A DNA stretch of 64,000 nucleotides from Pirellulaceae bacterium (GTDB lineage: Bacteria > Planctomycetota > Planctomycetia > Pirellulales > Pirellulaceae). The stretch's first letter is position 1, and the number at the start of each line of letters is the position of its first letter. The notes beneath the pieces were generated by a model that saw only the letters and a program-made list of their open reading frames with translations, did no database searches and was not told the origin of the DNA. The position numbers were made by a program, and so were the translations under genes. Shown here piece after piece: positions 1 through 64,000 of the stretch. The stretch lies in the NCBI GenBank assembly GCA_026004795.1, contig BPJV01000001.1, forward strand, positions 654,446 through 718,445, in the 5' to 3' direction.

Positions 1-1782
1 CATTCCGGCGTATTCCTGGGCCACGCCCACCACCGGCAGGATGTAGGTTCCTGGGCGTCCATCGAGGATTTCGACTTCCACCCTTTCTCCGGCGCTGACT
101 CGTAGGCGCTTGGCCAAGGCATCGCTGAGCACCAATCCCTCAGGTGGCAAACGAATGGGGCGTTCGTGAGCGTTCAACAATCGGTAAAGACGGCGTTCTC
201 TCCCCAGTCCCATGATGGCTGTGCGGTGCTTTCGATGGCCGCGACGGATGTGCACTGGCACACTGCGAAATCCCTCCACGTACTGCACGCCGGGGAGCGA
301 CTTCAGCTCGTGGATGGCCGCGTGGGAGGCCAAAGGCTCGAAAACAACCTGCACGTCATGGCGCTGCGCTACCTCGAATTGAAAGTTGAGCAAGTAATGG
401 ATGGCATCGGGAGAAAAGTTGCCCATCAGCAAGACGGCCACTGCTGCCGCAATTCCCAGGACAGAGAACAAACTGTTGAGCGGGCGGCGTTGGAGATGAC
501 GAAGGATCATGCGTAGTGGAAGGGGGAACAGCCAACTCAAGCCGAGAACTTCGACCACCGAGCGGTGGTAGCGGGCAGGAGTGGGAGGCCGCATGGCCTC
601 GGCCGGCATCAAGCGAACCGCCTGCCAAACGGCTCGCCCTGCCCCGCCCACTGCGGCCGCCAGGCTAACCAGGCTGGCGGCGGCGATCGAACGTAGGTCG
701 GGATGGAATTCGAAATGTGGGAAGCGATAAAACTCGCTGTACAACTGAGCCAGTCCGACTGCCAAGCGGGAGCCGGCCAACGTTCCCACCACGGCTCCGA
801 CGGCGGTGATCCACACCGCTGTTGCGAGGTAATGCATGGCGATGGTCGAGTTGCCGAACCCGAACGCTTTCAATGCCGCGATGATCTCCCGCTGGGTTTG
901 AACGCGACGGGACAGGATGACGTTGAGCAGAAACGCGGCCACGCCGAGAAAAATCATGGGAGCGATGATGGCCATGCCGCGCAGTTGTTGGATCTCGTCG
1001 TCAAGAAACGACGCAGAGATCTGGTCTTCCCGTCCATAGGCTCCTGTGCAGCCGTACCGCTTGAGCAGGAGGTCGAGTCGGTCCAGCACTTCTTCGTAAT
1101 TGGAACCTGGTTGGAGACGCAGGGCCACATCGTTGAAGGCGCCTTCCATGTTGAATGCTGCTTCGAGGTGCTGCCGCGGCATCCACATGACGCCGAAGCG
1201 GCGGTCATCGGGGAGCAATGCTCCGGGACGAATCTGGAAGACGTACTCGGGAGACAACGCTACGCCGACGATGCGCAGCCTCTGGTAGCGCCCATTGATA
1301 ATCGCGGCGATCGAGTCGCCCAACTGCAACCGATTGGCTTCGTAGAACGCTTCGGAGACGAGTACTTCATCCCCATGCGCCGGATCGGGTTGACGACCAC
1401 GCCTCAGGTGGTAGGCGTTCAACCGTGGTGGCCGACCGCTGGGGATGGAAATCAGTCGCGCGGCGGCCGGTTCCTCCAGGCCCGGCACGTCGATCGTCAC
1501 ATCCGCTACCACGCGCGTATCGACCATCGTCACGCCATCGATCGCCGCGATTTGCGGTTCGAGCGTGCGGGGGGCGCGTCGCAGCTGCGCAAATACATGA
1601 GCGAATCGGTAGCGATCGTAGTAGGTGTCGCGCGTATCTCGCAGAAACTGAAGGATCGACGTGGACATGACGAAGACGGCAACGCCCGCCGCCACCACGG
1701 CGGCAATGGCCAACGCCTGACCCTTCGTCGCCCATAGTTCGCGAACCAACTTGCGTGTGAGAACACTTCCTTGCGTCATCAT
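1..1782 (-). CDS. FtsX/MacB-type ABC transporter permease, 3' end beyond window
   Basis: This is the membrane subunit of an ABC exporter of the FtsX/MacB/LolC class. From the ATG at 1782 (a second ATG follows at 1779) the frame is open to base 1, giving 594 codons. An N-terminal membrane helix (about residues 20-45) is followed by a long extracytoplasmic region. Three helices lie at about 265-390, and a further hydrophobic segment near 430-450 opens what looks like a second FtsX half (duplicated layout). The ATPase gene lies 112 bp upstream on the same strand, the usual pairing for this family. The substrate cannot be told; lipoprotein release, lipid or peptide export are all possible. The family call is firm; the C-terminal part is not visible. 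Confidence 0.85.
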   Translation of the reverse strand, partial: MMTQGSVLTRKLVRELWATKGQALAIAAVVAAGVAVFVMSTSILQFLRDTRDTYYDRYRFAHVFAQLRRAPRTLEPQIAAIDGVTMVDTRVVADVTIDVPGLEEPAAARLISIPSGRPPRLNAYHLRRGRQPDPAHGDEVLVSEAFYEANRLQLGDSIAAIINGRYQRLRIVGVALSPEYVFQIRPGALLPDDRRFGVMWMPRQHLEAAFNMEGAFNDVALRLQPGSNYEEVLDRLDLLLKRYGCTGAYGREDQISASFLDDEIQQLRGMAIIAPMIFLGVAAFLLNVILSRRVQTQREIIAALKAFGFGNSTIAMHYLATAVWITAVGAVVGTLAGSRLAVGLAQLYSEFYRFPHFEFHPDLRSIAAASLVSLAAAVGGAGRAVWQAVRLMPAEAMRPPTPARYHRSVVEVLGLSWLFPLPLRMILRHLQRRPLNSLFSVLGIAAAVAVLLMGNFSPDAIHYLLNFQFEVAQRHDVQVVFEPLASHAAIHELKSLPGVQYVEGFRSVPVHIRRGHRKHRTAIMGLGRERRLYRLLNAHERPIRLPPEGLVLSDALAKRLRVSAGERVEVEILDGRPGTYILPVVGVAQEYAGM

Positions 1783-1894
1783 TCAGCTCGCCTGTGGCGG
1801 ATTTTCGCTAGGACCGAAGGGGCGCCGAGGGGGATGGCGGACATCGACCCACACATGTTGTCGAGCCACGATGGTCTGCGCCGTGCCATCATCT

Positions 1895-2686
1895 CTACCA
1901 CTGGATTTCCTCAGGCGGCTTGCGCGACGCATTGTTCTCCAGCGCCGCAATCTGTCCGTCACGCATATGGAGGATGCGATCCGCCATCGCACCAATGGCG
2001 GCATTGTGCGTAATGATCATGGTGGTAGTCCCTAGCTGGCGATTGATGCGATCGATCGTCTGGAGGACCGTTACTCCCGTGGCAGCATCCAGTGCGCCCG
2101 TCGGTTCGTCGCACAGGAGAACCTCCGGTCGCTTGGCGATGGCGCGGGCGATGGCAACTCGCTGCTGCTGCCCCCCGGAGAGCTGAGCGGGAAAGTGATC
2201 TTTGCGATCCAGCAAACCCACCATTTCGAGGGCTTCTTCGGGCCGCATGGGATCGTCGACCACTTCGGTGACCAGGGCCACGTTTTCCAAGGCGGTGAGA
2301 CTGGGGATCAAGTTATAGAATTGGAACACAAACCCCACACTGCGGCGGCGATAAAGGGTCAGTTGCCGGTCGGATGCCGCGGCCAGGTCGAGCTGTTTGA
2401 AGAAGACCTGTCCGGTGGTGGGGCGATCCAATCCTCCAATGATGTTAAGCAGCGTCGATTTGCCGCTTCCACTAGGCCCCAACAGGACAAGAAATTCACC
2501 GTGGCGCACCTCCAGGTCGATGCCTCGCAAGGCATGAACGGCCACCTCACCCATCTGGTAGACTCGAGTCACCTGCCGAAGTTGGTAGACGTAACATGGG
2601 GGCGGCAGCGCATCACACGCTTCGGTGTTAGCTCCCTCCACACTGGAAGGCGATGATGAATGGCTTGAGGACGACGGTGATGGCAT
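1895..2686 (-). CDS. ABC transporter ATP-binding protein (LolD/MacB class)
   Basis: Cytoplasmic ATPase that should power the permease encoded just downstream. It shows Walker [10 protein letters not shown], a Q-loop region ([12 protein letters not shown]), the signature LSGGQQQR, Walker [10 protein letters not shown] with the following D-loop, and the H-loop IITHN, at family-typical spacing; the core is about 230 residues. The frame is open as far as 3130, but that extension would run over the hydrolase gene and has no family resemblance. The ATG at 2686 (263 aa) is preferred; it leaves a Ser/Pro-rich leader of about 30 residues before the ATPase core. The LolD/MacB class is supported by the core sequence and by the FtsX-like partner. 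Confidence 0.9.
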
Positions 2687-2969
2687 GGGGATCGGCTGAG
2701 CGGGCGGCAACTTGAACTTGGTGGTGATTAGGGAGTCAGCGGGAAAGAAGGACCACGGGCCGGATACCGGGTGGCCACTCGATAGCGTCGTTAAGATCTT
2801 GCGTGCCCACTTGGCGAAGTGCGGTCGGGAATAATCTACCGACAGAGAACACGGCCAGAGGCTATTGTACAGCAGGGCTGCCGACCACGCGACCGCGTGA
2901 TCATGTTGCCCCGAGAGTGGCAGACGAGGGTGGAAAGAACGTGCCTGGGTACCGCTCGCCGCCCGATGC

Positions 2970-3641
2970 TCACTCTCCTTTACGGCTCCCCCATGTGGCC
3001 TGCTGGTCGGCGGCCGGCGACGGCTGAGCGAAGGAACCGGTGAGCAAGAAACGGTGGACCGCCTGCGCGGTAGACGGTTGCCACAAAATGGAGGAGTGCG
3101 CGCCAGGCAAGATGATCGTCTGGCGCGCACAGGGGAGTTCCGTGCACTGGGGGGCGACCACCCAGTCCCAAGCGGCGCGGATAATTCCCACTTCGTGTGT
3201 TCGGCACGTGTCGCATGTCAACTGTTGAACGAAACTATGAGGAGTGTCGCTCAGTTGAGAAAGTGGAGGGCTCCAAGACGCGAACAGGCGGGCCAACCGC
3301 CTGGCAGCATGCGAACCACGGTTGGGGGGAGCCAGCATCACAATCCGATGCAACTTCCGCGGTTCCCCGCGGGACAAGGCGGCGCGGATGACAATGCCGC
3401 CCATACTGTGCCCCACTACATGGATGGCGGCGACTCGAGGATCTTCGTCCATGCGGCATAGGAGTTCACTGAAGCGTTCGCCAAGATCGCGGATGTCGCT
3501 GCGAACGCTAGGGTAGCCCCAGATGCTGGAGGTCCACCCCCACCGCTGTAAACGTCGGCAGAGAGGGACCATCATCAGACGATGGGCGGCGTAGCCGTGC
3601 AGCAGCACGACGTACGAACCGGAAGGGACTGCTGCACTCAT
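2970..3641 (-). CDS. alpha/beta hydrolase (lipase/esterase-like)
   Basis: A predicted serine hydrolase of about 223 aa. The oxyanion-side motif LLHGYAAH is near the N-terminus. The nucleophile elbow GHSMGG lies about 75 residues further on and is followed by a lipase-like LAPPNRGS stretch. A histidine close to the end (GAHSSIL) can serve as the catalytic base. No signal peptide is obvious. The ATG at 3641 was chosen because GGAG lies upstream; a TTG at 3692 would add 17 residues. It lies 283 bp upstream of the ATPase gene on the same strand, so co-transcription is possible but unproven. The natural substrate is unknown; an acyl ester is likely. Confidence 0.8.
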
Positions 3642-3786
3642 TTCACTTGCGGACTCCACATCGACTGGCTTTCGGCGTTGCCCAAGGTACAATCATCCGT
3701 TTTCCAGCGGGGTTGTCCTGGAAACTTGTTCCCTCTGGACGTCGCCCAGCAGTGTCTACTCACGGTCTTGTTCTGAGAACAAATCC

Positions 3787-4374
3787 ATGCCAAAAACCGG
3801 GAAATTGCCGTCTTACAATCTCAATCTCGTTCTGGCCGATGGGGAGCCGCTCGATTTGCGGAACCGGCATTTGGCCGCCCTGCTGGGTTGGATGTTCCCT
3901 GGTGCGGGGCATTTTTACCAGAGACGGATGTTCAAGGGGACGGTTTTTTCCCTCTGCGTGCTGACTAGTTTCTTGATAGGGATGTTAGTTGCTCATGGCA
4001 AGTGTGTTTATGCGTCATGGAATGCCGTCGAGCGGCGATGGCAGTTTGCCTTGCAAGCGGGGGTCGGCTTCGTAGCTGTTCCCGCTATCATTCAAGCACG
4101 GACCGGCAGGTATGGAAATCCGCCCCTGTTGGGAGAGGACTTCCTCGTCGGCCCTAAATCGACGGCGGATTTGGACCGGTGGCATGCAGAAACGGGCTCC
4201 GGGTTTGACATGGGGACGTTATATACGATGGTGGCCGGTCTGTTGAATATTCTCGCCGTCTACGATGCCTACGCTGGCCCCCTTCCTCCACCCAACCACA
4301 AGAAGAAAGAGGAGGGATCCGAAGGGGAGGACCAAGAGGAGACGCCGTCGAGGGGGGGGGAGGGAAAGGAGTAG
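3787..4374 (+). CDS. membrane protein of unknown function (DUF6677-like)
   Basis: A 195-residue protein with a short hydrophilic N-terminus, then a motif typical of small integral proteins (LGWMFPGAGHFYQRR, residues 33-47), a hydrophobic helix at about 50-70, a second weak one around 98-110, and a third near 145-162. The C-terminal 35 residues are Pro-, Lys- and Glu-rich and should be cytoplasmic. From memory, the GAGHFYQ pattern with a following membrane span matches planctomycete proteins filed as DUF6677; that assignment was not checked. The next small membrane gene begins 5 bp after its stop, so the two are probably co-translated. No function can be assigned. Confidence 0.7.
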   Translation: MPKTGKLPSYNLNLVLADGEPLDLRNRHLAALLGWMFPGAGHFYQRRMFKGTVFSLCVLTSFLIGMLVAHGKCVYASWNAVERRWQFALQAGVGFVAVPAIIQARTGRYGNPPLLGEDFLVGPKSTADLDRWHAETGSGFDMGTLYTMVAGLLNILAVYDAYAGPLPPPNHKKKEEGSEGEDQEETPSRGGEGKE

Positions 4375-4379
4375 ATGGC

Positions 4380-4574
4380 ATGTTGATCAATTCTTCGTGG
4401 GCTTACCTGCTGATGTACATCCCATTGTTGGCGGCGGTCTCGTTCACCATCGGAGCAACGCGGCATGAGAGACGTGAGTTGATTCTCGATCAAGCGGTTC
4501 GAACGGCGGTGTGGATCACCTCATTCATGCTGGTCATCTACGCCGTGTTGCAGATCCTTTCCTGGATGGTGTGA
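4380..4574 (+). CDS. small two-helix membrane protein, unknown
   Basis: A 64-aa frame that starts 5 bp after the preceding membrane-protein gene. It contains two hydrophobic stretches (about residues 8-24 and 43-62) separated by a charged linker with RHERRE, so a helical hairpin with the linker in the cytoplasm is likely. I recognise no family. The tight spacing to the upstream gene and the clean two-helix layout are the reasons to call it real. Confidence 0.55.
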   Translation: MLINSSWAYLLMYIPLLAAVSFTIGATRHERRELILDQAVRTAVWITSFMLVIYAVLQILSWMV

Positions 4575-4737
4575 TCGGCGGCGCGTGGGTCGATGAGATG
4601 TCGCGGAAGGACATTGCTGACCAGTGGGAGCTCCTTGCGCGTAGCGACAGAAGGAAACGGGAGAACATGGAACGATTTCCATCGCAACCGCCTAGGGGCG
4701 GGATGCCAGTAGACTTCGATGGCCGCAGAGAATCGCC

Positions 4738-6087
4738 ATGCGCGTATTAACCTTAGGCGCCGGAACGGTCGGTACGTGGATCGCCGATTTGTTGTGCCGT
4801 CATCGGCATGATGTGACGGTGGTGGATACCGATTCGGAAACGGTCAAACGCATCAATGCCGACCTGGATGTTCGAGCCATTCACGGATCGGCGTCGCAAT
4901 CGAGCGTGTTGTTTCAAGCCGGAGTGCTTGATGCCGATATCTGTTTGGCGGTTACGGGAATCGATGAAGTGAACCTGGTAGCCGCGAGCATGGCCAAGGC
5001 CATGGGGGCCGATCGGACGATCGCTCGTGTCTACGCGCCCATCTTTCGTGATTCGAGCACTTTCGATTACCAGCGTCACTTCAACATCGATCGGTTGTTG
5101 AGTTTGGAACACCTGACCTCGATGGAGTTGGCCCGGGCCATTCATAGCCCGGAAACGATCACCTTGCAACATTTCGCCCGTGGCCAATTGGAAGTCGACG
5201 AGATCGAGGTGACGCGTCGCAGTGATGGGTTGGGCAAGCCGTTGAAGGACTTGCGGTTGCCGAGCACCGTCCGCATCGCCGCCATCCGGCGCGGCGATCG
5301 GGCATGGATTGCGCAAGCGACCGATCATGTGGAACTTGGTGATCAAATCTGCTTGATCGGCAAGCCCGATGTGGTGGAGGAGATCAAACCGTTGTTCACT
5401 GTCGGCCAGCCGCCGTCGCGATTTGTCGTCATCGCTGGTGGTGGTGAAACGGGGTTCCACCTGGCCCGTGCATTGGAGGCGCAGCGTCACCGCGTGCTGT
5501 TGCTGGAAGCCGACCCCGATCGTTGTGATTACCTCGCCAACTACCTGAGTCGCGCGACGGTCGTTTGTGCCGATGCCACCCGGAAGTTAACTCTGGAGGA
5601 GGAACGAGTGGGACATTGCGATTACTTCGTGGCCTGTACCGGACTGGATGAGAACAACATCATGGCATGTCTGGAGGCCAAGGAGTTAGGGGCCAAGAAG
5701 ATCATGGCCGTGGTGGGGCGTCCGGACTATGCCAGCATCGTCAGTCGATTGGGGATCGACCTGGCCGTCAGTGAACGCGACGTCATGGCTCGGCAAGTGC
5801 TCAGCATGTTGGAGAAGGGGGCGGTTGTTAGTCGCAAACGGTTGCCCGGTAGCGATATTTTCGTGTTGGAGATCGATGTCCAGCCGGGCTCAACCGCCAC
5901 GGAGGCGAAGCTCAAGGAGTGGGGCTTGCCTCCCGGAGTGCTCGTAGCAGCCGTGTTGGAAGGGGATTTCGTCAAGGTGCCCGGCGCGGACGACACCTTG
6001 AGTCCGGGGACCACGGCGCTGGTGCTGGCTTCCAGCGAACAAGTCGACGAGGTCGTGCAGGTTTTCGAGAGTCCACAAGACGACTGA
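4738..6087 (+). CDS. trkA: Trk potassium uptake system regulatory subunit TrkA
   Basis: Peripheral NAD-binding subunit that gates the TrkH potassium channel. The 449-residue protein has the classic duplicated RCK layout. The first nucleotide-binding fold starts at residue 1 with GAGTVG, followed by VVDTDSE. Its RCK-C domain is at about 150-220. The second fold starts near residue 233 with GGGETG, followed by LLEADPD, and a second RCK-C domain spans about 370-445. Length and arrangement are those of typical TrkA. The gene is 13 bp upstream of trkH, which makes a two-gene potassium-uptake operon. Confidence 0.95.
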   Translation: MRVLTLGAGTVGTWIADLLCRHRHDVTVVDTDSETVKRINADLDVRAIHGSASQSSVLFQAGVLDADICLAVTGIDEVNLVAASMAKAMGADRTIARVYAPIFRDSSTFDYQRHFNIDRLLSLEHLTSMELARAIHSPETITLQHFARGQLEVDEIEVTRRSDGLGKPLKDLRLPSTVRIAAIRRGDRAWIAQATDHVELGDQICLIGKPDVVEEIKPLFTVGQPPSRFVVIAGGGETGFHLARALEAQRHRVLLLEADPDRCDYLANYLSRATVVCADATRKLTLEEERVGHCDYFVACTGLDENNIMACLEAKELGAKKIMAVVGRPDYASIVSRLGIDLAVSERDVMARQVLSMLEKGAVVSRKRLPGSDIFVLEIDVQPGSTATEAKLKEWGLPPGVLVAAVLEGDFVKVPGADDTLSPGTTALVLASSEQVDEVVQVFESPQDD

Positions 6088-6099
6088 TGCGCAGCGCCG

Positions 6100-7695
6100 A
6101 TGAACTACCGACTACTAGCACGTTCGTTAGGCATGATCGCTCTGTTGTTAGCAGCTACCATGCTCTTCTCGCTCCCTTGGGCTCATCCGGCTTTGGGGCG
6201 TCACGGGCACTTGGAATCCACCATCGATGCGCGTTTTGAGGTGCATGGCTTCACGGCTCTCCTGCTCAGCAGCCTGGTGGCCGGCGCCGTGGGATGCGTT
6301 CTGTGGTGGTTCGGCCGTTCGGCCCGTGGGCATCATCTCTTTCGCAAGGAAGCCATGGCGACGGTGGGACTGGCATGGATCATGGCTACCCTGCTAGGTG
6401 CCCTCCCCTACCTGTTCGCTGGCGTCGAGCTGGAGCCGGGGCGGCGGATGAATCTGATCGATGCCATGTTCGAGTCGCAGTCGGGGTTCAGCACCACGGG
6501 GGCCACCGTGCTGACCAATCTCGAAGATCCCCGCATGGTGCCGCACTGTATTTTGTTCTGGCGCAGCAGCACGCATTTCCTCGGCGGCTTGGGGATCGTC
6601 GTCCTGTTGGTCGCGATTCTCGGCCAAGGAGCAGGAGGAAAAGCGATGATGCGGGCCGAGATCACCGGGCCGACTAAGGAATCATCCTTCAGTCGGATGC
6701 AAAAAACGGCCGTCGTTTTCGCCACGATTTACATCGTGTTGAACGCCCTGCTCACCATGATCTATTGGATTGGCGGCATGTCGTTGTTCGATGCCCTGTG
6801 CCATGCGTTTGGAACGATGGCTACAGGAGGTTTCAGTACCTACAACAAGAGCTTGGGGCATTTCGAGAGTCCTTGGATCGAGTACGTCACCACGGGGTTC
6901 ATGATCATTGCCGGCACCAACTTCGGATTGCTTTTGTTGGTTGCCGCCGGGCAAGGGCGCCGCCTGCTCAGTGATCCAGAATGGCAAGTCTACGTCAGCA
7001 TCATCGCTATCGTCACCCTCGCCGTGATCGGATTCGGCCTGTGGCACGGTGACTTCGATGCTCCGGAAGAGGCGTTTCGTAATAGTCTGTTCCAAGTGGT
7101 GTCGATCATGACCACCACCGGGTACGGCACCGACGATTACGACGCGTGGAATAACTTCGGCCGCGGCGTGTTGTTGTTGCTGATGTTTGTTGGCGGATGT
7201 GCAGGGAGCACCGGAGGGGGGATGAAGGTGATTCGCCACGTGTTGATGGCGAAAATACTGCGGCATGAACTCGAGTTGGCCTACCATCCCAACGTGCGTC
7301 GTCCGCTACGGTTGGGCGATCAAATCCTCTCCGATCCTGATATCCGCAAGCACATCCTCGTCTATTTTGCCCTGGTTTCGGCCGTCTTCGCTTGCAGTTG
7401 GTTAATTCTGATTACCATCGAACCGGATACGCAGTGGCTGGCGCCCGAAACGCCCCCTGCGCCGGGAGTGCGTGCGGCCGATCAACTGGACCACAAGCTG
7501 ATCGACTGCGCCAGTGCCGTAGCGGCCACCTTGCACAATATCGGTCCGGGATACGGGGTTGTTGGTCCCACCGCCAATTACGCGCAATTCGCTCCGATGA
7601 GCAAATTGTTGTTCGTCTTTCTGATGATGCTCGGACGTTTGGAAATGTTCAGCATCCTCGTGCTCTTTCTGCCCGCCTTTTGGCGAAAGATCTAG
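6100..7695 (+). CDS. trkH: Trk potassium uptake channel subunit TrkH
   Basis: Integral membrane potassium-translocating subunit (531 aa). All four selectivity-filter loops of the family are visible: SGFSTTGATVL, GTMATGGFSTYN, TTTGYGTDDY, and the last loop near residue 475 (LHNIGPGYG). The intervening GGCAGSTGGGMKVIR region matches TrkH well. About ten hydrophobic helices are present. It works with TrkA, encoded immediately upstream. A hydrophilic Pro-rich insertion between late helices (about residues 445-465) is somewhat long but not disruptive. Confidence 0.95.
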   Translation: MNYRLLARSLGMIALLLAATMLFSLPWAHPALGRHGHLESTIDARFEVHGFTALLLSSLVAGAVGCVLWWFGRSARGHHLFRKEAMATVGLAWIMATLLGALPYLFAGVELEPGRRMNLIDAMFESQSGFSTTGATVLTNLEDPRMVPHCILFWRSSTHFLGGLGIVVLLVAILGQGAGGKAMMRAEITGPTKESSFSRMQKTAVVFATIYIVLNALLTMIYWIGGMSLFDALCHAFGTMATGGFSTYNKSLGHFESPWIEYVTTGFMIIAGTNFGLLLLVAAGQGRRLLSDPEWQVYVSIIAIVTLAVIGFGLWHGDFDAPEEAFRNSLFQVVSIMTTTGYGTDDYDAWNNFGRGVLLLLMFVGGCAGSTGGGMKVIRHVLMAKILRHELELAYHPNVRRPLRLGDQILSDPDIRKHILVYFALVSAVFACSWLILITIEPDTQWLAPETPPAPGVRAADQLDHKLIDCASAVAATLHNIGPGYGVVGPTANYAQFAPMSKLLFVFLMMLGRLEMFSILVLFLPAFWRKI

Positions 7696-7754
7696 CGGCA
7701 GCGGCAGCGTTTTCCTGGTGAGAGTGCACCACGGGCATGCTATCGTCAGGGAGC

Positions 7755-8822
7755 CTACTTGCACCGCCAGTAATCGTGTCGAGTGATGTTCAGACGGCGG
7801 GCCGTGGGGGCGATGGCTTCCGCAAAGCGGGTGGCGTCGACCGGGTAACCGGCCGTCGGACGCAAGCCCGGCAAATGCCCGGTCCAGAATGCATTGAAGC
7901 ATTCCATCGATCGCTCCCGTACATATTTTGCCCACATCGATGCCGCAGCCACCGGCGGCAAACGATCGCCTCCTACGGAGAAGTGGAACTGGAGATGCCG
8001 CTGCGGATCCGTGTAACTGCTCCGGTGCCGATCGCAGCGACGGCACTCGAACCACGCCTCTGGGAACACATCGACCAGGAGACCAGAGTAGTTGCGGCGC
8101 CCGCCGTGCCGATCACAAAACACTTCCGTGGGAAGTATGCCATCGTGCGCATAGCTGGTCAGGCAGTGACGCGCTAGTTGCAGGGTCAACTGCGATAAGA
8201 CGATACCCTTGGAGCCCCAGCGGCTGATTAGCGCATTGAAGTGCGGCTCCGTGACGATTAGGGCCCGCAGGCCGATCAAGGTAACTCCGCGGTTGTTTAA
8301 TCGCTGAACCAGCGGCGGGAGCAGCAGGTCGACTTCCGTCGCCACTTGATCGCCACTGGGAATACGTTTGTCGATTAGGGCTTCGTGCCAGGGTTGTGCG
8401 GCAAACGTCGAGCACGCCCCGGCATGTTGGACAGGCGAGCGGCTCGAGCAGAGGGGCGGCTTGCTGCGAGGATCGGTGGTAAGGGATGCCGACCACTGGA
8501 CAAAGTCGGGGAAAAGGTTCGCGAACGTAGTGGGGCGGATCCCGCATAGCTTCAAGAGCCCCCAAACCCCCAACTCGAGCGTCATCAAGCCCGACGATGG
8601 CTGGTAGAGTCGCTTGGAATCCCCCAAAGGTAGGTAAGATGCTCCGGGTTTCCATGGTGCCGCACGCGTGGGGCCTGCCAAACAGGGATCCCAATCCCCT
8701 TCCTCCCAACGGGCGGGCACCTTCCAGATGCTCGCCGCGATGACCAACGGGCCGAGGTTGGGGCCATAACCGGCCTCATCGATTCCCAGGATGAGGCGTT
8801 TTTCGGGAGTAGTTTCTAACAT
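7755..8822 (-). CDS. RNase HII-like protein, enlarged
   Basis: The N-terminus carries the RNase HII active-site signature in the form GIDEAGYGPNLGPLV (about residue 12), followed by GDSKRLY, which corresponds to the DSKKL motif of the family. A central CDRHGGRRNY could supply the third acidic residue. A C-terminal ASMWAKYVRER corresponds to the ASI(I/V)AKVxRD helix. This supports an endonuclease acting on RNA/DNA hybrids. At 355 aa it is much longer than the usual 200 or so, because of large inserted segments between the motifs. The ATG at 8822 was chosen; upstream codons to 8945 look non-coding and run into the divergent gene. It may have a specialised role beside a standard RNase HII elsewhere. 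Confidence 0.75.
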   Translation of the reverse strand: MLETTPEKRLILGIDEAGYGPNLGPLVIAASIWKVPARWEEGDWDPCLAGPTRAAPWKPGASYLPLGDSKRLYQPSSGLMTLELGVWGLLKLCGIRPTTFANLFPDFVQWSASLTTDPRSKPPLCSSRSPVQHAGACSTFAAQPWHEALIDKRIPSGDQVATEVDLLLPPLVQRLNNRGVTLIGLRALIVTEPHFNALISRWGSKGIVLSQLTLQLARHCLTSYAHDGILPTEVFCDRHGGRRNYSGLLVDVFPEAWFECRRCDRHRSSYTDPQRHLQFHFSVGGDRLPPVAAASMWAKYVRERSMECFNAFWTGHLPGLRPTAGYPVDATRFAEAIAPTARRLNITRHDYWRCK

Positions 8823-8917
8823 TCTGATGGAAATAGTGGCACATTCGGTCAATAATGAAAGCTGGCGAAGGAGCGAATCGCGATGCTTGTCTTCTCTTCT
8901 CAAGGGGTCGCAGGTCA

Positions 8918-11900
8918 ATGGTAGGCTCTTATTGTCGACCTTCACTTCCGCCCGGCTGTCCTGGCGGTACGAGGCGTCGCCGGCGGAAACGCCTCTGGGT
9001 ACTGTCCAGTTTTATGGCGCTTGGCCATCTGTTGCTAGGAGTGGTTGGTGAGGGGCCGATCGCCAGCGGACAGCAGGTAGAAGGAGATTTGGCAGTCCAA
9101 GCCGTTCCTGGAGGAGCGCTTACTCCGGAGCAGGTGGAGAAGATGAAGGCTCAGGCAGCGGCCCAGCGCCCATCCGCCGAAGGTAAGGCTCCGACCGACG
9201 CGGCCGCCGGAGGCGAGGGCCAGGGCAAGCCTGGTGGAGGCAACAGTGGTCAAGATGCTGAGGGCGGGTTGAAGGTTATCCAGCGAAGTCCCCAGCCACC
9301 CGAACCTCCTGACCCCGCCGAGTTGCAGGTGGTTCCCGATGAACAGGGACTGGTTTCCTTCCATTTTCGGAATCAACCATGGCTGGAAGTAATGCGTTGG
9401 TACGCGCGGGTGTGCAATTTGGCGCTCGACTGGCAAGAGCTTCCCGGCGACTATATCAACCTGATGACGCGGCGTCCTTATACGCTTGATGAGGCGGGCG
9501 ACTTGATCAATCGTGCGCTGCTGATGCGCGGGTTCACCATGTTGCGGGGCGAAGACACGCTGACGGTGGTCAAAGTCGAAGGGCTCAACCCGGCACTGGT
9601 CCCCCGCGTGGAACCGAATCAGTTGGTCGATCTTCCGCCGCATCAGTTTGTGCGCACTTCCTTCTCCTTGCAATGGATGTTGGCGGAAGAGGTGCATGAA
9701 GAGTTCTCGGCGATGCTGTCGAAGAACGGCAAGCTCACGCCTCTTCCTGCGGCCAACCGGTTAGAAGCCATGGATGCGGTGGCCAACCTGCGGGACATCT
9801 ATGCGATTATCCAGGAGGAGGAATCCGCCGTGGCGTTGCAGAATCTCGCGCGCGAGTTTCCGCTAAAGTATGCTCGGGCCGCGACGGTGAAAATGCAATT
9901 GGAGGCATTTCTGGGCCTGCAAAGCTCCTCATCGACGGGCGGGGGCGGTTCCCCGGGCGGTGTGATGGACATGTCCAGGATGATGCAGCAACAAATGCAG
10001 CAGTTGCAGCAGCAGATGCAACAACAAATGCAGCAGGCGGCGCAAGGGCGCGGAGGGGGAGGTCCAGCCCGTCCAACTCGCTCCGACAAAGTATACCTGG
10101 TGGCCAACGATCGCACGAATAGCGTGATCGTGCATGCGCCTCCCGATAAAATGGCGCTCGTGGAATCGTTCATCGCCCGGGTCGATGTCCCGAACGAAAA
10201 TGCGGTTGACTTTCAGCGGTTGAACGCCCGCATGCGCGTCTTTCGGCTGGCCTCTCTCAGTCCCTCGGAGTTGGTGGCCACCTTGACGGCCATGGATGTG
10301 CTCGAACCGCAAACGCGTTTGCAAGTCGATGCTGAGAACAACGCGATTATCGCGTATGCGTCGGTGGCCGATCAGTTCTTGATTCAATCGGTCATCGAGC
10401 GGTTGGACGGTTCGGCTCGGTCCTTCCACGTGATTCAATTGCGGCGGCTCGATGCGGAAGCGGTAGCCGGAAGCATCCGGTTTCTCATGGGAGTGGATGA
10501 CGATGAAGAGGACGATCGATCTCGCTATCGGCCGTATTACTACGATTTCTATTCTCGCCGCAACACCGAGGAGAGCAAACCGAAAGACAAGATGCGGGTG
10601 GGTGCCAACGTACAGGACAATCAGTTGCTGTTATGGGTCAATGAAGTCGAGCTTCAGGAGATTCACAACCTCTTGATGAAGCTGGGGGAACTGCCGCCGG
10701 AAGGTGGTAATCGTTCCACGATCCGGGTTATCGATGCGTCGCGCAAACCGGAAACCTATCGGTATTTGTTGCGATTGAAAGAGCAGTGGGAGCGTGTTGC
10801 ACCCAATCCGTTGATTCTGCCCGACGCCAACGCGTTTGCTGATCCGGGGACCGCCACTGAGGAAGCGAAGTCTGAGGGTGAGGTGAGCGAGGAGAAGACG
10901 GAGGAAGCCGACGCTACCGGCGGCTCGCCCCGAGCCATGCCCACCCCAGATTCTCGCCGTGATCGGCAAGATACCGATCGCACCAGCGAGGTGACGTGGG
11001 CCACAGAGGGCATGATCACCGGGGGAGAGACACCGGTCGTATCGCTCCATCGTCTGGTCAGCTTGCAGGGCAAGGCGCTTTCCGACGAGCCGCAGTCGGT
11101 CTCTGCGACGGAGCAGCCGGCGGCTGCAGAAGGGCAAACGGCCGCGGAGAGTCCACCGGCGACACCGAGCGAGGAGATTCCGCAACGCGATGTGCCTCCG
11201 GTGGTCATCGCGATCGATGAGGCGGGGAGATTGGTGCTGCAGAGTGCCGATCCGGCAGCCCTCGATCGGCTGGAACAGCTCATGCAGGTCAATCGTCCTC
11301 CGCAACGACGCTATGATGTGTTCAAAGTACAACATGTGCCGGCAACCTGGGTTGTTTTGCAATTAGAGGAGTACTTCGACACCAAGGAGGAAGAACCGGA
11401 GCGTCCTTATCCTTACTGGTTTTTCTTCGATGACTTTGAACGTGATGACAAGGAAGAACCTAGCCAGTTGGGGCGGAAGCAGCCGCTGCGATTCGTAGCC
11501 GACAGTGACACCGGTACGATCGTGGTGCAAGGGGCTGATGATATCGACCGCCAGACGATCAAGGAATTGATCGAATTGTGGGATGTACCGCCGCCGGTGG
11601 ATGAAGAGACCGTGCGCTATACGCGGCTGGTACGGATTCGCTATTCGAAGGCGGAGGTCATCGCGGCGACGATCAAAGATGCTTACCGTGATCTGCTCAG
11701 TGCCAACGACCCAGCGGTTCAACGTGGTCGCAACAACAATGGCACGGAGGAGGAAAAACGCGCGGAAGGTGGAGTGCAGGACGGTGGGGGGATGAGCTTT
11801 TCGTTCAAGGGCAAGTTGTCCTTGGGGGTTGATGCGCTGACCAACTCCATTCTTGTTTCGGCCGAGGGGATGAAGTTGCTCGAGTTGGTCGTAGCGATGA

Positions 11901-12136
11901 TCGAGGAGTTGGACCAGGCCGCCAAGACGGAAGGTCAGGTGAGTGTCTACACGCTACCGGCAGGAATCAGTGGCAAATCGCTGGAAAAATCTCTGCGAGC
12001 CATGTTCGAGGCGCCGAAGCAACCGCCGCAAGGGCAGCCAGGGCGCCCTGGCCAGCCCGCGAATCCACCGCAACCTGGGCAGCCTCCCAATGGCGGCGCG
12101 CCCGCTGGGGCGGCCCCAGGATTCGACAACCAATGA
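8918..12136 (+). CDS. large secreted protein with repeated secretin N-domains, no pore domain
   Basis: About 1072 aa from the ATG at 8918 (AAGGGG upstream; an ATG at 8855 is an alternative). An Arg-rich start and hydrophobic stretch form a signal peptide. Modules resembling secretin N0/N1 domains then recur: an STN-like one at about 145-227, and others near 240-300, 310-425, 437-495, 504-594, 797-894 and 897-1000. Several contain the typical D-x-x-T/N-x-(I/V)-I-V core (for example NDRTNSVIVHA). Low-complexity segments interrupt them: a Met/Gln-rich run near 350-375, an acidic Pro-rich linker at 645-760 and a Pro/Gly tail. No secretin beta-barrel domain is seen. It lies about 200 bp upstream of flgC on the same strand. 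The role is unknown; a periplasmic scaffold is plausible. Confidence 0.8.
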   Translation: MVGSYCRPSLPPGCPGGTRRRRRKRLWVLSSFMALGHLLLGVVGEGPIASGQQVEGDLAVQAVPGGALTPEQVEKMKAQAAAQRPSAEGKAPTDAAAGGEGQGKPGGGNSGQDAEGGLKVIQRSPQPPEPPDPAELQVVPDEQGLVSFHFRNQPWLEVMRWYARVCNLALDWQELPGDYINLMTRRPYTLDEAGDLINRALLMRGFTMLRGEDTLTVVKVEGLNPALVPRVEPNQLVDLPPHQFVRTSFSLQWMLAEEVHEEFSAMLSKNGKLTPLPAANRLEAMDAVANLRDIYAIIQEEESAVALQNLAREFPLKYARAATVKMQLEAFLGLQSSSSTGGGGSPGGVMDMSRMMQQQMQQLQQQMQQQMQQAAQGRGGGGPARPTRSDKVYLVANDRTNSVIVHAPPDKMALVESFIARVDVPNENAVDFQRLNARMRVFRLASLSPSELVATLTAMDVLEPQTRLQVDAENNAIIAYASVADQFLIQSVIERLDGSARSFHVIQLRRLDAEAVAGSIRFLMGVDDDEEDDRSRYRPYYYDFYSRRNTEESKPKDKMRVGANVQDNQLLLWVNEVELQEIHNLLMKLGELPPEGGNRSTIRVIDASRKPETYRYLLRLKEQWERVAPNPLILPDANAFADPGTATEEAKSEGEVSEEKTEEADATGGSPRAMPTPDSRRDRQDTDRTSEVTWATEGMITGGETPVVSLHRLVSLQGKALSDEPQSVSATEQPAAAEGQTAAESPPATPSEEIPQRDVPPVVIAIDEAGRLVLQSADPAALDRLEQLMQVNRPPQRRYDVFKVQHVPATWVVLQLEEYFDTKEEEPERPYPYWFFFDDFERDDKEEPSQLGRKQPLRFVADSDTGTIVVQGADDIDRQTIKELIELWDVPPPVDEETVRYTRLVRIRYSKAEVIAATIKDAYRDLLSANDPAVQRGRNNNGTEEEKRAEGGVQDGGGMSFSFKGKLSLGVDALTNSILVSAEGMKLLELVVAMIEELDQAAKTEGQVSVYTLPAGISGKSLEKSLRAMFEAPKQPPQGQPGRPGQPANPPQPGQPPNGGAPAGAAPGFDNQ

Positions 12137-12341
12137 CCGCAGGCCGCCCTGCCGTGCCATCGACGAAGCCGGCGCGCTCCGGGGCTCTCGTCCTCCAATG
12201 CTGCCGTTGCTAGCATCATTCTGCTCTTTTCTCGCACTCCTCGATTCGCTAATGTCGCCAGCAGAGGGGACGGCGCGAAGATACGATGAGGCGGTGCCGG
12301 ACTCGAGCAGGAAGCCATGTCTGATGATGGAGGATCGAGCG

Positions 12342-12764
12342 ATGTTTAGTGCTCTGGATGTAAGCACCAGTGCCTTGGTGGCACAGCGGATTCGATTGAA
12401 CACGATCTCGGGGAACATCGCCAACATCTCGTCGATTCAGGATGAGCAAGGGAACGCGCGTCCCTACCAACCTCGCTACGCTGTCTTTCAGACCGATGAC
12501 GAGCTAGTGGTTGAAGGGGGAGCCGCCGGAGTAAAGGTTGCGTCGGTCGAAATTGAGGAAAAAGAACCCTTGTATCGCTACCAGCCCGATCATCCGCTGG
12601 CCATCAAAGAGGGCGAGAAGAAGGGGTACGTGGCCTATCCGAACATCAATTTGAATGAGCAATTCGTCGACGCGCTGGAGGCGACACGTGCCTATGAGGC
12701 GAACATCGGGGTCATCGAGGTCACCAAATCCCTAGGCCGACAAACGTTATCGATCCTGGTGTAA
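12342..12764 (+). CDS. flgC: flagellar basal-body rod protein FlgC
   Basis: Proximal-rod component, exported through the flagellar type III apparatus. The 140-residue protein has the conserved rod/hook N-terminal heptad region (ALDVSTSALVAQRIRLNTIS, then NIANIS) and the FlgC C-terminus (EATRAYEANIGVIEVTKSLG). The ATG at 12342 is preceded by GGAGG at 12329-12333; the longer open frame upstream overlaps the previous gene and is not credible. fliE follows 57 bp later, the standard order. The flgB gene that normally precedes flgC is absent here. Confidence 0.93.
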   Translation: MFSALDVSTSALVAQRIRLNTISGNIANISSIQDEQGNARPYQPRYAVFQTDDELVVEGGAAGVKVASVEIEEKEPLYRYQPDHPLAIKEGEKKGYVAYPNINLNEQFVDALEATRAYEANIGVIEVTKSLGRQTLSILV

Positions 12765-12821
12765 GTTCCTGCACGGCGGCACGAACCGGTGTAATACACC
12801 GGGCATGGGAGAGAAGGGAAA

Positions 12822-13133
12822 ATGCCATCGATTCAGGGACCACAGCCGACACTCGATCTGTCGCTGCTGCAACGCTTGCAAACGCGTCCATCGGTCGGTG
12901 AGCAACCTGCTGCTGGTGAATTCGCCGAGTTGCTGACCGAGGGCGTATTGAGCGTCAATTCGATGCAACAAGATGCAGATGCAAAAATCCATGATTTGCT
13001 CACCGGCGGCGAGGTCTCGCAAGTGGAAGTGATCACGGCGGTGCAGAAAGCCGACATGGCCTTCCGCATGCTGGTTCAGGTGCGCAACAAGTTGTTGGCC
13101 GCGTACGAAGAGATCAATGGGATTCGTGTGTAA
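12822..13133 (+). CDS. fliE: flagellar hook-basal body protein FliE
   Basis: Small (103 aa) adaptor between the MS ring and the rod. The C-terminal half carries the family pattern VSQVEVITAVQKADMAFRML followed by VRNKLLAAYEEI, which matches FliE closely. The N-terminal 30 residues are variable, as usual. It lies between flgC and fliF with short spacers, so it belongs to the same transcription unit. Confidence 0.93.
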   Translation: MPSIQGPQPTLDLSLLQRLQTRPSVGEQPAAGEFAELLTEGVLSVNSMQQDADAKIHDLLTGGEVSQVEVITAVQKADMAFRMLVQVRNKLLAAYEEINGIRV

Positions 13134-13158
13134 TCCATTCGAGGAGAGATAACTGCCG

Positions 13159-14841
13159 ATGAATCTACTCGCTCAACTGGGTAGGCAAGTCACCGAGTTG
13201 TTTACCAGCCTGACGCCTGCCTCGCGGATTATGGCTGCCCTGTTGCTGGCGGTGACCGTGATCAGTTTCGGGTGGTTAGTGGCCGTGGGACAAGGGGATG
13301 CGAAGGTATACATCCTCGGGCTACTCACACCGGAAGAAATTCATCGCGCTGAACAGGCTTTTGGGGCGGCCATGCTCGGAGATTATGAGGTCGTCAATGG
13401 TACTCGCATCAAAGTGCCCGCGGCGAAGAAAGCCCTGTACCTGAAAGCGCTGGCCGACGGCGGTGCGATTCCCGCCCAATGGGGAGATGAAATCAAGGCT
13501 TCCTTGCAGACGGGGATCTTCGATCCTCCCTCCTTGATCAGCCGTCGTGAGGAAGTTGCCCGCGAGAAAGAGTTTGCCAAGCTGCTGGAACGCATGCCGC
13601 AAATCCATTTCGCCGCCGTCGAATACGACGAAGAGGATGGTGGCTTTGCTCGCGAACCGATCAAGGTGTGCAGCATTCAAGTGCAAGGGTACGCGAATCA
13701 GCCGATCGATCGTACGGTGTTGAAAAGTATCGCCGAACAAGCGTCCACCTACTTTGCGGGAATCCGCAAAGAAAACATCTCCGTGCTCGATCTGGGGACT
13801 TCCGTCAGCTACCGGCCCAGTGCCGATCCGGCAACCGAAGAGAATCCGGTGCTGTTGGCCCAAGCCGAATGGGAAGAGTATTTCAAACGGCAAGTGCACG
13901 ACGTACTCAACCAATATGGTGCCATCAAGGTGGCGGTGAACGTGGAACTCGACCCGAAACTCGAGGAGATTACCGAGTCGTTGAAGTTCGATCCGACGGG
14001 CGTGGCCATCCAGAGTTCCACCAGTCGGAAGGATGTGGAGTCGGCCAAACCGATCTCCGGTGGCCGTCCTGGGGTGAATCCTAATGCGTTGAACAGCCCA
14101 CAAACCATAGCCGATGCCGGGGTGCAAACCTCCAAGACGAAAGAGGCGGAGGAGATGACCGAGAGCCGCTACGGAACCAATGCCATTCGCACCAAGATGG
14201 CGGGACTGGTTCCGAAATCGGTGAAAGTGAGTGTGGGAATTCCCGAGTCGTATTATCGCAAGGTTTTCGTCTATCAATGGTTGCTGCAAAATCCAGACAA
14301 AAGCGAACAGGATGCACCGGCACCCGATGCCACTCAATTGGCCAACCTGAAGGCAAGTGTCGAGCAAGCGGTGACCGCGGCGGTGGAAGGGATTCCCGTG
14401 GGAGTCCGCCAAGGTGATGATCGCAAACCCTTCATTCGGGTATATTCCTATACCGACCTGCCCGTTCCCGAAGTGCCACCGCCGAGCTTCGCCGAGATCA
14501 CCATGGCGTGGCTTACCGCGAATTGGTCCACGCTGGCCTTGATCGGTGTGGTCCTGGTTGCTCTGGGAATGATGTTTAGTTGGGTCAAGGCAGGGGCGAA
14601 AGGGCCCGCGGCGGCTGATCGTGATTTCGAAGAAGGGTTTGGGCTTACCCTGCCAATCCCCGTGGAGGATGAACTGGATCTTTCCGATGCGCCCCAGGCC
14701 GAGGAATCGGAGGGAGAACGCAAGAAACGCATGCCCCAGGTTACTGGAGCCGACATCAAAGAGGACCTCTCCTCCTTGATACGAGAGAATCCTGACATTG
14801 CCGTCAATATGCTCAAGACGTGGATCGGTGAAGCCGCGTGA
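13159..14841 (+). CDS. fliF: flagellar MS-ring protein FliF
   Basis: Forms the inner-membrane MS ring of the basal body. The 560-aa protein has a first membrane helix at about residues 23-45, a periplasmic region with YscJ-like ring-building motifs (LTPEEIHRAEQAFGAA, ISRREEVAREKEFAKLLE), a second helix at about 452-475, and a cytoplasmic tail. The tail ends with IRENPDIAVNMLKTWI, the position of the FliG-binding peptide. Length agrees with the family. GGAG lies upstream of the ATG. It is the last plus-strand gene before the inverted sulfotransferase gene. Confidence 0.95.
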   Translation: MNLLAQLGRQVTELFTSLTPASRIMAALLLAVTVISFGWLVAVGQGDAKVYILGLLTPEEIHRAEQAFGAAMLGDYEVVNGTRIKVPAAKKALYLKALADGGAIPAQWGDEIKASLQTGIFDPPSLISRREEVAREKEFAKLLERMPQIHFAAVEYDEEDGGFAREPIKVCSIQVQGYANQPIDRTVLKSIAEQASTYFAGIRKENISVLDLGTSVSYRPSADPATEENPVLLAQAEWEEYFKRQVHDVLNQYGAIKVAVNVELDPKLEEITESLKFDPTGVAIQSSTSRKDVESAKPISGGRPGVNPNALNSPQTIADAGVQTSKTKEAEEMTESRYGTNAIRTKMAGLVPKSVKVSVGIPESYYRKVFVYQWLLQNPDKSEQDAPAPDATQLANLKASVEQAVTAAVEGIPVGVRQGDDRKPFIRVYSYTDLPVPEVPPPSFAEITMAWLTANWSTLALIGVVLVALGMMFSWVKAGAKGPAAADRDFEEGFGLTLPIPVEDELDLSDAPQAEESEGERKKRMPQVTGADIKEDLSSLIRENPDIAVNMLKTWIGEAA

Positions 14842-15022
14842 GATGGTTGCCGGATCTTGGTCTCCGCCATCACCCGTCGGCCACCCTAACTTCTGTGCCT
14901 CGATCAATCCCTCTGGCCGCGTGAAGCGGCCGCGAGGTGGGCACTGTTTTTCACCTTTCTGCACAATCCCATTCCTCTACGGGCGGAGATCGTGCCGAAC
15001 GTGAGGAGAGTAGCAGGCGCGA

Positions 15023-16261
15023 TCACTGGGCTACTTCCACCGACTCCAGGCCACGATGGACGTACCCGTATTTTGCCGCGTAGTGATGCCAATGATGGAA
15101 AATCCGTTGGGCGTCGAGCGGATCGGTAGGATGTTGATTGGGACGATACGCGCGATGGGAGGCCAAACGCTGTGCCAGACGCGGCGCCACCTCAGAAAAG
15201 TCTCCTAAGTCCAGCGATCGGTAAACATGGCGGATCGTATTGTAAGGGTCGGCAGCCAGGTCTTCGTAGCGGACGTCCATAATGCGGCGGGCATCAATCG
15301 TGTGGCGATCTTTCTCGAACTGCGCGTACATCCGTCTTAGGCAGGTGAGCACATAATCCGATGTTCGCTCCTCGTCGGCCGAACCATGCAAGGCCTGCAC
15401 TTGTTCGAGAGAGCGCCACAAGCGTTTGGTGGAATGGTAGAGTTTTTCTGGGTCGCGCACCATGTGGATGAACTTGGCCCCAGGATACATGCTCGCCAGC
15501 AGCCCCAGGCGACCGGTATGCGTGGGGCTCTTCAGTATCAGACGCTTACCCCCATAGCGGTAGGTGATCGCCTGCAAGAACCAATGAAACGTCGTCTTCC
15601 ATCGTGCCAACTCGTCCTCGTTCAATCCCTGCATGTCCAAATACTGCAGATAGGTATCTTGAGTTTGCGGAAAGGCGATTCGCAGGTAGGGGCTGGGCAC
15701 CCCTAGATTCATCAACGCAAACTCATCCTCTTGAGGAAGATCCCAGCCGGCACGCATGTTGTCCATCGGTCGGCGTTTGGGCAGCAAGAATCCTCCCAAG
15801 CGGACCATCAAGTACTCGCTGAGCAAGAAGTGCGACGGGGCAAAGCACTGAAACGTATTGGGGAAGGCAAATTGCGGATCCTCGACCAGCAGCTCGTGCA
15901 TCAACGTCGTACCGCTCCGCCAATGCCCAATGATGAACACCGGAGGGTGCTGGATTGCTGTGGTGCGAATGCGACGATCGAAGATGGCTCGTTGAGCCAA
16001 GGCGAGGGCGTCATTGAGCGGCGTGATGGCGCTGACTCCCAAAACGATCGATACGCGGTCCCAGTCCACCTGCCAACGGTTGTTTCGCAATAACCGCCAC
16101 CAGCATCCGGCGCGCATTCCATGCCAGAAACGCGGAGACCATACCGGGTACGCGTTGATAGGCGTTCTTGCGCTTGAATTTCGAGTTTCTTCGTTCACCC
16201 CAAGTGTCTCCACTAGTTCAGGCCGTTGGGCGCTATCCGCGAGGACAATCGACCTGGACAT
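15023..16261 (-). CDS. sulfotransferase family protein
   Basis: Predicted PAPS-dependent sulfotransferase (412 aa). The 5'-phosphosulfate loop reads IIGHWRSGTTLMHELL (about residue 110). The 3'-phosphate-binding elements KSPTHTGRL and HMVRDPEKL follow at the expected distances, and a basic C-terminal region ends with a YRPNQH segment. It has no signal peptide or clear membrane span, so a cytosolic or membrane-associated enzyme is likely; the acceptor (carbohydrate, lipid or protein) cannot be told. It stands on the opposite strand between fliF and flhA, splitting the flagellar genes. Confidence 0.88.
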   Translation of the reverse strand: MSRSIVLADSAQRPELVETLGVNEETRNSSARTPINAYPVWSPRFWHGMRAGCWWRLLRNNRWQVDWDRVSIVLGVSAITPLNDALALAQRAIFDRRIRTTAIQHPPVFIIGHWRSGTTLMHELLVEDPQFAFPNTFQCFAPSHFLLSEYLMVRLGGFLLPKRRPMDNMRAGWDLPQEDEFALMNLGVPSPYLRIAFPQTQDTYLQYLDMQGLNEDELARWKTTFHWFLQAITYRYGGKRLILKSPTHTGRLGLLASMYPGAKFIHMVRDPEKLYHSTKRLWRSLEQVQALHGSADEERTSDYVLTCLRRMYAQFEKDRHTIDARRIMDVRYEDLAADPYNTIRHVYRSLDLGDFSEVAPRLAQRLASHRAYRPNQHPTDPLDAQRIFHHWHHYAAKYGYVHRGLESVEVAQ

Positions 16262-16377
16262 TCAGACGCTGCATTTCCTAGTGTCGTTCCATCGAACCGA
16301 CACAGCGCCGAGTAGATCGTTCGGCTTTCCACGATACCTTGTTCCCCCGGTTGGGTGGTGTGTTAAGGCAATCTGGC

Positions 16378-18477
16378 ATGAACCTGACTGCCCTGTTGAC
16401 GCGATATCGAGACCTGATTCTGCCGATCTCTATCATAGCATGTGTAGGGGTAATCCTGGTTCCCCTGCCCACGGCGATGATGGACGTGTTGTTGGCTGCC
16501 AATATTACGGTATCGGTCATCGTCTTGTTGACCACCATCTATATTAAGACCCCTCTGGAATTCAACATTTTCCCGTCGTTGCTGGTGGCGACAACACTGG
16601 GGCGGCTGGTGCTTAACGTGGCTACCACGCGGTTGATTCTCACGCGCGCCGACTCCAGCCAGGAGTCTGCCGCCGGTGGAGTGATCGCCGCCTTCGGTGA
16701 GTTCGTCGCGGGCGACCGTCTGGAGGTGGGGATCATCATCTTTGTCATCATTGTGTTGATCCAGTTCTTGGTGATTACCAAGGGGGCGACTCGGGTCAGC
16801 GAAGTGGCCGCACGGTTCGCCCTCGATGGCATGCCCGGACGCCAGATGGCCATCGATGCTGATTTGAATTCCGGGGCGATTGATGAGGCCGAAGCGCAAC
16901 GGCGACGGGCGGAGATTCAGCGCCAAGCGGACTTTTATGGTGCCATGGATGGTGCGAGCAAGTTTGTCCGCGGCGATGCCATCGCGGGAATCTTGATCAC
17001 CTTGATCAACATCATTGGTGGCCTGTACATCGGCATGTTCTACGCCGGTTTATCCTTGCAGGAATCACTGGCGATTTTCACCAAGCTGACGATCGGTGAT
17101 GGATTGGTTAGTCAAGTACCGGCGTTCTTGATCTCGTTGGCCGCCGCGTTGTTGGTAACGCGCAGTACGCAGCAGGTGAACTTGCCGATCGAATTTTTGA
17201 CCCAGCTACTGTCACGTCCACAGGCGCTGGCCGTGGCCGGTGGATTTCTAGGGTTGCTGATCTTTACCAGGTTGCCCACGATTCCGCTGTTGAGCTTGGG
17301 GGCCAGCTGCATTGGGCTGTCGATCCTACTGCGCAAACAGCAGGTGGCTGCCGCCCAGGCCGCGGAGTTGGCCGAGCAGGAGAAGTTGGCGGCCAAGGCG
17401 CGTCCTCCAGAGAAACGCCCTGAGGATTACTTGACCGTCGATCCCATGCGGATCGAAATCGGGGCCGGGCTGTTGCCCCTAGCCGACCCGCGGCGCGGTG
17501 GTGACCTGATGGAGAAAATCACTGGAGTGCGGGCCATTCTCGCCAGCGAGATGGGGATCTTGCTCCCCAAAGTACGGCTGAAGGACAAACTTAGTTTGCC
17601 GCAGAACAGCTACGAGATTCAAATTTCGGGCAACCTCGTGGCCAAGGGGGAAGTACTGCCCGATCGACTGCTGGCCATCGACATCGGGAACTGCTCGGGT
17701 CAAATCGAGGGGGTGGCGACGCGGGAACCGGCTGGCAATCGCCCGGCGGTGTGGATTACCCCCGACCAGCGGATCCAGGCGGAAATGTTCGGTTACCAAA
17801 TCGTATCTCCCAGCGCCGTCATGGCCACCCACTTACAAGAGATCGCGCGCAAGCATGCTGATGAACTGCTCACCAGAGACATGACCAAGCAGTTGGTCGA
17901 TCAGCTCAAGGAGATGAGTCCCACGGTGGTCGACGAGTTGATTCCGGGGTTGATGAAGCTGTCGGAGGTCCAGGCGGTGCTGCAGAATCTGCTTCGTGAG
18001 GACATCCCCATCCGCCAGCTTGGGTTGATCTTCGAAACGCTGGGGGACTATGCCCCGCGGATCAAGGATCCCATGTTCTTGACCGAGTACGTGCGCAATC
18101 GGCTGGCACGCACCATCTGCCAACGGTTCAGCGACTCGGCCGGCCGACTCCATGTGGTGACGATGGATCCTGCCATGGAAGACCGTATTGCCGCCGGATT
18201 CGAAATCACCGAGCGAGGCCTGATGATTCGCATGTCGGCCCAAGCGATCGAGTTGACCTGTCAGCAGATCGCTGCCCAAGTCAAACGGTTGACCGAATCG
18301 GGGCATAAACCGATTCTGTTAGTCAGTCCCCGGATTCGTGCTGCCCTACGTCAGATCACTCAGACTCATCTGCCCGATTTGCGCATTCTCAGCCATTCGG
18401 AAATCACCATGCAAACGCAAACGATCTCCGTTGGTATCGTCACGGATCCTCCGTCTCCTCAAACACCGAGAAGCTAA
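16378..18477 (+). CDS. flhA: flagellar export apparatus protein FlhA
   Basis: Central export-gate component of the flagellar type III secretion system. The 699-aa protein has about eight N-terminal membrane helices up to roughly residue 320. The highly conserved cytoplasmic loop ALDGMPGRQMAIDADLNSG (FHIPEP family signature region) lies near residue 150. A cytoplasmic nonamer-forming domain covers about 350-690. The ATG at 16378 is preferred; a TTG at 16339 would add 13 residues. flhF follows 3 bp after the stop, so coupled translation is likely. Confidence 0.95.
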   Translation: MNLTALLTRYRDLILPISIIACVGVILVPLPTAMMDVLLAANITVSVIVLLTTIYIKTPLEFNIFPSLLVATTLGRLVLNVATTRLILTRADSSQESAAGGVIAAFGEFVAGDRLEVGIIIFVIIVLIQFLVITKGATRVSEVAARFALDGMPGRQMAIDADLNSGAIDEAEAQRRRAEIQRQADFYGAMDGASKFVRGDAIAGILITLINIIGGLYIGMFYAGLSLQESLAIFTKLTIGDGLVSQVPAFLISLAAALLVTRSTQQVNLPIEFLTQLLSRPQALAVAGGFLGLLIFTRLPTIPLLSLGASCIGLSILLRKQQVAAAQAAELAEQEKLAAKARPPEKRPEDYLTVDPMRIEIGAGLLPLADPRRGGDLMEKITGVRAILASEMGILLPKVRLKDKLSLPQNSYEIQISGNLVAKGEVLPDRLLAIDIGNCSGQIEGVATREPAGNRPAVWITPDQRIQAEMFGYQIVSPSAVMATHLQEIARKHADELLTRDMTKQLVDQLKEMSPTVVDELIPGLMKLSEVQAVLQNLLREDIPIRQLGLIFETLGDYAPRIKDPMFLTEYVRNRLARTICQRFSDSAGRLHVVTMDPAMEDRIAAGFEITERGLMIRMSAQAIELTCQQIAAQVKRLTESGHKPILLVSPRIRAALRQITQTHLPDLRILSHSEITMQTQTISVGIVTDPPSPQTPRS

Positions 18478-18480
18478 GCC

Positions 18481-19788
18481 ATGTCGATGGAGCCCCAAGT
18501 TTTCACTTTTCGTGCCAATTCGCTTCAAGAAGCATTGCAGATGGTACGTCGGGAATTGGGAACCGATGCGGCCGTCGTTGCCTCACGGCGGGTGCGCAAA
18601 TGGGGCTTTCTGCCCTTCACGGCGGTCGAGGTGCAGGCGACACGTGATGTTGCGGTCCGCCGCCCTGAGCAGTTGCAGGCAGCCGCGGGCGAGGTTGCCG
18701 AACCGCCGCCGGGGCGGGAGCACGTGGTGCGTACTTTCCCTGAGGCCGTTGGTGGGGATGCTGCTACTGCTATCCCCCTGACCGACGTACGGACGATGCC
18801 TACGGCGCCTTCCGAGCCACATTCCATTGATGGGCGGCGACCCCCAGTCCGTGCCAGAGGTGAACGGCAGGCGCCGGGTGAGGTGCTTCCGCCGCGGCCC
18901 TCCGCCTCTTCGTCACCTGGTGTCGCGTTGCTGCAGACAGCCGATGGTGAGCAGCGACTATCGCCGGCTGCCTTGGAGTTGTTGCTCGACCTGACCGAGT
19001 ATGGTCTCCCGGCCGATCAGGCGCGGGAGCTGCTCGCCAGGGCGCTGGCGCGATGCGCTCCTCACCAGCAGAGTGACCCGTGGATGCTGCGGGTGGCCAT
19101 TCATCAAACGGTGGCTGCCACGCTGTACACCGGAGGAGCCATCGAAAAAGGGACCGATGATGGCAGTCCGCAAATCGCGGCGGTCGTGGGGCCCACCGGC
19201 GTGGGCAAGACGACGACGTTGGCCAAGATCGCTGCCTCGGCCCGTTATGACTTGGGATTGCGTGTTGCCTTTCTTTCCTTGGACACGTTTCGTATGGGAG
19301 CGGTCGATCAGTTACGACAATACGCCGAGTTGATCTCGGCTCCATTGGAAGTGGCAATCGACCCGCCGCAGGTGCGTGAGGCCTTGCAGCGTCTGCGATC
19401 GTTTGACGTCGTGCTGATCGATACCGCTGGCCGCGCACCGCGTGACCAGCGGCAGTTGACCGCGCTGCGCCACATGCTGGAGGCCGCTCAGCCGACGATG
19501 ACCCATCTGGTCCTCAGCGCCTGTACCAGCGTTCAGCATGCGGAACAGAGCATGGAACGATTCGCCACCACTGGTCCAACGCATCTAATTGTAACCAAGC
19601 TGGATGAGGCGGAGGCGTTCGGTCAATGGGTTCCGTTGCTGAGCCAAGGGCGTTTGCCGGTCAGCTATTTGACCACCGGGCAAGGGGTGCCCGATGATAT
19701 CGTGGTGGCTACACCGCGTCGCCTGTCGCGAGAATTATTGGGGTTGGAGCGCGGGCAACTATCCTCAGGAGGAGTCGAGCATGCTTGA
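18481..19788 (+). CDS. flhF: flagellar SRP-type GTPase FlhF
   Basis: Signal-recognition-particle-like GTPase that sets flagellar position or number. The N-terminal 200 residues are variable and Pro/Arg-rich apart from a conserved opening (QEALQMVRRELGTDAAVVAS). A helical N domain is followed by the G domain. P-loop: GPTGVGKTTTLAKIAA (about residue 239). G2/G3: LDTFRMGAVDQLR and LIDTAGRAPRD. G4: TKLDEAEAFG. It overlaps the next gene by 8 bp, the expected place for flhG. Confidence 0.95.
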   Translation: MSMEPQVFTFRANSLQEALQMVRRELGTDAAVVASRRVRKWGFLPFTAVEVQATRDVAVRRPEQLQAAAGEVAEPPPGREHVVRTFPEAVGGDAATAIPLTDVRTMPTAPSEPHSIDGRRPPVRARGERQAPGEVLPPRPSASSSPGVALLQTADGEQRLSPAALELLLDLTEYGLPADQARELLARALARCAPHQQSDPWMLRVAIHQTVAATLYTGGAIEKGTDDGSPQIAAVVGPTGVGKTTTLAKIAASARYDLGLRVAFLSLDTFRMGAVDQLRQYAELISAPLEVAIDPPQVREALQRLRSFDVVLIDTAGRAPRDQRQLTALRHMLEAAQPTMTHLVLSACTSVQHAEQSMERFATTGPTHLIVTKLDEAEAFGQWVPLLSQGRLPVSYLTTGQGVPDDIVVATPRRLSRELLGLERGQLSSGGVEHA

Positions 19789-20752
19789 CGCCGACAGCCG
19801 CCGAGCGGCCGATCAGGCGCAGCGCCTTCGCGAGATCGCCGGAGGACAGGAGCCGGTGGCTCCGGTCCCCTTGGTGCATTCCGGGCCCCACTGCGTGCTC
19901 GTCGCCGAGTTTCCTGCCCAAGGACGTGGCGGCCCGCTCGCCTGGTTTTTGGCTGAGGAACTGGCGCGTCGCCTACGGCGGCAACGGCCCGGTGCTAAAT
20001 CCCTGTTGGTCGACTTGACGCCGGCTGGGAGCCGTATGGACCGCATGTTGGCGTTCTCGGGGAACGACAAACGGCAAGGGGCGCCTACGTTTCAACCTTT
20101 GTGGCAATGCACCTCCCACGGCCGTGTGCTCAGTGAATGGACACCGAAGCCCCACAATGCGCTGGATGTCCTGGCCCAGGTCCATGGTGAACTTCCCACC
20201 AGCGACCAGTATTTGCGCATCACGGAACAACTGGTCAGGCATCTGGCCAGTCGCAGCCATTGGGGAGCCTACGGTTACGAGTCGGTAACGATGCTGGCGC
20301 TGGCCGAAGGCGTGGCCTTGGATCAAGCCTGCTGGTCGGCGGCAGACGATATCATCATCTTGTGGTCCCCTGCCTTGATCGCATGGGAGCAGTTGCAGAT
20401 TCAACTTCAGGCACGATTGCCGCAACGTCTGTCCGGACAACGGCTCAGCTGCCTCTATCCGGTCAACGCACCGCTATTCCCGTGGCTGTCGGCACGGAGG
20501 GGCAAGCCGGTTGCTGCCGGTGCAGCGGTAGCTGGGGCCACCACGCTGGCAGGCGGGGCCGGGGGAGATTGGCAGGCGGAATGGACGATGCCCCTGCCGG
20601 CATGGCCGCGTACCTCGTTTTCCATGAGCCTGTATCGGCGTGCGGCGCGACGGATTGCGGCGCGTATTCATTGCCTGGCGCTGGATCAAATCTTTTCGCG
20701 AAGCGAAAGTGGGGCGACTAGTACGGTGGCGGCAAATTTAACAGGCACATGA
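19781..20752 (+). CDS. uncharacterised protein in the flhG position, no P-loop
   Basis: A 323-aa protein with a strong AGGAGGAG site and an ATG inside the end of flhF (8-bp overlap). In most flagellar clusters this slot holds the MinD-like ATPase FlhG. Here the sequence keeps hints of a MinD-type fold (a KSLLVDLTPAG strand, and DDIIILWSPALIAWEQLQ where MinD has its later strand), but there is no deviant Walker A (KGGxGKT) anywhere. It may be a degenerate FlhG or CpsD/BY-kinase-like protein that has lost ATP binding. The overlap with flhF argues for a linked role in flagellar placement. Function is unproven. Confidence 0.7.
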   Translation: MLDADSRRAADQAQRLREIAGGQEPVAPVPLVHSGPHCVLVAEFPAQGRGGPLAWFLAEELARRLRRQRPGAKSLLVDLTPAGSRMDRMLAFSGNDKRQGAPTFQPLWQCTSHGRVLSEWTPKPHNALDVLAQVHGELPTSDQYLRITEQLVRHLASRSHWGAYGYESVTMLALAEGVALDQACWSAADDIIILWSPALIAWEQLQIQLQARLPQRLSGQRLSCLYPVNAPLFPWLSARRGKPVAAGAAVAGATTLAGGAGGDWQAEWTMPLPAWPRTSFSMSLYRRAARRIAARIHCLALDQIFSRSESGATSTVAANLTGT

Positions 20753-20893
20753 AAAAGAATTAAACTGCCCCTTGGTGATGGACGATAAGAAACAGACGCG
20801 GATAGTTGTGTACCGGGGGACACCGGCCAGCACTTCTGTTCGTGGAAAGGGACGTTGGTTGACCGAGGAGTCGTGACGCGGTGGAGGCAAGCG

Positions 20894-21160
20894 ATGGCTC
20901 GAGCATTTTCTGGCGTGCTCGGCGTCTTGGCTTTCAGCTTCATCGTGTTGCGTGGTGTTTACGCCAATGCTCCTGCTGACCAGGTTCTTGCGCACGGATT
21001 AGTGGTTTTCTTTCTGTTCTCGTTGCTTGGATTTGTCATCGGCTGGATGGCTGAAAAAACTGTGCGAGAATCGGTGGAAAATCGTTTCCGCATGGAAATG
21101 GCACACCTTCAATCGGTAGCCGCTGGTGATCAATCCGAGGATTCGGCAGCGCAAGATTAA
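20894..21160 (+). CDS. small membrane protein in flagellar cluster, unknown
   Basis: An 88-aa protein with two hydrophobic helices (about residues 5-24 and 35-55) and a charged C-terminal tail that begins with AEKTVRESVENRFRMEM and ends acidic. The ATG at 20894 has GGAGG six bases upstream; GTG 20873 and TTG 20855 are weaker alternatives. It lies between the flhG-position gene and the sigma factor gene, all on the plus strand. No family recognised. Confidence 0.6.
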   Translation: MARAFSGVLGVLAFSFIVLRGVYANAPADQVLAHGLVVFFLFSLLGFVIGWMAEKTVRESVENRFRMEMAHLQSVAAGDQSEDSAAQD

Positions 21161-21356
21161 AGTTGGCATGGCATTTGTTGCGTGAAAACGCTAGAAGAAT
21201 AACGACGACCTTTGCGGTCACCAACGGCCCACGGCAGGAAAGGAATCTTGCACGCAGGGCCAGTCGATGCGGACGCCTGTGGGTGGGATACTCCCGCCGT
21301 GGGAACGTCCAGGGATAGGTTTACGCCACACGGCCAGTCAGCTCACGGAGGAATGC

Positions 21357-22139
21357 ATGGCGACAAAACTCGCGGCGAAGGAAGATATCCAGGAGATCTG
21401 GAAAGCTTACAAGGAGAGCCCCACCCAAGAGCTGCGGAACCAGCTAATCGAACACTACATGCCGTTGGTCAAATACAACGCCGAAAAGATCTGGCAGCGT
21501 TTGCCTGACGGAGTAGAACGCGATGACCTAATCAGCGCTGGTGTCTTTGGGTTGATGGACGCCATCGATGCGTTCGATCTCCAGCGAGGTGTCAAGTTCG
21601 AAACGTACTGCGTGCCGCGGATTCGCGGCGCGATTCTGGATGAGCTGCGGGCCATGGACTGGGTGCCCCGGTTGGTACGCAGCAAGGCGAGCAAATTGGC
21701 GGAAGCCAAGAAACAGCTCGAAGCACGATACGGCCGCGCTCCCACGGAGATCGAGTTGGCCAATCACATGGGCATCTCCCTGGCTGAGTTGGATAAGATG
21801 GAGGCAGATTCGAACGCCGTCAACCTGGTCAGTCTCAACAAGAAATGGTACGAGACCGATAGTTACAAGGATGTGCGCGAAGTCGACATCCTGGAGGACA
21901 AGAAGGGTGAGGATCCGACGCGGCGTGTGCAAAAAAGTGACCTCATGCGGCTGGTCACCAAAGGGTTGAATCGCAACGAGCGGCTCATCATCATTCTTTA
22001 TTACTACGAAGAACTAACGATGAAAGAGATCGGGGCGACGTTGTCGCTGAGCGAAAGCCGCGTCAGTCAGATGCACTCCAGTATCGTCGCTCGCCTGCAG
22101 GAGCAACTAGGCCGCCGTCGCCCGGAGTTTGGTACCTGA
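21357..22139 (+). CDS. fliA: RNA polymerase sigma factor of the FliA/WhiG type
   Basis: Sigma-28-class factor expected to drive late flagellar genes. Region 2 runs from HYMPLVKYNAEKI through DLISAGVFGLMDAIDAFD to FETYCVPRIRGAILDELR. Region 3 contains RAPTEIELANHMGI. Region 4 is a helix-turn-helix with LTMKEIGATLSLSESRVSQ. The ATG at 21357 is preceded by CGGAGGAATGC and gives 260 aa, the usual length; an upstream extension from 21267 lacks support. Its location inside the flagellar cluster supports the FliA role. Confidence 0.93.
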   Translation: MATKLAAKEDIQEIWKAYKESPTQELRNQLIEHYMPLVKYNAEKIWQRLPDGVERDDLISAGVFGLMDAIDAFDLQRGVKFETYCVPRIRGAILDELRAMDWVPRLVRSKASKLAEAKKQLEARYGRAPTEIELANHMGISLAELDKMEADSNAVNLVSLNKKWYETDSYKDVREVDILEDKKGEDPTRRVQKSDLMRLVTKGLNRNERLIIILYYYEELTMKEIGATLSLSESRVSQMHSSIVARLQEQLGRRRPEFGT

Positions 22140-22274
22140 GGTAAGCCCGGCAGCGGCAGTGAGGCGGCGAGGGACGCTACGACGCCGAGAAGCATCGAGC
22201 TGCACGGGGTGGCGTGAAGAGATGGCCGCGCCGCAGGGATGGCAGCTGCTAATGGCCTCCCGCAAAGTTTAGGT

Positions 22275-22311
22275 CCGTCGTCCGGTCGCGATGCTGACGA
22301 CCGGACGACGG
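22275..22311. repeat. perfect 14-bp inverted repeat (hairpin)
   Basis: Arms CCGTCGTCCGGTCG (22275-22288) and CGACCGGACGACGG (22298-22311) are exact reverse complements around a 9-base loop. It lies about 135 bp after the sigma factor stop. No T-run follows on either strand, so it is not a standard terminator; an mRNA-stabilising hairpin or a protein site is possible. The rest of 22140-22668 shows only GC-rich frames with no recognisable protein. Confidence 0.6.
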
Positions 22312-22668
22312 CTTGGTCCTGCGCCGATGGCCACGGCAACCTGCCACGGCAAACGGCCACGCCGCCCGAAAATGGAGCGGGCTCGCGTCCCCGCGCAATC
22401 GCCGCCGCACCAGAGGGCACGCCGACAATTGCGTCGGCAGTGCCGGACCGTAATCGAGCTTTTACCATCGCCAATCTGCCGTATCGGAGTGGTGGTCGAA
22501 TCGACCATTGGTTCGGCATCCGTATCGGAAGCATTGCCGGCCCCACCGCCGCGGACCGAGACGCCAATCGGGGCAGTGAGTCGCATCACGACGCGCCGTC
22601 GGATGGTCCGCACCGACCACTCGGTTCGAGCGGTATCTGGCGGAGTGTTCGCCACCGGCGGCGAAAAA

Positions 22669-23067
22669 ATGTTCATGTCCAGGGGCGGTTTCACGCACGA
22701 CGTTTCCCGCTCGACACCGATTCGCGTTCCGGGACCTCAGTTGAGCGACGATGCGGTAACAGGAAGACGAAGCATTTCCACGCTCGAATACCAGCAGAAA
22801 CGGGCCGCGCCCCAGATGTCCCAGGCCGACGCGGCAGCCGTCGCCGCCGGTTTGGCGACGGAATACCAGATTCGCTATTTGCTTATGGATCGATTGCAGC
22901 TCGAAGAACTGCAGCTGACCCACACCGGTGATGGAAACTACACGGGCGCGGGCGCGACGCATGCCGGGGTTACCTACGACATCAAGGTAACGCAAGAAAA
23001 GGGAAGGATCCGCTACTCTTGGAAAAACGCCAAGGGCAGATCCGGAACGGGAACGGTGGAGTATTGA
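22669..23067 (+). CDS. hypothetical protein
   Basis: A 132-aa frame; the larger frame open from 22291 has an Arg-rich, unconvincing N-terminus. The last 90 residues look like a folded protein: a helix MSQADAAAVAAGLATEYQI, then a beta-rich end with GDGNYTGAGATHAGVTYDI and KGRIRYSWKNAKG. I recognise no family. It is within the flagellar cluster but separated from both neighbours by long spacers. The start is uncertain because no good ribosome site is seen. Confidence 0.45.
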   Translation: MFMSRGGFTHDVSRSTPIRVPGPQLSDDAVTGRRSISTLEYQQKRAAPQMSQADAAAVAAGLATEYQIRYLLMDRLQLEELQLTHTGDGNYTGAGATHAGVTYDIKVTQEKGRIRYSWKNAKGRSGTGTVEY

Positions 23068-23772
23068 CGCCGGAAGTGGCTGGACGCCGGCCGGGGACCT
23101 TACGTGGCATCTTGAGTCGACGTCGGCCTGCGGAATTGTACGTGCGGTACGGCGAGCAGGAGGACGGTCATTCTCTTGGTGGCTGGCAGATTCGTCCTAT
23201 GGCGAACAAGTAGCCGCCATAGATAACTCGCAAGCCGATCCTCTCGGCCGCATATTTACCGCCCTCGGTGGTAGCGGTGGCGTGAGATGCCCTCAACCTT
23301 GAAAGAGATGCACCGCTTGCTCTGCCTCCGAGTGGTTAACGCCACCGGTCGGTTCGCGCGCCCCGCCGAGCTGGCTGAACCGCGAAAATGGCCGCGGGAG
23401 GCTTGAGGAGCCCGCCGCGGGGAGTCCGCCGAGGCGTTGCTGTGAACCGAAAAGGCTCGTCGGGGGGCAACGGTTGCCGAGTGATCCTTGTTGAGCCTCT
23501 TGGGGGAGCAAACGTCACGTCGGCAAGAGGGAAGCGAGAAATCCACCGTTTTCCACTCGACGTTCAGCCCTCAGAAAGGCTACAACGCAGTGGTGGTGTC
23601 GCCGACTTGCGCGGCCTGTTGCTGGCAGGGCATGGGATATCCCGCCCGGGGTCGAAGGCGCCCATGGCAAGGGAATTGAATCCGAAATGGCGGTAGAGGC
23701 AACAGCCGTGCCCGTGGGGCGAGCGGATTGGACGCAGGATGCAATTGCGCGTAAGGATACGGATCGAGGGAG
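23068..23772. other. intergenic region of about 700 bp, no gene recognised
   Basis: Only short overlapping frames (under about 100 codons) are present and none resembles a known protein. The end of the region contains the fliG ribosome site (GAGGGAG just before the ATG). A promoter for the fliG-flgE block probably lies here, but I could not identify a convincing sigma-28 or sigma-54 site by eye. Confidence 0.5.
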
Positions 23773-25161
23773 ATGTCGGGAACCAATCCTTCAACACAGC
23801 GGCTCCGTCAACTGGCCATACTCTTTGCTAGTATTGACCCGGCAGCTCAAAGGCAATTAGCTCTCCGACTGCCCACGCACATCGCGCTACAGGTGCGGCA
23901 GATGGCGCGAGCATTGGGGGACGTTTCTGAGGAGGAGCGTCGGCGGGTGTTGGAGATTTTCTACCACAACGTGGCCCCGTTGAAGAAGAACACGGAGGCT
24001 GGTGCCTTCGCTTTCTCTGCAGAATCCGCACGAACCGGTGACCAGCACCAGGATTTTCGGGGCGGCAGGAAGAGTGAACAATCCGCGGTGATGGTTGATC
24101 CGGCGAAACCGAATGCCATCGACGAGAATCACGCCTCCTCGGAAGAGGAAGGACCGGAGTGGACGCGTCTGCCAGTTTCCACGCTGAGCGAACTGTTGCA
24201 GCATGAACGTCCGACGGTCATGGCGGTTGTCATCCAGCAGTTGCCCTTGGAAAAAGGTGTGGCCATTCTCGAAAGACTGGCGCCCGAGACCAGTTGTCAG
24301 GTGGTCGCAGTGTTGGCGCGGATGGATGATGTCGATCCGGATGTTCGATCTGAGATTGACCGCTACCTGTGCGAAAAGCTCGGGGAGCAGGTGAAGGAGC
24401 ATAGCACGGCCGACCGGTGTAACGAGCGTTTGCGGCGACTGCTGCAAGCGGCGCCTTCCCACCTACAACGTCTGTGGGCAGATGCGATCGAGCTGCCTGC
24501 TGGACTCGATGGTCTGGGAATGGCGAATTCTGAGGCAGCTCGGGGAGCGGAGCATCGCTCTGTTGGTGAGCCGGCCATGGAAGGAGGGGCTACGGCAACA
24601 ATGCCCGCTACGTCTGCACCGATTCGTGATGGCAGCCCTCGCCGCGGTGGGGACGAATCGGCGACGGTCGAGGTGGAGCCTGAGCCGGTTGCGTTGCCAA
24701 TTACGGGGGGCGAGGAGCAGACGGCCGGTGCGGCGGCTGGAGATGTGGACCGCACGCTGTGGATGCTGGAGTTTGAGCGGTTGCTGGACTTACCCGCATC
24801 GGTGCTAGCTCGCGTGCTGACCTCGGCGGGCTCGGAAACCGTTTTGTTGGCACTGGCTGGTGCATCTCCCGAGTTCATGAAACGTTTTCACCGCATGTTG
24901 GATCGCCGCGATGCACGCCGGCTTGATGAACAATTAGCTGCGTTAGGGCCGCTGCGACTGCAGGACATCGATGCAGCGCAGCAACGGTTGATGGAGTTGG
25001 CAGAACGGTTTTCGGGGAGGTCAACCGCGGGGCATGCGGGGGCGCCGGGCGGCGTAAGCACTTGTTGTCTGAAAACGGAAGAATGGCTGCGTGCTATGGC
25101 GAGGATACTCCTGGGGCCAATCTACGTGACGTCGAGTAACATCCGGGGGAACAATGGGTAG
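23773..25161 (+). CDS. fliG: flagellar motor switch protein FliG, divergent and long
   Basis: Rotor protein that couples the MS ring to the switch complex. At 462 aa it is well above the usual 330 or so. The N-terminal part (LRQLAILFASIDPAAQRQLA) matches the FliF-binding domain. The middle domain is at about residues 135-220 (VIQQLPLEKGVAILERLAPE). The C-terminal torque domain ends with RRLDEQLAALGPLRLQDID and the typical AQQRLMELA helix. The extra length comes from two hydrophilic linkers, at about 75-130 and 235-335. The stop overlaps the fliH start by 8 bp. Order fliG-fliH-fliI-fliJ supports the call. Confidence 0.85.
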   Translation: MSGTNPSTQRLRQLAILFASIDPAAQRQLALRLPTHIALQVRQMARALGDVSEEERRRVLEIFYHNVAPLKKNTEAGAFAFSAESARTGDQHQDFRGGRKSEQSAVMVDPAKPNAIDENHASSEEEGPEWTRLPVSTLSELLQHERPTVMAVVIQQLPLEKGVAILERLAPETSCQVVAVLARMDDVDPDVRSEIDRYLCEKLGEQVKEHSTADRCNERLRRLLQAAPSHLQRLWADAIELPAGLDGLGMANSEAARGAEHRSVGEPAMEGGATATMPATSAPIRDGSPRRGGDESATVEVEPEPVALPITGGEEQTAGAAAGDVDRTLWMLEFERLLDLPASVLARVLTSAGSETVLLALAGASPEFMKRFHRMLDRRDARRLDEQLAALGPLRLQDIDAAQQRLMELAERFSGRSTAGHAGAPGGVSTCCLKTEEWLRAMARILLGPIYVTSSNIRGNNG

Positions 25162-25879
25162 CGTACTGAAAGCCGAGTCGAGCGAAGCGAAGAAGGCGGT
25201 GCAGCCGGTGGCCTTCAATGTTGAGGATATTCAACAACGGGCTCGCCAGTATTTGGAGGAAACCCAGCGCCAGGCAGAGGCGATTCTACGTCAAGCGCGC
25301 GAGGAGGCAGAACGCATTCGCCACCAGGCCAGGGAGGAGGCCTTGGCAGCGGCCGCCGAGACCATCCGCCAACAGATCGAGCAGGAGTCGCAGCGACGCA
25401 GTGAGGCCCAGTGCAAGACGGCGGTAGCGGCTTGCCAGCAAGCGCTGGTCGAACTCAACGAGCACACCGTCAAGTGGTTGGATGCTTGGCGAAATCGTAC
25501 GGTCGAAATCGCTGCCAAGATGGCCGATCGCATCGCCCGTGTCGCGCTGAACCACGATCGTGCGTTGCTCCGCGGCTGGCTGGAAGAAGCTTTGGTGGCC
25601 GTGCGCGAAGCGCGGCAACTACGCGTGTTGGTCCATCCCGACGATTTTGCTGTGGCGGGCAGGTTTTTGCAACAAATGGCGAAAGAGGTCCCGCAAGCCA
25701 CCGCGGTGGAAGTGATTCCCGATCCTGAAATCTCACCAGGAGGCTGCATTGTCCGCAGCCAGCACGGGCTGATCGATCAACAGCTTGAGACACAGATGGA
25801 ACGTTTGGTCGAGCAATTGGTACAAGTCGGCCGATCGCAGCGGCAAGGAGAGAAGTCGAGCGATGACCACGAACCTTGA
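25154..25879 (+). CDS. fliH: flagellar assembly protein FliH
   Basis: Regulator of the FliI export ATPase. The 241-aa protein has a long charged coiled coil (about 25-90; QAEAILRQAREEAERIRHQA with periodic Ala/Arg/Glu/Gln) and a C-terminal V-type-ATPase-E-like domain. The latter includes RVLVHPDDF and a late EVIPDPEISPGGCIVRSQ segment, the most conserved part of FliH. It begins inside the end of fliG and its end overlaps fliI by 17 bp, so translation is probably coupled. Confidence 0.92.
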   Translation: MGSVLKAESSEAKKAVQPVAFNVEDIQQRARQYLEETQRQAEAILRQAREEAERIRHQAREEALAAAAETIRQQIEQESQRRSEAQCKTAVAACQQALVELNEHTVKWLDAWRNRTVEIAAKMADRIARVALNHDRALLRGWLEEALVAVREARQLRVLVHPDDFAVAGRFLQQMAKEVPQATAVEVIPDPEISPGGCIVRSQHGLIDQQLETQMERLVEQLVQVGRSQRQGEKSSDDHEP

Positions 25880-27281
25880 ACAACCTCCCCTCCCCTACCC
25901 GGCTGGCTTTCCCAGTTTGCCCGACGTCGATCGTTTGGTACGGGCCATCGAGGGGACGATTCCCTCGGCGATTCGGGGTTCTGTGTGGTCGGTCGGCAGC
26001 CACGCCATTGCGGCGGTCGGTTTCCCCGCTCCGATGGGGGCTGTGTGTCGCATTCGTCGGCACGGCCGTCCTGCCTTATCAGCACAAGTAATCGGCTTTG
26101 AGGGGGACAGGACGCTACTAGCATCGTTTGATGGAAACGAAGGGATCTCTCCGGGAGATCGCGTCGAACTGTACATGCCTACCGCTCAGCTGCCCGTTGG
26201 ACGCGGGTTGCTGGGAAGGGTCATCGATCCCAGTGGCACTCCCTTGGATGGTCGACCGTCGCCCCTGGTCGAGGCCTGGGTACCGTTGGATGCCGATCCA
26301 TTGCCGGCGATGGCGAGGCCGCCGATTCGCCAGCGGCTGGAGACCGGGGTGCGGACGCTCGACACCCTGATCACCTTAGGACGCGGGCAGAGAATTGGCA
26401 TCTTTGCCGGATCGGGAGTGGGAAAGAGCACCTTGTTGGGAATGATCACTCGTGGTACCTCCGCCGATGTGATTGTCATCGGTTTGGTGGGGGAACGTGG
26501 ACGCGAGGTGCTCGAGTACTTGCAGCGCGAGCTGACCGCCGAGGTGCTGCCCAAATGCGTCACGGTGGTAGCCACCAGCGATCAACCGGCCCTCCGGCGG
26601 GTGCAGGCGGCGTTGGCCGCGACCGCGGTGGCGGAGTATTTTCGCGATTGCGGCAAGAGCGTGCTACTGTTGATGGACTCGGTGACTCGGTTCGCCATGG
26701 CGCAGCGAGAGATCGGATTGGCTGCAGGCGAGGCACCGACGACGCGAGGCTATCCTCCCAGTGTATTCTCCATGTTGCCGCGATTGGTTGAGCGGTCGGG
26801 AGCCGGTCCAAGCGGGAGTATCACCGGGATCTACACCGTGTTAGTGGAAGGAGATGATACCAACGAACCGATCGCCGATACGTTGCGGGGGTTGCTGGAC
26901 GGCCACTTAGTGCTCAGTCGCTCCATCGCTCAGTCGGGGCGTTATCCGGCCATTGATGTGTTGGCCAGTCTCAGCCGGTTGCAAAACCATCTGGTCGATG
27001 AAAAACACCTGCAGGCAGCAAATCGACTGCGCAACCTGTTGGCGGTATATCAAGACAATCAAGACCTCATTCAACTGGGGGCTTACCAGCGTGGGTCCAA
27101 TCCGACGATCGACATGGCCATCACGATGTATCCGACTATACAACAGTTTCTTGCTCAGGATGCTCGGCAACCGGCGGCGTGGAACGATTCGGTGCAGCGG
27201 CTGTTGCAGATTGCGGCCACGGCAGAAACGCGAGCGGCCACGCCACCGGCCGGACAGGCTTCCGTAGGAAAAGCGAAATAG
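25863..27281 (+). CDS. fliI: flagellum-specific ATPase FliI
   Basis: ATPase of the flagellar export apparatus, related to F1 beta. The protein (472 aa from ATG 25863, within the end of fliH) has Walker A GIFAGSGVGKSTLLGMI, a family-typical LVGERGREVLEYL, Walker B VLLLMDSVTRFAMAQREIG, and the APTTRGYPPSVFSMLPRL block. The C-terminal domain carries DIAxTMYP-like DMAITMYPTI. GGAGAGAAG upstream is a fitting ribosome site. It works with FliH and FliJ, encoded on either side. Confidence 0.96.
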   Translation: MTTNLEQPPLPYPAGFPSLPDVDRLVRAIEGTIPSAIRGSVWSVGSHAIAAVGFPAPMGAVCRIRRHGRPALSAQVIGFEGDRTLLASFDGNEGISPGDRVELYMPTAQLPVGRGLLGRVIDPSGTPLDGRPSPLVEAWVPLDADPLPAMARPPIRQRLETGVRTLDTLITLGRGQRIGIFAGSGVGKSTLLGMITRGTSADVIVIGLVGERGREVLEYLQRELTAEVLPKCVTVVATSDQPALRRVQAALAATAVAEYFRDCGKSVLLLMDSVTRFAMAQREIGLAAGEAPTTRGYPPSVFSMLPRLVERSGAGPSGSITGIYTVLVEGDDTNEPIADTLRGLLDGHLVLSRSIAQSGRYPAIDVLASLSRLQNHLVDEKHLQAANRLRNLLAVYQDNQDLIQLGAYQRGSNPTIDMAITMYPTIQQFLAQDARQPAAWNDSVQRLLQIAATAETRAATPPAGQASVGKAK

Positions 27282-27359
27282 GAAACCGGAGAGTCGGAGG
27301 TGGTCTCACCGACCTAGGCACTGGTTCCTATCCAACAGACCGCAGCACAGGGATTCACC

Positions 27360-27863
27360 ATGGCAGGTTTTCAATTTCGGCTCGATCCGCTGTTGCAGCT
27401 TCGGCGACGGCATCGTGACCAGGTGGCGGCCGCCTACAGTCAGGCCACCGACGTTGCTGGGCAGTTGCAAGGGCAGGTGGACGAGGTGGAACGAGAAATC
27501 GAGGATGCGCAGCAATGGTTGCGAACGACGAACACCGGTCCGGTCGATCCACAACGCGCGCTGGATAGTCAACGCTATCAATTGCATCTGGAAAGGCGAC
27601 GGGCAGAGTTGCAGCAACAACTGGTCAACCAACGGATCGAAATCGCCAAACTTCACAAGGCACTGGTGGAAAGCGAGCAACGAGTAAAGAGCCTGGAACG
27701 CCTGCGTGAACGCTACCTTTCCCAATGGACGGCGGAAATGCAGCGGCGTCAACAAGCCACTCTGGACCAATGGGCCGCGCTGCGGCATTGGCAGCAAGCG
27801 TTGTCCTCCCACGCTTCCTCCCCACAACAGGAATTCGAGCGCAAGGGTGAATCATGCGGTTGA
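27360..27863 (+). CDS. fliJ: flagellar export protein FliJ
   Basis: General chaperone and ATPase stalk protein. The 167-aa sequence opens with FQFRLDPLLQLRRRHRDQ, the FliJ N-terminal pattern, and is almost entirely a charged helical coiled coil with many Gln/Arg/Glu. Length agrees with FliJ. It sits directly after fliI, and its last codons overlap the next gene by 10 bp. Confidence 0.88.
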   Translation: MAGFQFRLDPLLQLRRRHRDQVAAAYSQATDVAGQLQGQVDEVEREIEDAQQWLRTTNTGPVDPQRALDSQRYQLHLERRRAELQQQLVNQRIEIAKLHKALVESEQRVKSLERLRERYLSQWTAEMQRRQQATLDQWAALRHWQQALSSHASSPQQEFERKGESCG

Positions 27864-28513
27864 TCGGTCGACTGTTCGTGGCGTTCTGCATCAGCACGGT
27901 TCTCGCTCAGGTAGCGATTGTTGCCATGTTGGCAGCCAAAGGCAATCTGCGCCGTGATACGGTGCTCAAGGGGCTGGCTTTGCTCAACGGCATCGATGTT
28001 TCGGCAGAGCGATTACAAGCCATGTTGGAGAAGTATCGAACGACGCCCGTCCCGAAATACGAAGACATCGTGCAAGCGCGCGCCATGCAGGCGGTGAACC
28101 TGCAGATGCGCGAAGAGGCGATCGAGCGAAACCTGGCTGAGGTCAATGCCAAGCTCGAGGAGCTGCAGCAACGGGAGACGGCGCTCAACCAGCGGGTAGA
28201 AGAGTTCTACGCCATGCTGGATCAACAAAAACAGACCCTCATCGATGAGAGCTTGCTAGAGGTGCAACGCACCATCGAAGCCCTGGCGCCCGATCTGGCC
28301 AAAGAACAGTTGATGATGCTAGCTAAGCAGGGGCAAATCCATGATGTGGTGGCATTGTTTAAAGGTATGGCGATCGACAAACGAAGAAAGATTATGGGGG
28401 AGTTTGTCGGTCCGGAGGAATCGGAGCAGTTGAACGAGATTCTGCGGTTGATGCTCGAGGGAGAACCTACGGCATCGCTGCTCGAGGAAACTCAAGCCGC
28501 TGTTCAAAAGTAA
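27854..28513 (+). CDS. MotE-like coiled-coil membrane protein of the flagellar operon
   Basis: A 219-aa protein with one N-terminal membrane helix (about 8-28), a long coiled coil (about 80-140, rich in Glu/Gln/Leu), and a C-terminal helical domain with AKEQLMMLAKQGQ. This layout matches MotE/YlxF-type proteins found between fliJ and fliK, whose C-terminal domain resembles the MgtE N-terminal fold. MotE acts in the periplasm as a chaperone for the motor protein MotC in some bacteria; whether that applies here is inference. It overlaps fliJ and precedes fliK. Confidence 0.75.
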   Translation: MRLIGRLFVAFCISTVLAQVAIVAMLAAKGNLRRDTVLKGLALLNGIDVSAERLQAMLEKYRTTPVPKYEDIVQARAMQAVNLQMREEAIERNLAEVNAKLEELQQRETALNQRVEEFYAMLDQQKQTLIDESLLEVQRTIEALAPDLAKEQLMMLAKQGQIHDVVALFKGMAIDKRRKIMGEFVGPEESEQLNEILRLMLEGEPTASLLEETQAAVQK

Positions 28514-28573
28514 ACGCTCCCCCCTACGTTCCCGGAGCGCCGGGAAAACGATGGCATAGGGGGGCAGCCAGCC

Positions 28574-30247
28574 ATGGAACGATCGCTACCTGCTAACGAT
28601 GTGCAATCGTCCGCATGGTCATCATCCATGCGACGCACGTGGAATCTGTCGCCAGAGCGCGGGGAAGAGAGTCTATTCGATCAGTTGCTGCGGCTGCCGG
28701 TCGGCGGACCGTCGTCCGTCGACGCGACCTCGTTCTCTACGGCAACCTCTGCGGACTCGGATGAGGAAGTGTCGGAGGCGGATGCCGATGCTGAGGTTCG
28801 CGGCGAAGAGGATAGAACGCCGCGGGAGACGAGTGAGGCGGCAGGCAGCGAACGCAGTGGCCATCAGCCGGAGGAGGAGGAGGAGGCAGTACAAACGGTT
28901 CTTGCGCACGGCCCCCCGTCCCTGGAACCGGCAGCCACCGTGGCTCCGCAAGAGTCGACTGACGCAAGCCAAGACGGCCATGGCGATCCAGCCCTGACCG
29001 AGGGACAGCAATCGATTGGTTCTACCCCAGGCGAAGGTGATGTCACTGGGCAACCGGTGGTAACTTCCGGCCAAGCGGCGGCTCGAACCGGTGCCAGTGA
29101 GGGGAAAGACGCGTCGGGAGAGCTGGCGACTCGAGCCGCAGTGGACTCGCTATCCGGCAGGAAGCGGCAAACGCCGGAAGAGGGCAGTTCGGATGCCGAT
29201 GCGATGATGGGCGATACGGTGAGCCCCGGAGGGGAGGCCGAGTCGGCGCATGGCATTGCTTTGGACCAGGCTGCTAGGGTGACCGAACAGTCGACGCATT
29301 GGGACGCCGCCACTGCGGTGGCGAAGGAAGGTGGCGACCACCGTCATCGCCACTCCGCCACGGATCGTCGCAAGTGGTGGCAGCAGCAGGGAGAAGGCAT
29401 CGAGGGCGCGGCGAACCAAGCCGGAGCGGCTGCAGCCGGGCCATCTGTCGAACACAGCAGCGGAATGGACGCTGCCACGCTGGCTGTGGAAACAGGGGCT
29501 ACCGGTTTCAGCGATGGGCAAGACGCATCTTCGATACCTGACCTGCCTGTTGACCCGATGGCAGCCGAGTTGGGAACCAGTTCGGCAGTCATGGTGTCTC
29601 CATCGGCATCGGCGGCCGTGACTACGGAGGTGATCTCGACGGGGCCTCCGTTGGAAACGCTGGCCGGTGTGGCGGCCTCCACGGGAGATGGCTCCACAAC
29701 CCCACCGCGGTCGGCTGCGCCGGAGGCAGCGGCGGGGAAGCAGGAGGGCCGTGCGGCCGATCCGTTGACCCGCCAAGAGCAGGTGCGTTTGGTACAACGC
29801 ATTGCCCGGAGTTTCCATCGGCTTACCCCCCAGGGCGGACAAATTCAGATTCGACTTCATCCGCCCCATCTCGGTTCGTTGGCCGTGCGGGTGCGCATCG
29901 AAGGGCGGGAATTGGAGGCCCGCCTGACCACGGAGACTGCCACGGCCCGGGACGCCATCCTAGAAAACTTGCCGGCCCTGCGAACACGACTGGAAGAACA
30001 AGGATACGAGATTACGCAGTTGCGGGTCGAGGTGGCTCAAAACGGCTCCGATGCGGCCCATGGTGATGGCTCAACAAACTTCGGTGGCTCAGCCCAGCGA
30101 GAGCAAACGCCGGAACGAAACTGGCGATCCGATCCCGCGCCCTTCCCTCGCCACCGGGGGACGATGCCGGATGATGGTTCTGGCCCGAGGTCCCCTGTTC
30201 TCAACCATGTCCTGTACGCTGGGTCGGGAATTGATATCAACGTGTAA
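28574..30247 (+). CDS. fliK: flagellar hook-length control protein FliK
   Basis: Exported molecular ruler and substrate-specificity switch. The 557-aa protein has a long low-complexity N-terminal region rich in Ser, Gly, Glu and Ala. The conserved C-terminal hook-length domain is at about 395-500, with QIQIRLHPPHLGSLAVRVRI, then LEARLTTETATARDAILENL and LRTRLEEQGYEI. The PPxLG-x-(L/V)-x-V core is diagnostic. Position between the MotE-like gene and flgD is standard. Confidence 0.9.
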   Translation: MERSLPANDVQSSAWSSSMRRTWNLSPERGEESLFDQLLRLPVGGPSSVDATSFSTATSADSDEEVSEADADAEVRGEEDRTPRETSEAAGSERSGHQPEEEEEAVQTVLAHGPPSLEPAATVAPQESTDASQDGHGDPALTEGQQSIGSTPGEGDVTGQPVVTSGQAAARTGASEGKDASGELATRAAVDSLSGRKRQTPEEGSSDADAMMGDTVSPGGEAESAHGIALDQAARVTEQSTHWDAATAVAKEGGDHRHRHSATDRRKWWQQQGEGIEGAANQAGAAAAGPSVEHSSGMDAATLAVETGATGFSDGQDASSIPDLPVDPMAAELGTSSAVMVSPSASAAVTTEVISTGPPLETLAGVAASTGDGSTTPPRSAAPEAAAGKQEGRAADPLTRQEQVRLVQRIARSFHRLTPQGGQIQIRLHPPHLGSLAVRVRIEGRELEARLTTETATARDAILENLPALRTRLEEQGYEITQLRVEVAQNGSDAAHGDGSTNFGGSAQREQTPERNWRSDPAPFPRHRGTMPDDGSGPRSPVLNHVLYAGSGIDINV

Positions 30248-30432
30248 TTCCCGGTGGTGCGAATGGTCAACGGTGATGGGCCACACGAAGTGGAGGGTGA
30301 GATGCCGTTGACACCTGAGCGATGCTCAGCGTATGGGCAAAAAGGTCGATTGGTCTGTCATGGCTCGATCGGCTACGCAATTGCATTTCGCGGCAAGCAG
30401 ACAACACTACTTTGTTCTGGAGAGGCCAACCG

Positions 30433-30882
30433 ATGACCAGCATACCGGGTATCAACAACAATCGCGCCAGCACGGCCGCGGCGAGCAGTGGCAAGGGCTT
30501 TTCCAGCAATGACCTCAGCGATGTCGATCTCGATGAGTTTCTGGGGCTGTTGATCACGGAATTGCAAAATCAAGATCCGCTGAACCCCATGGACAACAGT
30601 GACATGTTGACTCAGTTGAGTCAGATTCGTGAGATCGGATCGACCAATCTGTTGACCAAAACATTGACCAATCTGGCCACCGGTCAGGAATTAACGATGG
30701 CTAGCAATTTGATCGGCAAGACGGTCAGCGCCTTGGATAATGCTGGCAAAGACGTACAAGGCATAGTCGATCGGGTGTCGGTGCGTACCGATGCGGAAGA
30801 TCCCTCAATTCGCAAAGTATCGGTACACATTGGCGATTCAATCGTCGATATGACGAATATCCGCGAAATCGTCGAGAATTAA
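30433..30882 (+). CDS. flgD: flagellar hook assembly (capping) protein FlgD
   Basis: Scaffold for hook polymerisation. The 149-aa protein contains the FlgD N-terminal signature LDEFLGLLITELQNQDPLNP followed by MDNSDMLTQLSQIREI. The ATG at 30433 follows GGAGAGGCCAACCG; an upstream extension to 30322 is not supported. The protein is shorter than many FlgD proteins (about 220 aa) because the C-terminal FlgD Tudor/Ig-like part is reduced. flgE follows. Confidence 0.92.
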   Translation: MTSIPGINNNRASTAAASSGKGFSSNDLSDVDLDEFLGLLITELQNQDPLNPMDNSDMLTQLSQIREIGSTNLLTKTLTNLATGQELTMASNLIGKTVSALDNAGKDVQGIVDRVSVRTDAEDPSIRKVSVHIGDSIVDMTNIREIVEN

Positions 30883-30985
30883 CGCGCCACCAGCTACGCT
30901 TGTTCGCCGCTCTACTTCTGCTGTTGGCGCCGGCGGTTCCATCCATGGATCGACAGAGAACGCGCCACGAAGGGAGTAGGTAGCA

Positions 30986-33436
30986 ATGGGATTGGCATCT
31001 TCGTTGTCGACCGCGCTGACCGGACTGAATGCAGCCGAGACGCAGATCGACGTTCTGGGAAATAATCTCGCCAATTCGCAGACGGTGGGGTTCAAGTCGT
31101 CGCGAGTGATCTTCTCCACTCAGTTTTTGCAAACTCTTTCGCTTGGGGCATCTCCGACGCCCGACAACGGTGGCACCGATCCTCGCCAAACGGGGCTGGG
31201 CGTCCAGGTCGCTGGCATTACTCCCGATTTCGGTCAGGGGACGTTGCAGATCAGCAGCAGTCCGAGTGACCTGGCGATACAAGGAGACGGATTGTTCATC
31301 GTCGAAGGGGCGGATAGTGAGCGACTGTATACGCGCAATGGTATCTTCACCCTCAACAGCGAGAATCAGTTGGTCACCCCGACGGGGCAGCGCTTGCTGG
31401 GGTACGGCGTCGATTCGAGGTTCACTATTCAGACGACCGAGTTGGTCCCCCTCACCATTCCCTTAGGGACCGAAGCGGTCGCACAAGCGACGGAGAACGT
31501 CGTTATGGAGGGGACGCTGACGCCCAATGGAGACATTGCCGATACGGCGGAGGTGATCCAAAGCGTGGTGTTGGGGGATGCTGCGATCCCCCGGCCTGAT
31601 GCCGATGGCGTCACGCTGGAGAGCGCTCCGACTCCTTCTACCGCCGGAGTAACCGTCGCTCACAACCAAGGTGCCGGAGCACTGATAGAAAACGCCGTCT
31701 ACCGATATCGCTTCGCCTTCGTCGACCAATCCGGTCAGGAAAGCATGGCATCGAGTGAGTTGACGGTGACGGTACCGGCTGGCAATGGCGTGGATGACAA
31801 CACGATCACGTTGAACAATCTGCCCCAAGCCCCGGGCCAATACTCCCAGTTGCGCATCTATCGCACGGATGCCAACGGCAGCGATTTCTATGCCATCGAT
31901 ACCGTACCGACAGGTGGTAGCTACACCGACACGGGGCTCAATCCTCCCGGCGATCCGTTGGATACGACGATGATCAATGGGAACTACACCTACATGATCA
32001 CCTACTACGCAGCCGGTTATCCGGAGACGCGTCCCTCGGAGTTGTTGGGACCTCACAATGTGGTCAACGGGCGAGTTCGCTTGTCGAATTTTCCTACGCC
32101 ACCAGCTCCACCGCCGGAAGGAGGGTTTCCAGCGTACGACAAGATCCGCATTTATCGCAACACATCGGCTGACCAAAACTCCTTCTATCTGGTCGACACG
32201 ATCGACATCGGAAGCGACTATACCGACAGTCGTACCGATGCGGAGATCAGTGATTTGACCGATCCGGCGAACAAGGTTGTCGACTTGGATGGGCCGACGA
32301 TCAACAGTAACACTCTGTTGGTCAATGTCACTCGCCGCGATGGATTCGAGTACAGCAATCCTTTTAAAGAAGGAACGCTCACCTTCTCCGGGAGAAAAGG
32401 GGGGCGTAACCTGGAAGACAAGGAGTTCACGATTACCGCCTCGACCACGGTGCAAGACCTGCTTTCCTTCATGGAAGATGCCATGGGCATCCAAACATCG
32501 AGTGTGGACAGCGCCAATCCGATTCCCGCTTCGTTGAATACGATTCCAGGCGAAACGGGAACGCTCCTCCCGGGCTCTTATATTCGCGATGGCGCCTTGC
32601 GTTTCGTGTCCAACAATGGAGTGGATAATGCCGTCGAGATCGAACTGTCGAGCTTCCGACTCACTACCGAAAGCGGCGAGGTAGAGTTTCCCAATCTAGG
32701 GTTCGGCTCGTTGCAAGAAGCGAAGGGGCAGTCGGCGGTAGCGGACTTCATCACCTATGATTCACTGGGGATGCCGGTGAGGACACGCATCACTGCCGTA
32801 CTGGAGAGCCGGACCGATTCGGCTACCATCTATCGATGGTATGCTGATTCGGCCGACAACTCCCCGCAATCGGGTGCGGAAATTGCTGTGGGCAACGGAT
32901 TGTTAACCTTCGATGGGAATGGCAATTTCGTATCCGCCACCAACACGACGTTGAGTATCGATCGGTTCAACTTGCCCAGTGCCTCGCCCCTGGAGTTCGA
33001 TCTCGATTTTTCCGCCGTGTCGGGTCTGGCCACTGATACAGCTACTCTTGCTGCCTCCCGGCAAGATGGTTCACCCCCCGGTACGCTCACCAGTTACGTG
33101 ATCGGTGAGGACGGGTCCATTCGCGGCGTTTTCAGTAACGGAATCTCCCGCGATCTTGGTCAGATACGCTTAGCCCGCTTTACCAACCCCAACGGCTTGG
33201 AACAACGGGGGCAGAATCTATTTGCCCAAGGGATCAATGCGGGATTGCCCATTGAAGGACGCCCTGGGGAAAATGGTATCGGTACCGTGGTGGCGGGGGC
33301 TCTCGAGCTTTCCAATACCGACATCGGTGGCGACCTGGTCGACCTCGTCCTGGCATCGACCCAGTACCGTAGCAATGCCCGTATCATCACCGCTACGCAG
33401 CAATTGTTCGATGAGTTGCTCAACCTGCGGCGGTAA
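30986..33436 (+). CDS. flgE: flagellar hook protein FlgE with large inserted domains
   Basis: Main hook subunit, 816 aa against about 400 in Enterobacteria. Both rod/hook ends are intact: N-terminus LSTALTGLNAAETQIDVLGN then NLANSQTVGFKSSR, and C-terminus VDLVLASTQYRSNARIITAT. The D1-type segment LYTRNGIFTLNSENQLVTPT is also present. Between about residues 218 and 431 two successive beta-sandwich-like modules are inserted; each ends with an (L/K)IRIYR-x(n)-FY-x-(I/V)DT-x(n)-GS-x-YTD pattern. They probably form extra surface domains of the hook. Confidence 0.93.
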   Translation: MGLASSLSTALTGLNAAETQIDVLGNNLANSQTVGFKSSRVIFSTQFLQTLSLGASPTPDNGGTDPRQTGLGVQVAGITPDFGQGTLQISSSPSDLAIQGDGLFIVEGADSERLYTRNGIFTLNSENQLVTPTGQRLLGYGVDSRFTIQTTELVPLTIPLGTEAVAQATENVVMEGTLTPNGDIADTAEVIQSVVLGDAAIPRPDADGVTLESAPTPSTAGVTVAHNQGAGALIENAVYRYRFAFVDQSGQESMASSELTVTVPAGNGVDDNTITLNNLPQAPGQYSQLRIYRTDANGSDFYAIDTVPTGGSYTDTGLNPPGDPLDTTMINGNYTYMITYYAAGYPETRPSELLGPHNVVNGRVRLSNFPTPPAPPPEGGFPAYDKIRIYRNTSADQNSFYLVDTIDIGSDYTDSRTDAEISDLTDPANKVVDLDGPTINSNTLLVNVTRRDGFEYSNPFKEGTLTFSGRKGGRNLEDKEFTITASTTVQDLLSFMEDAMGIQTSSVDSANPIPASLNTIPGETGTLLPGSYIRDGALRFVSNNGVDNAVEIELSSFRLTTESGEVEFPNLGFGSLQEAKGQSAVADFITYDSLGMPVRTRITAVLESRTDSATIYRWYADSADNSPQSGAEIAVGNGLLTFDGNGNFVSATNTTLSIDRFNLPSASPLEFDLDFSAVSGLATDTATLAASRQDGSPPGTLTSYVIGEDGSIRGVFSNGISRDLGQIRLARFTNPNGLEQRGQNLFAQGINAGLPIEGRPGENGIGTVVAGALELSNTDIGGDLVDLVLASTQYRSNARIITATQQLFDELLNLRR

Positions 33437-33646
33437 TGGGATGCTGGTGGCGTCGCCGCCAACGATGGGGCTGGCAACGGGCGGGCAGGCGCGCGGCCTG
33501 CACGCCTGTCGCGCGATGACCTAGCCCTCGTCCCAAGCTTCGGGGCCGCGTCGTCCCGAGAAAGTTGACCGAGAAACGAGGGTTGGCGGTCTTGAGGAGC
33601 AACTGTGCTCGACAACTACTCGTCGGATACCGCGCACGGGACGAGT

Positions 33647-36600
33647 CTACGGCGAGGCGGCGTGCAAGAAGTCCGTAAGAGCCGATTCGCGTTGCCGCGG
33701 GTCCTGAAAATCCAAGGCCCGGAAATAGCGGTACTGCTCCGTGGGAGTTGAGCATTGCTTGATCAACTGCAACAGTAGTCGCGGCGTCTGAGAACTGCGA
33801 CTTCGCCAAACGATGTCGTGTCCGGCCGGCGTGTTCCAAGTATCGCCAGTGCGATTCAACCAGGCGTCAAGGTAGGTGTCCCATTTGCCGTCGGCGGCGA
33901 TCCCCAATGCCTCGAGGTACCAACGATCTCCGGCGTGATGTTGGGTCGCTAAAGCGGCCCACAGGTCGGCAGCACGTGGATCGTCGACGTGACGCAATGC
34001 GATCAACAACTCTCGCCGAACATGAGAGGAGCTGTCGTCGATCAGCTGCTCCACGATCGGCACTACGTCCAGTCCATGCTGCTTGGCGATGCGTATTCCC
34101 ACGATGCGCAGATTCTCATCCCTCTGGGTGATCAGCCACCGAATCTGGCTAGCCGGGTCGTTCGTCACGATGGCCAGTTGCCAGGCCGCACGCGCTTGAT
34201 GACGAGGATTGTCGCTGGCATCACGAACCGATTGCAGCGCGCCGGCCGCGCGGGCGCCCATCCCACGCAACGCTTGTTGGGCCAGGAACTGGGTGGCCAG
34301 ATTGGGACTCAACAGGGCGCGGGCCGCACCCTCCGGCGTGTCGAAGTCATGTCGAGGTATCGCATATCCTTGATGGCCGGTGGGAACCAACCGGAACAGC
34401 CGTCCGTGGGTCGGGTCTCCCATACGGTGGCCACCTACCCCCGGGTCGTACCAGTCGGCAATCAACAGGGAGCCATCAGGGGCCGCGCACACATCGACCG
34501 GGCGAAACCAGGAGTCGCCAACTCCCTTGAGCAAATTGCGGATCGCGGCTCGGTACCCTGCCCCATCCGGCTCGACCGGATAGGCGCGAACCACGTTTGG
34601 GCCCGGATCGCAATGCAGCAGTTGATTGCGGAACGGGGCGGGCAACAAGTCCCCCTCGTAAAAGCAAATACCAGTCGGACTGCCTGCCCCGGTTTGAAGC
34701 AGGTTCGGAACGACGCCTGGATCATTCACATGCCAGTGACGTTTCGGAATCTCTTCATGCATGCCGATGCGCGGTGTCTGCCAAGAGGCTCCGGTCAGCT
34801 CGTCACGGTAACCATAGTTGCCGAACTCCATGACGAAGTTGATCCGCGTACCTTGGTTGCCGTCGTCATCGTTGTCGCTTTGCCACAAATTGCCGAACGA
34901 GTCGAGGCACACTTCCCAATTGTTGCGAAAGTTCCAACCGAGGGTTTCCACGCGGCGGCCGTCCATGTCGCAGCGGAAAACCATTCCTTGCTGATAGGGA
35001 TGGCGATCATCTTTGACGGTGTTGCCGGCCAAGTCGACTACCGGCGATCCGTCGCGCTGTTTCAATTGGCGTCCTTCGTTGCCGAAGTTGAAATAAAGGC
35101 GTCCGTCGGGACCGATGTTGAAGGTATGAATGCCATGATCGTGCTGCACCCCACTGATGCCGGTGAACAACGTTTCCTTCTTATCTGCCACCAAGTCCCC
35201 ATCTTCATCGGTAAACACGAACACGTTTTCTCCGGCCGAGACGATCACGCGATTGCCCGACACGCAGACCCCGTGGGGGGAATCAATCTCGCGGCTCTGG
35301 TAGAACACGGTCGAATGATCTGCCTTGCCATCTCCATCGCGATCTTGCAGCACAACGATGCGATCCCCTTCGGTGCGGACGGGAGCGTCGGTATTGCGGA
35401 AATGCCGGTAATTGACCGCCTCGCAGACCCATACCCGGCCCTGCGAATCGACGTCGATGGCCGTTGGATTACGGATCATCGGTTCCGCGGCGAATAGCTC
35501 AACCGTGACGCCTGCAGCGACTTCGAAAGTCTTGATTTCTGCCTCAGGATCCTCGTGGTCAACCTGGATGGGAACCGCTGGTCGCGCAGCGGCGGCAGCG
35601 CGACCACGCGCCTCGTCTGGTTTTCGTAACGTCAGCATGTACTCCACCAGATCCACCAACTGCTGCAGCGACATCGACTTTTGCAGATCGGCCGGCATCA
35701 ACGACGTCGATTGCTGTTTCAAATCCTCGATGTCCTCGACAGGGAAGGAATGGTCGATGCCTTCGGAATCGCGGATGGTGATCACCTCGTCGGTACGATT
35801 GATCATCAACCCGGTGACGACGCGTCCATCGGCGTCCAGTACGGTGTAGGTTTCGTAGTTGTGACTGATCGCTGCACTGGGATCTAAGATGGCAACGAAC
35901 ATATCCTCGCGCGACAGCTTACTGCCGATTTCCGACAGGTCCGGTCCGATGGACTTGCCTTCACCCCGCACCTGGTGGCACTTGATACATGTCCCGTCCT
36001 GGCGGAAAACGGTCTGGCCCCGCGAAGCACTGCCACGCCGCTGCGCCAATTCCCGGACCGGCGGTAGAGGCTCTGCCTCCGACGTCGCTGGTGGATGCAG
36101 CAGGGCACTTGCCTCGGTGCGAATACGCTCGTTATTCGAACTGAGTAACGCATTGCTGGCCGCAAATCGCACCTCGTCAGGCAATTGCCCCTGACGTGCC
36201 AATTGGAGCAAGTACTGCTGCCCGCGATTGCTGCGCCCCAGAGCGCTGGTCGCTGCAATTCGCAACCACCGTGGCGAGGACGAGTTTTCGAGCGCTTCCT
36301 TCAATAGTTCCACCGCATCGGGCGATCCGAGGTGACCCAGGGCTTGGCACATCGCTTGTGCCGCTTCTTGGTCCGCAGAGTTCATCGCCTCGCGGATTGC
36401 ATCGACTCGACCTGCCCGCAACAGCAGCCGTGCGGCATCGACATTGCGCGTGGTGACCGGGGTGGCTTGAACCATACGGCGCAGAATGTCGACCTGTTCC
36501 AACACGTTCAGCCGATCGGCAATACGAAGGTATTCCTCCGACCCAGCGACACTTTCCAAATACCGTAGGACCGCGAGGCGATGGTTCGGAAACCGCTCCA

Positions 36601-36805
36601 AGGTTCCTTCCGGTAGCAGCATTAACGCCTGCACGATCGCATGGTCTTGCGCCGTCGGCCCCTGGGCCGCTGTTCGAGCCTCTTGTGCTGCGCCGATTTC
36701 GAGATTTCCCAGAGGAACGATCAACAGGGCGATCGCAGCCACAAGGGGCTGCCAGCCAGTGATACGAGACATCCTGAGTACCGGTCGAGAAGCAGTTGAT
36801 GGCAT
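33647..36805 (-). CDS. PVC-type dehydrogenase-like propeller protein with c-type haem and HEAT repeats
   Basis: A 1052-aa exported protein; the signal peptide covers about residues 10-40 and GAGGG precedes the ATG. Order of parts: HEAT-like helical repeats (about 60-240), a c-type cytochrome domain with the haem motif CIKCH near residue 273 and a VEYMLTLRKP end, a six-bladed-propeller 'membrane-bound dehydrogenase' domain (about 400-790; GVTVELFAAEPMIRNPTAID, RDGDGKAD), then more HEAT repeats. Such proteins are abundant in planctomycetes and are thought to be periplasmic oxidoreductases for sugars or similar substrates. Here the haem domain lies before the propeller, whereas in the proteins I know it usually comes last. 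Confidence 0.85.
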   Translation of the reverse strand: MPSTASRPVLRMSRITGWQPLVAAIALLIVPLGNLEIGAAQEARTAAQGPTAQDHAIVQALMLLPEGTLERFPNHRLAVLRYLESVAGSEEYLRIADRLNVLEQVDILRRMVQATPVTTRNVDAARLLLRAGRVDAIREAMNSADQEAAQAMCQALGHLGSPDAVELLKEALENSSSPRWLRIAATSALGRSNRGQQYLLQLARQGQLPDEVRFAASNALLSSNNERIRTEASALLHPPATSEAEPLPPVRELAQRRGSASRGQTVFRQDGTCIKCHQVRGEGKSIGPDLSEIGSKLSREDMFVAILDPSAAISHNYETYTVLDADGRVVTGLMINRTDEVITIRDSEGIDHSFPVEDIEDLKQQSTSLMPADLQKSMSLQQLVDLVEYMLTLRKPDEARGRAAAAARPAVPIQVDHEDPEAEIKTFEVAAGVTVELFAAEPMIRNPTAIDVDSQGRVWVCEAVNYRHFRNTDAPVRTEGDRIVVLQDRDGDGKADHSTVFYQSREIDSPHGVCVSGNRVIVSAGENVFVFTDEDGDLVADKKETLFTGISGVQHDHGIHTFNIGPDGRLYFNFGNEGRQLKQRDGSPVVDLAGNTVKDDRHPYQQGMVFRCDMDGRRVETLGWNFRNNWEVCLDSFGNLWQSDNDDDGNQGTRINFVMEFGNYGYRDELTGASWQTPRIGMHEEIPKRHWHVNDPGVVPNLLQTGAGSPTGICFYEGDLLPAPFRNQLLHCDPGPNVVRAYPVEPDGAGYRAAIRNLLKGVGDSWFRPVDVCAAPDGSLLIADWYDPGVGGHRMGDPTHGRLFRLVPTGHQGYAIPRHDFDTPEGAARALLSPNLATQFLAQQALRGMGARAAGALQSVRDASDNPRHQARAAWQLAIVTNDPASQIRWLITQRDENLRIVGIRIAKQHGLDVVPIVEQLIDDSSSHVRRELLIALRHVDDPRAADLWAALATQHHAGDRWYLEALGIAADGKWDTYLDAWLNRTGDTWNTPAGHDIVWRSRSSQTPRLLLQLIKQCSTPTEQYRYFRALDFQDPRQRESALTDFLHAASP

Positions 36806-37456
36806 GATTCATCCCTCTTGGATACGAACGTTGAGACGAGCGACTTCCCATCTTTTTCAAGTTTGGAGGGCAAGGCAAGGTAGGAGGAATGGCAGTGAAT
36901 AGATAGCCAGTGTTCCGATGCCGTGCGGAGTGTGTTTCTTACAAGACTTGTAATTCTTACAAAAATCGACAGCAGTTTCTACCCACGGGAGCAGGAACGA
37001 CTGCTTTCCGAAATGTGGCGAAAGCTACAAATGGCCTATCGAATGGTACCGCAGGAGGGGATGAGCAGGGCAGATTGCGTCCATGTTCCTGCCGATCCGC
37101 CGGCTATCCCACCGCTTTCCTCCCATTTTCTCTTATCCAGCATTTTCTCTGGGGGAAAAAGATCGGGGTAGTTCATCGCTCACGAGTTTTGGCATGGCTC
37201 TTGCTCTAAGCAGTGGTCCGAAGCGAGGTGGCAAAACACCGAGGCCCGCTGCGGAGCTAGGTTCGCCACTCTTTCCCTATCCTGGAGTTCGCTGGAGCGA
37301 AAGACCCGAAGAATGGATGCACGGTGACCGACCGGTGCCCGAACGTAGGAAGGCACGACCGGTTGGTCAACAGGGATGCCCGTGATCTTAGGGCGCGCAG
37401 CCGCGGTATGGCTGCAACAATGCAAGGTGTTCTAACCACCTAAGGCCCGCTTTCAC
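36806..37456. other. intergenic region of about 650 bp, no gene recognised
   Basis: The region lies between the divergently placed start of the haem/propeller gene and the end of the alkaline phosphatase gene. Only unconvincing short frames occur on either strand. The 5' untranslated region and promoter of the haem/propeller gene must lie here; an AT-richer stretch at 36935-36970 is a candidate, but no clear -35/-10 pair is visible. Confidence 0.45.
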
Positions 37457-37500
37457 GGAAAAAGGGTCTGCTTGGAGGAGCCCCCAAGCAGGCCCTTTGG
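37457..37500 (-). terminator. rho-independent terminator of the alkaline phosphatase gene
   Basis: Read on the minus strand, a stem of about 12 bp (GGGCCTGCTTGG pairing with CCAAGCAGACCC, one G-T pair) is followed at once by TTTTT. It begins 4 bp after the alkaline phosphatase stop codon. Confidence 0.85.
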
Positions 37501-37503
37501 CGT

Positions 37504-39213
37504 CTAATTTGAACTCTGGCCGACCTGATCACCCCACTGCTCGGGAGCACCGCGGAAGCGCGACGGGTCTTCAAGGGTGAAGTAATGGCCATGATCCGCG
37601 GTGACGATGACCATCGTATCTTCCCATCCGCCGTTCTGCTCGATCCATTCGACCAAAGCCCGAAACGCCTCTTCGCCACTGAGGATGGCGCCGATTGAGT
37701 TATCGATATTGTTGGCGTGGTTTGCCCAGTCGACATCCCCCGCTTCGACCATCAGCCACCATCGGTCCTTACGTGCCTGCAATGTTTCGACGGCGGCGAG
37801 CGTCATGTCGGCCAGCGAGGGGTTTTCGTCGATGTCTGCCGCCGTATAGGTTTCCGCTTTACCCCGCGTGCTTCCTCCTCCATCGGCCACCGGATCGAAC
37901 CCACCGTCGATTGTTTGAAAGGGCAAATGACCGCTGGGGACGCCAAAGAAGCCAAATAGTCGGTGTCCAGTGGCCTTGGCCTGTTCCACCCCTTCGCGAA
38001 GAAGGGCCGTACCAAGTTGACCGGCAGAACGCTGCACGACGATGTACTTGCCACCGTGGCGAGCATCGATGTGCTGAAGGTCGGCCGCCGTCAGATAGCG
38101 ATTGCCGGGAAAGAAGTTGTCTCCTTGGGCTCCATCTTTGTCTTTTTCCTCTCCCCAGCCGCAACCTAACACGACGTCCATTCCTGGTAGGCCGCCGGGG
38201 TGGAAGATCGAGGGAAGGCCGAGCATGTCACGGGAAAGGTCTTGATAGTCACTTCGGTGCACGTTGTTCGCGTAAGCACAGGCAGGGGTGGCGTGACTGA
38301 TGGGGACACTGGAAACAGCTCCCACGGCGAAGCCTTTTTCTTGCAACTGCCTGGCGATGGGTATCACTTCGCGCCCCAAGGGATCGACGTTGATTGCGTT
38401 GTTGTAGGTCTTGATACCGCACGTCAGGCTTGTGGCTGAGGAGGCGGAGTCCGTGTAGGCGTGCCGTCGCTGCTTCGATTTGGCAATGGGGTACAGCGGG
38501 TCTGCCGGAGCCTCCCATGGGGTGGCGCCGCCCAGCGAGGCGTCATAGCCCCCTGGCGTATCGCCGCCAGCATTCGTGACCCGTTGATTATTGACGTCGA
38601 CATTGGTGCCATCATTGTGGGGACTGGTGACGCAGAAGCCGAAATCGGTTTCCGTGCCTTGATAGTCTTGGAAAAACAGACCGTGGCCGCGTCCTTCGTG
38701 GTAGGGGACTTTGCCCGTCTTGGCAATCGCTGCGGCTTGGGTGGTGGGCCAGTCGAGCCCATCGAAGACCAACAAGATGATGCGCTTCTTTCCCGCCGCG
38801 ATGGCATCGATCTGCAATCGATAGACGTCGGTTTGATCGCAATAATCGGCTTGGGGGTTGAGCGTGCCTGCTGGCAATTGCCCGTAGAGTTCTGTTAGCC
38901 GTTGCTCGGAACGATAGACGCTCGCCGAACCGGTATACTTGCGTAGGTTACCGCCAAAAACGTAGATGGGAATCAAGCGGTTGGTGTGCGTCGTCCAACT
39001 ACTGTATTTTTTGGCATCTGGCCCCCAATGTCCCCACACGGCTTCGCCATCCAGGGCGGCGGCCTGCTGAAGACGTGCCCATGGGTCAGTTCCCCGGACA
39101 GCAGGTGGCGAGATGGCCATCGCCAAGATTAAGCCAAGCAGCCCCAGCACAGAATCGAGACGACGAGAATTGTGCCGCTGACGGCCGCGGGCACGCATGA
39201 AAAATCGCATCAT
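37504..39213 (-). CDS. alkaline phosphatase (PhoA family), exported
   Basis: Periplasmic phosphomonoesterase. The 569-aa protein (ATG 39213, preceded by GGAG) starts with a basic region and a hydrophobic signal segment (about 20-38). Metal and catalytic motifs: LLVFDGLDWPT near the start, the nucleophile serine in YTDSASSATSLTCGIKTYN (about residue 257), VSSVPISHATPACAY, VEAGDVDWANHANN with metal ligands, and VTADHGHY near the end. All residues needed for activity seem present. It is monocistronic with its own terminator. A phoR-phoU-phoB locus about 20 kb away makes phosphate control plausible, but no Pho box was identified. Confidence 0.92.
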   Translation of the reverse strand: MMRFFMRARGRQRHNSRRLDSVLGLLGLILAMAISPPAVRGTDPWARLQQAAALDGEAVWGHWGPDAKKYSSWTTHTNRLIPIYVFGGNLRKYTGSASVYRSEQRLTELYGQLPAGTLNPQADYCDQTDVYRLQIDAIAAGKKRIILLVFDGLDWPTTQAAAIAKTGKVPYHEGRGHGLFFQDYQGTETDFGFCVTSPHNDGTNVDVNNQRVTNAGGDTPGGYDASLGGATPWEAPADPLYPIAKSKQRRHAYTDSASSATSLTCGIKTYNNAINVDPLGREVIPIARQLQEKGFAVGAVSSVPISHATPACAYANNVHRSDYQDLSRDMLGLPSIFHPGGLPGMDVVLGCGWGEEKDKDGAQGDNFFPGNRYLTAADLQHIDARHGGKYIVVQRSAGQLGTALLREGVEQAKATGHRLFGFFGVPSGHLPFQTIDGGFDPVADGGGSTRGKAETYTAADIDENPSLADMTLAAVETLQARKDRWWLMVEAGDVDWANHANNIDNSIGAILSGEEAFRALVEWIEQNGGWEDTMVIVTADHGHYFTLEDPSRFRGAPEQWGDQVGQSSN

Positions 39214-39440
39214 ACGCGGAAACTCCAATAAACAAACAGGAATGGACAACGAGGGTTAAGAACAGCGTAGTCGCTTCTGGAGGCACTCTCAATCTGAGCT
39301 AGTGTTAAGAAGCGGTGAAGGAGCCCTTGGCAGAGAGTCGGCGGAAGGTCACGCGAATACGGTTTCGCAGGAGAGGCTAACATGACCGGCAGCGGTGTGC
39401 GGACGATATCAGAGAATCTCGAATTGTGAGCTGGCCAACG

Positions 39441-40817
39441 ATGGACTTGGATTTTCGCCGTAATCCCGAAGTGCTGCAACGGATCGTCGATGCCATGCCC
39501 ATTGGTGTGTTTACCGTGGATGCTCAGGGACGGTTCGTGGCGTGGAATGCTGCTGCCCAGCGCATCACGGGGTACTTGCCAGAGGAGGTGATCGGTCAAC
39601 CATGTCAGCTGCTGGAGGGGCCGAACTGCAAAGGCTTCGGGCGCCTAGAGGAGTTGCTCCGATCGCCCGATTCGCTCGACGGGGGAATCTGTCACCAGGA
39701 GTGCAAGATTCTTTCCAAGCACGGTAGCGAGGTTTACATTCATGGCAGCGTGCGCGTGTTGCAAGATGCCGTAGGGCGTGTTGTGGGAGCCGTCGGTTCC
39801 TTCATGGACGTCACCTCGTTGGTGCATGCGAATGAAAAGCTGGCGGCGCTCCAAGCAAAGGGGGGACAACCGCAGCGGTTTGGAGATTTGATTGGTTCCA
39901 GTCCGACCATGCGCGAAGTCTTTCGTCGCCTGCATTTGGCTGCCGATAGCGATGTGACGGTGCTTCTCACCGGAGAGTCTGGGACGGGGAAGGAGCTGGC
40001 GGCCCGGGCCATCCATGCCCACAGCGACCGAGCGACGAAACCACTGGTGGCTATCAATTGTTCCGCGATTCCGGAGGCCCTGTTGGAAAGCGAACTGTTT
40101 GGACATCGCAAAGGGGCATTCACCGGCGCGAACGAGGACAAGCCAGGATTGTTCGAGATGGCCGACGGAGGGACGCTCTTCCTCGATGAAATCGGAGATA
40201 TCAGTCCGGCGATCCAAGTAAAGCTGCTCCGTGTCCTCCAGGAGCGGGAGACGCGACGGATCGGCGATCGGACGTCCCGGCGGATCGACGTACGGCTGAT
40301 CACCGCCACCCATCGTGACCTCAAACGGCTGGTGGCAGAGGAGAAGATGCGGGAGGATTTCTATTATCGCATCCATGTCTTCGAGATTCACTTGCCCCCA
40401 CTCCGCCAGCGAGTGGAGGATATTCCGTTGCTGGTGCAACAGATGGTAAAAGAGATCTGCGCGGCGCAAAAACGAGCGGTCGACGGCGTTGCGCGAGACG
40501 CTATGGAAGCTTTGCAAAGCTATTCGTGGCCGGGAAACGTACGGCAGTTGCGCAATGCGTTGGAACAAGCTTGCGTCGTGGCCACCGGCGACCGCATCAC
40601 CCTGTGGGACTTGCCCGATGAGATCCGCCAGCCGGGGGCGGCCGCAGCAACGGCTCCACCTTCGCCGCGCACACCAGCCGAGGAGGCCGAGCGGCAGCGC
40701 ATCGTTTCGGCGTTGCAGAAGTCGGGTTGGAACCGCACCCGCGCAGCCCGTCAGCTGGGCATCAGCCGCGTCACCCTGTGGAAGAAGATGAACCGTTACG
40801 CCATCCAACCACCATGA
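39441..40817 (+). CDS. sigma-54-dependent transcriptional activator with PAS sensor
   Basis: Enhancer-binding protein. A PAS domain (about 12-115; MPIGVFTVDAQGRFVAWNAA) replaces the usual receiver domain. The AAA+ domain follows: Walker A LTGESGTGKE, the sigma-54 contact loop GAFTGA, Walker B GGTLFLDEIGD, and the sensor-II region with SWPGNVRQLRNALEQA. A Fis-type helix-turn-helix ends the protein (RTRAARQLGISRVTLWKKM). A GTG at 39426 is an alternative start. The PAS domain includes a CHQECKILSKHG stretch that could bind a cofactor, but this is speculation. Targets are unknown; it is divergent to the alkaline phosphatase gene. Confidence 0.93.
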   Translation: MDLDFRRNPEVLQRIVDAMPIGVFTVDAQGRFVAWNAAAQRITGYLPEEVIGQPCQLLEGPNCKGFGRLEELLRSPDSLDGGICHQECKILSKHGSEVYIHGSVRVLQDAVGRVVGAVGSFMDVTSLVHANEKLAALQAKGGQPQRFGDLIGSSPTMREVFRRLHLAADSDVTVLLTGESGTGKELAARAIHAHSDRATKPLVAINCSAIPEALLESELFGHRKGAFTGANEDKPGLFEMADGGTLFLDEIGDISPAIQVKLLRVLQERETRRIGDRTSRRIDVRLITATHRDLKRLVAEEKMREDFYYRIHVFEIHLPPLRQRVEDIPLLVQQMVKEICAAQKRAVDGVARDAMEALQSYSWPGNVRQLRNALEQACVVATGDRITLWDLPDEIRQPGAAAATAPPSPRTPAEEAERQRIVSALQKSGWNRTRAARQLGISRVTLWKKMNRYAIQPP

Positions 40818-40985
40818 CCTTGGCGGTGCGCCACCCCTCGCCGATGGGCACCTCTCCAATGCTGCATCAGCCGTACAGATCACTCCGGTTCCCAAGCTTT
40901 GTGTCTGGTTTGTCTGGTTGTCTGGTTGTCTGGTTCCCAGGCTCCGTGCATAGTGTCTGGTTGTCTGGCTTATCTGGTTTGTCTG

Positions 40986-41159
40986 GTTCCCAGGCTCCGC
41001 CTGGGAACCCACTGTCTGCCAGGCTCCGCCTGCCCAACCGGCTGCCGCGTCGTTGTTGGTTGCGTGATGGATTATTGAGGCGGAGCCTCAGTGGCAGCGC
41101 GTTCCCAGGCAGAGCCTGGGAACGAGATCCTCTGTGGTTCCCAGGCAGAGCCTGGGAAC
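40986..41159. repeat. REP-like palindrome cluster 1 (three 23-bp copies)
   Basis: Copies at 40986-41008, 41101-41123 and 41137-41159 share the palindrome GTTCCCAGGC-N3-GCCTGGGAAC. Between the first and second lies a conserved spacer containing GAGGCGGAGCCTC, itself palindromic. The whole block (about 140 bp) recurs at 48.9-49.1, 49.8-50.0 and 50.1-50.2 kb. Just upstream (40900-40990) is a short tandem array of GTCTGGTT. The interval 40818-41268 has no gene. See the RAYT gene at 49182-49718. Confidence 0.9.
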
Positions 41160-41268
41160 GAGTTCAGGGAGGAACTCGCTCCAGCGTCACCGCACCCATC
41201 GATCATGACCGGACCGATGTCCGCGTTGGTTCGTACTTGTGAAAGTCTGTGAAGCGCGAGGCCAAGGG

Positions 41269-44200
41269 TTAGGAGAATACCTCGTTCGCCCAGTTCGTAC
41301 ACAGTGCGGCGGCCTGCTCCAGTACCTGTTCCGTGGCCTTGGCTTGTTTGTCGGGCGGGTAGCCGTGTTTGCGAAGGATGCGTTTGACGATCACGCGGAT
41401 TTGGGCACGAGCGTTTTCACGCTTCGTCCAGTCGACCGTCACACTGCGTTTGACCGCGTCGACCAACTCTTGAGCGATCAACTTCAGCTTTTCGTCGCCC
41501 AAAACTTGCACGGCGCTGTCGTTTGCTTCCAGAGCGTCATAAAACGCGATTTCGTCGTCGGTCAGGCCCAGGTTCTCGCCGCGTTTTTGGGCGTCGCGCA
41601 TTTCCCGGGCGAGCTGGATCAGCTCTTCGATGACTTCCGCCGCTTCGATCGCCCGGTTCTGATACTTGCGAATCGCCTGCTTCAGCATCTCGGAAAACGC
41701 CCGGGCCTGAACCACATTCCGCCGCATCCGCACCTTGATGTCGTCGTTGATCAGTTTTCTCAGCAGTTCCAGAGCCAAATTGCGTTGCGGCAGCCGCTTC
41801 ACTTCGGCGAGAAACTCGTCGGAGAGAATCGAAATGTCCGGCTTGTCCAAACCGGCCGCGGCGAAGATATCGACGACTTCCGTCGGAGCAACCGCCTTGG
41901 AAACCAATTGGCGAACGGCGGAATCCAACTCCGCCGGTGACCGCTCCGTTTCGGAAACCGTCGCTTTGACCAGCCCGGAACGAATCTCCTGAAACAGGCC
42001 GACTTCGTCGCGAATCGCCAACGCCTTCTCGTGCGGCACGGCCAACGCAAACGCCTTCGACAAGGCGCTGACCGCTTGCAGGAAACGACGTTTGCCATCA
42101 TCCAGACCGAGCACATATTCCATCGCCTCGGCAATGGCCTTCATCCGCTCGCCGGCCGACATCCGCAAAATCGCGGGGTAGCCTGCCTGCCGTCCCCGCT
42201 TGTTTAGCATGAACTGCTTTATTCGGCGACGCCCAGCACCAGTCTTCCACTCACGCTCTTTTCGTACAGCCTCGTCTCGTGATGCGACTTGTTCAGAACA
42301 GACAATTCGTATCGGTCGGAAAAGTTTTGTGTGTCTCGACGCGGTACCGGCTACATGTTGCTTCCACCGCTTGGACAGGTCCTCCGTCTGTCCGATGTAG
42401 ATACTCCCATTGTCACATTCAATCGCATAAACACAAAACCCCGTCGGGAACGGCGCAGGCAGGTCGAAGCCGTGCATCATGTCCTTCACGACCGCGTACT
42501 TCTCCAGCATCACCGCGACAGCCTGGTCCTGATCAACGGTCGCCTCGCCTTTGCCGCCGCTGGCCGTGTACGTCTTGAGCGCCCGTTTCAAGGCGTCGGC
42601 GATGCCCAAATAATCAACCACCAACCCGCCAGGCTTGTCCTTGAAGACTCGGTTCACCCGCGCGATCGCCTGCATCAGGTTGTGCCCGCCCATCGGCTTG
42701 TCGATGTACATCGTGTGCATGCTGGGGCAGTCGAAACCGGTCAGCCACATGTCGCGGACAATGACCAATTTCAGCGGGTCGGCCGGGTCCTTGAATCGCT
42801 TGGCCAGCTCCTCGCGGGCAGTTTTCGAACGGATATGGCCTTGCCAAGTCGGATCGTCGCCGGCCGAGCCGCTCATCACGACCTTGATCACACCTTTGGC
42901 GTCGTCGTCCGCATGCCAATCGGGACGCAGCTTGACGATCGCGTCATACAAGGCAACGCAAATCCGGCGGCTCATGCAAACGATCATCGCCTTGCCGTCC
43001 ATCGCCTCCAGCCGTCGCTCGAAATGCTGCACCAGGTCTTCGGCGACCAGGCCCAGCCGTTTGTCCGTCCCGACCATCGCCTCGAGCGCGGCCCATTTTG
43101 TCTTCAGTTTCTCCTTGGTCGTTTCTTCCTGATCCTCGGTGATCTCCTCGAACTCTTCGTCGATGTGCGGCGTTTCTTCCTCGTTCAGCTCCAACTTGGC
43201 CAGCCGCGATTCGTAATAAATCGGCACCGTCGCTCCGTCTTCCACGGCCCGCAGAATGTCGTACTTGTCGATGTAGTTGCCGAAGACGGCCGGAGTGTTC
43301 TTGTCGTCCAGTTCGACCGGCGTTCCGGTAAAGCCGATGAACGACGCATTGGGCAGCGCGTCGCGCAAGTACTGAGCAAACCCGTATTTGATGTCGCCCG
43401 ACTTGCGGTCGATTTTCGCCTTGAACCCGTACTGGCTGCGATGTGCTTCGTCCGCGATGACCACGATGTTGTGACGCTCGCTAAGCGGTTCGCCGTCGTC
43501 CGCTTCTTCGAACTTCTGGATGGTGGTAAAGATCACTCCGCCGGAAGCGACGCGCAGGCATTCTTTCAAGTGCGCTCGGCTGGAGGCCTGGACCGGTTTC
43601 TGCCGCAGCAGATCGCTGTTGCCGGCAAACGTGCCGAAGAGTTGATCGTCCAGGTCGTTGCGGTCAGTGATCACGACGACCGTCGGGTTTTCCATCGCCG
43701 GGTGACGAATGACTTTGCCGGCGTAAAAGACCATCGAGAGGCTCTTGCCCGAGCCCTGCGTATGCCAAACCACGCCGATCCGCCGGTCGCCTTCCGGGCG
43801 AGTCGCTTCGATCGTGCACGAGACCGCTTTGTTCACCGCCCAGTACTGGTGATACGCGGCCGCTTTCTTGATGATTGTCTTGCCGTCGTCTTCGAACGTG
43901 ATGAAGTTCAGCACGTAGTCCAGAAACCGCTGCCGGTCGAACAGCCCTCGCAGCAGAACCTCCGTTTCGATTTGGCCTTTCTGAACGACTTCCGTACCGT
44001 CGATCGTCCGCCACGGCATGAACCGGTCCCAACCGCTGGTCAGCGTTCCGGCGCGGGCGGAAAACCCATCGGAAATCACCAGCAGCGCGTTGTAGGTGAA
44101 CAGGCTGGGGATGTCTTTCTTGTAAGTTTGAAGTTGGTTGTAGGCGTGCCGCAGCGTCGTCTTTTCCTCGGCCGGGTTCTTCAGTTCGATCACCACCAGC

Positions 44201-44703
44201 GGCAGGCCGTTGACAAACAGCACCACGTCCGGACGCCGGTTCCGTTTGCCTGCCTGTCCGGCAGACAGGTCTTCGATGACCGTGAACTGATTGACGACCA
44301 GAAACTCGTTGTTGTCCGGATCGTCGCGATCGACCAGCCAGACCTTGTCGTGTTTTTCGCCGTCGCCTGCCTCGTCGGCAGACAGGTCCGTTCGCCAAGA
44401 CACATCGACGCCGTCGGTCAGCATCTTGTGAAAGCGGCGGTTGTTTTCGATCAGCGAGGGACTCTCTGGCCGCAGCACCTGCCGCATCGCTTCTTCGATC
44501 GCCTCGGCCGGGATCGTCGGGTTAATCCGTTCCAGCGCATTCCGCAACCGTTCGACCAGCACGACCTGCCCGTAATCAGCTCGCTCCGGAGCTTCTCCAT
44601 CGGGAGCAATCGTCGGCCCGTGCACATATTCCCAGCCCAACGGCTCGGCCTTCAGCCAGTCGCAGACCGCGATTTCCAGTTGTGCTTCGTCGAGAGCTTT
44701 CAT
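41269..44703 (-). CDS. hsdR: type I restriction endonuclease subunit R (HsdR) with embedded GIY-YIG domain
   Basis: Motor and nuclease subunit of a type I R-M system (1144 aa). The N-terminal PD-(D/E)XK nuclease shows RRPDVVLF then VVIELKNP (about 150-175). The SF2 helicase has Walker [12 protein letters not shown] (about 316) and DEAHRSQYG (about 418), with a [18 protein letters not shown] segment later. A helical C-terminus binds the methylase. Two seven-residue palindrome-encoded inserts lie near residues 106-113 and 145-152, the second just before the catalytic aspartate, and a GIY-YIG domain occupies about 747-841. The ATG at 44703 was chosen; a GTG at 44730 lies inside a repeat. The frame is intact throughout. 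Confidence 0.93.
42182..42463 (-). mobile_element. in-frame GIY-YIG nuclease element inside hsdR, bounded by palindrome arms
   Basis: A 282-bp (94-codon) segment whose plus-strand ends are CCTGCCTGCCG and CGGCGCAGGCAGG, near-inverted repeats that correspond to the two arms of the 21-bp palindrome found five times elsewhere in hsdM and hsdR. It encodes a GIY-YIG domain of the small stand-alone type: CVYAI, then [18 protein letters not shown] with the catalytic Arg, and [13 protein letters not shown] with the metal-binding Glu. The flanking HsdR sequence (MMHGFD before, [20 protein letters not shown] after) resembles continuous HsdR. It reads as an insertion that preserves the host frame. Confidence 0.8.
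44249..44269. repeat. 21-bp in-frame palindrome in hsdR, copy near the nuclease motif
   Basis: Arms CCTGCCTG and CAGACAGG around five bases. On the hsdR strand it adds the peptide LSAGQAG directly before the [10 protein letters not shown] nuclease motif. Length 21 bp keeps the frame. Confidence 0.85.
44366..44386. repeat. 21-bp in-frame palindrome in hsdR, degenerate copy
   Basis: Arms CCTGCCT and CAGACAGG, encoding LSADEAG in HsdR after VSWRTD. It has decayed relative to the other copies but has the same length and orientation, and it also keeps the frame. Confidence 0.7.
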
Positions 44704-44723
44704 TCGGTCGGTATCTTTGTTTT

Positions 44724-44800
44724 GAAACACAGAGGCACAGAGAGCACAGAGTTCTGGTGGAATGGGTGTTCTCCGTGTCCTCTGTGTTTCTGTGTTTTCA
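44724..44800. repeat. 77-bp hairpin repeat, copy A (inner boundary of GxxExxY cassette)
   Basis: Left arm begins GAAACACAGAGGCACAGAG; the right arm is its imperfect complement ending in CTGTGTTTTC; the central loop of about 20 bases is variable. It lies between the 5' end of hsdR and the 3' end of the GxxExxY gene (5 bp away). Confidence 0.9.
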
Positions 44801-44805
44801 TTTCT

Positions 44806-45189
44806 TCATTCTTCATAACCGTTAACAATGCGGTGCACTCCATCAACCAAGCGAACTTCATGGAAATTGATCAACAACCCGAATCGCAGGCCGAGTAATC
44901 GCAGATGCGATAGCGTCTGCGCCTTATCCACGGGATGAATGGTGGTCTTGGCTTTGAGTTCCACGACGATCTGCCCGTTCACGATCAGATCCGCGCGGAA
45001 CCCGCAATCCAGTTTTACTTCATCGTAAACCACCGGCACCGGGACTTCTTCACGTACGTCAAAACCACGTTTGCGAAGTTCGAATGCCAGGCACACTCGA
45101 TACGCGGATTCCAGCAATCCCGGACCGAGTCGGCGGTGCACTTCGATCGCGGCGCCAATGATTTCTCGTGTTAAGTCATTGGTATTCAT
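44806..45189 (-). CDS. GxxExxY protein (PD-(D/E)XK nuclease-like)
   Basis: A 127-aa protein of the GxxExxY family. The name-giving motif is LGPGLLESAYRVCLAFEL (about residues 21-38). The nuclease-like core follows: a Glu in LLES, the Asp in FRADLIVNGQ, and VVELKAKTTI, an arrangement like PD-(D/E)XK enzymes, though activity is not proven for the family as far as I know. The gene fits tightly between two 77-bp hairpin repeats (5 bp on the 3' side, 19 bp on the 5' side), giving a compact 563-bp cassette (44724-45286) inserted between hsdS and hsdR. It could be the enzyme that moves or maintains the repeats. Such genes often occur in several copies per genome, which also hints at mobility. Confidence 0.85.
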   Translation of the reverse strand: MNTNDLTREIIGAAIEVHRRLGPGLLESAYRVCLAFELRKRGFDVREEVPVPVVYDEVKLDCGFRADLIVNGQIVVELKAKTTIHPVDKAQTLSHLRLLGLRFGLLINFHEVRLVDGVHRIVNGYEE

Positions 45190-45208
45190 GGATTGGATTT
45201 CCGGGGTT

Positions 45209-45286
45209 GAAACACAGAGACACAGAGAGCACAGAGGGAACGCGCGTCAGGCGATCTCCGTGTCCTCTGTGCCTCTGTGTTTTGAA
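45209..45286. repeat. 78-bp hairpin repeat, copy B (outer boundary of GxxExxY cassette)
   Basis: Same arms as copy A: GAAACACAGAGACACAGAG on the left, and CCTCTGTGCCTCTGTGTTTT on the right, with a different loop. It lies 19 bp upstream of the GxxExxY start codon and may carry that gene's promoter or 5' untranslated region. Confidence 0.88.
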
Positions 45287-45295
45287 ATCATCCCA

Positions 45296-45427
45296 TCACG
45301 GCACCTCCACTTGTTCGAGTGCCGATTCGTTGGTTTGAAGCATGGAAACGTACTCCCACCCCAGCGGCTCGGCCTTCAGCCAGTTGCACACGGCGATTTC
45401 GAGTTGTGCTTCGTCGCGCGTTTTCAT
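45296..45427 (-). pseudogene. chimeric remnant: hsdR N-terminus joined to hsdS C-terminus
   Basis: A 43-codon open frame between hairpin copies B and C. Its first 27 residues copy the HsdR start ([22 protein letters not shown] in both). Its last residues copy the HsdS end (ESALEQVEVP against ESVLEQIEVP). At DNA level 45351-45447 matches 44627-44723 over 97 bp at roughly 85% by eye, and 45294-45332 matches 45533-45571. It is a duplicated junction between the two genes, diverged enough not to be recent. Whether it is translated is unknown. Confidence 0.8.
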
Positions 45428-45447
45428 TCGGTCGCTTTCGTTGTTCT

Positions 45448-45524
45448 GAAACACAGAGGCACAGAGAACACAGAGTTTTCGTGCGATGGGCATTCTCCGT
45501 GCCCTCTGTGTCTCTGTGTTTTCA
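45448..45524. repeat. 77-bp hairpin repeat, copy C (solo, between hsdS and remnant)
   Basis: Arms GAAACACAGAGGCACAGAG and CCTCTGTGTCTCTGTGTTTT with a 20-base loop. No gene is carried. It starts 10 bp after the hsdS stop codon in the direction of transcription. Confidence 0.9.
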
Positions 45525-45534
45525 AATCCTCGCA

Positions 45535-46869
45535 TCACGGCACCTCAATCTGTTCGAGGACCGATTCGTCGATCTCGCCGCTCAGGAGCTTGGGCAGCAG
45601 CGTGTCGCGAAGGGCGGCGAGGCGGCGGTTTTGACAAACGTTCAGTGGAATGCGGCGGTGAAAATCGCCAACGAGTTCTTGGAATGCTTGCACAACATCA
45701 ACCGGCGGAATGGCCAGCGGGTAGCGGCTCATGTCTTTCCAGTTGGTACGCGGCATCTTCGTGCCGGCTGAGTGTGAGTCGGTATAGTCGACGAACTCCT
45801 TGCTGGAGACGAGAGAGAGCACGTAACTGCGCCAGTGTTCAGACTTCGGAACAATGACAAGAATGTCCGTTGAACAGACGCCGTCGACGGGTGCGATCCC
45901 GACCTTGTGAAAGTATGGCCGCAGTTTTCCGAAGAGTATTTCTCCGGTGTTGAATCGCGATTTCTGGCTGCCAACCTCGTCCGCACGTCCCCATGTATCC
46001 AGCGCGATGCACCGCCTTGGCATGTCCTGCAGGCCAATGTAGGGAGTCGCGGGCGGAACCTCCTCCGGCTTGATGCTGCGACGTGGGTTCTCTGAAACGT
46101 CGCCCAAGGTTCCCGCTTCCCAACCTTCCGGGATTGGGCCGAGGGGGGAGTCTTGGAAGGTGTTGGGGAAGAGGTCGGCGAGGTGTTTGGGGAGGGCGGG
46201 GGCGCGGCCTTCGGCTTTGGCGCGGACCGGGTCGAAGTCGATGAACCAGCTCTTGAAAATCGCCGCCGCCATCCCCTCCAGCGTCCGGTTCATCCGACGA
46301 TTCAACTCAATCTTGTCGTCCAACGTGCCAAGGATGTGCGCGATGCGACGTTGGGTTTCTAACGGAGGGAGAATGAACGGAATCTCTGACACGATTGACG
46401 TATTGAGATTCGGCATCGTGGCCCCGACAGCATGACGCGTAATCCACTCACGAGTGAAGGGGTGCCGTAAGACGAATGAGGCAAATCGTGGAACCACTAC
46501 CCCGCGGCCGAGATTAACCTTGATACAACCTGTCCCACAAAGCCAGCCTGCTTGTTCAGGTTCGATCAAAGCATGCCGCTCGACATCGCCGCGCCTGCTG
46601 TAAACGATATCACCTGCCGCCACGCGATGCCGCGATAGTCGCTCGGCATCGTCTTTTGAAATACGCGCGATGCCGTTTGCTACGATTCGGCCATCACCAA
46701 TGTTAACAGGCATAATTGACGGGATTCCGACGTCTACGTAATCGGACGCATGAAGCTGACTACCGAAGGGTCCGGTCTGTATTCGTCCCCCGGCGCGGCG
46801 CACGATCTCACCAAGCGTCGTGCGTTCCCAGTCAATTGGCAGTGCTGTCGATTGAAGGTCATTCGCCAT
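45535..46869 (-). CDS. hsdS: type I restriction-modification specificity subunit HsdS
   Basis: DNA-recognition subunit, 444 aa. Two target-recognition domains: the first at about 15-185 opens with RTTLGEIVRRAGGRIQTGPF, the second at about 230-410 opens with WEAGTLGDVSENPRRS. The conserved spacer helix between them reads LPPLETQRRIAHILGTLDDK, and a second helix near the end carries QNRRLAALRDTLLPKLLSGE. The two-domain structure predicts a bipartite recognition sequence, which cannot be read from the protein. Its ATG overlaps the last codons of a duplicated hsdM tail (ATGGCGAATGA), the ancestral overlap of the two genes. Confidence 0.93.
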   Translation of the reverse strand: MANDLQSTALPIDWERTTLGEIVRRAGGRIQTGPFGSQLHASDYVDVGIPSIMPVNIGDGRIVANGIARISKDDAERLSRHRVAAGDIVYSRRGDVERHALIEPEQAGWLCGTGCIKVNLGRGVVVPRFASFVLRHPFTREWITRHAVGATMPNLNTSIVSEIPFILPPLETQRRIAHILGTLDDKIELNRRMNRTLEGMAAAIFKSWFIDFDPVRAKAEGRAPALPKHLADLFPNTFQDSPLGPIPEGWEAGTLGDVSENPRRSIKPEEVPPATPYIGLQDMPRRCIALDTWGRADEVGSQKSRFNTGEILFGKLRPYFHKVGIAPVDGVCSTDILVIVPKSEHWRSYVLSLVSSKEFVDYTDSHSAGTKMPRTNWKDMSRYPLAIPPVDVVQAFQELVGDFHRRIPLNVCQNRRLAALRDTLLPKLLSGEIDESVLEQIEVP

Positions 46870-46925
46870 AACCCAGCACCTCCAGGTTCTTGCGGATGGC
46901 GGCGTCGAGTTGTTCGGCTTCGGCC
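46866..46925 (-). repeat. 60-bp duplicated 3' end of hsdM at the hsdS start
   Basis: This segment matches 47035-47094 (the true hsdM end) at 58 of 60 bases. Both copies encode a tail ending VLGYGE. This copy overlaps the hsdS start codon, so it probably marks the original gene junction, while the copy ending hsdM now lies beyond a hairpin repeat. Confidence 0.9.
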
Positions 46926-46945
46926 GTTGCCTTGCTGAAGTTTTT

Positions 46946-47022
46946 GAAACACAGAGGCACAGAGGTCACGGAGAGAGAGCGCAGGTTTTTTGCTCTGTGT
47001 TCTCTGTGTCTCCGTGTTTCCA
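46946..47022. repeat. 77-bp hairpin repeat, copy D (solo, between hsdM and hsdS)
   Basis: Left arm GAAACACAGAGGCACAGAG, right arm CTCTGTGTCTCCGTGTTTCC, with a T6 loop region. It separates the two copies of the hsdM tail. Confidence 0.9.
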
Positions 47023-47027
47023 TCTCT

Positions 47028-48797
<1,770 letters not shown>

Positions 48798-49012
48798 GTG
48801 TGATTCCTTCGAGTCGGTCATTCCATGGACGCATCGTCGAGCGAAAAGTTGAGTACAGTGTACCGGCTGATCGGGGAAGCTTCGACGGCCGTTTTGGCTC
48901 CCAGGCGGAGCCTGCGGTTCGGTGGGGCGTCAGGGTCAGGCTGCGACAGTCGGCTGCCGCGTCGTTGTCGGTTGCGTGGTGGATTATTGAGGCGGAGCCT
49001 CAGCGGCAGCGC

Positions 49013-49084
49013 GTTCCCAGGCAGAGCCTGGGAACGAGTTCACGTTGTGTCTGGTTGTCTGGTTCCCAGGCTCCGCCTGGGAAC
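49013..49084. repeat. REP-like palindrome cluster 2 (two intact copies)
   Basis: Intact GTTCCCAGGC-N3-GCCTGGGAAC palindromes at 49013-49035 and 49062-49084; a partial unit begins at 48895. The preceding 48950-49012 repeats the conserved spacer seen in cluster 1. An 11-bp tandem repeat (CGAACACCTGC twice) lies at about 49110-49131. The cluster fills the space between the hsdM start and the RAYT gene end. Confidence 0.9.
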
Positions 49085-49181
49085 CCACTGTCTGCCAGGC
49101 TCTGCCTGCCGAACACCTGCCGAACACCTGCCAAATATCGCGCTTGCCGAATAGGCAGCTCCGCACGATGTGTCCAACCGG

Positions 49182-49718
49182 CTACCTCCAGTCGGTATTT
49201 ACATCGAGCAGGCCAGGCTGACCGGCGTAGTTCCTGGCGCTGGAGTATCGCCAGTGCTCTGGGGCATCTACATAGCCGCGACGAAGCGGGTTGTTGTGGA
49301 TGTACTCGATCTTCTGCCACATCACGTCTTCCTGTTCGATCAACTGAGGATGGCTCCCCTCCTGCCACACTTGATGCGTCTGATCGACCTTGTGTCTCAG
49401 CTTGTAAAACTGAAGCTCCTGAAGAAGGGTTTCGTAGCCCAAGCGCTGCATCGTCTTGATGATCGTCGTCGCTGTGAACGACTTGAATTCTCCGACACGC
49501 CTGGCGAGTCGTGGCCCGACGGCAATCCAGTGCAGGTGGTTTTCCAGAATGACATACGCCAGGATTTCGATCTGTCGTTCACGCTGCAGAAACCGCCAGC
49601 TATCAAGGACGACTTCCGCGAATGCAGGATAGGAAAAGACGGGGAGCCAGGCGACCACCGTGTTGGTCATGAAATGGGGATAGTAGTCCTCACCGAAGCG
49701 GTAGCGGGATCGGGACAC
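49182..49718 (-). CDS. REP-associated tyrosine transposase (RAYT, Y1 transposase family)
   Basis: A 178-aa single-domain HUH-type enzyme related to the IS200/IS605 Y1 transposases. It has the metal-binding histidine pair in VILENHLHWIAVGP (usual form VIMPNHxH). A FTATTIIKTMQRLG helix in the middle probably precedes the catalytic tyrosine region. The C-terminus IEYIHNNPLRRGYV with EHWRYSSARNY is highly typical of RAYTs. The start is GTG at 49718. REP-like palindrome clusters lie on both sides (nearest ends 49084 and 49776), the classic arrangement for an enzyme that mobilises REPs in trans. Confidence 0.9.
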   Translation of the reverse strand: MSRSRYRFGEDYYPHFMTNTVVAWLPVFSYPAFAEVVLDSWRFLQRERQIEILAYVILENHLHWIAVGPRLARRVGEFKSFTATTIIKTMQRLGYETLLQELQFYKLRHKVDQTHQVWQEGSHPQLIEQEDVMWQKIEYIHNNPLRRGYVDAPEHWRYSSARNYAGQPGLLDVNTDWR

Positions 49719-49775
49719 GGTTTGAGCTCCTTTGCGATGCCTGGGCCGTTTCGCGGCAGAGCCGCAATGCCGGGC

Positions 49776-49965
49776 GTTCCCAGGCGGAGCCTGGGAACGA
49801 GTTCACGTTGGTTTATCTGATGTCTGGTTCCCAGGCTCCGCCTGGGAACCCAATGTCTTCCAGGCTCCGCCTGCCCAACCGGCTGCCGCGTCGTTGTCGG
49901 TTGCGTGGTGGATTATCGAGGCGGAGCCTCGGTTGGCAGTACGTTCCCAGGCGGAGCCTGGGAAC
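49776..49965. repeat. REP-like palindrome cluster 3 (three copies)
   Basis: Copies at 49776-49798, 49827-49849 and 49943-49965, with the conserved GAGGCGGAGCCTC spacer between the last two. The layout of the second and third copies mirrors the first and second copies of cluster 1, so these are two copies of one composite unit of about 140 bp. Confidence 0.9.
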
Positions 49966-49980
49966 GAGTTTAAACGAGTT

Positions 49981-50014
49981 CAATATAGCGGCTGATGCAA
50001 TATAGCGGCTGATG
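49981..50014. repeat. perfect 17-bp tandem duplication
   Basis: The unit CAATATAGCGGCTGATG occurs twice head to tail (49981-49997 and 49998-50014), just outside REP cluster 3. Confidence 0.85.
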
Positions 50015-50080
50015 GAAAAGGTCTCGCTGGTATTCTCGGCATTCCGGTGTCTGGTTGTATGGCTCAGTGCATGGTGTGTC

Positions 50081-50189
50081 GTTCCCAGGCAGAGCCCGGG
50101 AACGAGTTCAACGAGTTCACGTTGGTTGTGTGGTGGATTATTGAGGCGGAGCCTCGGTGGCAGTGCGTTCCCAGGCAGAGCCTGGGGAC
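50081..50189. repeat. REP-like palindrome cluster 4 (two slightly degenerate copies)
   Basis: Copies at 50081-50103 and 50167-50189, each with one base change in the right arm, joined by the conserved spacer. The interval 49719-50541 contains no gene other than these repeats and the inverted repeat that follows. Confidence 0.88.
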
Positions 50190-50232
50190 GAGTTCATGCT
50201 ACAGCATCGGCCTGGCGAGTTCACCGATGACA

Positions 50233-50266
50233 CTGTTAACCGTGTTCAGGTTAACGGTTAACAGTC
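50233..50266. promoter_or_regulatory. GTTAAC-rich inverted repeat upstream of the sulfur operon
   Basis: Perfect 11-bp arms ACTGTTAACCG (50233-50243) and CGGTTAACAGT (50256-50266), with further GTTAAC words between and just after them. It lies about 275 bp before the first gene of the sulfide operon. It may be an operator for a dimeric regulator or another small repeat; no regulator gene is adjacent. Confidence 0.45.
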
Positions 50267-50541
50267 TGGGTTAACAGGCAACAGCGAACTGAGGGACCGA
50301 AGGGTGGTTCCTCCTCTCTTCGTACGGTTTCATCTGAGGGTTTCCCCATGGGCCAGGTAAATCCCGCTGGTGCCAGGCAAATAATCGCTTTTCTGGGGCT
50401 TTTCTTGGTGGTTTTCGTGGAACTGGCTCTGCGTGGTACGGGAACTGCATTGAAGGATTGGCACCACGGCGACGATTGCCGAAGGCCAAGTCGAACCCGA
50501 ATCGAACACAGACGAACACGAACGGAGAGGGAGTCGCGAAG

Positions 50542-51957
50542 ATGTTTTTCCAACGGTATTACTTGAACTGCTTGTCCCATGCGTCGTACATGATCGCCGA
50601 CGAGGAAACAAAGGTCGCGGCGGTGGTCGATCCACAACGGGATGTAGATCAATATCTGCAGGATGCCGCCGAGCATGGGTTCCAGATCAAGTACGTGTTT
50701 CTGACCCACTTCCACGCCGATTTCTTGGCCGGGCACATCGAGTTGCGAGACAAGGTGGGAGCCAAAATCTACTTGGGAGCTCGCGCCGAAGCGGAGTTCG
50801 ATTTCACGCCGGTACGGGACGGGGATGTGATCGAGTTTGGTAAGGTGCGACTGGTGATCTTGGAAACCCCGGGGCATACGCCGGAATCGATTTCCATCGT
50901 GGTGTACGATTTGGCAGTCAGCGACGAAGTGCCGTTTGGTGTATTGACCGGTGACACGTTGTTCATTGGTGATGTGGGGCGTCCCGACTTGTTGGCCTCG
51001 ATCGGCGTGACGGCCGATGAGCTGGCTGAGATGCTGTACGATTCGCTGCACAACAAGTTGATGAAGCTGCCGGACGAAACCCGCGTCTACCCGGCACATG
51101 GTGCGGGGTCGTTGTGCGGGAAGCAGTTGGGCGATGCCCCCTATTCGACCATCGGAGAGCAGAAGAAGTACAACTATGCTTTGCAACCGATGAGTTTGGA
51201 GGAATTCAAGAAGATCGTCACGGCGGAGCAGCCCGAGGCGCCGGACTACTTCGTCCACGATGCGATTCTCAATCGCAAGGATCGCCCTGTACTCGATGAG
51301 GCGTTGCAGCGGTCGTTGAAAGCTCTGCCGCTGGAGGAGGTGTTGGAACTGCAGCGCCAGGGGGCTCAGATCCTCGACACGCGCGATGCGGCCGACTTCG
51401 CTGGCGGGCATCTGAAGGGCGCCATCAACATCGGCCTGGACGGCAAGTACGCCTTGTGGTGCGGCACGATTCTGAGGAAGGAGCAGCCGATCGTGGTGAT
51501 CGCCGATCCGGGGCGTGAGGCCGAGGCGGTGATGCGCTTGGGGCGCATCGGATTCGATTATGTGCGAGGTTACCTCGATGGCGGTCCGCGGGCCCTGGAT
51601 GGACATCCTGAATTGTTGCAGACGACGCCGCGAATCACCGCCCCGGCGTTGGCGGAACGGATCGACGCACGCGACGATGTCCAAGTCATCGATGTTCGGG
51701 CGGAGAAGGAGTGGCAGGCGGGGCACATCCCGGGCAGTCTGAACATCCCGTTGAACGATCTGCCAGAGCGGTTGGACGAGATTCCAGCCGACCAGGAATG
51801 CGTGGTGCACTGCGAAGGGGGCTATCGCTCGTCGATCGCGGCCAGCTTGCTGCAACGGGCCGAGCGCCACGTTTGGGACCTGGTTGGTGGTTTCAAGGCA
51901 TGGGCGGCGTCCAAGTTGCCCGTGGTGGAGGAGCACTCGGAGACCGCAGCAAAATAG
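50542..51957 (+). CDS. metallo-beta-lactamase-fold hydrolase with two rhodanese domains (persulfide dioxygenase-like)
   Basis: A 471-aa cytoplasmic enzyme. The N-terminal domain (about 1-240) has FLTHFHADFLAGHIELR and the later ligand segment YPAHGAGSLCG, as in ETHE1-type persulfide dioxygenases, which oxidise glutathione persulfide to sulfite. Two rhodanese domains follow. The first (about 265-345) lacks an active-site cysteine (VVIADPG at that place) and is probably structural. The second (about 375-455) has the active form VVHCEGGYRSSIA. GGAGAGGGAG precedes the ATG at 50542. As first gene of the sulfur operon it would consume the persulfide made by the SQR encoded downstream. Confidence 0.88.
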   Translation: MFFQRYYLNCLSHASYMIADEETKVAAVVDPQRDVDQYLQDAAEHGFQIKYVFLTHFHADFLAGHIELRDKVGAKIYLGARAEAEFDFTPVRDGDVIEFGKVRLVILETPGHTPESISIVVYDLAVSDEVPFGVLTGDTLFIGDVGRPDLLASIGVTADELAEMLYDSLHNKLMKLPDETRVYPAHGAGSLCGKQLGDAPYSTIGEQKKYNYALQPMSLEEFKKIVTAEQPEAPDYFVHDAILNRKDRPVLDEALQRSLKALPLEEVLELQRQGAQILDTRDAADFAGGHLKGAINIGLDGKYALWCGTILRKEQPIVVIADPGREAEAVMRLGRIGFDYVRGYLDGGPRALDGHPELLQTTPRITAPALAERIDARDDVQVIDVRAEKEWQAGHIPGSLNIPLNDLPERLDEIPADQECVVHCEGGYRSSIAASLLQRAERHVWDLVGGFKAWAASKLPVVEEHSETAAK

Positions 51958-52062
51958 GTGAAGCAGTTACCCCGGCGGGGCGCGGCAGCAAACTGCCGTC
52001 GTCCCGCCGGCAGGTTGGAAGCAATGATATGACTTTGATCACATAGCAAAAGGAGCGCATAG

Positions 52063-52683
52063 ATGTCTGCAGTCGCTGATCGTCCATCGATTCGGAGTAT
52101 GCAACCCAAAGAGGTTTACGAGAAGATTCAGCGGGGGGAAGAAGTGGTCATCCTCGATGTGCGGACCCCGGTCGAATTTCGCGAGGTCCACATCGTCGGC
52201 GCGCGGAATATGCCGCTGGATCAACTCGATGCCGAAGCTCTGAAGGCTGAGGGGTTGGGCACGGCGGAGAAGCCGCTGTATGTGGTGTGCCGGAGCGGCA
52301 ACCGATCCAGCAAGGCATGCGACAAGCTGTTGGCGGCCGGGCTGGAGAACATCATCAACATCGACGGCGGAACCCTGGCATGGGACGCGGCCGGGTTGCC
52401 AGTGAAGCGCGGTAAGAAAGCGATTTCGCTTGAACGCCAGGTGCGGATTGCCGCCGGTTTTCTGGTGCTGGCCGGTGTGGTGCTGGGTTACCTGGTTCAT
52501 CCTGGATTCTTTCTGCTCTCCGGATTCGTGGGGGCAGGTCTGATGTTTGCCGGCATCACTGACACATGCGCCATGGGAATGCTGCTGGCCAAGATGCCAT
52601 GGAATCGTGTGTCCGGTTGTGACGCGTCGGGCAAGTCCTCGCCGGCAGCGGGCGGGGCCGAGGGCAGCCAGTGCAGCACCTGA
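52063..52683 (+). CDS. rhodanese domain fused to DUF2892 membrane domain
   Basis: A 206-aa protein. The N-terminal rhodanese (about 12-115) has the active-site loop VVCRSGNRSSKAC and should transfer sulfane sulfur to sulfite or a thiol. The C-terminal DUF2892 part has two membrane helices (about 130-150 and 154-172) and the conserved TCAMGMLLAKMPWNR end, which anchors it at the membrane. AAGGAG precedes the ATG. It lies 105 bp after the metallohydrolase and would link persulfide chemistry to the exporter encoded next. Confidence 0.9.
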   Translation: MSAVADRPSIRSMQPKEVYEKIQRGEEVVILDVRTPVEFREVHIVGARNMPLDQLDAEALKAEGLGTAEKPLYVVCRSGNRSSKACDKLLAAGLENIINIDGGTLAWDAAGLPVKRGKKAISLERQVRIAAGFLVLAGVVLGYLVHPGFFLLSGFVGAGLMFAGITDTCAMGMLLAKMPWNRVSGCDASGKSSPAAGGAEGSQCST

Positions 52684-52805
52684 ACGTAGCCTGACAAGAC
52701 CAGGCCGCCCGGGTTGGCGGCCCGATGCATCGATGGAGCTGAAGTCTTTAAAGAGCCGCAAGGCGGTTGAACGCTCGGGGTGCGCGCCGAGGGAGGAGAG
52801 GTCCC

Positions 52806-53717
52806 GTGTTGTACACCATTGTTGGAGCCAGCCTGATCGGTTTGAGCCTCGGTTTGCTGGGAGCCGGTGGGTCGATTCTGACCGTGCCGGTGCTGACCTA
52901 TGTGTTGGGGCATGACAGCAAGGCGGCAATCGCTGAGTCGTTGGCCATCGTGGGCGGTATCGCAGCCTCCGGAGCGATGCTGTACGCCAAATCGGGTTTA
53001 GTCGATTGGCGCAGCGTTTTGTTTTTCGGCTTGCCTGGCATGGCGGGGACCTACCTGGGGGCATGGTGCGCGAAGTACGTTAGTGGCGGGGTGCAATTGA
53101 GTTTGTTTGCCGTCGTCATGCTGGCGGCCGCCTGGATGATGGCTAGCCCGCCCAGTGGGCTGAGCGGAGACGACGAGCATGTCGATAGCCAGTCACCATC
53201 CGATGGCCGCAAGTCGATCTGGACGGTGGCTCCGCAAGGGCTGGCTGTCGGAGTATTGACCGGCTTGGTGGGAGTCGGCGGCGGGTTCTTGATCGTCCCC
53301 GCCCTGGTGCTGCTGGCCGGGTTGTCGATGCGGGTGGCGGTGGGGACGAGCCTGGTAGTGATCGCCCTCAACGCCGGGACAGGATTCATCAAGTACTTCG
53401 ACGTTCTGCAGCATACCGGGCAGGCCATCGATTGGAGGGCGGTAGGCATCTTTCTGGCCATCGGGATTGCCGGTTCTGTGGTGGGGAAGCGGATCGGGAC
53501 GCGGGTCGACCAACAGACGCTGCGCAAAGCGTTCGCTGGTTTCTTGTTGGCGATGGGAGTATTTGTGTTGAGCCGAGAAGCGCCCGTGGTATGGCATGAG
53601 TGGCAGGCAACGAAGTCAAGCGGTTGGACATCACAAGAGTGGGGTGAGGAGGCGGCAATGGTGCTGCGGCCACCTGTGTCCCGCGGGGCACGGGCCTTCA
53701 ATTTTCAAGGGGAATGA
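52806..53717 (+). CDS. TauE/SafE family sulfite/anion exporter
   Basis: Integral membrane protein (303 aa; GTG start at 52806 after GGAGGAGAGG) with about eight hydrophobic helices in two repeats. Each repeat contains the family's Gly-rich pattern (SLGLLGAGGSILTVPVL near the start; LTGLVGVGGGFLIVPALVLL near residue 155). The context suggests export of sulfite, thiosulfate or sulfonate formed by sulfide oxidation; import is also possible within this family. The stop overlaps the SQR start by 4 bp (ATGA). Confidence 0.9.
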   Translation: MLYTIVGASLIGLSLGLLGAGGSILTVPVLTYVLGHDSKAAIAESLAIVGGIAASGAMLYAKSGLVDWRSVLFFGLPGMAGTYLGAWCAKYVSGGVQLSLFAVVMLAAAWMMASPPSGLSGDDEHVDSQSPSDGRKSIWTVAPQGLAVGVLTGLVGVGGGFLIVPALVLLAGLSMRVAVGTSLVVIALNAGTGFIKYFDVLQHTGQAIDWRAVGIFLAIGIAGSVVGKRIGTRVDQQTLRKAFAGFLLAMGVFVLSREAPVVWHEWQATKSSGWTSQEWGEEAAMVLRPPVSRGARAFNFQGE

Positions 53718-54973
53718 TCATGAATGCGGGATTAACGAACGACGTGGCAGCCGGAGTCGACGAGGCCGCCGGGACGCCCAAACGGGTCGAGCATCACGAA
53801 GTGGTGATCGTGGGAGGCGGTACCGGAGGAATTACCGTTGCGGCCCGGTTGACCAAAGGATGGGGCAAGAAGCCCGATGTGGTGGTGATCGATCCGTCGG
53901 ACGATCATTACTACCAACCTGCCTGGACGTTGGTTGGCGGCGGAACCTATCGGTTGGAGAAAACGCGTCGCCCCGAAGCGCAGGTCATCCCTCGCAAAGC
54001 CAAGTGGTTGAAGGAAGCCGTCGTTCAGTTCGTGCCGGACGAGAATTACGTCCTGACACGCGAGGGGACCAAGGTCGTCTATCGATGGCTGGTCGTAGCG
54101 GCTGGTATCCACATTCACTGGGACAAGATCAAGGGCCTGTCCGAAGCGATCGGCACGCGCTGGGTGTGCAGCAATTACTCCTATAAGACGGCCGCTTACA
54201 CCTGGGAGTGCATCCGCAATTTTCAGGGTGGAGTGGCGATCTTCACCCAGCCTGCCGGGGCCATCAAGTGTGGCGGTGCGCCGCAGAAGATCTGCTACCT
54301 GGCCGAAGACTACTTCCGTCGCCACGGCGTGCGCGACAAGACACGCGTTATTTTTGCTTCGGCCGGTAAGCGCATCTTTGCGGTCGACAAGTATCGCGTT
54401 GTGCTGGAACGAATCATCCACGAGCGAGGTATCGAGACGTTGTTTCGGCACGACTTGATCGAGATTCGAGCCGACGAGCACGAGGCGGTGTTCAAGAACT
54501 TGGATACAGAAGAAGATACGGTCTTGCACTACGACATGATCCACGTGACTCCGCCGCAGGGACCGCCGCCGTTTATCGCCGAAAGCCCTTTGGCCGACGC
54601 CCATGGCTGGGTGGATGTCGATCCGCAAACGTTACAGCACAAGAAGTTTCCCAATGTTTTCGGCATCGGCGATTGCACGAATCTTCCGACCTCCAAAACG
54701 GGAGCGGCCATCCGCAAGCAAGCGCCAGTCTTGGTGAGGAATTTGCAAGCGGCGATGCGAGGACAGCCATTAACGGCCAAGTACAACGGGTATACATCAT
54801 GCCCGGTGGTGACGCGCTATGGTAAGTTGGTGTTGGCGGAGTTCGATTATGAGCACCAGCCGGCGGAAACATTTCCATTCGACCAGGCCAAGGAGCGGTG
54901 GAGCATGTGGGTGCTGAAGAAATACATCCTGCCGCGACTGTACTGGTACGGCATGCTAAAGGGACGCGCTTGA
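53714..54973 (+). CDS. sulfide:quinone oxidoreductase (type II SQR-like)
   Basis: FAD-dependent membrane-associated enzyme (419 aa) that oxidises sulfide and passes electrons to quinone. The FAD fold starts VVIVGGGTGGITVAARL (about 31). PAGAIKCGGAPQK and FGIGDCTNLPTSKTGAAIRK are SQR hallmarks. Cysteines in WVCSNYS, IKCGG and TSCPVV are available for the polysulfide centre, though which are catalytic needs an alignment. The hydrophobic C-terminal helix (WVLKKYILPRLYWYG) fits membrane binding. Coupled to the TauE gene and central to the operon. Confidence 0.92.
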   Translation: MIMNAGLTNDVAAGVDEAAGTPKRVEHHEVVIVGGGTGGITVAARLTKGWGKKPDVVVIDPSDDHYYQPAWTLVGGGTYRLEKTRRPEAQVIPRKAKWLKEAVVQFVPDENYVLTREGTKVVYRWLVVAAGIHIHWDKIKGLSEAIGTRWVCSNYSYKTAAYTWECIRNFQGGVAIFTQPAGAIKCGGAPQKICYLAEDYFRRHGVRDKTRVIFASAGKRIFAVDKYRVVLERIIHERGIETLFRHDLIEIRADEHEAVFKNLDTEEDTVLHYDMIHVTPPQGPPPFIAESPLADAHGWVDVDPQTLQHKKFPNVFGIGDCTNLPTSKTGAAIRKQAPVLVRNLQAAMRGQPLTAKYNGYTSCPVVTRYGKLVLAEFDYEHQPAETFPFDQAKERWSMWVLKKYILPRLYWYGMLKGRA

Positions 54974-54988
54974 GCGAGAGGGGGCTTG

Positions 54989-55603
54989 ATGATGGTCATA
55001 ACGAGAATTTGCAACCGGGTTTCCCCAAGGGGACGGGCGACCGGTCGACCGATCCATGGGGCAGTCCTGGTGGGAGCGATGGCCGGAATGCTGTGGTGGG
55101 GAGGGCAGCATGCGTCGAGCCAAGAGGCGATGGCCTACACGTACCCCCTGATCCAGGAGTATGGCCCCGTAGTGCGTTTGCCGAATGCGGCGCAGCAACC
55201 CAGGGACGGCAGTCGCATCGTCGTCGATCTGACGCGGGGAGGAGAGCCGAGTCAGTTGAACTCGGCGATCGAGAAGGTGGCCAGGTTCGTCAACATTTAT
55301 GCCGGTGCTGGCGACAAACCGGCGGCAGCACAGATCGTCGTGGTGTTGCACGGCAATGCGACACTGGTCAGTTTGAGGGATAACGCTTACGAGGAGGAAT
55401 TCGGAGTTGCCACAAATCCCCATCTACCTTTGATACGCCAGTTGCGAGAGGCGGGAGTCAAATTCTTGGTATGCGGCCAATCGTTGGCCGGGTATGGAAG
55501 AAAACCAACTGAGGTGGATCCGGTTGTGGAATTAGCCGTATCAGCGTTAACGGCTTTGGTAAATCTGCAATCCGATGGATTCGCGTATGTTCCGCTACAA
55601 TGA
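54989..55603 (+). CDS. exported DsrE/DsrF-like protein
   Basis: A 204-aa protein. After a hydrophobic N-terminal segment (about 24-45, a likely signal peptide) comes a DsrE-type alpha/beta domain with IVVVLHGNATLVSL and VKFLVCGQSLAGYG; the single cysteine in the latter sits where DsrE-family sulfur carriers have theirs. It may carry sulfane sulfur outside the cytoplasm. The gene starts 16 bp after the SQR stop, in the same operon. The ATG at 54989 was preferred over TTG 54986. Confidence 0.8.
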   Translation: MMVITRICNRVSPRGRATGRPIHGAVLVGAMAGMLWWGGQHASSQEAMAYTYPLIQEYGPVVRLPNAAQQPRDGSRIVVDLTRGGEPSQLNSAIEKVARFVNIYAGAGDKPAAAQIVVVLHGNATLVSLRDNAYEEEFGVATNPHLPLIRQLREAGVKFLVCGQSLAGYGRKPTEVDPVVELAVSALTALVNLQSDGFAYVPLQ

Positions 55604-55788
55604 GCACTAGGGCGTGACGCATGCGCCGATTGCGCACCGTTGCGTAGCGCTCGGTAATCCGATTCGCGCTGGAGTCATTGGTTTGGTGGGGCAACCGAGG
55701 TCGAAAAGAATGGGGAGTCCCGATTCAGGTAAGCAGCGCGGTGCAGATGATACGCAGTTTTTTCTCTAATGTTGAAGGTTTGTCATCC

Positions 55789-56124
55789 ATGGGTAACATT
55801 CCGCACGCGACATCCAAAGATTTTGATCTATTAGTAAAGCATTCGAGCGAGCCAGTAGTAGTCGACTTCTATGCTTCGTGGTGTCCTCCGTGCAAGATGT
55901 TGGCACCTATCTTGGATCGTTTGGCCAAGGAGTACGAGGGCAGGATCCGTTTTATTAAAGTGAACACCGATGAACAACCACAGTTGGCGTCGCAATTTCA
56001 GATTCGCGGCGTTCCCACTCTGATCTTGTTCCACCAAGGAAACGTGGTCGATCAAATCGTGGGCGTACCGGCGGAGAAGGCATTTCGGGCCAAGCTGGAT
56101 GAACTCGCTGGTGCTACTGGTTGA
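55789..56124 (+). CDS. thioredoxin
   Basis: Cytosolic 111-aa thioredoxin: VVVDFYASWCPPCKML (active site WCPPCK instead of the usual WCGPCK), VNTDEQPQLASQFQIRGVPT with the cis-proline, and FHQGNVVDQIVGVP. The Pro-Pro active site is typical of a subgroup that can be more reducing or act on persulfides; that is inference. ATG 55789 has GAAGG upstream; the longer frame from 55678 has no support. Position in the sulfur operon suggests reduction of protein or low-molecular-weight persulfides. Confidence 0.93.
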   Translation: MGNIPHATSKDFDLLVKHSSEPVVVDFYASWCPPCKMLAPILDRLAKEYEGRIRFIKVNTDEQPQLASQFQIRGVPTLILFHQGNVVDQIVGVPAEKAFRAKLDELAGATG

Positions 56125-56157
56125 GGCGATTTTCTATCCCCATTTGTCTGGTGAAGC

Positions 56158-57336
56158 ATGGCAGATACTGCGGTTCCACAACGAAGCGGAATGTCCTGGT
56201 CGTGGCGCATTGGGCGAATTGCGGGCATCGATGTGTACATCCATGCCACGTTCCTGATCTTGTTGGCTTGGGTCGCTTATGCGCATTTCGTCCAACGCTA
56301 CAGGTGGGAAGATGCCGCATGGGGACTGCTGTTCATCGTCGCTCTGTTTGGCATCATCGTCCTGCACGAGTTGGGACACGCGCTGACGGCGCGGCATTTT
56401 GGCATCGGTACGCGGGATATCACGCTGCTGCCGATTGGTGGGTTGGCGCGATTGGAAAGGATGCCAGAGGATCCACGTCAGGAGTTGTGGGTGGCCCTGG
56501 CTGGGCCGGCGGTGAACGTCGTCCTGGCCGGAATGCTGTTCGTGTTGGTTATCGCCATGGGGACGTTGTCGACGATTTGGCAAGTTCCTGTCATCGGCGG
56601 CTCGATGGTGGTCAAACTGATGTGGGTCAATGTCGTGCTGGCCGTGTTCAACCTTCTGCCGGCGTTTCCCATGGATGGCGGGCGTGTCTTGAGGGCCCTG
56701 TTGGCCCTGAACATGAACTACGTGCGGGCGACCGAGATTGCTGCCAACGTGGGGCAGGCGATGGCGTTGGTGTTCGGACTGTTGGGATTGATGTCCAATC
56801 CTTTCTTGCTGTTTATCGCTTTGTTCGTGTGGGTCGGTGCGGCTCAGGAAGCGGGCATGGTGGCGATGAAAGCAGGGCTCAGTGGTGTGCCGGTACGGGA
56901 AGCGATGATGACCGACTTTCACGTACTTCATCCCCACGATCCGGTCCGCTCTGCGGTGGATATCATCTTGCAAGGTTTTCAGCACGATTTTCCGGTGGTG
57001 GAAGATGGTCGTGTGGTGGGAATTCTGACGCGCAGCAAGGTAACCGAGGCGTTGGCCCGACAAGGTCCAGAAGTGCCGGTGCGCGAAGTGATGCGCACCG
57101 ACTTCGTTAGTGTCGAGCCCAATGAATTGCTTGAAGACGTGCTGATGAAACTCAATGGCTCCGGCTCCGGTGGCATCACCCTCCCGGTTGTCCGGCAGGG
57201 TCGGCTAGTGGGCCTACTGAACCAAGAGAACGTGGCCGAGTTCATGGCATTCCGGCCTTACTTGAAGGAGCGACAGTTGTCGCGTGATCATGTGGTGACG
57301 GCTACTATTGCCACCGAGGACCAGTCGCCGTCGTGA
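56158..57336 (+). CDS. site-2 protease-like metalloprotease (M50) with CBS pair
   Basis: Intramembrane zinc protease, 392 aa. Active-site motif IVLHELGHALTARHF (about residue 65) lies in the second or third helix. The third ligand motif reads FNLLPAFPMDGGRVLRALL (about 165). After about six membrane helices, two CBS domains (about 245-310 and 315-375) could sense adenosine nucleotides. The protein matches the SpoIVFB/Rip3 subgroup. It starts 33 bp after the thioredoxin gene and may be co-transcribed with the sulfur operon; its substrate is unknown. Confidence 0.9.
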   Translation: MADTAVPQRSGMSWSWRIGRIAGIDVYIHATFLILLAWVAYAHFVQRYRWEDAAWGLLFIVALFGIIVLHELGHALTARHFGIGTRDITLLPIGGLARLERMPEDPRQELWVALAGPAVNVVLAGMLFVLVIAMGTLSTIWQVPVIGGSMVVKLMWVNVVLAVFNLLPAFPMDGGRVLRALLALNMNYVRATEIAANVGQAMALVFGLLGLMSNPFLLFIALFVWVGAAQEAGMVAMKAGLSGVPVREAMMTDFHVLHPHDPVRSAVDIILQGFQHDFPVVEDGRVVGILTRSKVTEALARQGPEVPVREVMRTDFVSVEPNELLEDVLMKLNGSGSGGITLPVVRQGRLVGLLNQENVAEFMAFRPYLKERQLSRDHVVTATIATEDQSPS

Positions 57337-57673
57337 AAATGTTGGCACCGTCGATGAGGTTCATCAGAGAGAAGAATAGCCGATGGTGACGGATTGGTTA
57401 GTCGTCGATAATCTATTCCTGTTGTGGATCGTGTGGCAAGTGTGGGGCTTGCCGTGGTGCGGAGTTCCCTGGTGACGAACTAATAGTTGTGCGGTGGACC
57501 CGCGCACACGAATCGAACAGCCGTCTACCGGTGAGATTTCGACCATCGAGCGGAACACGACCAGTGGCGATCCTCGGGGAGATGAGCTACAAGAAGAGCA
57601 AGAATAGGAGCCGGCGGATGATGGTGAGCATGACCGAAAGGGAGCAGTTCCTAGGTTGGGGACCGAAGCGTAA
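57337..57673. other. intergenic region of 337 bp, no gene recognised
   Basis: Contains only frames below 65 codons without family resemblance. No clear terminator or promoter was identified by eye; the glycosyltransferase promoter should lie in this stretch. Confidence 0.45.
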
Positions 57674-58762
57674 GTGAAAATAGCACTGGTGATCCATGCA
57701 TTGCATGGTGGTGGGGCAGAGCGGCTGATGAGCCAGTTGGCTGCGCGGTGGTGTCGCCATCACGAGGTTCATCTGCTCACGTGGGCGCTTCCAGAGACGG
57801 ATCGATATTCCGTCCCTTCCCAGGTGATACGACATGGTTTCGACCTGTTGCGCCACAGCCGGCATTGGTGGCAAGGCGTGTGGGCTAATTGGCAGCGGGT
57901 GCACGCTTTGCGCGGCAAGATGTTCGAATTGCAGCCCGATCTGGTGCTTAGCTTTACCGATCAAGTCAATATCGTGACCCTGCAAGCGGCCCGCGGTGGA
58001 CTTTGTCCGGTGTGGATTGCCGAACATAGTGATCCGCGCCACCAACGGCTCCGTGGTGGTTGGGAGTTGTGGCGCCGGCGCATGTATCCGCGTGCCGCTG
58101 GTTGTGTCGTGCTTACCGATTCGATCGCTCAGCATATGGCTCAATGGGTACCTACCGATCGGATTCGCGTGATCCCTGCGGCTGTTGCCGATGTGCCGGC
58201 CGGAGTTCGATGCGGTGTGGAGGAGCATCGGCAGCAGATCGTCTTTGTCGGGCGTCTCAGTGAGGAAAAAGGAGTTGATCGGTTGGTCGAAGCCTGGAAG
58301 AGAATTGCGAATCGATTGACCGATTGGAAACTAACGATCGTTGGTGATGGGCGTTTGCGCGGTGCGTTGGAGCGGCAAGCAGAGGGGGTGCCGCGTGTCG
58401 AGTTCCGTGGATGGTTGGATGATCCCACCACGGTCTATCGCCAAGGGGGCATCTTCGTGTTGCCCAGTCGCTATGAGGGCTTTCCGGTGGCGCTGTTGGA
58501 AGCGATGTCCTACGGTTTACCTTGTGTCGTGACCCGGTGTACCGACGCGGTAGATCTACTGGAGGGAGGCGGAACGGCGCTGGAAGTGATCGAGCCGGAT
58601 GCTGGTGCCCTGGCCGATCGGCTGCTAGTCTTGGTGCGGGATACGGAACGGCGGGCCATACTGGCCGACCGGGGAGCAGCCATAGCAGCGCGTTATCAGT
58701 GGCGTCATATCGGTCCCATGTGGGACCAGTTGCTCGACGCTCATGCTTCCTTGCAACGGTAG
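57674..58762 (+). CDS. glycosyltransferase family 4
   Basis: GT-B-fold glycosyltransferase (362 aa, GTG start). The N-terminal acceptor side has a typical ALVIHALHGGGAERLMSQLA. The C-terminal nucleotide-sugar side has VFVGRLSEEKGVDRLVEAWK, LTIVGDGRLRGALE, and the family's E-x7-E-like element in FVLPSRYEGFPVALLEAMSY. It most likely adds hexose to a surface glycan. Its 3' end overlaps the convergent phoB gene by 22 bp. Confidence 0.92.
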   Translation: MKIALVIHALHGGGAERLMSQLAARWCRHHEVHLLTWALPETDRYSVPSQVIRHGFDLLRHSRHWWQGVWANWQRVHALRGKMFELQPDLVLSFTDQVNIVTLQAARGGLCPVWIAEHSDPRHQRLRGGWELWRRRMYPRAAGCVVLTDSIAQHMAQWVPTDRIRVIPAAVADVPAGVRCGVEEHRQQIVFVGRLSEEKGVDRLVEAWKRIANRLTDWKLTIVGDGRLRGALERQAEGVPRVEFRGWLDDPTTVYRQGGIFVLPSRYEGFPVALLEAMSYGLPCVVTRCTDAVDLLEGGGTALEVIEPDAGALADRLLVLVRDTERRAILADRGAAIAARYQWRHIGPMWDQLLDAHASLQR

Positions 58763-59478
58763 CCGACGCCACGGACGGTTTCGATGATGTGCGCGTAATC
58801 CCCGAGTTTCTTTCGCAATGCGCGGATGTGGACGTCGATGGTCCGTTCCAGCACCATGGTATCTTCGCCAAGGGCGGCATCGATCAATTCGGCGCGGTCG
58901 AACGCCCTGCCCGGGTCGGCCATTAAAGCGGCGAGCAGTCGGAATTCGCTTCGCGTCAGCTCCAAGGAGCGGTCTCCCGCGTAGGCTTGAAAACGTCTCA
59001 GATCGACCCGTACACCAAGGCGCTCGAGCTGCTCGACACGTGGTTCTTCTTGCTCGACCGTCTTACGACGCAGTAGCGCCCGCATGCGTTCCAGGAGTAC
59101 CCGTACACTGTACGGCTTGACCACATAATCGTCGGCGCCGGCTTCGAAGCCGCCGATCTGGTCCACGTCCTGCCCTCGAGCGGTGAGCATGATGATGCCT
59201 GTATCCCGGGTTTCCGGCATTTTGCGCAGCATGCGACAAACGTCCAAGCCGTCGATCGTCGGCAACATGAGGTCCAGGATGATCAGGTCCGGTTTCTTCA
59301 ATCGTGCCAGCTCGATGCCTTCACGACCATCATAGGCGGTGAACACGTTGAAACCTTCGCGCTGCAAGTTGTAGCACAGCACATCGGCCAATGAACGATC
59401 GTCTTCCACGATCAATACGCGTTGTCTGGACGCCGGTCGCTTTTTCTGTTCAGGCTGCTGCAAAACTGTACTCATCAT
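58741..59478 (-). CDS. phoB: PhoB-type response regulator
   Basis: OmpR/PhoB-family transcription factor (245 aa). The receiver domain has the acidic pocket VLIVEDD, phosphorylated Asp in LIILDLMLP, and the Thr and Lys residues in MLTARG and VVKPYS. The winged-helix DNA-binding domain (about 140-243) ends with ERTIDVHIRALRKKLGDYA and TVRGVGYRCK. It lies 9 bp after phoU and downstream of phoR; the set forms the phosphate-starvation two-component system. Candidate targets include the alkaline phosphatase gene in this window. Confidence 0.93.
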   Translation of the reverse strand: MMSTVLQQPEQKKRPASRQRVLIVEDDRSLADVLCYNLQREGFNVFTAYDGREGIELARLKKPDLIILDLMLPTIDGLDVCRMLRKMPETRDTGIIMLTARGQDVDQIGGFEAGADDYVVKPYSVRVLLERMRALLRRKTVEQEEPRVEQLERLGVRVDLRRFQAYAGDRSLELTRSEFRLLAALMADPGRAFDRAELIDAALGEDTMVLERTIDVHIRALRKKLGDYAHIIETVRGVGYRCKEA

Positions 59479-59487
59479 CTGTGGTTG

Positions 59488-60171
59488 CTAGGGAAGTGAA
59501 GCCGGTTCGATACCGTCGCTGCGTCGATGACGTACGATCACTCCATCGACCATGTAGATCACATCTTCGGCTACATTGACCGCATGGTCGGCAATCTGCT
59601 CCAAACCGCGCGCGGCCGAAAAACATTCCAAGGCGGGAGGAATCCAGCCAGCATCTTGTTGCATCAGCTGCGCCAACGACTCGATCACCTTGACGTTGAG
59701 CTCATCTACGTCGTCATCCTTCTCGATCACCGATTGAGATAGGCGGACGTCATGGTTGACGAAGGCGTTCAGGCCGGCCCGCACTTGCTGCACGGCACGT
59801 TGAGCCAACTGATCGATAAGCTCGGGGATGGGGAACGAGGGATAATCGACCAGCCGGCTGGCCCGCTGGGCGATACCGCAGGCCAGGTCGGCGATTTGTT
59901 CCAGATCGTTGTTCACTTTCATCATCGTGGTCAAGCGACGCAGGTCGGTAGCCACCGGCTGGTGCAAGGCGAGCATCTTCAAGCATTCCTCCTCGATGCG
60001 CACCTCGGTTTGGTCGATTTCTTCGTCCGCCCGGATGACCTCCCGCGCTAGTTCGACGTCGCGGCGCGTCAAGGCGCCGATCGCACGTTCGATGATCTGT
60101 TCGACGCTGCCCGACAGGGTGAGCAAGCGACGATAGGCGTCTTCCAGGTCGTGGATGAAATGCCGAGTCAT
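59488..60171 (-). CDS. phoU: phosphate signalling protein PhoU
   Basis: Negative regulator of phosphate signalling (227 aa), all-helical with the two PhoU repeats. Each repeat carries the metal-binding E/D-rich motif: REVIRADEEIDQTEVRIEEE near residue 43, and SVIEKDDDVDELNVKVIE near 146. GIAQRASRLVD and ADHAVNVAEDVIYMVDG are standard PhoU segments. Encoded between phoR and phoB. Confidence 0.94.
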   Translation of the reverse strand: MTRHFIHDLEDAYRRLLTLSGSVEQIIERAIGALTRRDVELAREVIRADEEIDQTEVRIEEECLKMLALHQPVATDLRRLTTMMKVNNDLEQIADLACGIAQRASRLVDYPSFPIPELIDQLAQRAVQQVRAGLNAFVNHDVRLSQSVIEKDDDVDELNVKVIESLAQLMQQDAGWIPPALECFSAARGLEQIADHAVNVAEDVIYMVDGVIVRHRRSDGIEPASLP

Positions 60172-60257
60172 GAAGCCGAGTCCTTGTTGAGTAATAGATG
60201 ATTCAACACGATGGTCCGATCGCCGGCGATCGACAGCAAGTTAAGATTCTATAAAAA

Positions 60258-62036
60258 TCATTCGTCGCTGTCGGCTTGTCGTGGAAGGATGATCGAGAAG
60301 GTCGAGCCGCTGCCCAAGCGACTCGTCACCTCGATGCGTCCCCCCAGTTCTTGTACCAGGTGTTTGACGATGGCCAATCCCAGGCCGGTACCCGAGGTAT
60401 GGGTGGCGCGGTCGGATGGTGCGCGATAAAAGCGCTCAAAGATTCGGTCGAGATCTTCCGAGGCGATGCCCCGACCGGTATCCTGGACGATAAGGTGTAG
60501 TTGGCGGTCGCTGACAAGGACTTGTAAGGACACGCGTCCGCCGGAATCGGTGTAGCGGATGGCATTGGTCAATAGGTTGTTGGTGATCGTCTGCAATGCT
60601 TCGGCGCTGGAGCGAAGACGGCTGTTGACCTGCGCCAGGTTGTCGGTCCACTCCACCGACTTGGCGGCACACAGGGCTTGCGCCGCAGTAACGCAGGGAC
60701 GAAGCGTTTGAGCTACGTCGATCGGTTGTTTTTCCAACGAGCGTCCGGCTTCCACGCGTGCTAGTTGCAGCATGCCTTGAACGAGCGTGTCGAGCCGATC
60801 GGCCTGAGCGATGATCTGCGCAACGAAGCGTTGGCGGTCCACAGGACTGGCGTCCTCGTTCAATTGAAGGGTTTCCGCATAGGCGCGAATCGCAGCCAAT
60901 GGTGTTTTCAATTCGTGCGATGCGTTGGCGATGAAATCGCGACGAACCAGCTCCAAACGCCGCTCTTTGGTGACATCGCGGAGGGTGATCAAGCATCCCC
61001 ACCGTCCATGGGCGAGTGGCAGCGGCGCGACGGTTACTTGGATCAGACGCGGAGGGGTCCCCAGGCTGAGTTCCGCCTCGCGAAATTGCCGCGTGGTGAT
61101 CGTTTGTTCGGTCAGTTTGGAAAGTTGCGGAGAACGCACCGATTCTACCAGGGAGCGATGCTCGAGGCGCGATGAAGATTCTCCCACAAGCTCGGCTGCG
61201 GCCGCGTTGATGAGCATCACCTCCAGGTGGTCGTCGACGGCGATCACACCTTCGCGCAAGTTTTGGAGCACTAATCGACTGCGGCTGCGTTCGAGCAGCA
61301 AGTGATTCAAATGCTCCGTCATCAGCTCTCCCACATGCTCCAGTACCGCGCGCATGTCCCCTAGATGGGAGTCGGTCGGAAATTCAATGGAGTGATAGGG
61401 GTGAGGTTCGGCTTGGGAAGCTAGGGAGGTCAGCCTATTGAGCTGTTGGATCCATTGGTTAAGGGAGGCCAAGCGTTTTCGGCGTCGCCGTAAGGCGGCC
61501 GTACGCCACACGATAGTAAGCGAAAGCAACAGGAGGTTGATGCCCAGCCATTGTTGCCACCATTTCCAAAGCGCCTCACCGGGAGAAGAGCGTAACACGA
61601 CTTCCACGGTATGGTCTTGGAGTTGAGGGTGAGGAAGTGGCACAAAAAGGCGATAGAGATAGCTTCCCGCCGCTGCTGGCTGCCGCTCTATGCGCCATGG
61701 CGAAGAAGCGGAGGCCGCCGACGGTGTGTCCCGCGCTGCAGGTGCTACCGGTCGGGTAGAACGATTCGCTGCCGACGATATCGCCAGCCGCGCCGTCAGT
61801 GAGGATGGGAGTGTGGCGGATGCGGAAGCAATGATCGTGGTCAAGTTCTCAATGCTGGGGGGAACCTCGACGACCGCTAGCGACGAAACCAAGGTCGATT
61901 CGAGTTGCCTTGCTCCCCACAACAGGGTCAGTCGCTGCTGCTGATCCCAATGTCGGAAGACCACAGTGCTACCGAAAACTCCCCCTCCGATGGCAATCGT
62001 CAGCCAGATCGACAGGAGGGCGAAGGTGCGTGCCAT
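60258..62036 (-). CDS. phoR: PhoR-type sensor histidine kinase
   Basis: Membrane sensor kinase (592 aa). One membrane helix near the start, a periplasmic region (about 30-160), and a second helix (about 175-195). A cytoplasmic PAS-like domain follows (about 255-360; VIAVDDHLEVMLINAAA). Then come the H box FIANASHELKTPLAAIRAYA, N box NLLTNAIRYTDSGG, and ATP lid GRGIASEDLDRIFERFYR and TGLGLAIVKHLV. The ATG at 62036 was chosen; the open frame continues to 62114, but that part overlaps tRNA-Phe. phoU follows after 86 bp. Confidence 0.92.
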   Translation of the reverse strand: MARTFALLSIWLTIAIGGGVFGSTVVFRHWDQQQRLTLLWGARQLESTLVSSLAVVEVPPSIENLTTIIASASATLPSSLTARLAISSAANRSTRPVAPAARDTPSAASASSPWRIERQPAAAGSYLYRLFVPLPHPQLQDHTVEVVLRSSPGEALWKWWQQWLGINLLLLSLTIVWRTAALRRRRKRLASLNQWIQQLNRLTSLASQAEPHPYHSIEFPTDSHLGDMRAVLEHVGELMTEHLNHLLLERSRSRLVLQNLREGVIAVDDHLEVMLINAAAAELVGESSSRLEHRSLVESVRSPQLSKLTEQTITTRQFREAELSLGTPPRLIQVTVAPLPLAHGRWGCLITLRDVTKERRLELVRRDFIANASHELKTPLAAIRAYAETLQLNEDASPVDRQRFVAQIIAQADRLDTLVQGMLQLARVEAGRSLEKQPIDVAQTLRPCVTAAQALCAAKSVEWTDNLAQVNSRLRSSAEALQTITNNLLTNAIRYTDSGGRVSLQVLVSDRQLHLIVQDTGRGIASEDLDRIFERFYRAPSDRATHTSGTGLGLAIVKHLVQELGGRIEVTSRLGSGSTFSIILPRQADSDE

Positions 62037-62082
62037 GCAAAGAAAAGAAGGAGGTAAACGCTCCTGATTAGAAAAAACGCAG

Positions 62083-62155
<73 letters not shown>

Positions 62156-62525
62156 AGCAGAGAATCGGCGGGAGCAGGGCTGAGGCACTGGCCAGTGGGT
62201 ACGCGGACGCCGTCAACGTGACAGGTGGACGAAGGAACCGGCCAAATCAGCTGCTCACCGATGGACGAAAATCGTAGGCGGCCGGAGCGTGGGTGTCAAC
62301 CGTCCCTGGGCATTCGGTACGGTCTAGGGACACCATCGTCCGGCCAAAGCGCCGGTTGTAGGGTTCTTGCGGAGAAAGTTGGGGAAGAATGTGCGGCAAC
62401 CGGGCACCGGAATTCGGTAGGATGATTAGAATGATGAACGATTCCATTCTCATCTCGCCGGACTGGCCATCTTGGGCCGTCATTCCAAATCGCTATGGCA
62501 CACGTAACGGAAGGAGAATTCGCCA
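62156..62525. other. intergenic region of 370 bp, no gene recognised
   Basis: Separates the divergent tRNA-Phe and the right-edge gene. Only short frames occur. The last bases hold the ribosome site AAGGAG for the next gene; the tRNA promoter should also lie here, but no clear box is visible. Confidence 0.5.
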
Positions 62526-64000
62526 GTGCTTGGCCGCATCTTTGCCACGGTTGTCGGCTGGTTGGTCGTCGTAGTCGGGCACCATGCCGCTGCGCAGTAC
62601 CATCCGGAGCACCCCCGAGTGCAGCAGATGGTCGACCAAGGCATCAAGTATTTGCGCGATCCGGCCAATCAGAATGCCAATGTCTATCCCATCGGGGAGC
62701 CCATTTTGGTGGGGTATACCGTGTACAAGGTTACTGGAGAGGCCGAGGATCCGCTCGTAGTGCGCGGTCTGCGCGTCGCTCAAGATCTCGCCAATTCACT
62801 TCCTAATTGGCGCGAACAGGGCGAGAGCAAGGTCGTGTACGAAGCATCGATCGCGGCCGTGATGTTGGCCACGGTGGATGCGAAAAAGTACGAGCCCGAA
62901 TTGGGGCTGATTCTCGATTTCTTACAGCGTATCCAGAAGCCGCATGGCGGTTTTGGGTACCTTGCCAAACCAACCGGTGATACTTCGCAAACGCAATACG
63001 TCATGTTGGCGATGTGGACCTTGGATCAAGTCGGCGTGCCGGTGCCATTTGATTCGGTGGAGGCGACCATCCGATATCTGCGGGCCACCATGGATCCCAG
63101 CGGCGGGTGGGGATACCAAGGAAAGATTGGCGTTGGCCGGTTGGTGCAACAGGACACGGTCACCAAGTCGTTGGCTACAGCCGGGGCCGGCGCTTTATTA
63201 ATTGGTGCTGATATCTTGGGCTTGTTTGGCAAACGACGACGCATGGGAGAAGAGGACGAAGGGATTCCTGAGGCCTTCGTTCGTGTCGACTTATTGGACA
63301 AGCAACAGCGGAAGCGAATCGAGCTTACTCGGGCCGATATCGAAGGGCCCTTGTCGCTGGCATTGCGCTACCAACAGCAGCATGCGAGATTTGCCGGGGG
63401 CTACTGGTACTATTACTGGCGTTATTCGCAAGAGCGCTTTGAAAGTTTCCTGGAAATCGTCAATGGCAAGCAGGAGAAGAGCCCCGCCTGGTACAACGAG
63501 GGGGTGGAGGACCTTGCCAAGCGACAGAACGACGAAGGCGGTTGGAGCGCCGAAACGATGAGCCCGGCCAACATCAACACCGCCTTCGCCATCCTGTTTC
63601 TCATCCGTTCGACGCAAAAGGCGATCGGCAAAATCGATGAAGGGTTGGCTTTCGGAGGATATGGACTGCCGACCGACATCTCGAACGTTCGTTTGATGGG
63701 CAATCGCATTGTAAGTGAAGCGGAAACGTCGGTGCAAAACCTGTTGGAGATGCTGGAGAAGGATGAAGCGAGCAACATCCAGGTCTCGCTGGTCCCTGAC
63801 CATCTGAAGCTCAGCGATGATCCTCAAGAGCGTCAGGCACAGGTCGCCAGGTTGTCGCGATTGTTGGTGAGCGGGAATTATGCCGCACGACGCGTGGCGG
63901 CCAAATTGCTGGGACGCTCCGATGACATCGCAGTCGCCCCCGATCTGATCTTCGCGTTAACCGATCCCGACCCGATGGTTCCCAAAATCGCCGAAGAGAG
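62526..64000 (+). CDS. secreted prenyltransferase/squalene-cyclase-like repeat protein with HEAT end, partial
   Basis: Starts at GTG 62526 (AAGGAG nine bases upstream) and is open to the end of the window, at least 491 codons. A signal peptide (VVGWLVVVVGHHAAAQ) is followed by alpha-toroid repeats of the prenyltransferase/terpene-cyclase superfamily. Their QW-like motifs are KPHGGFGY, DPSGGWGY and NDEGGWSAE. Near the visible end come HEAT-like repeats (RRVAAKLLGRSDD and LIFALTDPDP). Proteins with this arrangement are common and mostly uncharacterised in planctomycetes; catalysis is unproven. The 3' end lies outside the window. Confidence 0.82.
   Translation, partial: MLGRIFATVVGWLVVVVGHHAAAQYHPEHPRVQQMVDQGIKYLRDPANQNANVYPIGEPILVGYTVYKVTGEAEDPLVVRGLRVAQDLANSLPNWREQGESKVVYEASIAAVMLATVDAKKYEPELGLILDFLQRIQKPHGGFGYLAKPTGDTSQTQYVMLAMWTLDQVGVPVPFDSVEATIRYLRATMDPSGGWGYQGKIGVGRLVQQDTVTKSLATAGAGALLIGADILGLFGKRRRMGEEDEGIPEAFVRVDLLDKQQRKRIELTRADIEGPLSLALRYQQQHARFAGGYWYYYWRYSQERFESFLEIVNGKQEKSPAWYNEGVEDLAKRQNDEGGWSAETMSPANINTAFAILFLIRSTQKAIGKIDEGLAFGGYGLPTDISNVRLMGNRIVSEAETSVQNLLEMLEKDEASNIQVSLVPDHLKLSDDPQERQAQVARLSRLLVSGNYAARRVAAKLLGRSDDIAVAPDLIFALTDPDPMVPKIAEE

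Follow-up and report, generated by a model that had tools for sequence, protein, structure and literature searches.

A GIY-YIG domain between palindrome arms in a planctomycete hsdR: a possible minimal mobile element of a kind not yet described

The type I restriction gene hsdR of a Pirellulaceae bacterium contains an in-frame segment of 282 bp that encodes a small GIY-YIG domain between two arms of a palindrome, and five empty copies of the palindrome lie in hsdR and hsdM. The locus was analysed in a window of 64,000 nucleotides (contig BPJV01000001.1, positions 654,446 to 718,445). The presence of loaded and empty palindromes, noticed earlier in a sequence-only reading, was confirmed. Their interpretation as two states of one element is partly supported; invasion of palindromes by a nuclease would also agree with the data, and so would joint movement of two partners. 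Our preferred view is a partnership between GIY-YIG nucleases and palindromic repeats, one that would work like RAYT/REP or like free-standing homing endonucleases, with the copy in HsdR being an enzyme-loaded insertion in coding sequence. We give about an even chance to the view that the 282-bp segment is the enzyme-carrying copy of a putatively mobile nuclease-palindrome system. The features of the locus are:

42182 to 42463, minus strand: 'loaded' element, a 282-bp insertion in hsdR with GIY-YIG between two palindrome arms (Pfam, alignment, end repeats)
42455 to 42463, minus strand: 5' arm, coding strand CCTGCCTGC
42182 to 42190, minus strand: 3' arm, coding strand GCAGGCAGG
41269 to 44730, minus strand: hsdR, the host gene, type I restriction subunit R, 1153 residues including the insertion
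44249 to 44269, no strand assigned: empty palindrome (solo), seven-codon insertion LSAGQAG in HsdR (pattern scan, alignment)
44366 to 44386, no strand assigned: degenerate empty palindrome, LSADEAG in HsdR (pattern scan, alignment)
47028 to 48821, minus strand: hsdM, host of three solos
47266 to 47286, no strand assigned: empty palindrome, LPAGQAG in HsdM (pattern scan, alignment)
47302 to 47322, no strand assigned: empty palindrome, LPAGKAG in HsdM (pattern scan, alignment)
48040 to 48060, no strand assigned: empty palindrome, LPAGQAG in HsdM, part of a longer stretch that homologues lack (pattern scan, alignment)

The 282-bp segment matched PF01541 with 58.9 bits alone and 55.1 bits within HsdR, which bears out the earlier claim of a complete GIY-YIG domain. 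Its 94 codons, in the register 42181-42462, translate as LPAPFPTG...KRGRQAG. On the coding strand it is bounded by CCTGCCTGC and GCAGGCAGG, perfect inverted repeats of 9 nt that are identical to the arms of the solo palindromes; the strictly shared arms measure 9 nt rather than the 11 and 13 nt read before. Arms and codon register are common to the solo and the loaded form. Segments of 282 nt with such ends occur once among 3,180 in hsdR and twice among 63,718 in the window. The 21-bp palindrome pattern, with up to three mismatches, gave 13 strand-counted, partly overlapping matches compared to 0.19 expected. A chance origin of arms and palindromes was rejected by the rarity of the end repeats and by none of 100 shuffles reaching 13 matches. 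An assembly error was likewise rejected, as the window lies inside a contig of 1,157,536 bases (C1) and 4,523 nt are identical in another assembly, L009, which is the same DNA as the window locus and hence no independent case.

By its sequence and its modelled fold the segment can be assigned to the GIY-YIG superfamily as a UPF0213-like member, with a predicted role as a nuclease. All residues that were invariant in an alignment of eight rows are present (Y12, Y22-I-G, R32, H36 and E69). The AlphaFold model of the domain had a pLDDT of 85.8, and Foldseek returned UPF0213 protein 1zg2 as the best match and the only one with E < 0.001 (E 1.5e-4); 1zg2 is the top match by sequence as well as by fold. 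SLX1, a branched-DNA nuclease according to the entry titles, stood lower in the list with E of about 0.02. The NCBIfam model of group I intron endonucleases reached 25.5 of the 56 bits required and remained below its cutoff. Inteins are expected to carry a HINT/splicing domain and to run from Cys or Ser to Asn followed by Cys, Ser or Thr. An intein was rejected because Pfam found only GIY-YIG in the segment, whose first residue is Leu and whose last is Gly, with Tyr as the next residue. A group I or II intron was rejected because an Rfam scan of 41200-49000 with E up to 0.1 yielded no intron family; its two matches, both under the gathering score, were located at 44720-44866. No splicing domain, intein ends or intron RNA were detected, and the GIY-YIG segment appears to remain in the HsdR protein.

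The sequence-only reading had proposed that homologues would show an exact 94-codon gap, and this was found. Among 26 other Planctomycetota HsdR genes that were fetched, alignments across the site cover 21 (24 rows, three of them second loci of one gene) and leave out five (L075, L082, L085, L088 and L089). Identity of the 21 to the HsdR of the window is 32-70%; at about 32% L084, L086 and L087 are too distant for an exact placement of the site. Most Planctomycetota homologues align up to residue 756-761 and resume at 858-861, and deleting the 94 codons closes the gap. Together with two plasmid HsdR proteins, all 23 homologues aligned across the site lack the insertion. Thus GIY-YIG as a common domain of HsdR, the finding that the sequence-only reading had named as speaking against itself, was rejected. 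The domain lies between the motor part and the C-terminal domain; the alignment with the EcoR124I motor stops at query residue 725, ahead of it. Such a position, the open frame and the retained conserved residues would suit a nuclease domesticated as a second nuclease of HsdR behind the motor domain, where it would improve restriction. Yet none of the 23 homologues has the domain, and the solos interrupt hsdM as well as hsdR, suggesting a neutral load. We regard domestication as very improbable.

All five solos are in frame as reported before, the copy at 44366 being degenerate in one arm. With seven codons removed, the flanks joined gap-free in 15 of 17 rows at HsdR 155 and in three of four homologues at HsdM 501 and 513, while the solo at HsdR 116 showed a one-residue offset in most rows and that at HsdM 255 sits in a 19-residue insertion. 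Target-site duplications were 0 nt at all six window sites. Across 113 palindrome sites they were 0-1 nt at 101 and 2-7 nt at 12. Within this genome of 5.59 Mb (97% complete) the 21-mer, at up to one mismatch, is confined to the hsd locus, and the 20-nt form does not occur. As a separate observation, a RAYT (NF047646) is located at 49182-49718 beside a different palindrome, GTTCCCAGGC...GCCTGGGAAC.

The palindrome is dispersed among Patescibacteria. Of 286 genomes 69 contained its 20-nt form, G499 having the most copies (24), and 16 contained the 21-nt form, with 24 exact copies in G481, where 38 copies were counted at up to one mismatch; the reversed-pattern control gave zero in each case. 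In Planctomycetota the exact 21-nt pattern (12 of 392 genomes, 19 copies) is not commoner than its reversed control (8 genomes, 22 copies, 12 of them in G353). The 20-nt form at up to one mismatch was found in six of eight picked Planctomycetota genomes, with 23 copies in G195 and 12 in G099 compared to zero for the control.

In G481 and other Patescibacteria the 21-mer lies in frame inside proteins, in more than one reading frame. After removal of seven codons MurB (L286) aligned gap-free with a 62% identical homologue, as did a FemAB-like protein (L258) with its own; an Elp3-like (L260) and a glycosyltransferase-like protein (L256) retained a one- or two-residue gap at the junction or close to it. 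We take these names from motifs in the proteins. Among distinct instances, which lean on few rich genomes and include the copies of the window, 23 of 46 of the 21-nt form were in reading frames of at least 200 codons, but only 6 of 55 of the 20-nt form (Fisher p = 1.9e-5, uncorrected). The earlier statement that the element lands in coding sequence without breaking it thus holds for the 21-nt form, whereas the frame-breaking 20-nt form is common, with 49 of 55 instances outside long reading frames. The 21-nt length that keeps the frame is therefore favoured in genes, and selection rather than mechanism may be the cause.

Because the palindrome is limited to the hsd locus and the third-position GC differs (0.517 in the insert, 0.77 in hsdR), the simplest account is that the locus was loaded with palindromes elsewhere, before its arrival in this planctomycete. 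Groundwater Patescibacteria have been predicted as donors of GIY-YIG genes, among others, to other bacteria, and a full type I restriction system was described on one of their genomic islands (PMC12455944, relevant sections). These predictions fit Patescibacteria as the source of the locus without proving it.

The sequence-only reading would have lost ground if no other GIY-YIG gene accompanied this palindrome. In three genomes the exact 20-mer CCTGCCTGCCGGCAGGCAGG begins 47, 44 and 42 nt before a GIY-YIG domain (G616, locus L303; G628, L374; G495, L392). By eye it breaks an apparent truncated tRNA copy in each of them (Leu, Leu and Ser), and ARAGORN placed an intact tRNA of the matching kind downstream. 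In the two tRNA-Leu cases the palindrome sits at the same position and the enzymes are 62% identical. At three further loci (L376, L396 and L410) no more than 0.5 kb separates the 20-mer from a GIY-YIG domain, in a looser arrangement, which brings the loci where the two lie within 1 kb to six, among 55 distinct instances. L303 had been chosen as a GIY-YIG match and L392 for close coordinates; the other four came via the palindrome, and of these L374 alone shows the spacing of 42-47 nt. The relatives that were first detected by sequence (L010-L016; by their titles four Patescibacteria, an Akkermansia MAG and two other bacteria) contain TCCGCCAGCTGGCGGA, TCCGTCAGCTGACGGA or a close variant in what by eye are truncated tRNA copies, with tandem arrays of such copies in L010 and L012. 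Intact tRNAs were near the GIY-YIG gene in L010, L011, L013 and L015.

A survey covered 113 distinct small GIY-YIG genes that had 200 bp or more on either side, and 91 other ORFs and 250 random places as controls. The genes are a non-random set of best-scoring matches, and seven Planctomycetota source genomes had been picked for having the palindrome. Direct repeats of at least 14 nt across the gene were seen at 33 of the 113, but at none of the ORFs or random places. Inverted repeats of at least 10 nt at both ends were found at 21 (1.1% of ORFs, 2% of random places), leaving 92 genes without such arms. A tRNA gene was within 300 bp of 44 genes, compared to 9.9% of ORFs and 4% of random places; 69 had none at this distance, and the copy in the window is inside hsdR. 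GC-rich palindromes accompanied 31 of the genes (8.8% of ORFs, 7.2% of random places), and perfect palindromes of any composition, which are less telling, 45 (23.1% and 15.2%).

Loaded and empty states recur with other hairpin families. In the unrelated genome G423 (700 kb) there were 17 loci with inverted repeats of at least 12 nt that are 200-420 bp apart, and six of them enclose a GIY-YIG gene; a circular-shift null had a mean of 0.03 and a maximum of 3 in 2,000 draws. Arms of the same families were also present as empty hairpins, allowing one mismatch, with loops of 60-118 bp for CCCGTTAGA and 32-111 bp for TGTCAT. Short palindromes were nested within the loops of larger hairpins. Replication of the split-arm arrangement in G421 was weak, with one of 54 inverted-repeat loci (null 0.06) and one of seven GIY-YIG genes.

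The association of GIY-YIG genes with several unrelated hairpin families, their frequency near tRNA genes and the nesting of palindromes in loops of other hairpins are also what one would expect if the palindrome were only a target. A free-standing GIY-YIG endonuclease of the homing type that prefers hairpin-rich sites would then have landed in the middle of a palindrome that was already resident and independently mobile, and the two would not be one element. The palindrome of the window being split by an enzyme at this locus only is in line with such an event.

The search for the split form bears on this point. A GIY-YIG domain between split arms of this palindrome was seen only in the window and in L009, and at none of the other GIY-YIG loci sampled. 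Where this palindrome accompanies a GIY-YIG gene elsewhere, it is unsplit and adjoins the gene. IMG/VR was scanned twice for the split form, with 23 and 14 stretches (four shared), none of them with a GIY-YIG domain; the loop range of the first scan, 228-258, excluded the loop of 264 in the window, which the second scan remedied. A protein scan of IMG/VR with the domain of the window returned one match with a length of 17 residues. At the level of genomes the correlation is weak and in the expected direction. Among 116 Patescibacteria the mean number of GIY-YIG matches was 4.2 in 22 genomes with the 20-mer versus 2.9 in 94 without (one-sided p = 0.012, uncorrected) and 6.6 in the eight genomes with at least four copies (p = 0.001, uncorrected), with a Spearman coefficient of 0.23 for palindrome and GIY-YIG counts. 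A weak correlation would be expected if several nuclease lineages serve several palindromes.

The single split-arm case and the weak correlation would also agree with a one-off passenger. Palindromes would spread by other means, e.g. replication slippage or an enzyme acting in trans, and a GIY-YIG gene captured once, between two copies or by recombination of short arms, would have survived in frame. Against this stand the intact 20-mers at 42-47 nt before GIY-YIG domains in three genomes and, in G423, the number of GIY-YIG genes that inverted repeats enclose, which far exceeds the null, and we consider such a passenger improbable.

Both alternatives can be confronted with the phylogeny of the nucleases. 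We labelled 161 GIY-YIG domains by the adjacent palindrome as A (9, CCCGTTAGA-like arms), B (13, TGTCAT-like arms), C2 (26, short palindromes) or others (113). The patterns for A and B were chosen after viewing the list of arms; C2 was set by rule, while its subset C3 (13 rows) was picked after viewing tree neighbours, which makes the C3 figures post hoc. In a FastTree phylogeny the three labels required 6 changes among labelled rows, compared to 19.6 after shuffling (0 of 200 draws as low). With all 161 rows, A required 3 changes (200 shuffled draws: mean 8.9, lowest 7), B 9 (mean 12.7, lowest 11) and C2 15 (mean 24.6, lowest 21), and none of the three formed a single clade. An IQ-TREE phylogeny of 78 rows, for which 30 unlabelled rows were sampled and one B row (G423_m1_574054) was dropped, set A and B each apart by a branch when labelled rows are considered (support 98), with 2 changes versus 16.3 shuffled for labelled rows only. 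Eighty alignment columns were kept, and many nodes are weakly resolved.

A and B each include members from Planctomycetota and Patescibacteria. Within one genome (G423, G012 or G612) A- and B-type enzymes are 23-38% identical, while members of the same class average 52-53%. Neither the low identity of A and B enzymes in one genome nor the tracking of palindrome families in two phyla is expected under a free choice of targets, and we judge that the palindrome as a mere target is somewhat unlikely. The tracking on the trees speaks against a passenger, too. Because nuclease lineage appears to follow the palindrome family across two phyla, with labels drawn after the arms were seen, these comparisons favour co-transmission over free choice of targets. 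The domain of the window is in a weakly resolved part of the tree with C-type rows as nearest by path. It is not specially close to the enzyme of G616 as judged by identity: 37-39%, compared to 36-39% for several C2 and unlabelled rows and 43% for L014 on another alignment.

For the preferred nuclease-repeat partnership we propose the following course of events. A bare GIY-YIG nuclease with a UPF0213-like fold would be paired with a family of short, stop-poor palindromes, where gene-bearing copies provide the enzyme and gene-less copies of 20-21 bp are passive. The nuclease would recognise hairpin or cruciform structures, i.e. its own palindrome, hairpins of tRNA genes and other hairpins, and cut them, and during repair of the break the palindrome would be copied to the place of the cut, either alone or together with the gene. 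Within coding sequence only products that preserve the frame would persist, either insertions of 21 bp or those of 282 bp in which the nuclease frame has no stop. While still in another host, the hsd locus would have acquired a gene-bearing copy and five empty ones, and it would have moved here afterwards. A nuclease that reads hairpins would account for sites in tRNA genes, terminator-like sequences and palindromes, for the nesting and for the absence of target duplications.

We compared the system to known ones. RAYTs are HUH/Y1 enzymes, and REPs are extragenic. In REP/REPIN with RAYT (TnpA-REP) a small nuclease-type enzyme is likewise tied to short palindromes of high copy number (PMC8266576, PMC3116915, relevant parts), whereas the present enzyme is of the GIY-YIG kind and its repeat is also found within coding sequence. 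No Y1 transposase partner was found in the element, in which Pfam detects only GIY-YIG. Inteins and group I introns with GIY-YIG genes resemble the segment in that a nuclease is embedded while the host frame (intein) or product (intron) is kept, but the segment is devoid of a splicing domain, intein end residues and intron RNA. Like a classical DNA transposon or MITE the element has terminal inverted repeats, with arms of 9 nt in the window and longer ones in some relatives, yet target-site duplications are missing at six of six window sites.

The phage enzyme SegB is not known to be embedded in frame in another protein gene. It is similar in being GIY-YIG, free-standing and tRNA-associated; cutting by SegB, followed by recombination between a tRNA 5' region and the segB 3' region, leads to tandem repeats that resemble the truncated-tRNA arrays at L010 and L012 (PMC13096335, in the parts on SegB). 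The main text of this paper does not contain 'palindrom'. SegB is thereby an earlier example of a GIY-YIG enzyme to which cuts at tRNA genes have been ascribed. Rickettsia palindromic elements (RPEs) are dispersed repeats that occur in frame in many unrelated protein genes, and the palindrome shares this property. They are units of about 150 bp with a conserved peptide, in contrast to the empty unit of 20-21 bp and the gene-bearing form found here, and the relevant parts of the RPE review name no nuclease (PMC10969869). Yeast mitochondrial GC clusters are short, GC-rich mobile palindromes that merge together, for which mitochondrial intron endonucleases were proposed as the mover; they differ in being mitochondrial, mostly intergenic, with putative target-site duplications and no gene inside the palindrome (PMC4478555, relevant parts). 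As far as these sources go, Rickettsia palindromic elements and yeast GC clusters are the closest repeats, and RAYT/REP and SegB the closest enzyme systems.

In a literature search that left most subscription papers outside its coverage, no paper that joins GIY-YIG with 'repetitive extragenic palindromic' was found, and among the matches listed none linked GIY-YIG to bacterial palindromes of this kind. Papers on GIY-YIG with palindromes, tRNA or in-frame insertion dealt mostly with fungal mitochondria, restriction enzymes, phages and RAYT (including PMC7218506, relevant parts). Papers listed in a search by the sequence of the repeat itself looked unrelated. We file the GIY-YIG-palindrome system as one that works like a nuclease-repeat partnership, outside any named family.

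To our knowledge the mover of most dispersed bacterial palindromes is not established. If small GIY-YIG proteins move palindromes, a common protein family, whose members are often named only by family, would gain a function, and several orphan repeat families would gain an enzyme. In-frame insertion of palindromes, for which the relevant parts of the Rickettsia literature name no mover, would then be testable with one purified protein and a 21-bp substrate. More tentatively, we suggest that such minimal elements are widespread: a bare GIY-YIG nuclease of 80-90 residues between hairpin arms, about 260-300 bp in all, would move itself and gene-less palindromes, including in-frame insertions into essential genes. 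If so, this would explain where several families of palindromes dispersed in bacteria come from, and few of the autonomous mobile elements known would be as small.

On the coding strand, a C directly follows the palindrome at all six sites in hsdM and hsdR, the one loaded with the GIY-YIG domain and the five solo copies. In these genes the actual palindrome unit could extend by a single base or occupy a shifted position.

Within hsdR's own operon, a GxxExxY ORF is a second nuclease-like ORF flanked by hairpin arms. In region 44720-45531, inverted CACAGAG repeats with arms 73% complementary enclose its gene, and one more CACAGAG copy stands on its own. The start of hsdR lies within a duplicated stretch (85%; 44624-44807 and 45348-45531).

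44806-45189, GxxExxY protein gene (TIGR04256), inside region 44720-45531

A REP-associated tyrosine transposase and GTTCCCAGGC...GCCTGGGAAC form a third enzyme-palindrome pair in the window.

49182-49718, REP-associated tyrosine transposase (NF047646), adjoining GTTCCCAGGC...GCCTGGGAAC palindromes
40983-41162 and about 48950-50196, repeats going with this transposase

The reversed pattern that served as a control for the scan with the exact 21-nt palindrome, GGACGGACNNNNNGTCCGTCC, occurred in 12 copies in the Planctomycetota genome G353, where it is perhaps another dispersed palindrome. In G423, a 700-kb genome with GIY-YIG genes between hairpin arms, larger TGTCAT-type hairpins (C1 409725, 578714 and 666320) hold short palindromes in their internal loops, the CCTGCCTGCCGG form among them.

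GIY-YIG genes outside the window were found next to putative truncated-tRNA arrays and at gene ends. Tandem arrays of putative truncated tRNA copies, each bearing a short palindrome, adjoin the GIY-YIG gene at L010 (1-350) and L012 (3252-3571). At L042 (genome G222) a membrane-protein ORF of 406 aa carries a GIY-YIG domain fused in frame at its C-terminal end, and the fusion spans a stretch similar to half a hairpin repeat. Inspection of L043 by eye revealed inverted CCCCGTTAGT arms at the GIY-YIG gene, which is flanked by two diverged copies of the preceding gene's 3' end, as though the element carried its own gene end along.
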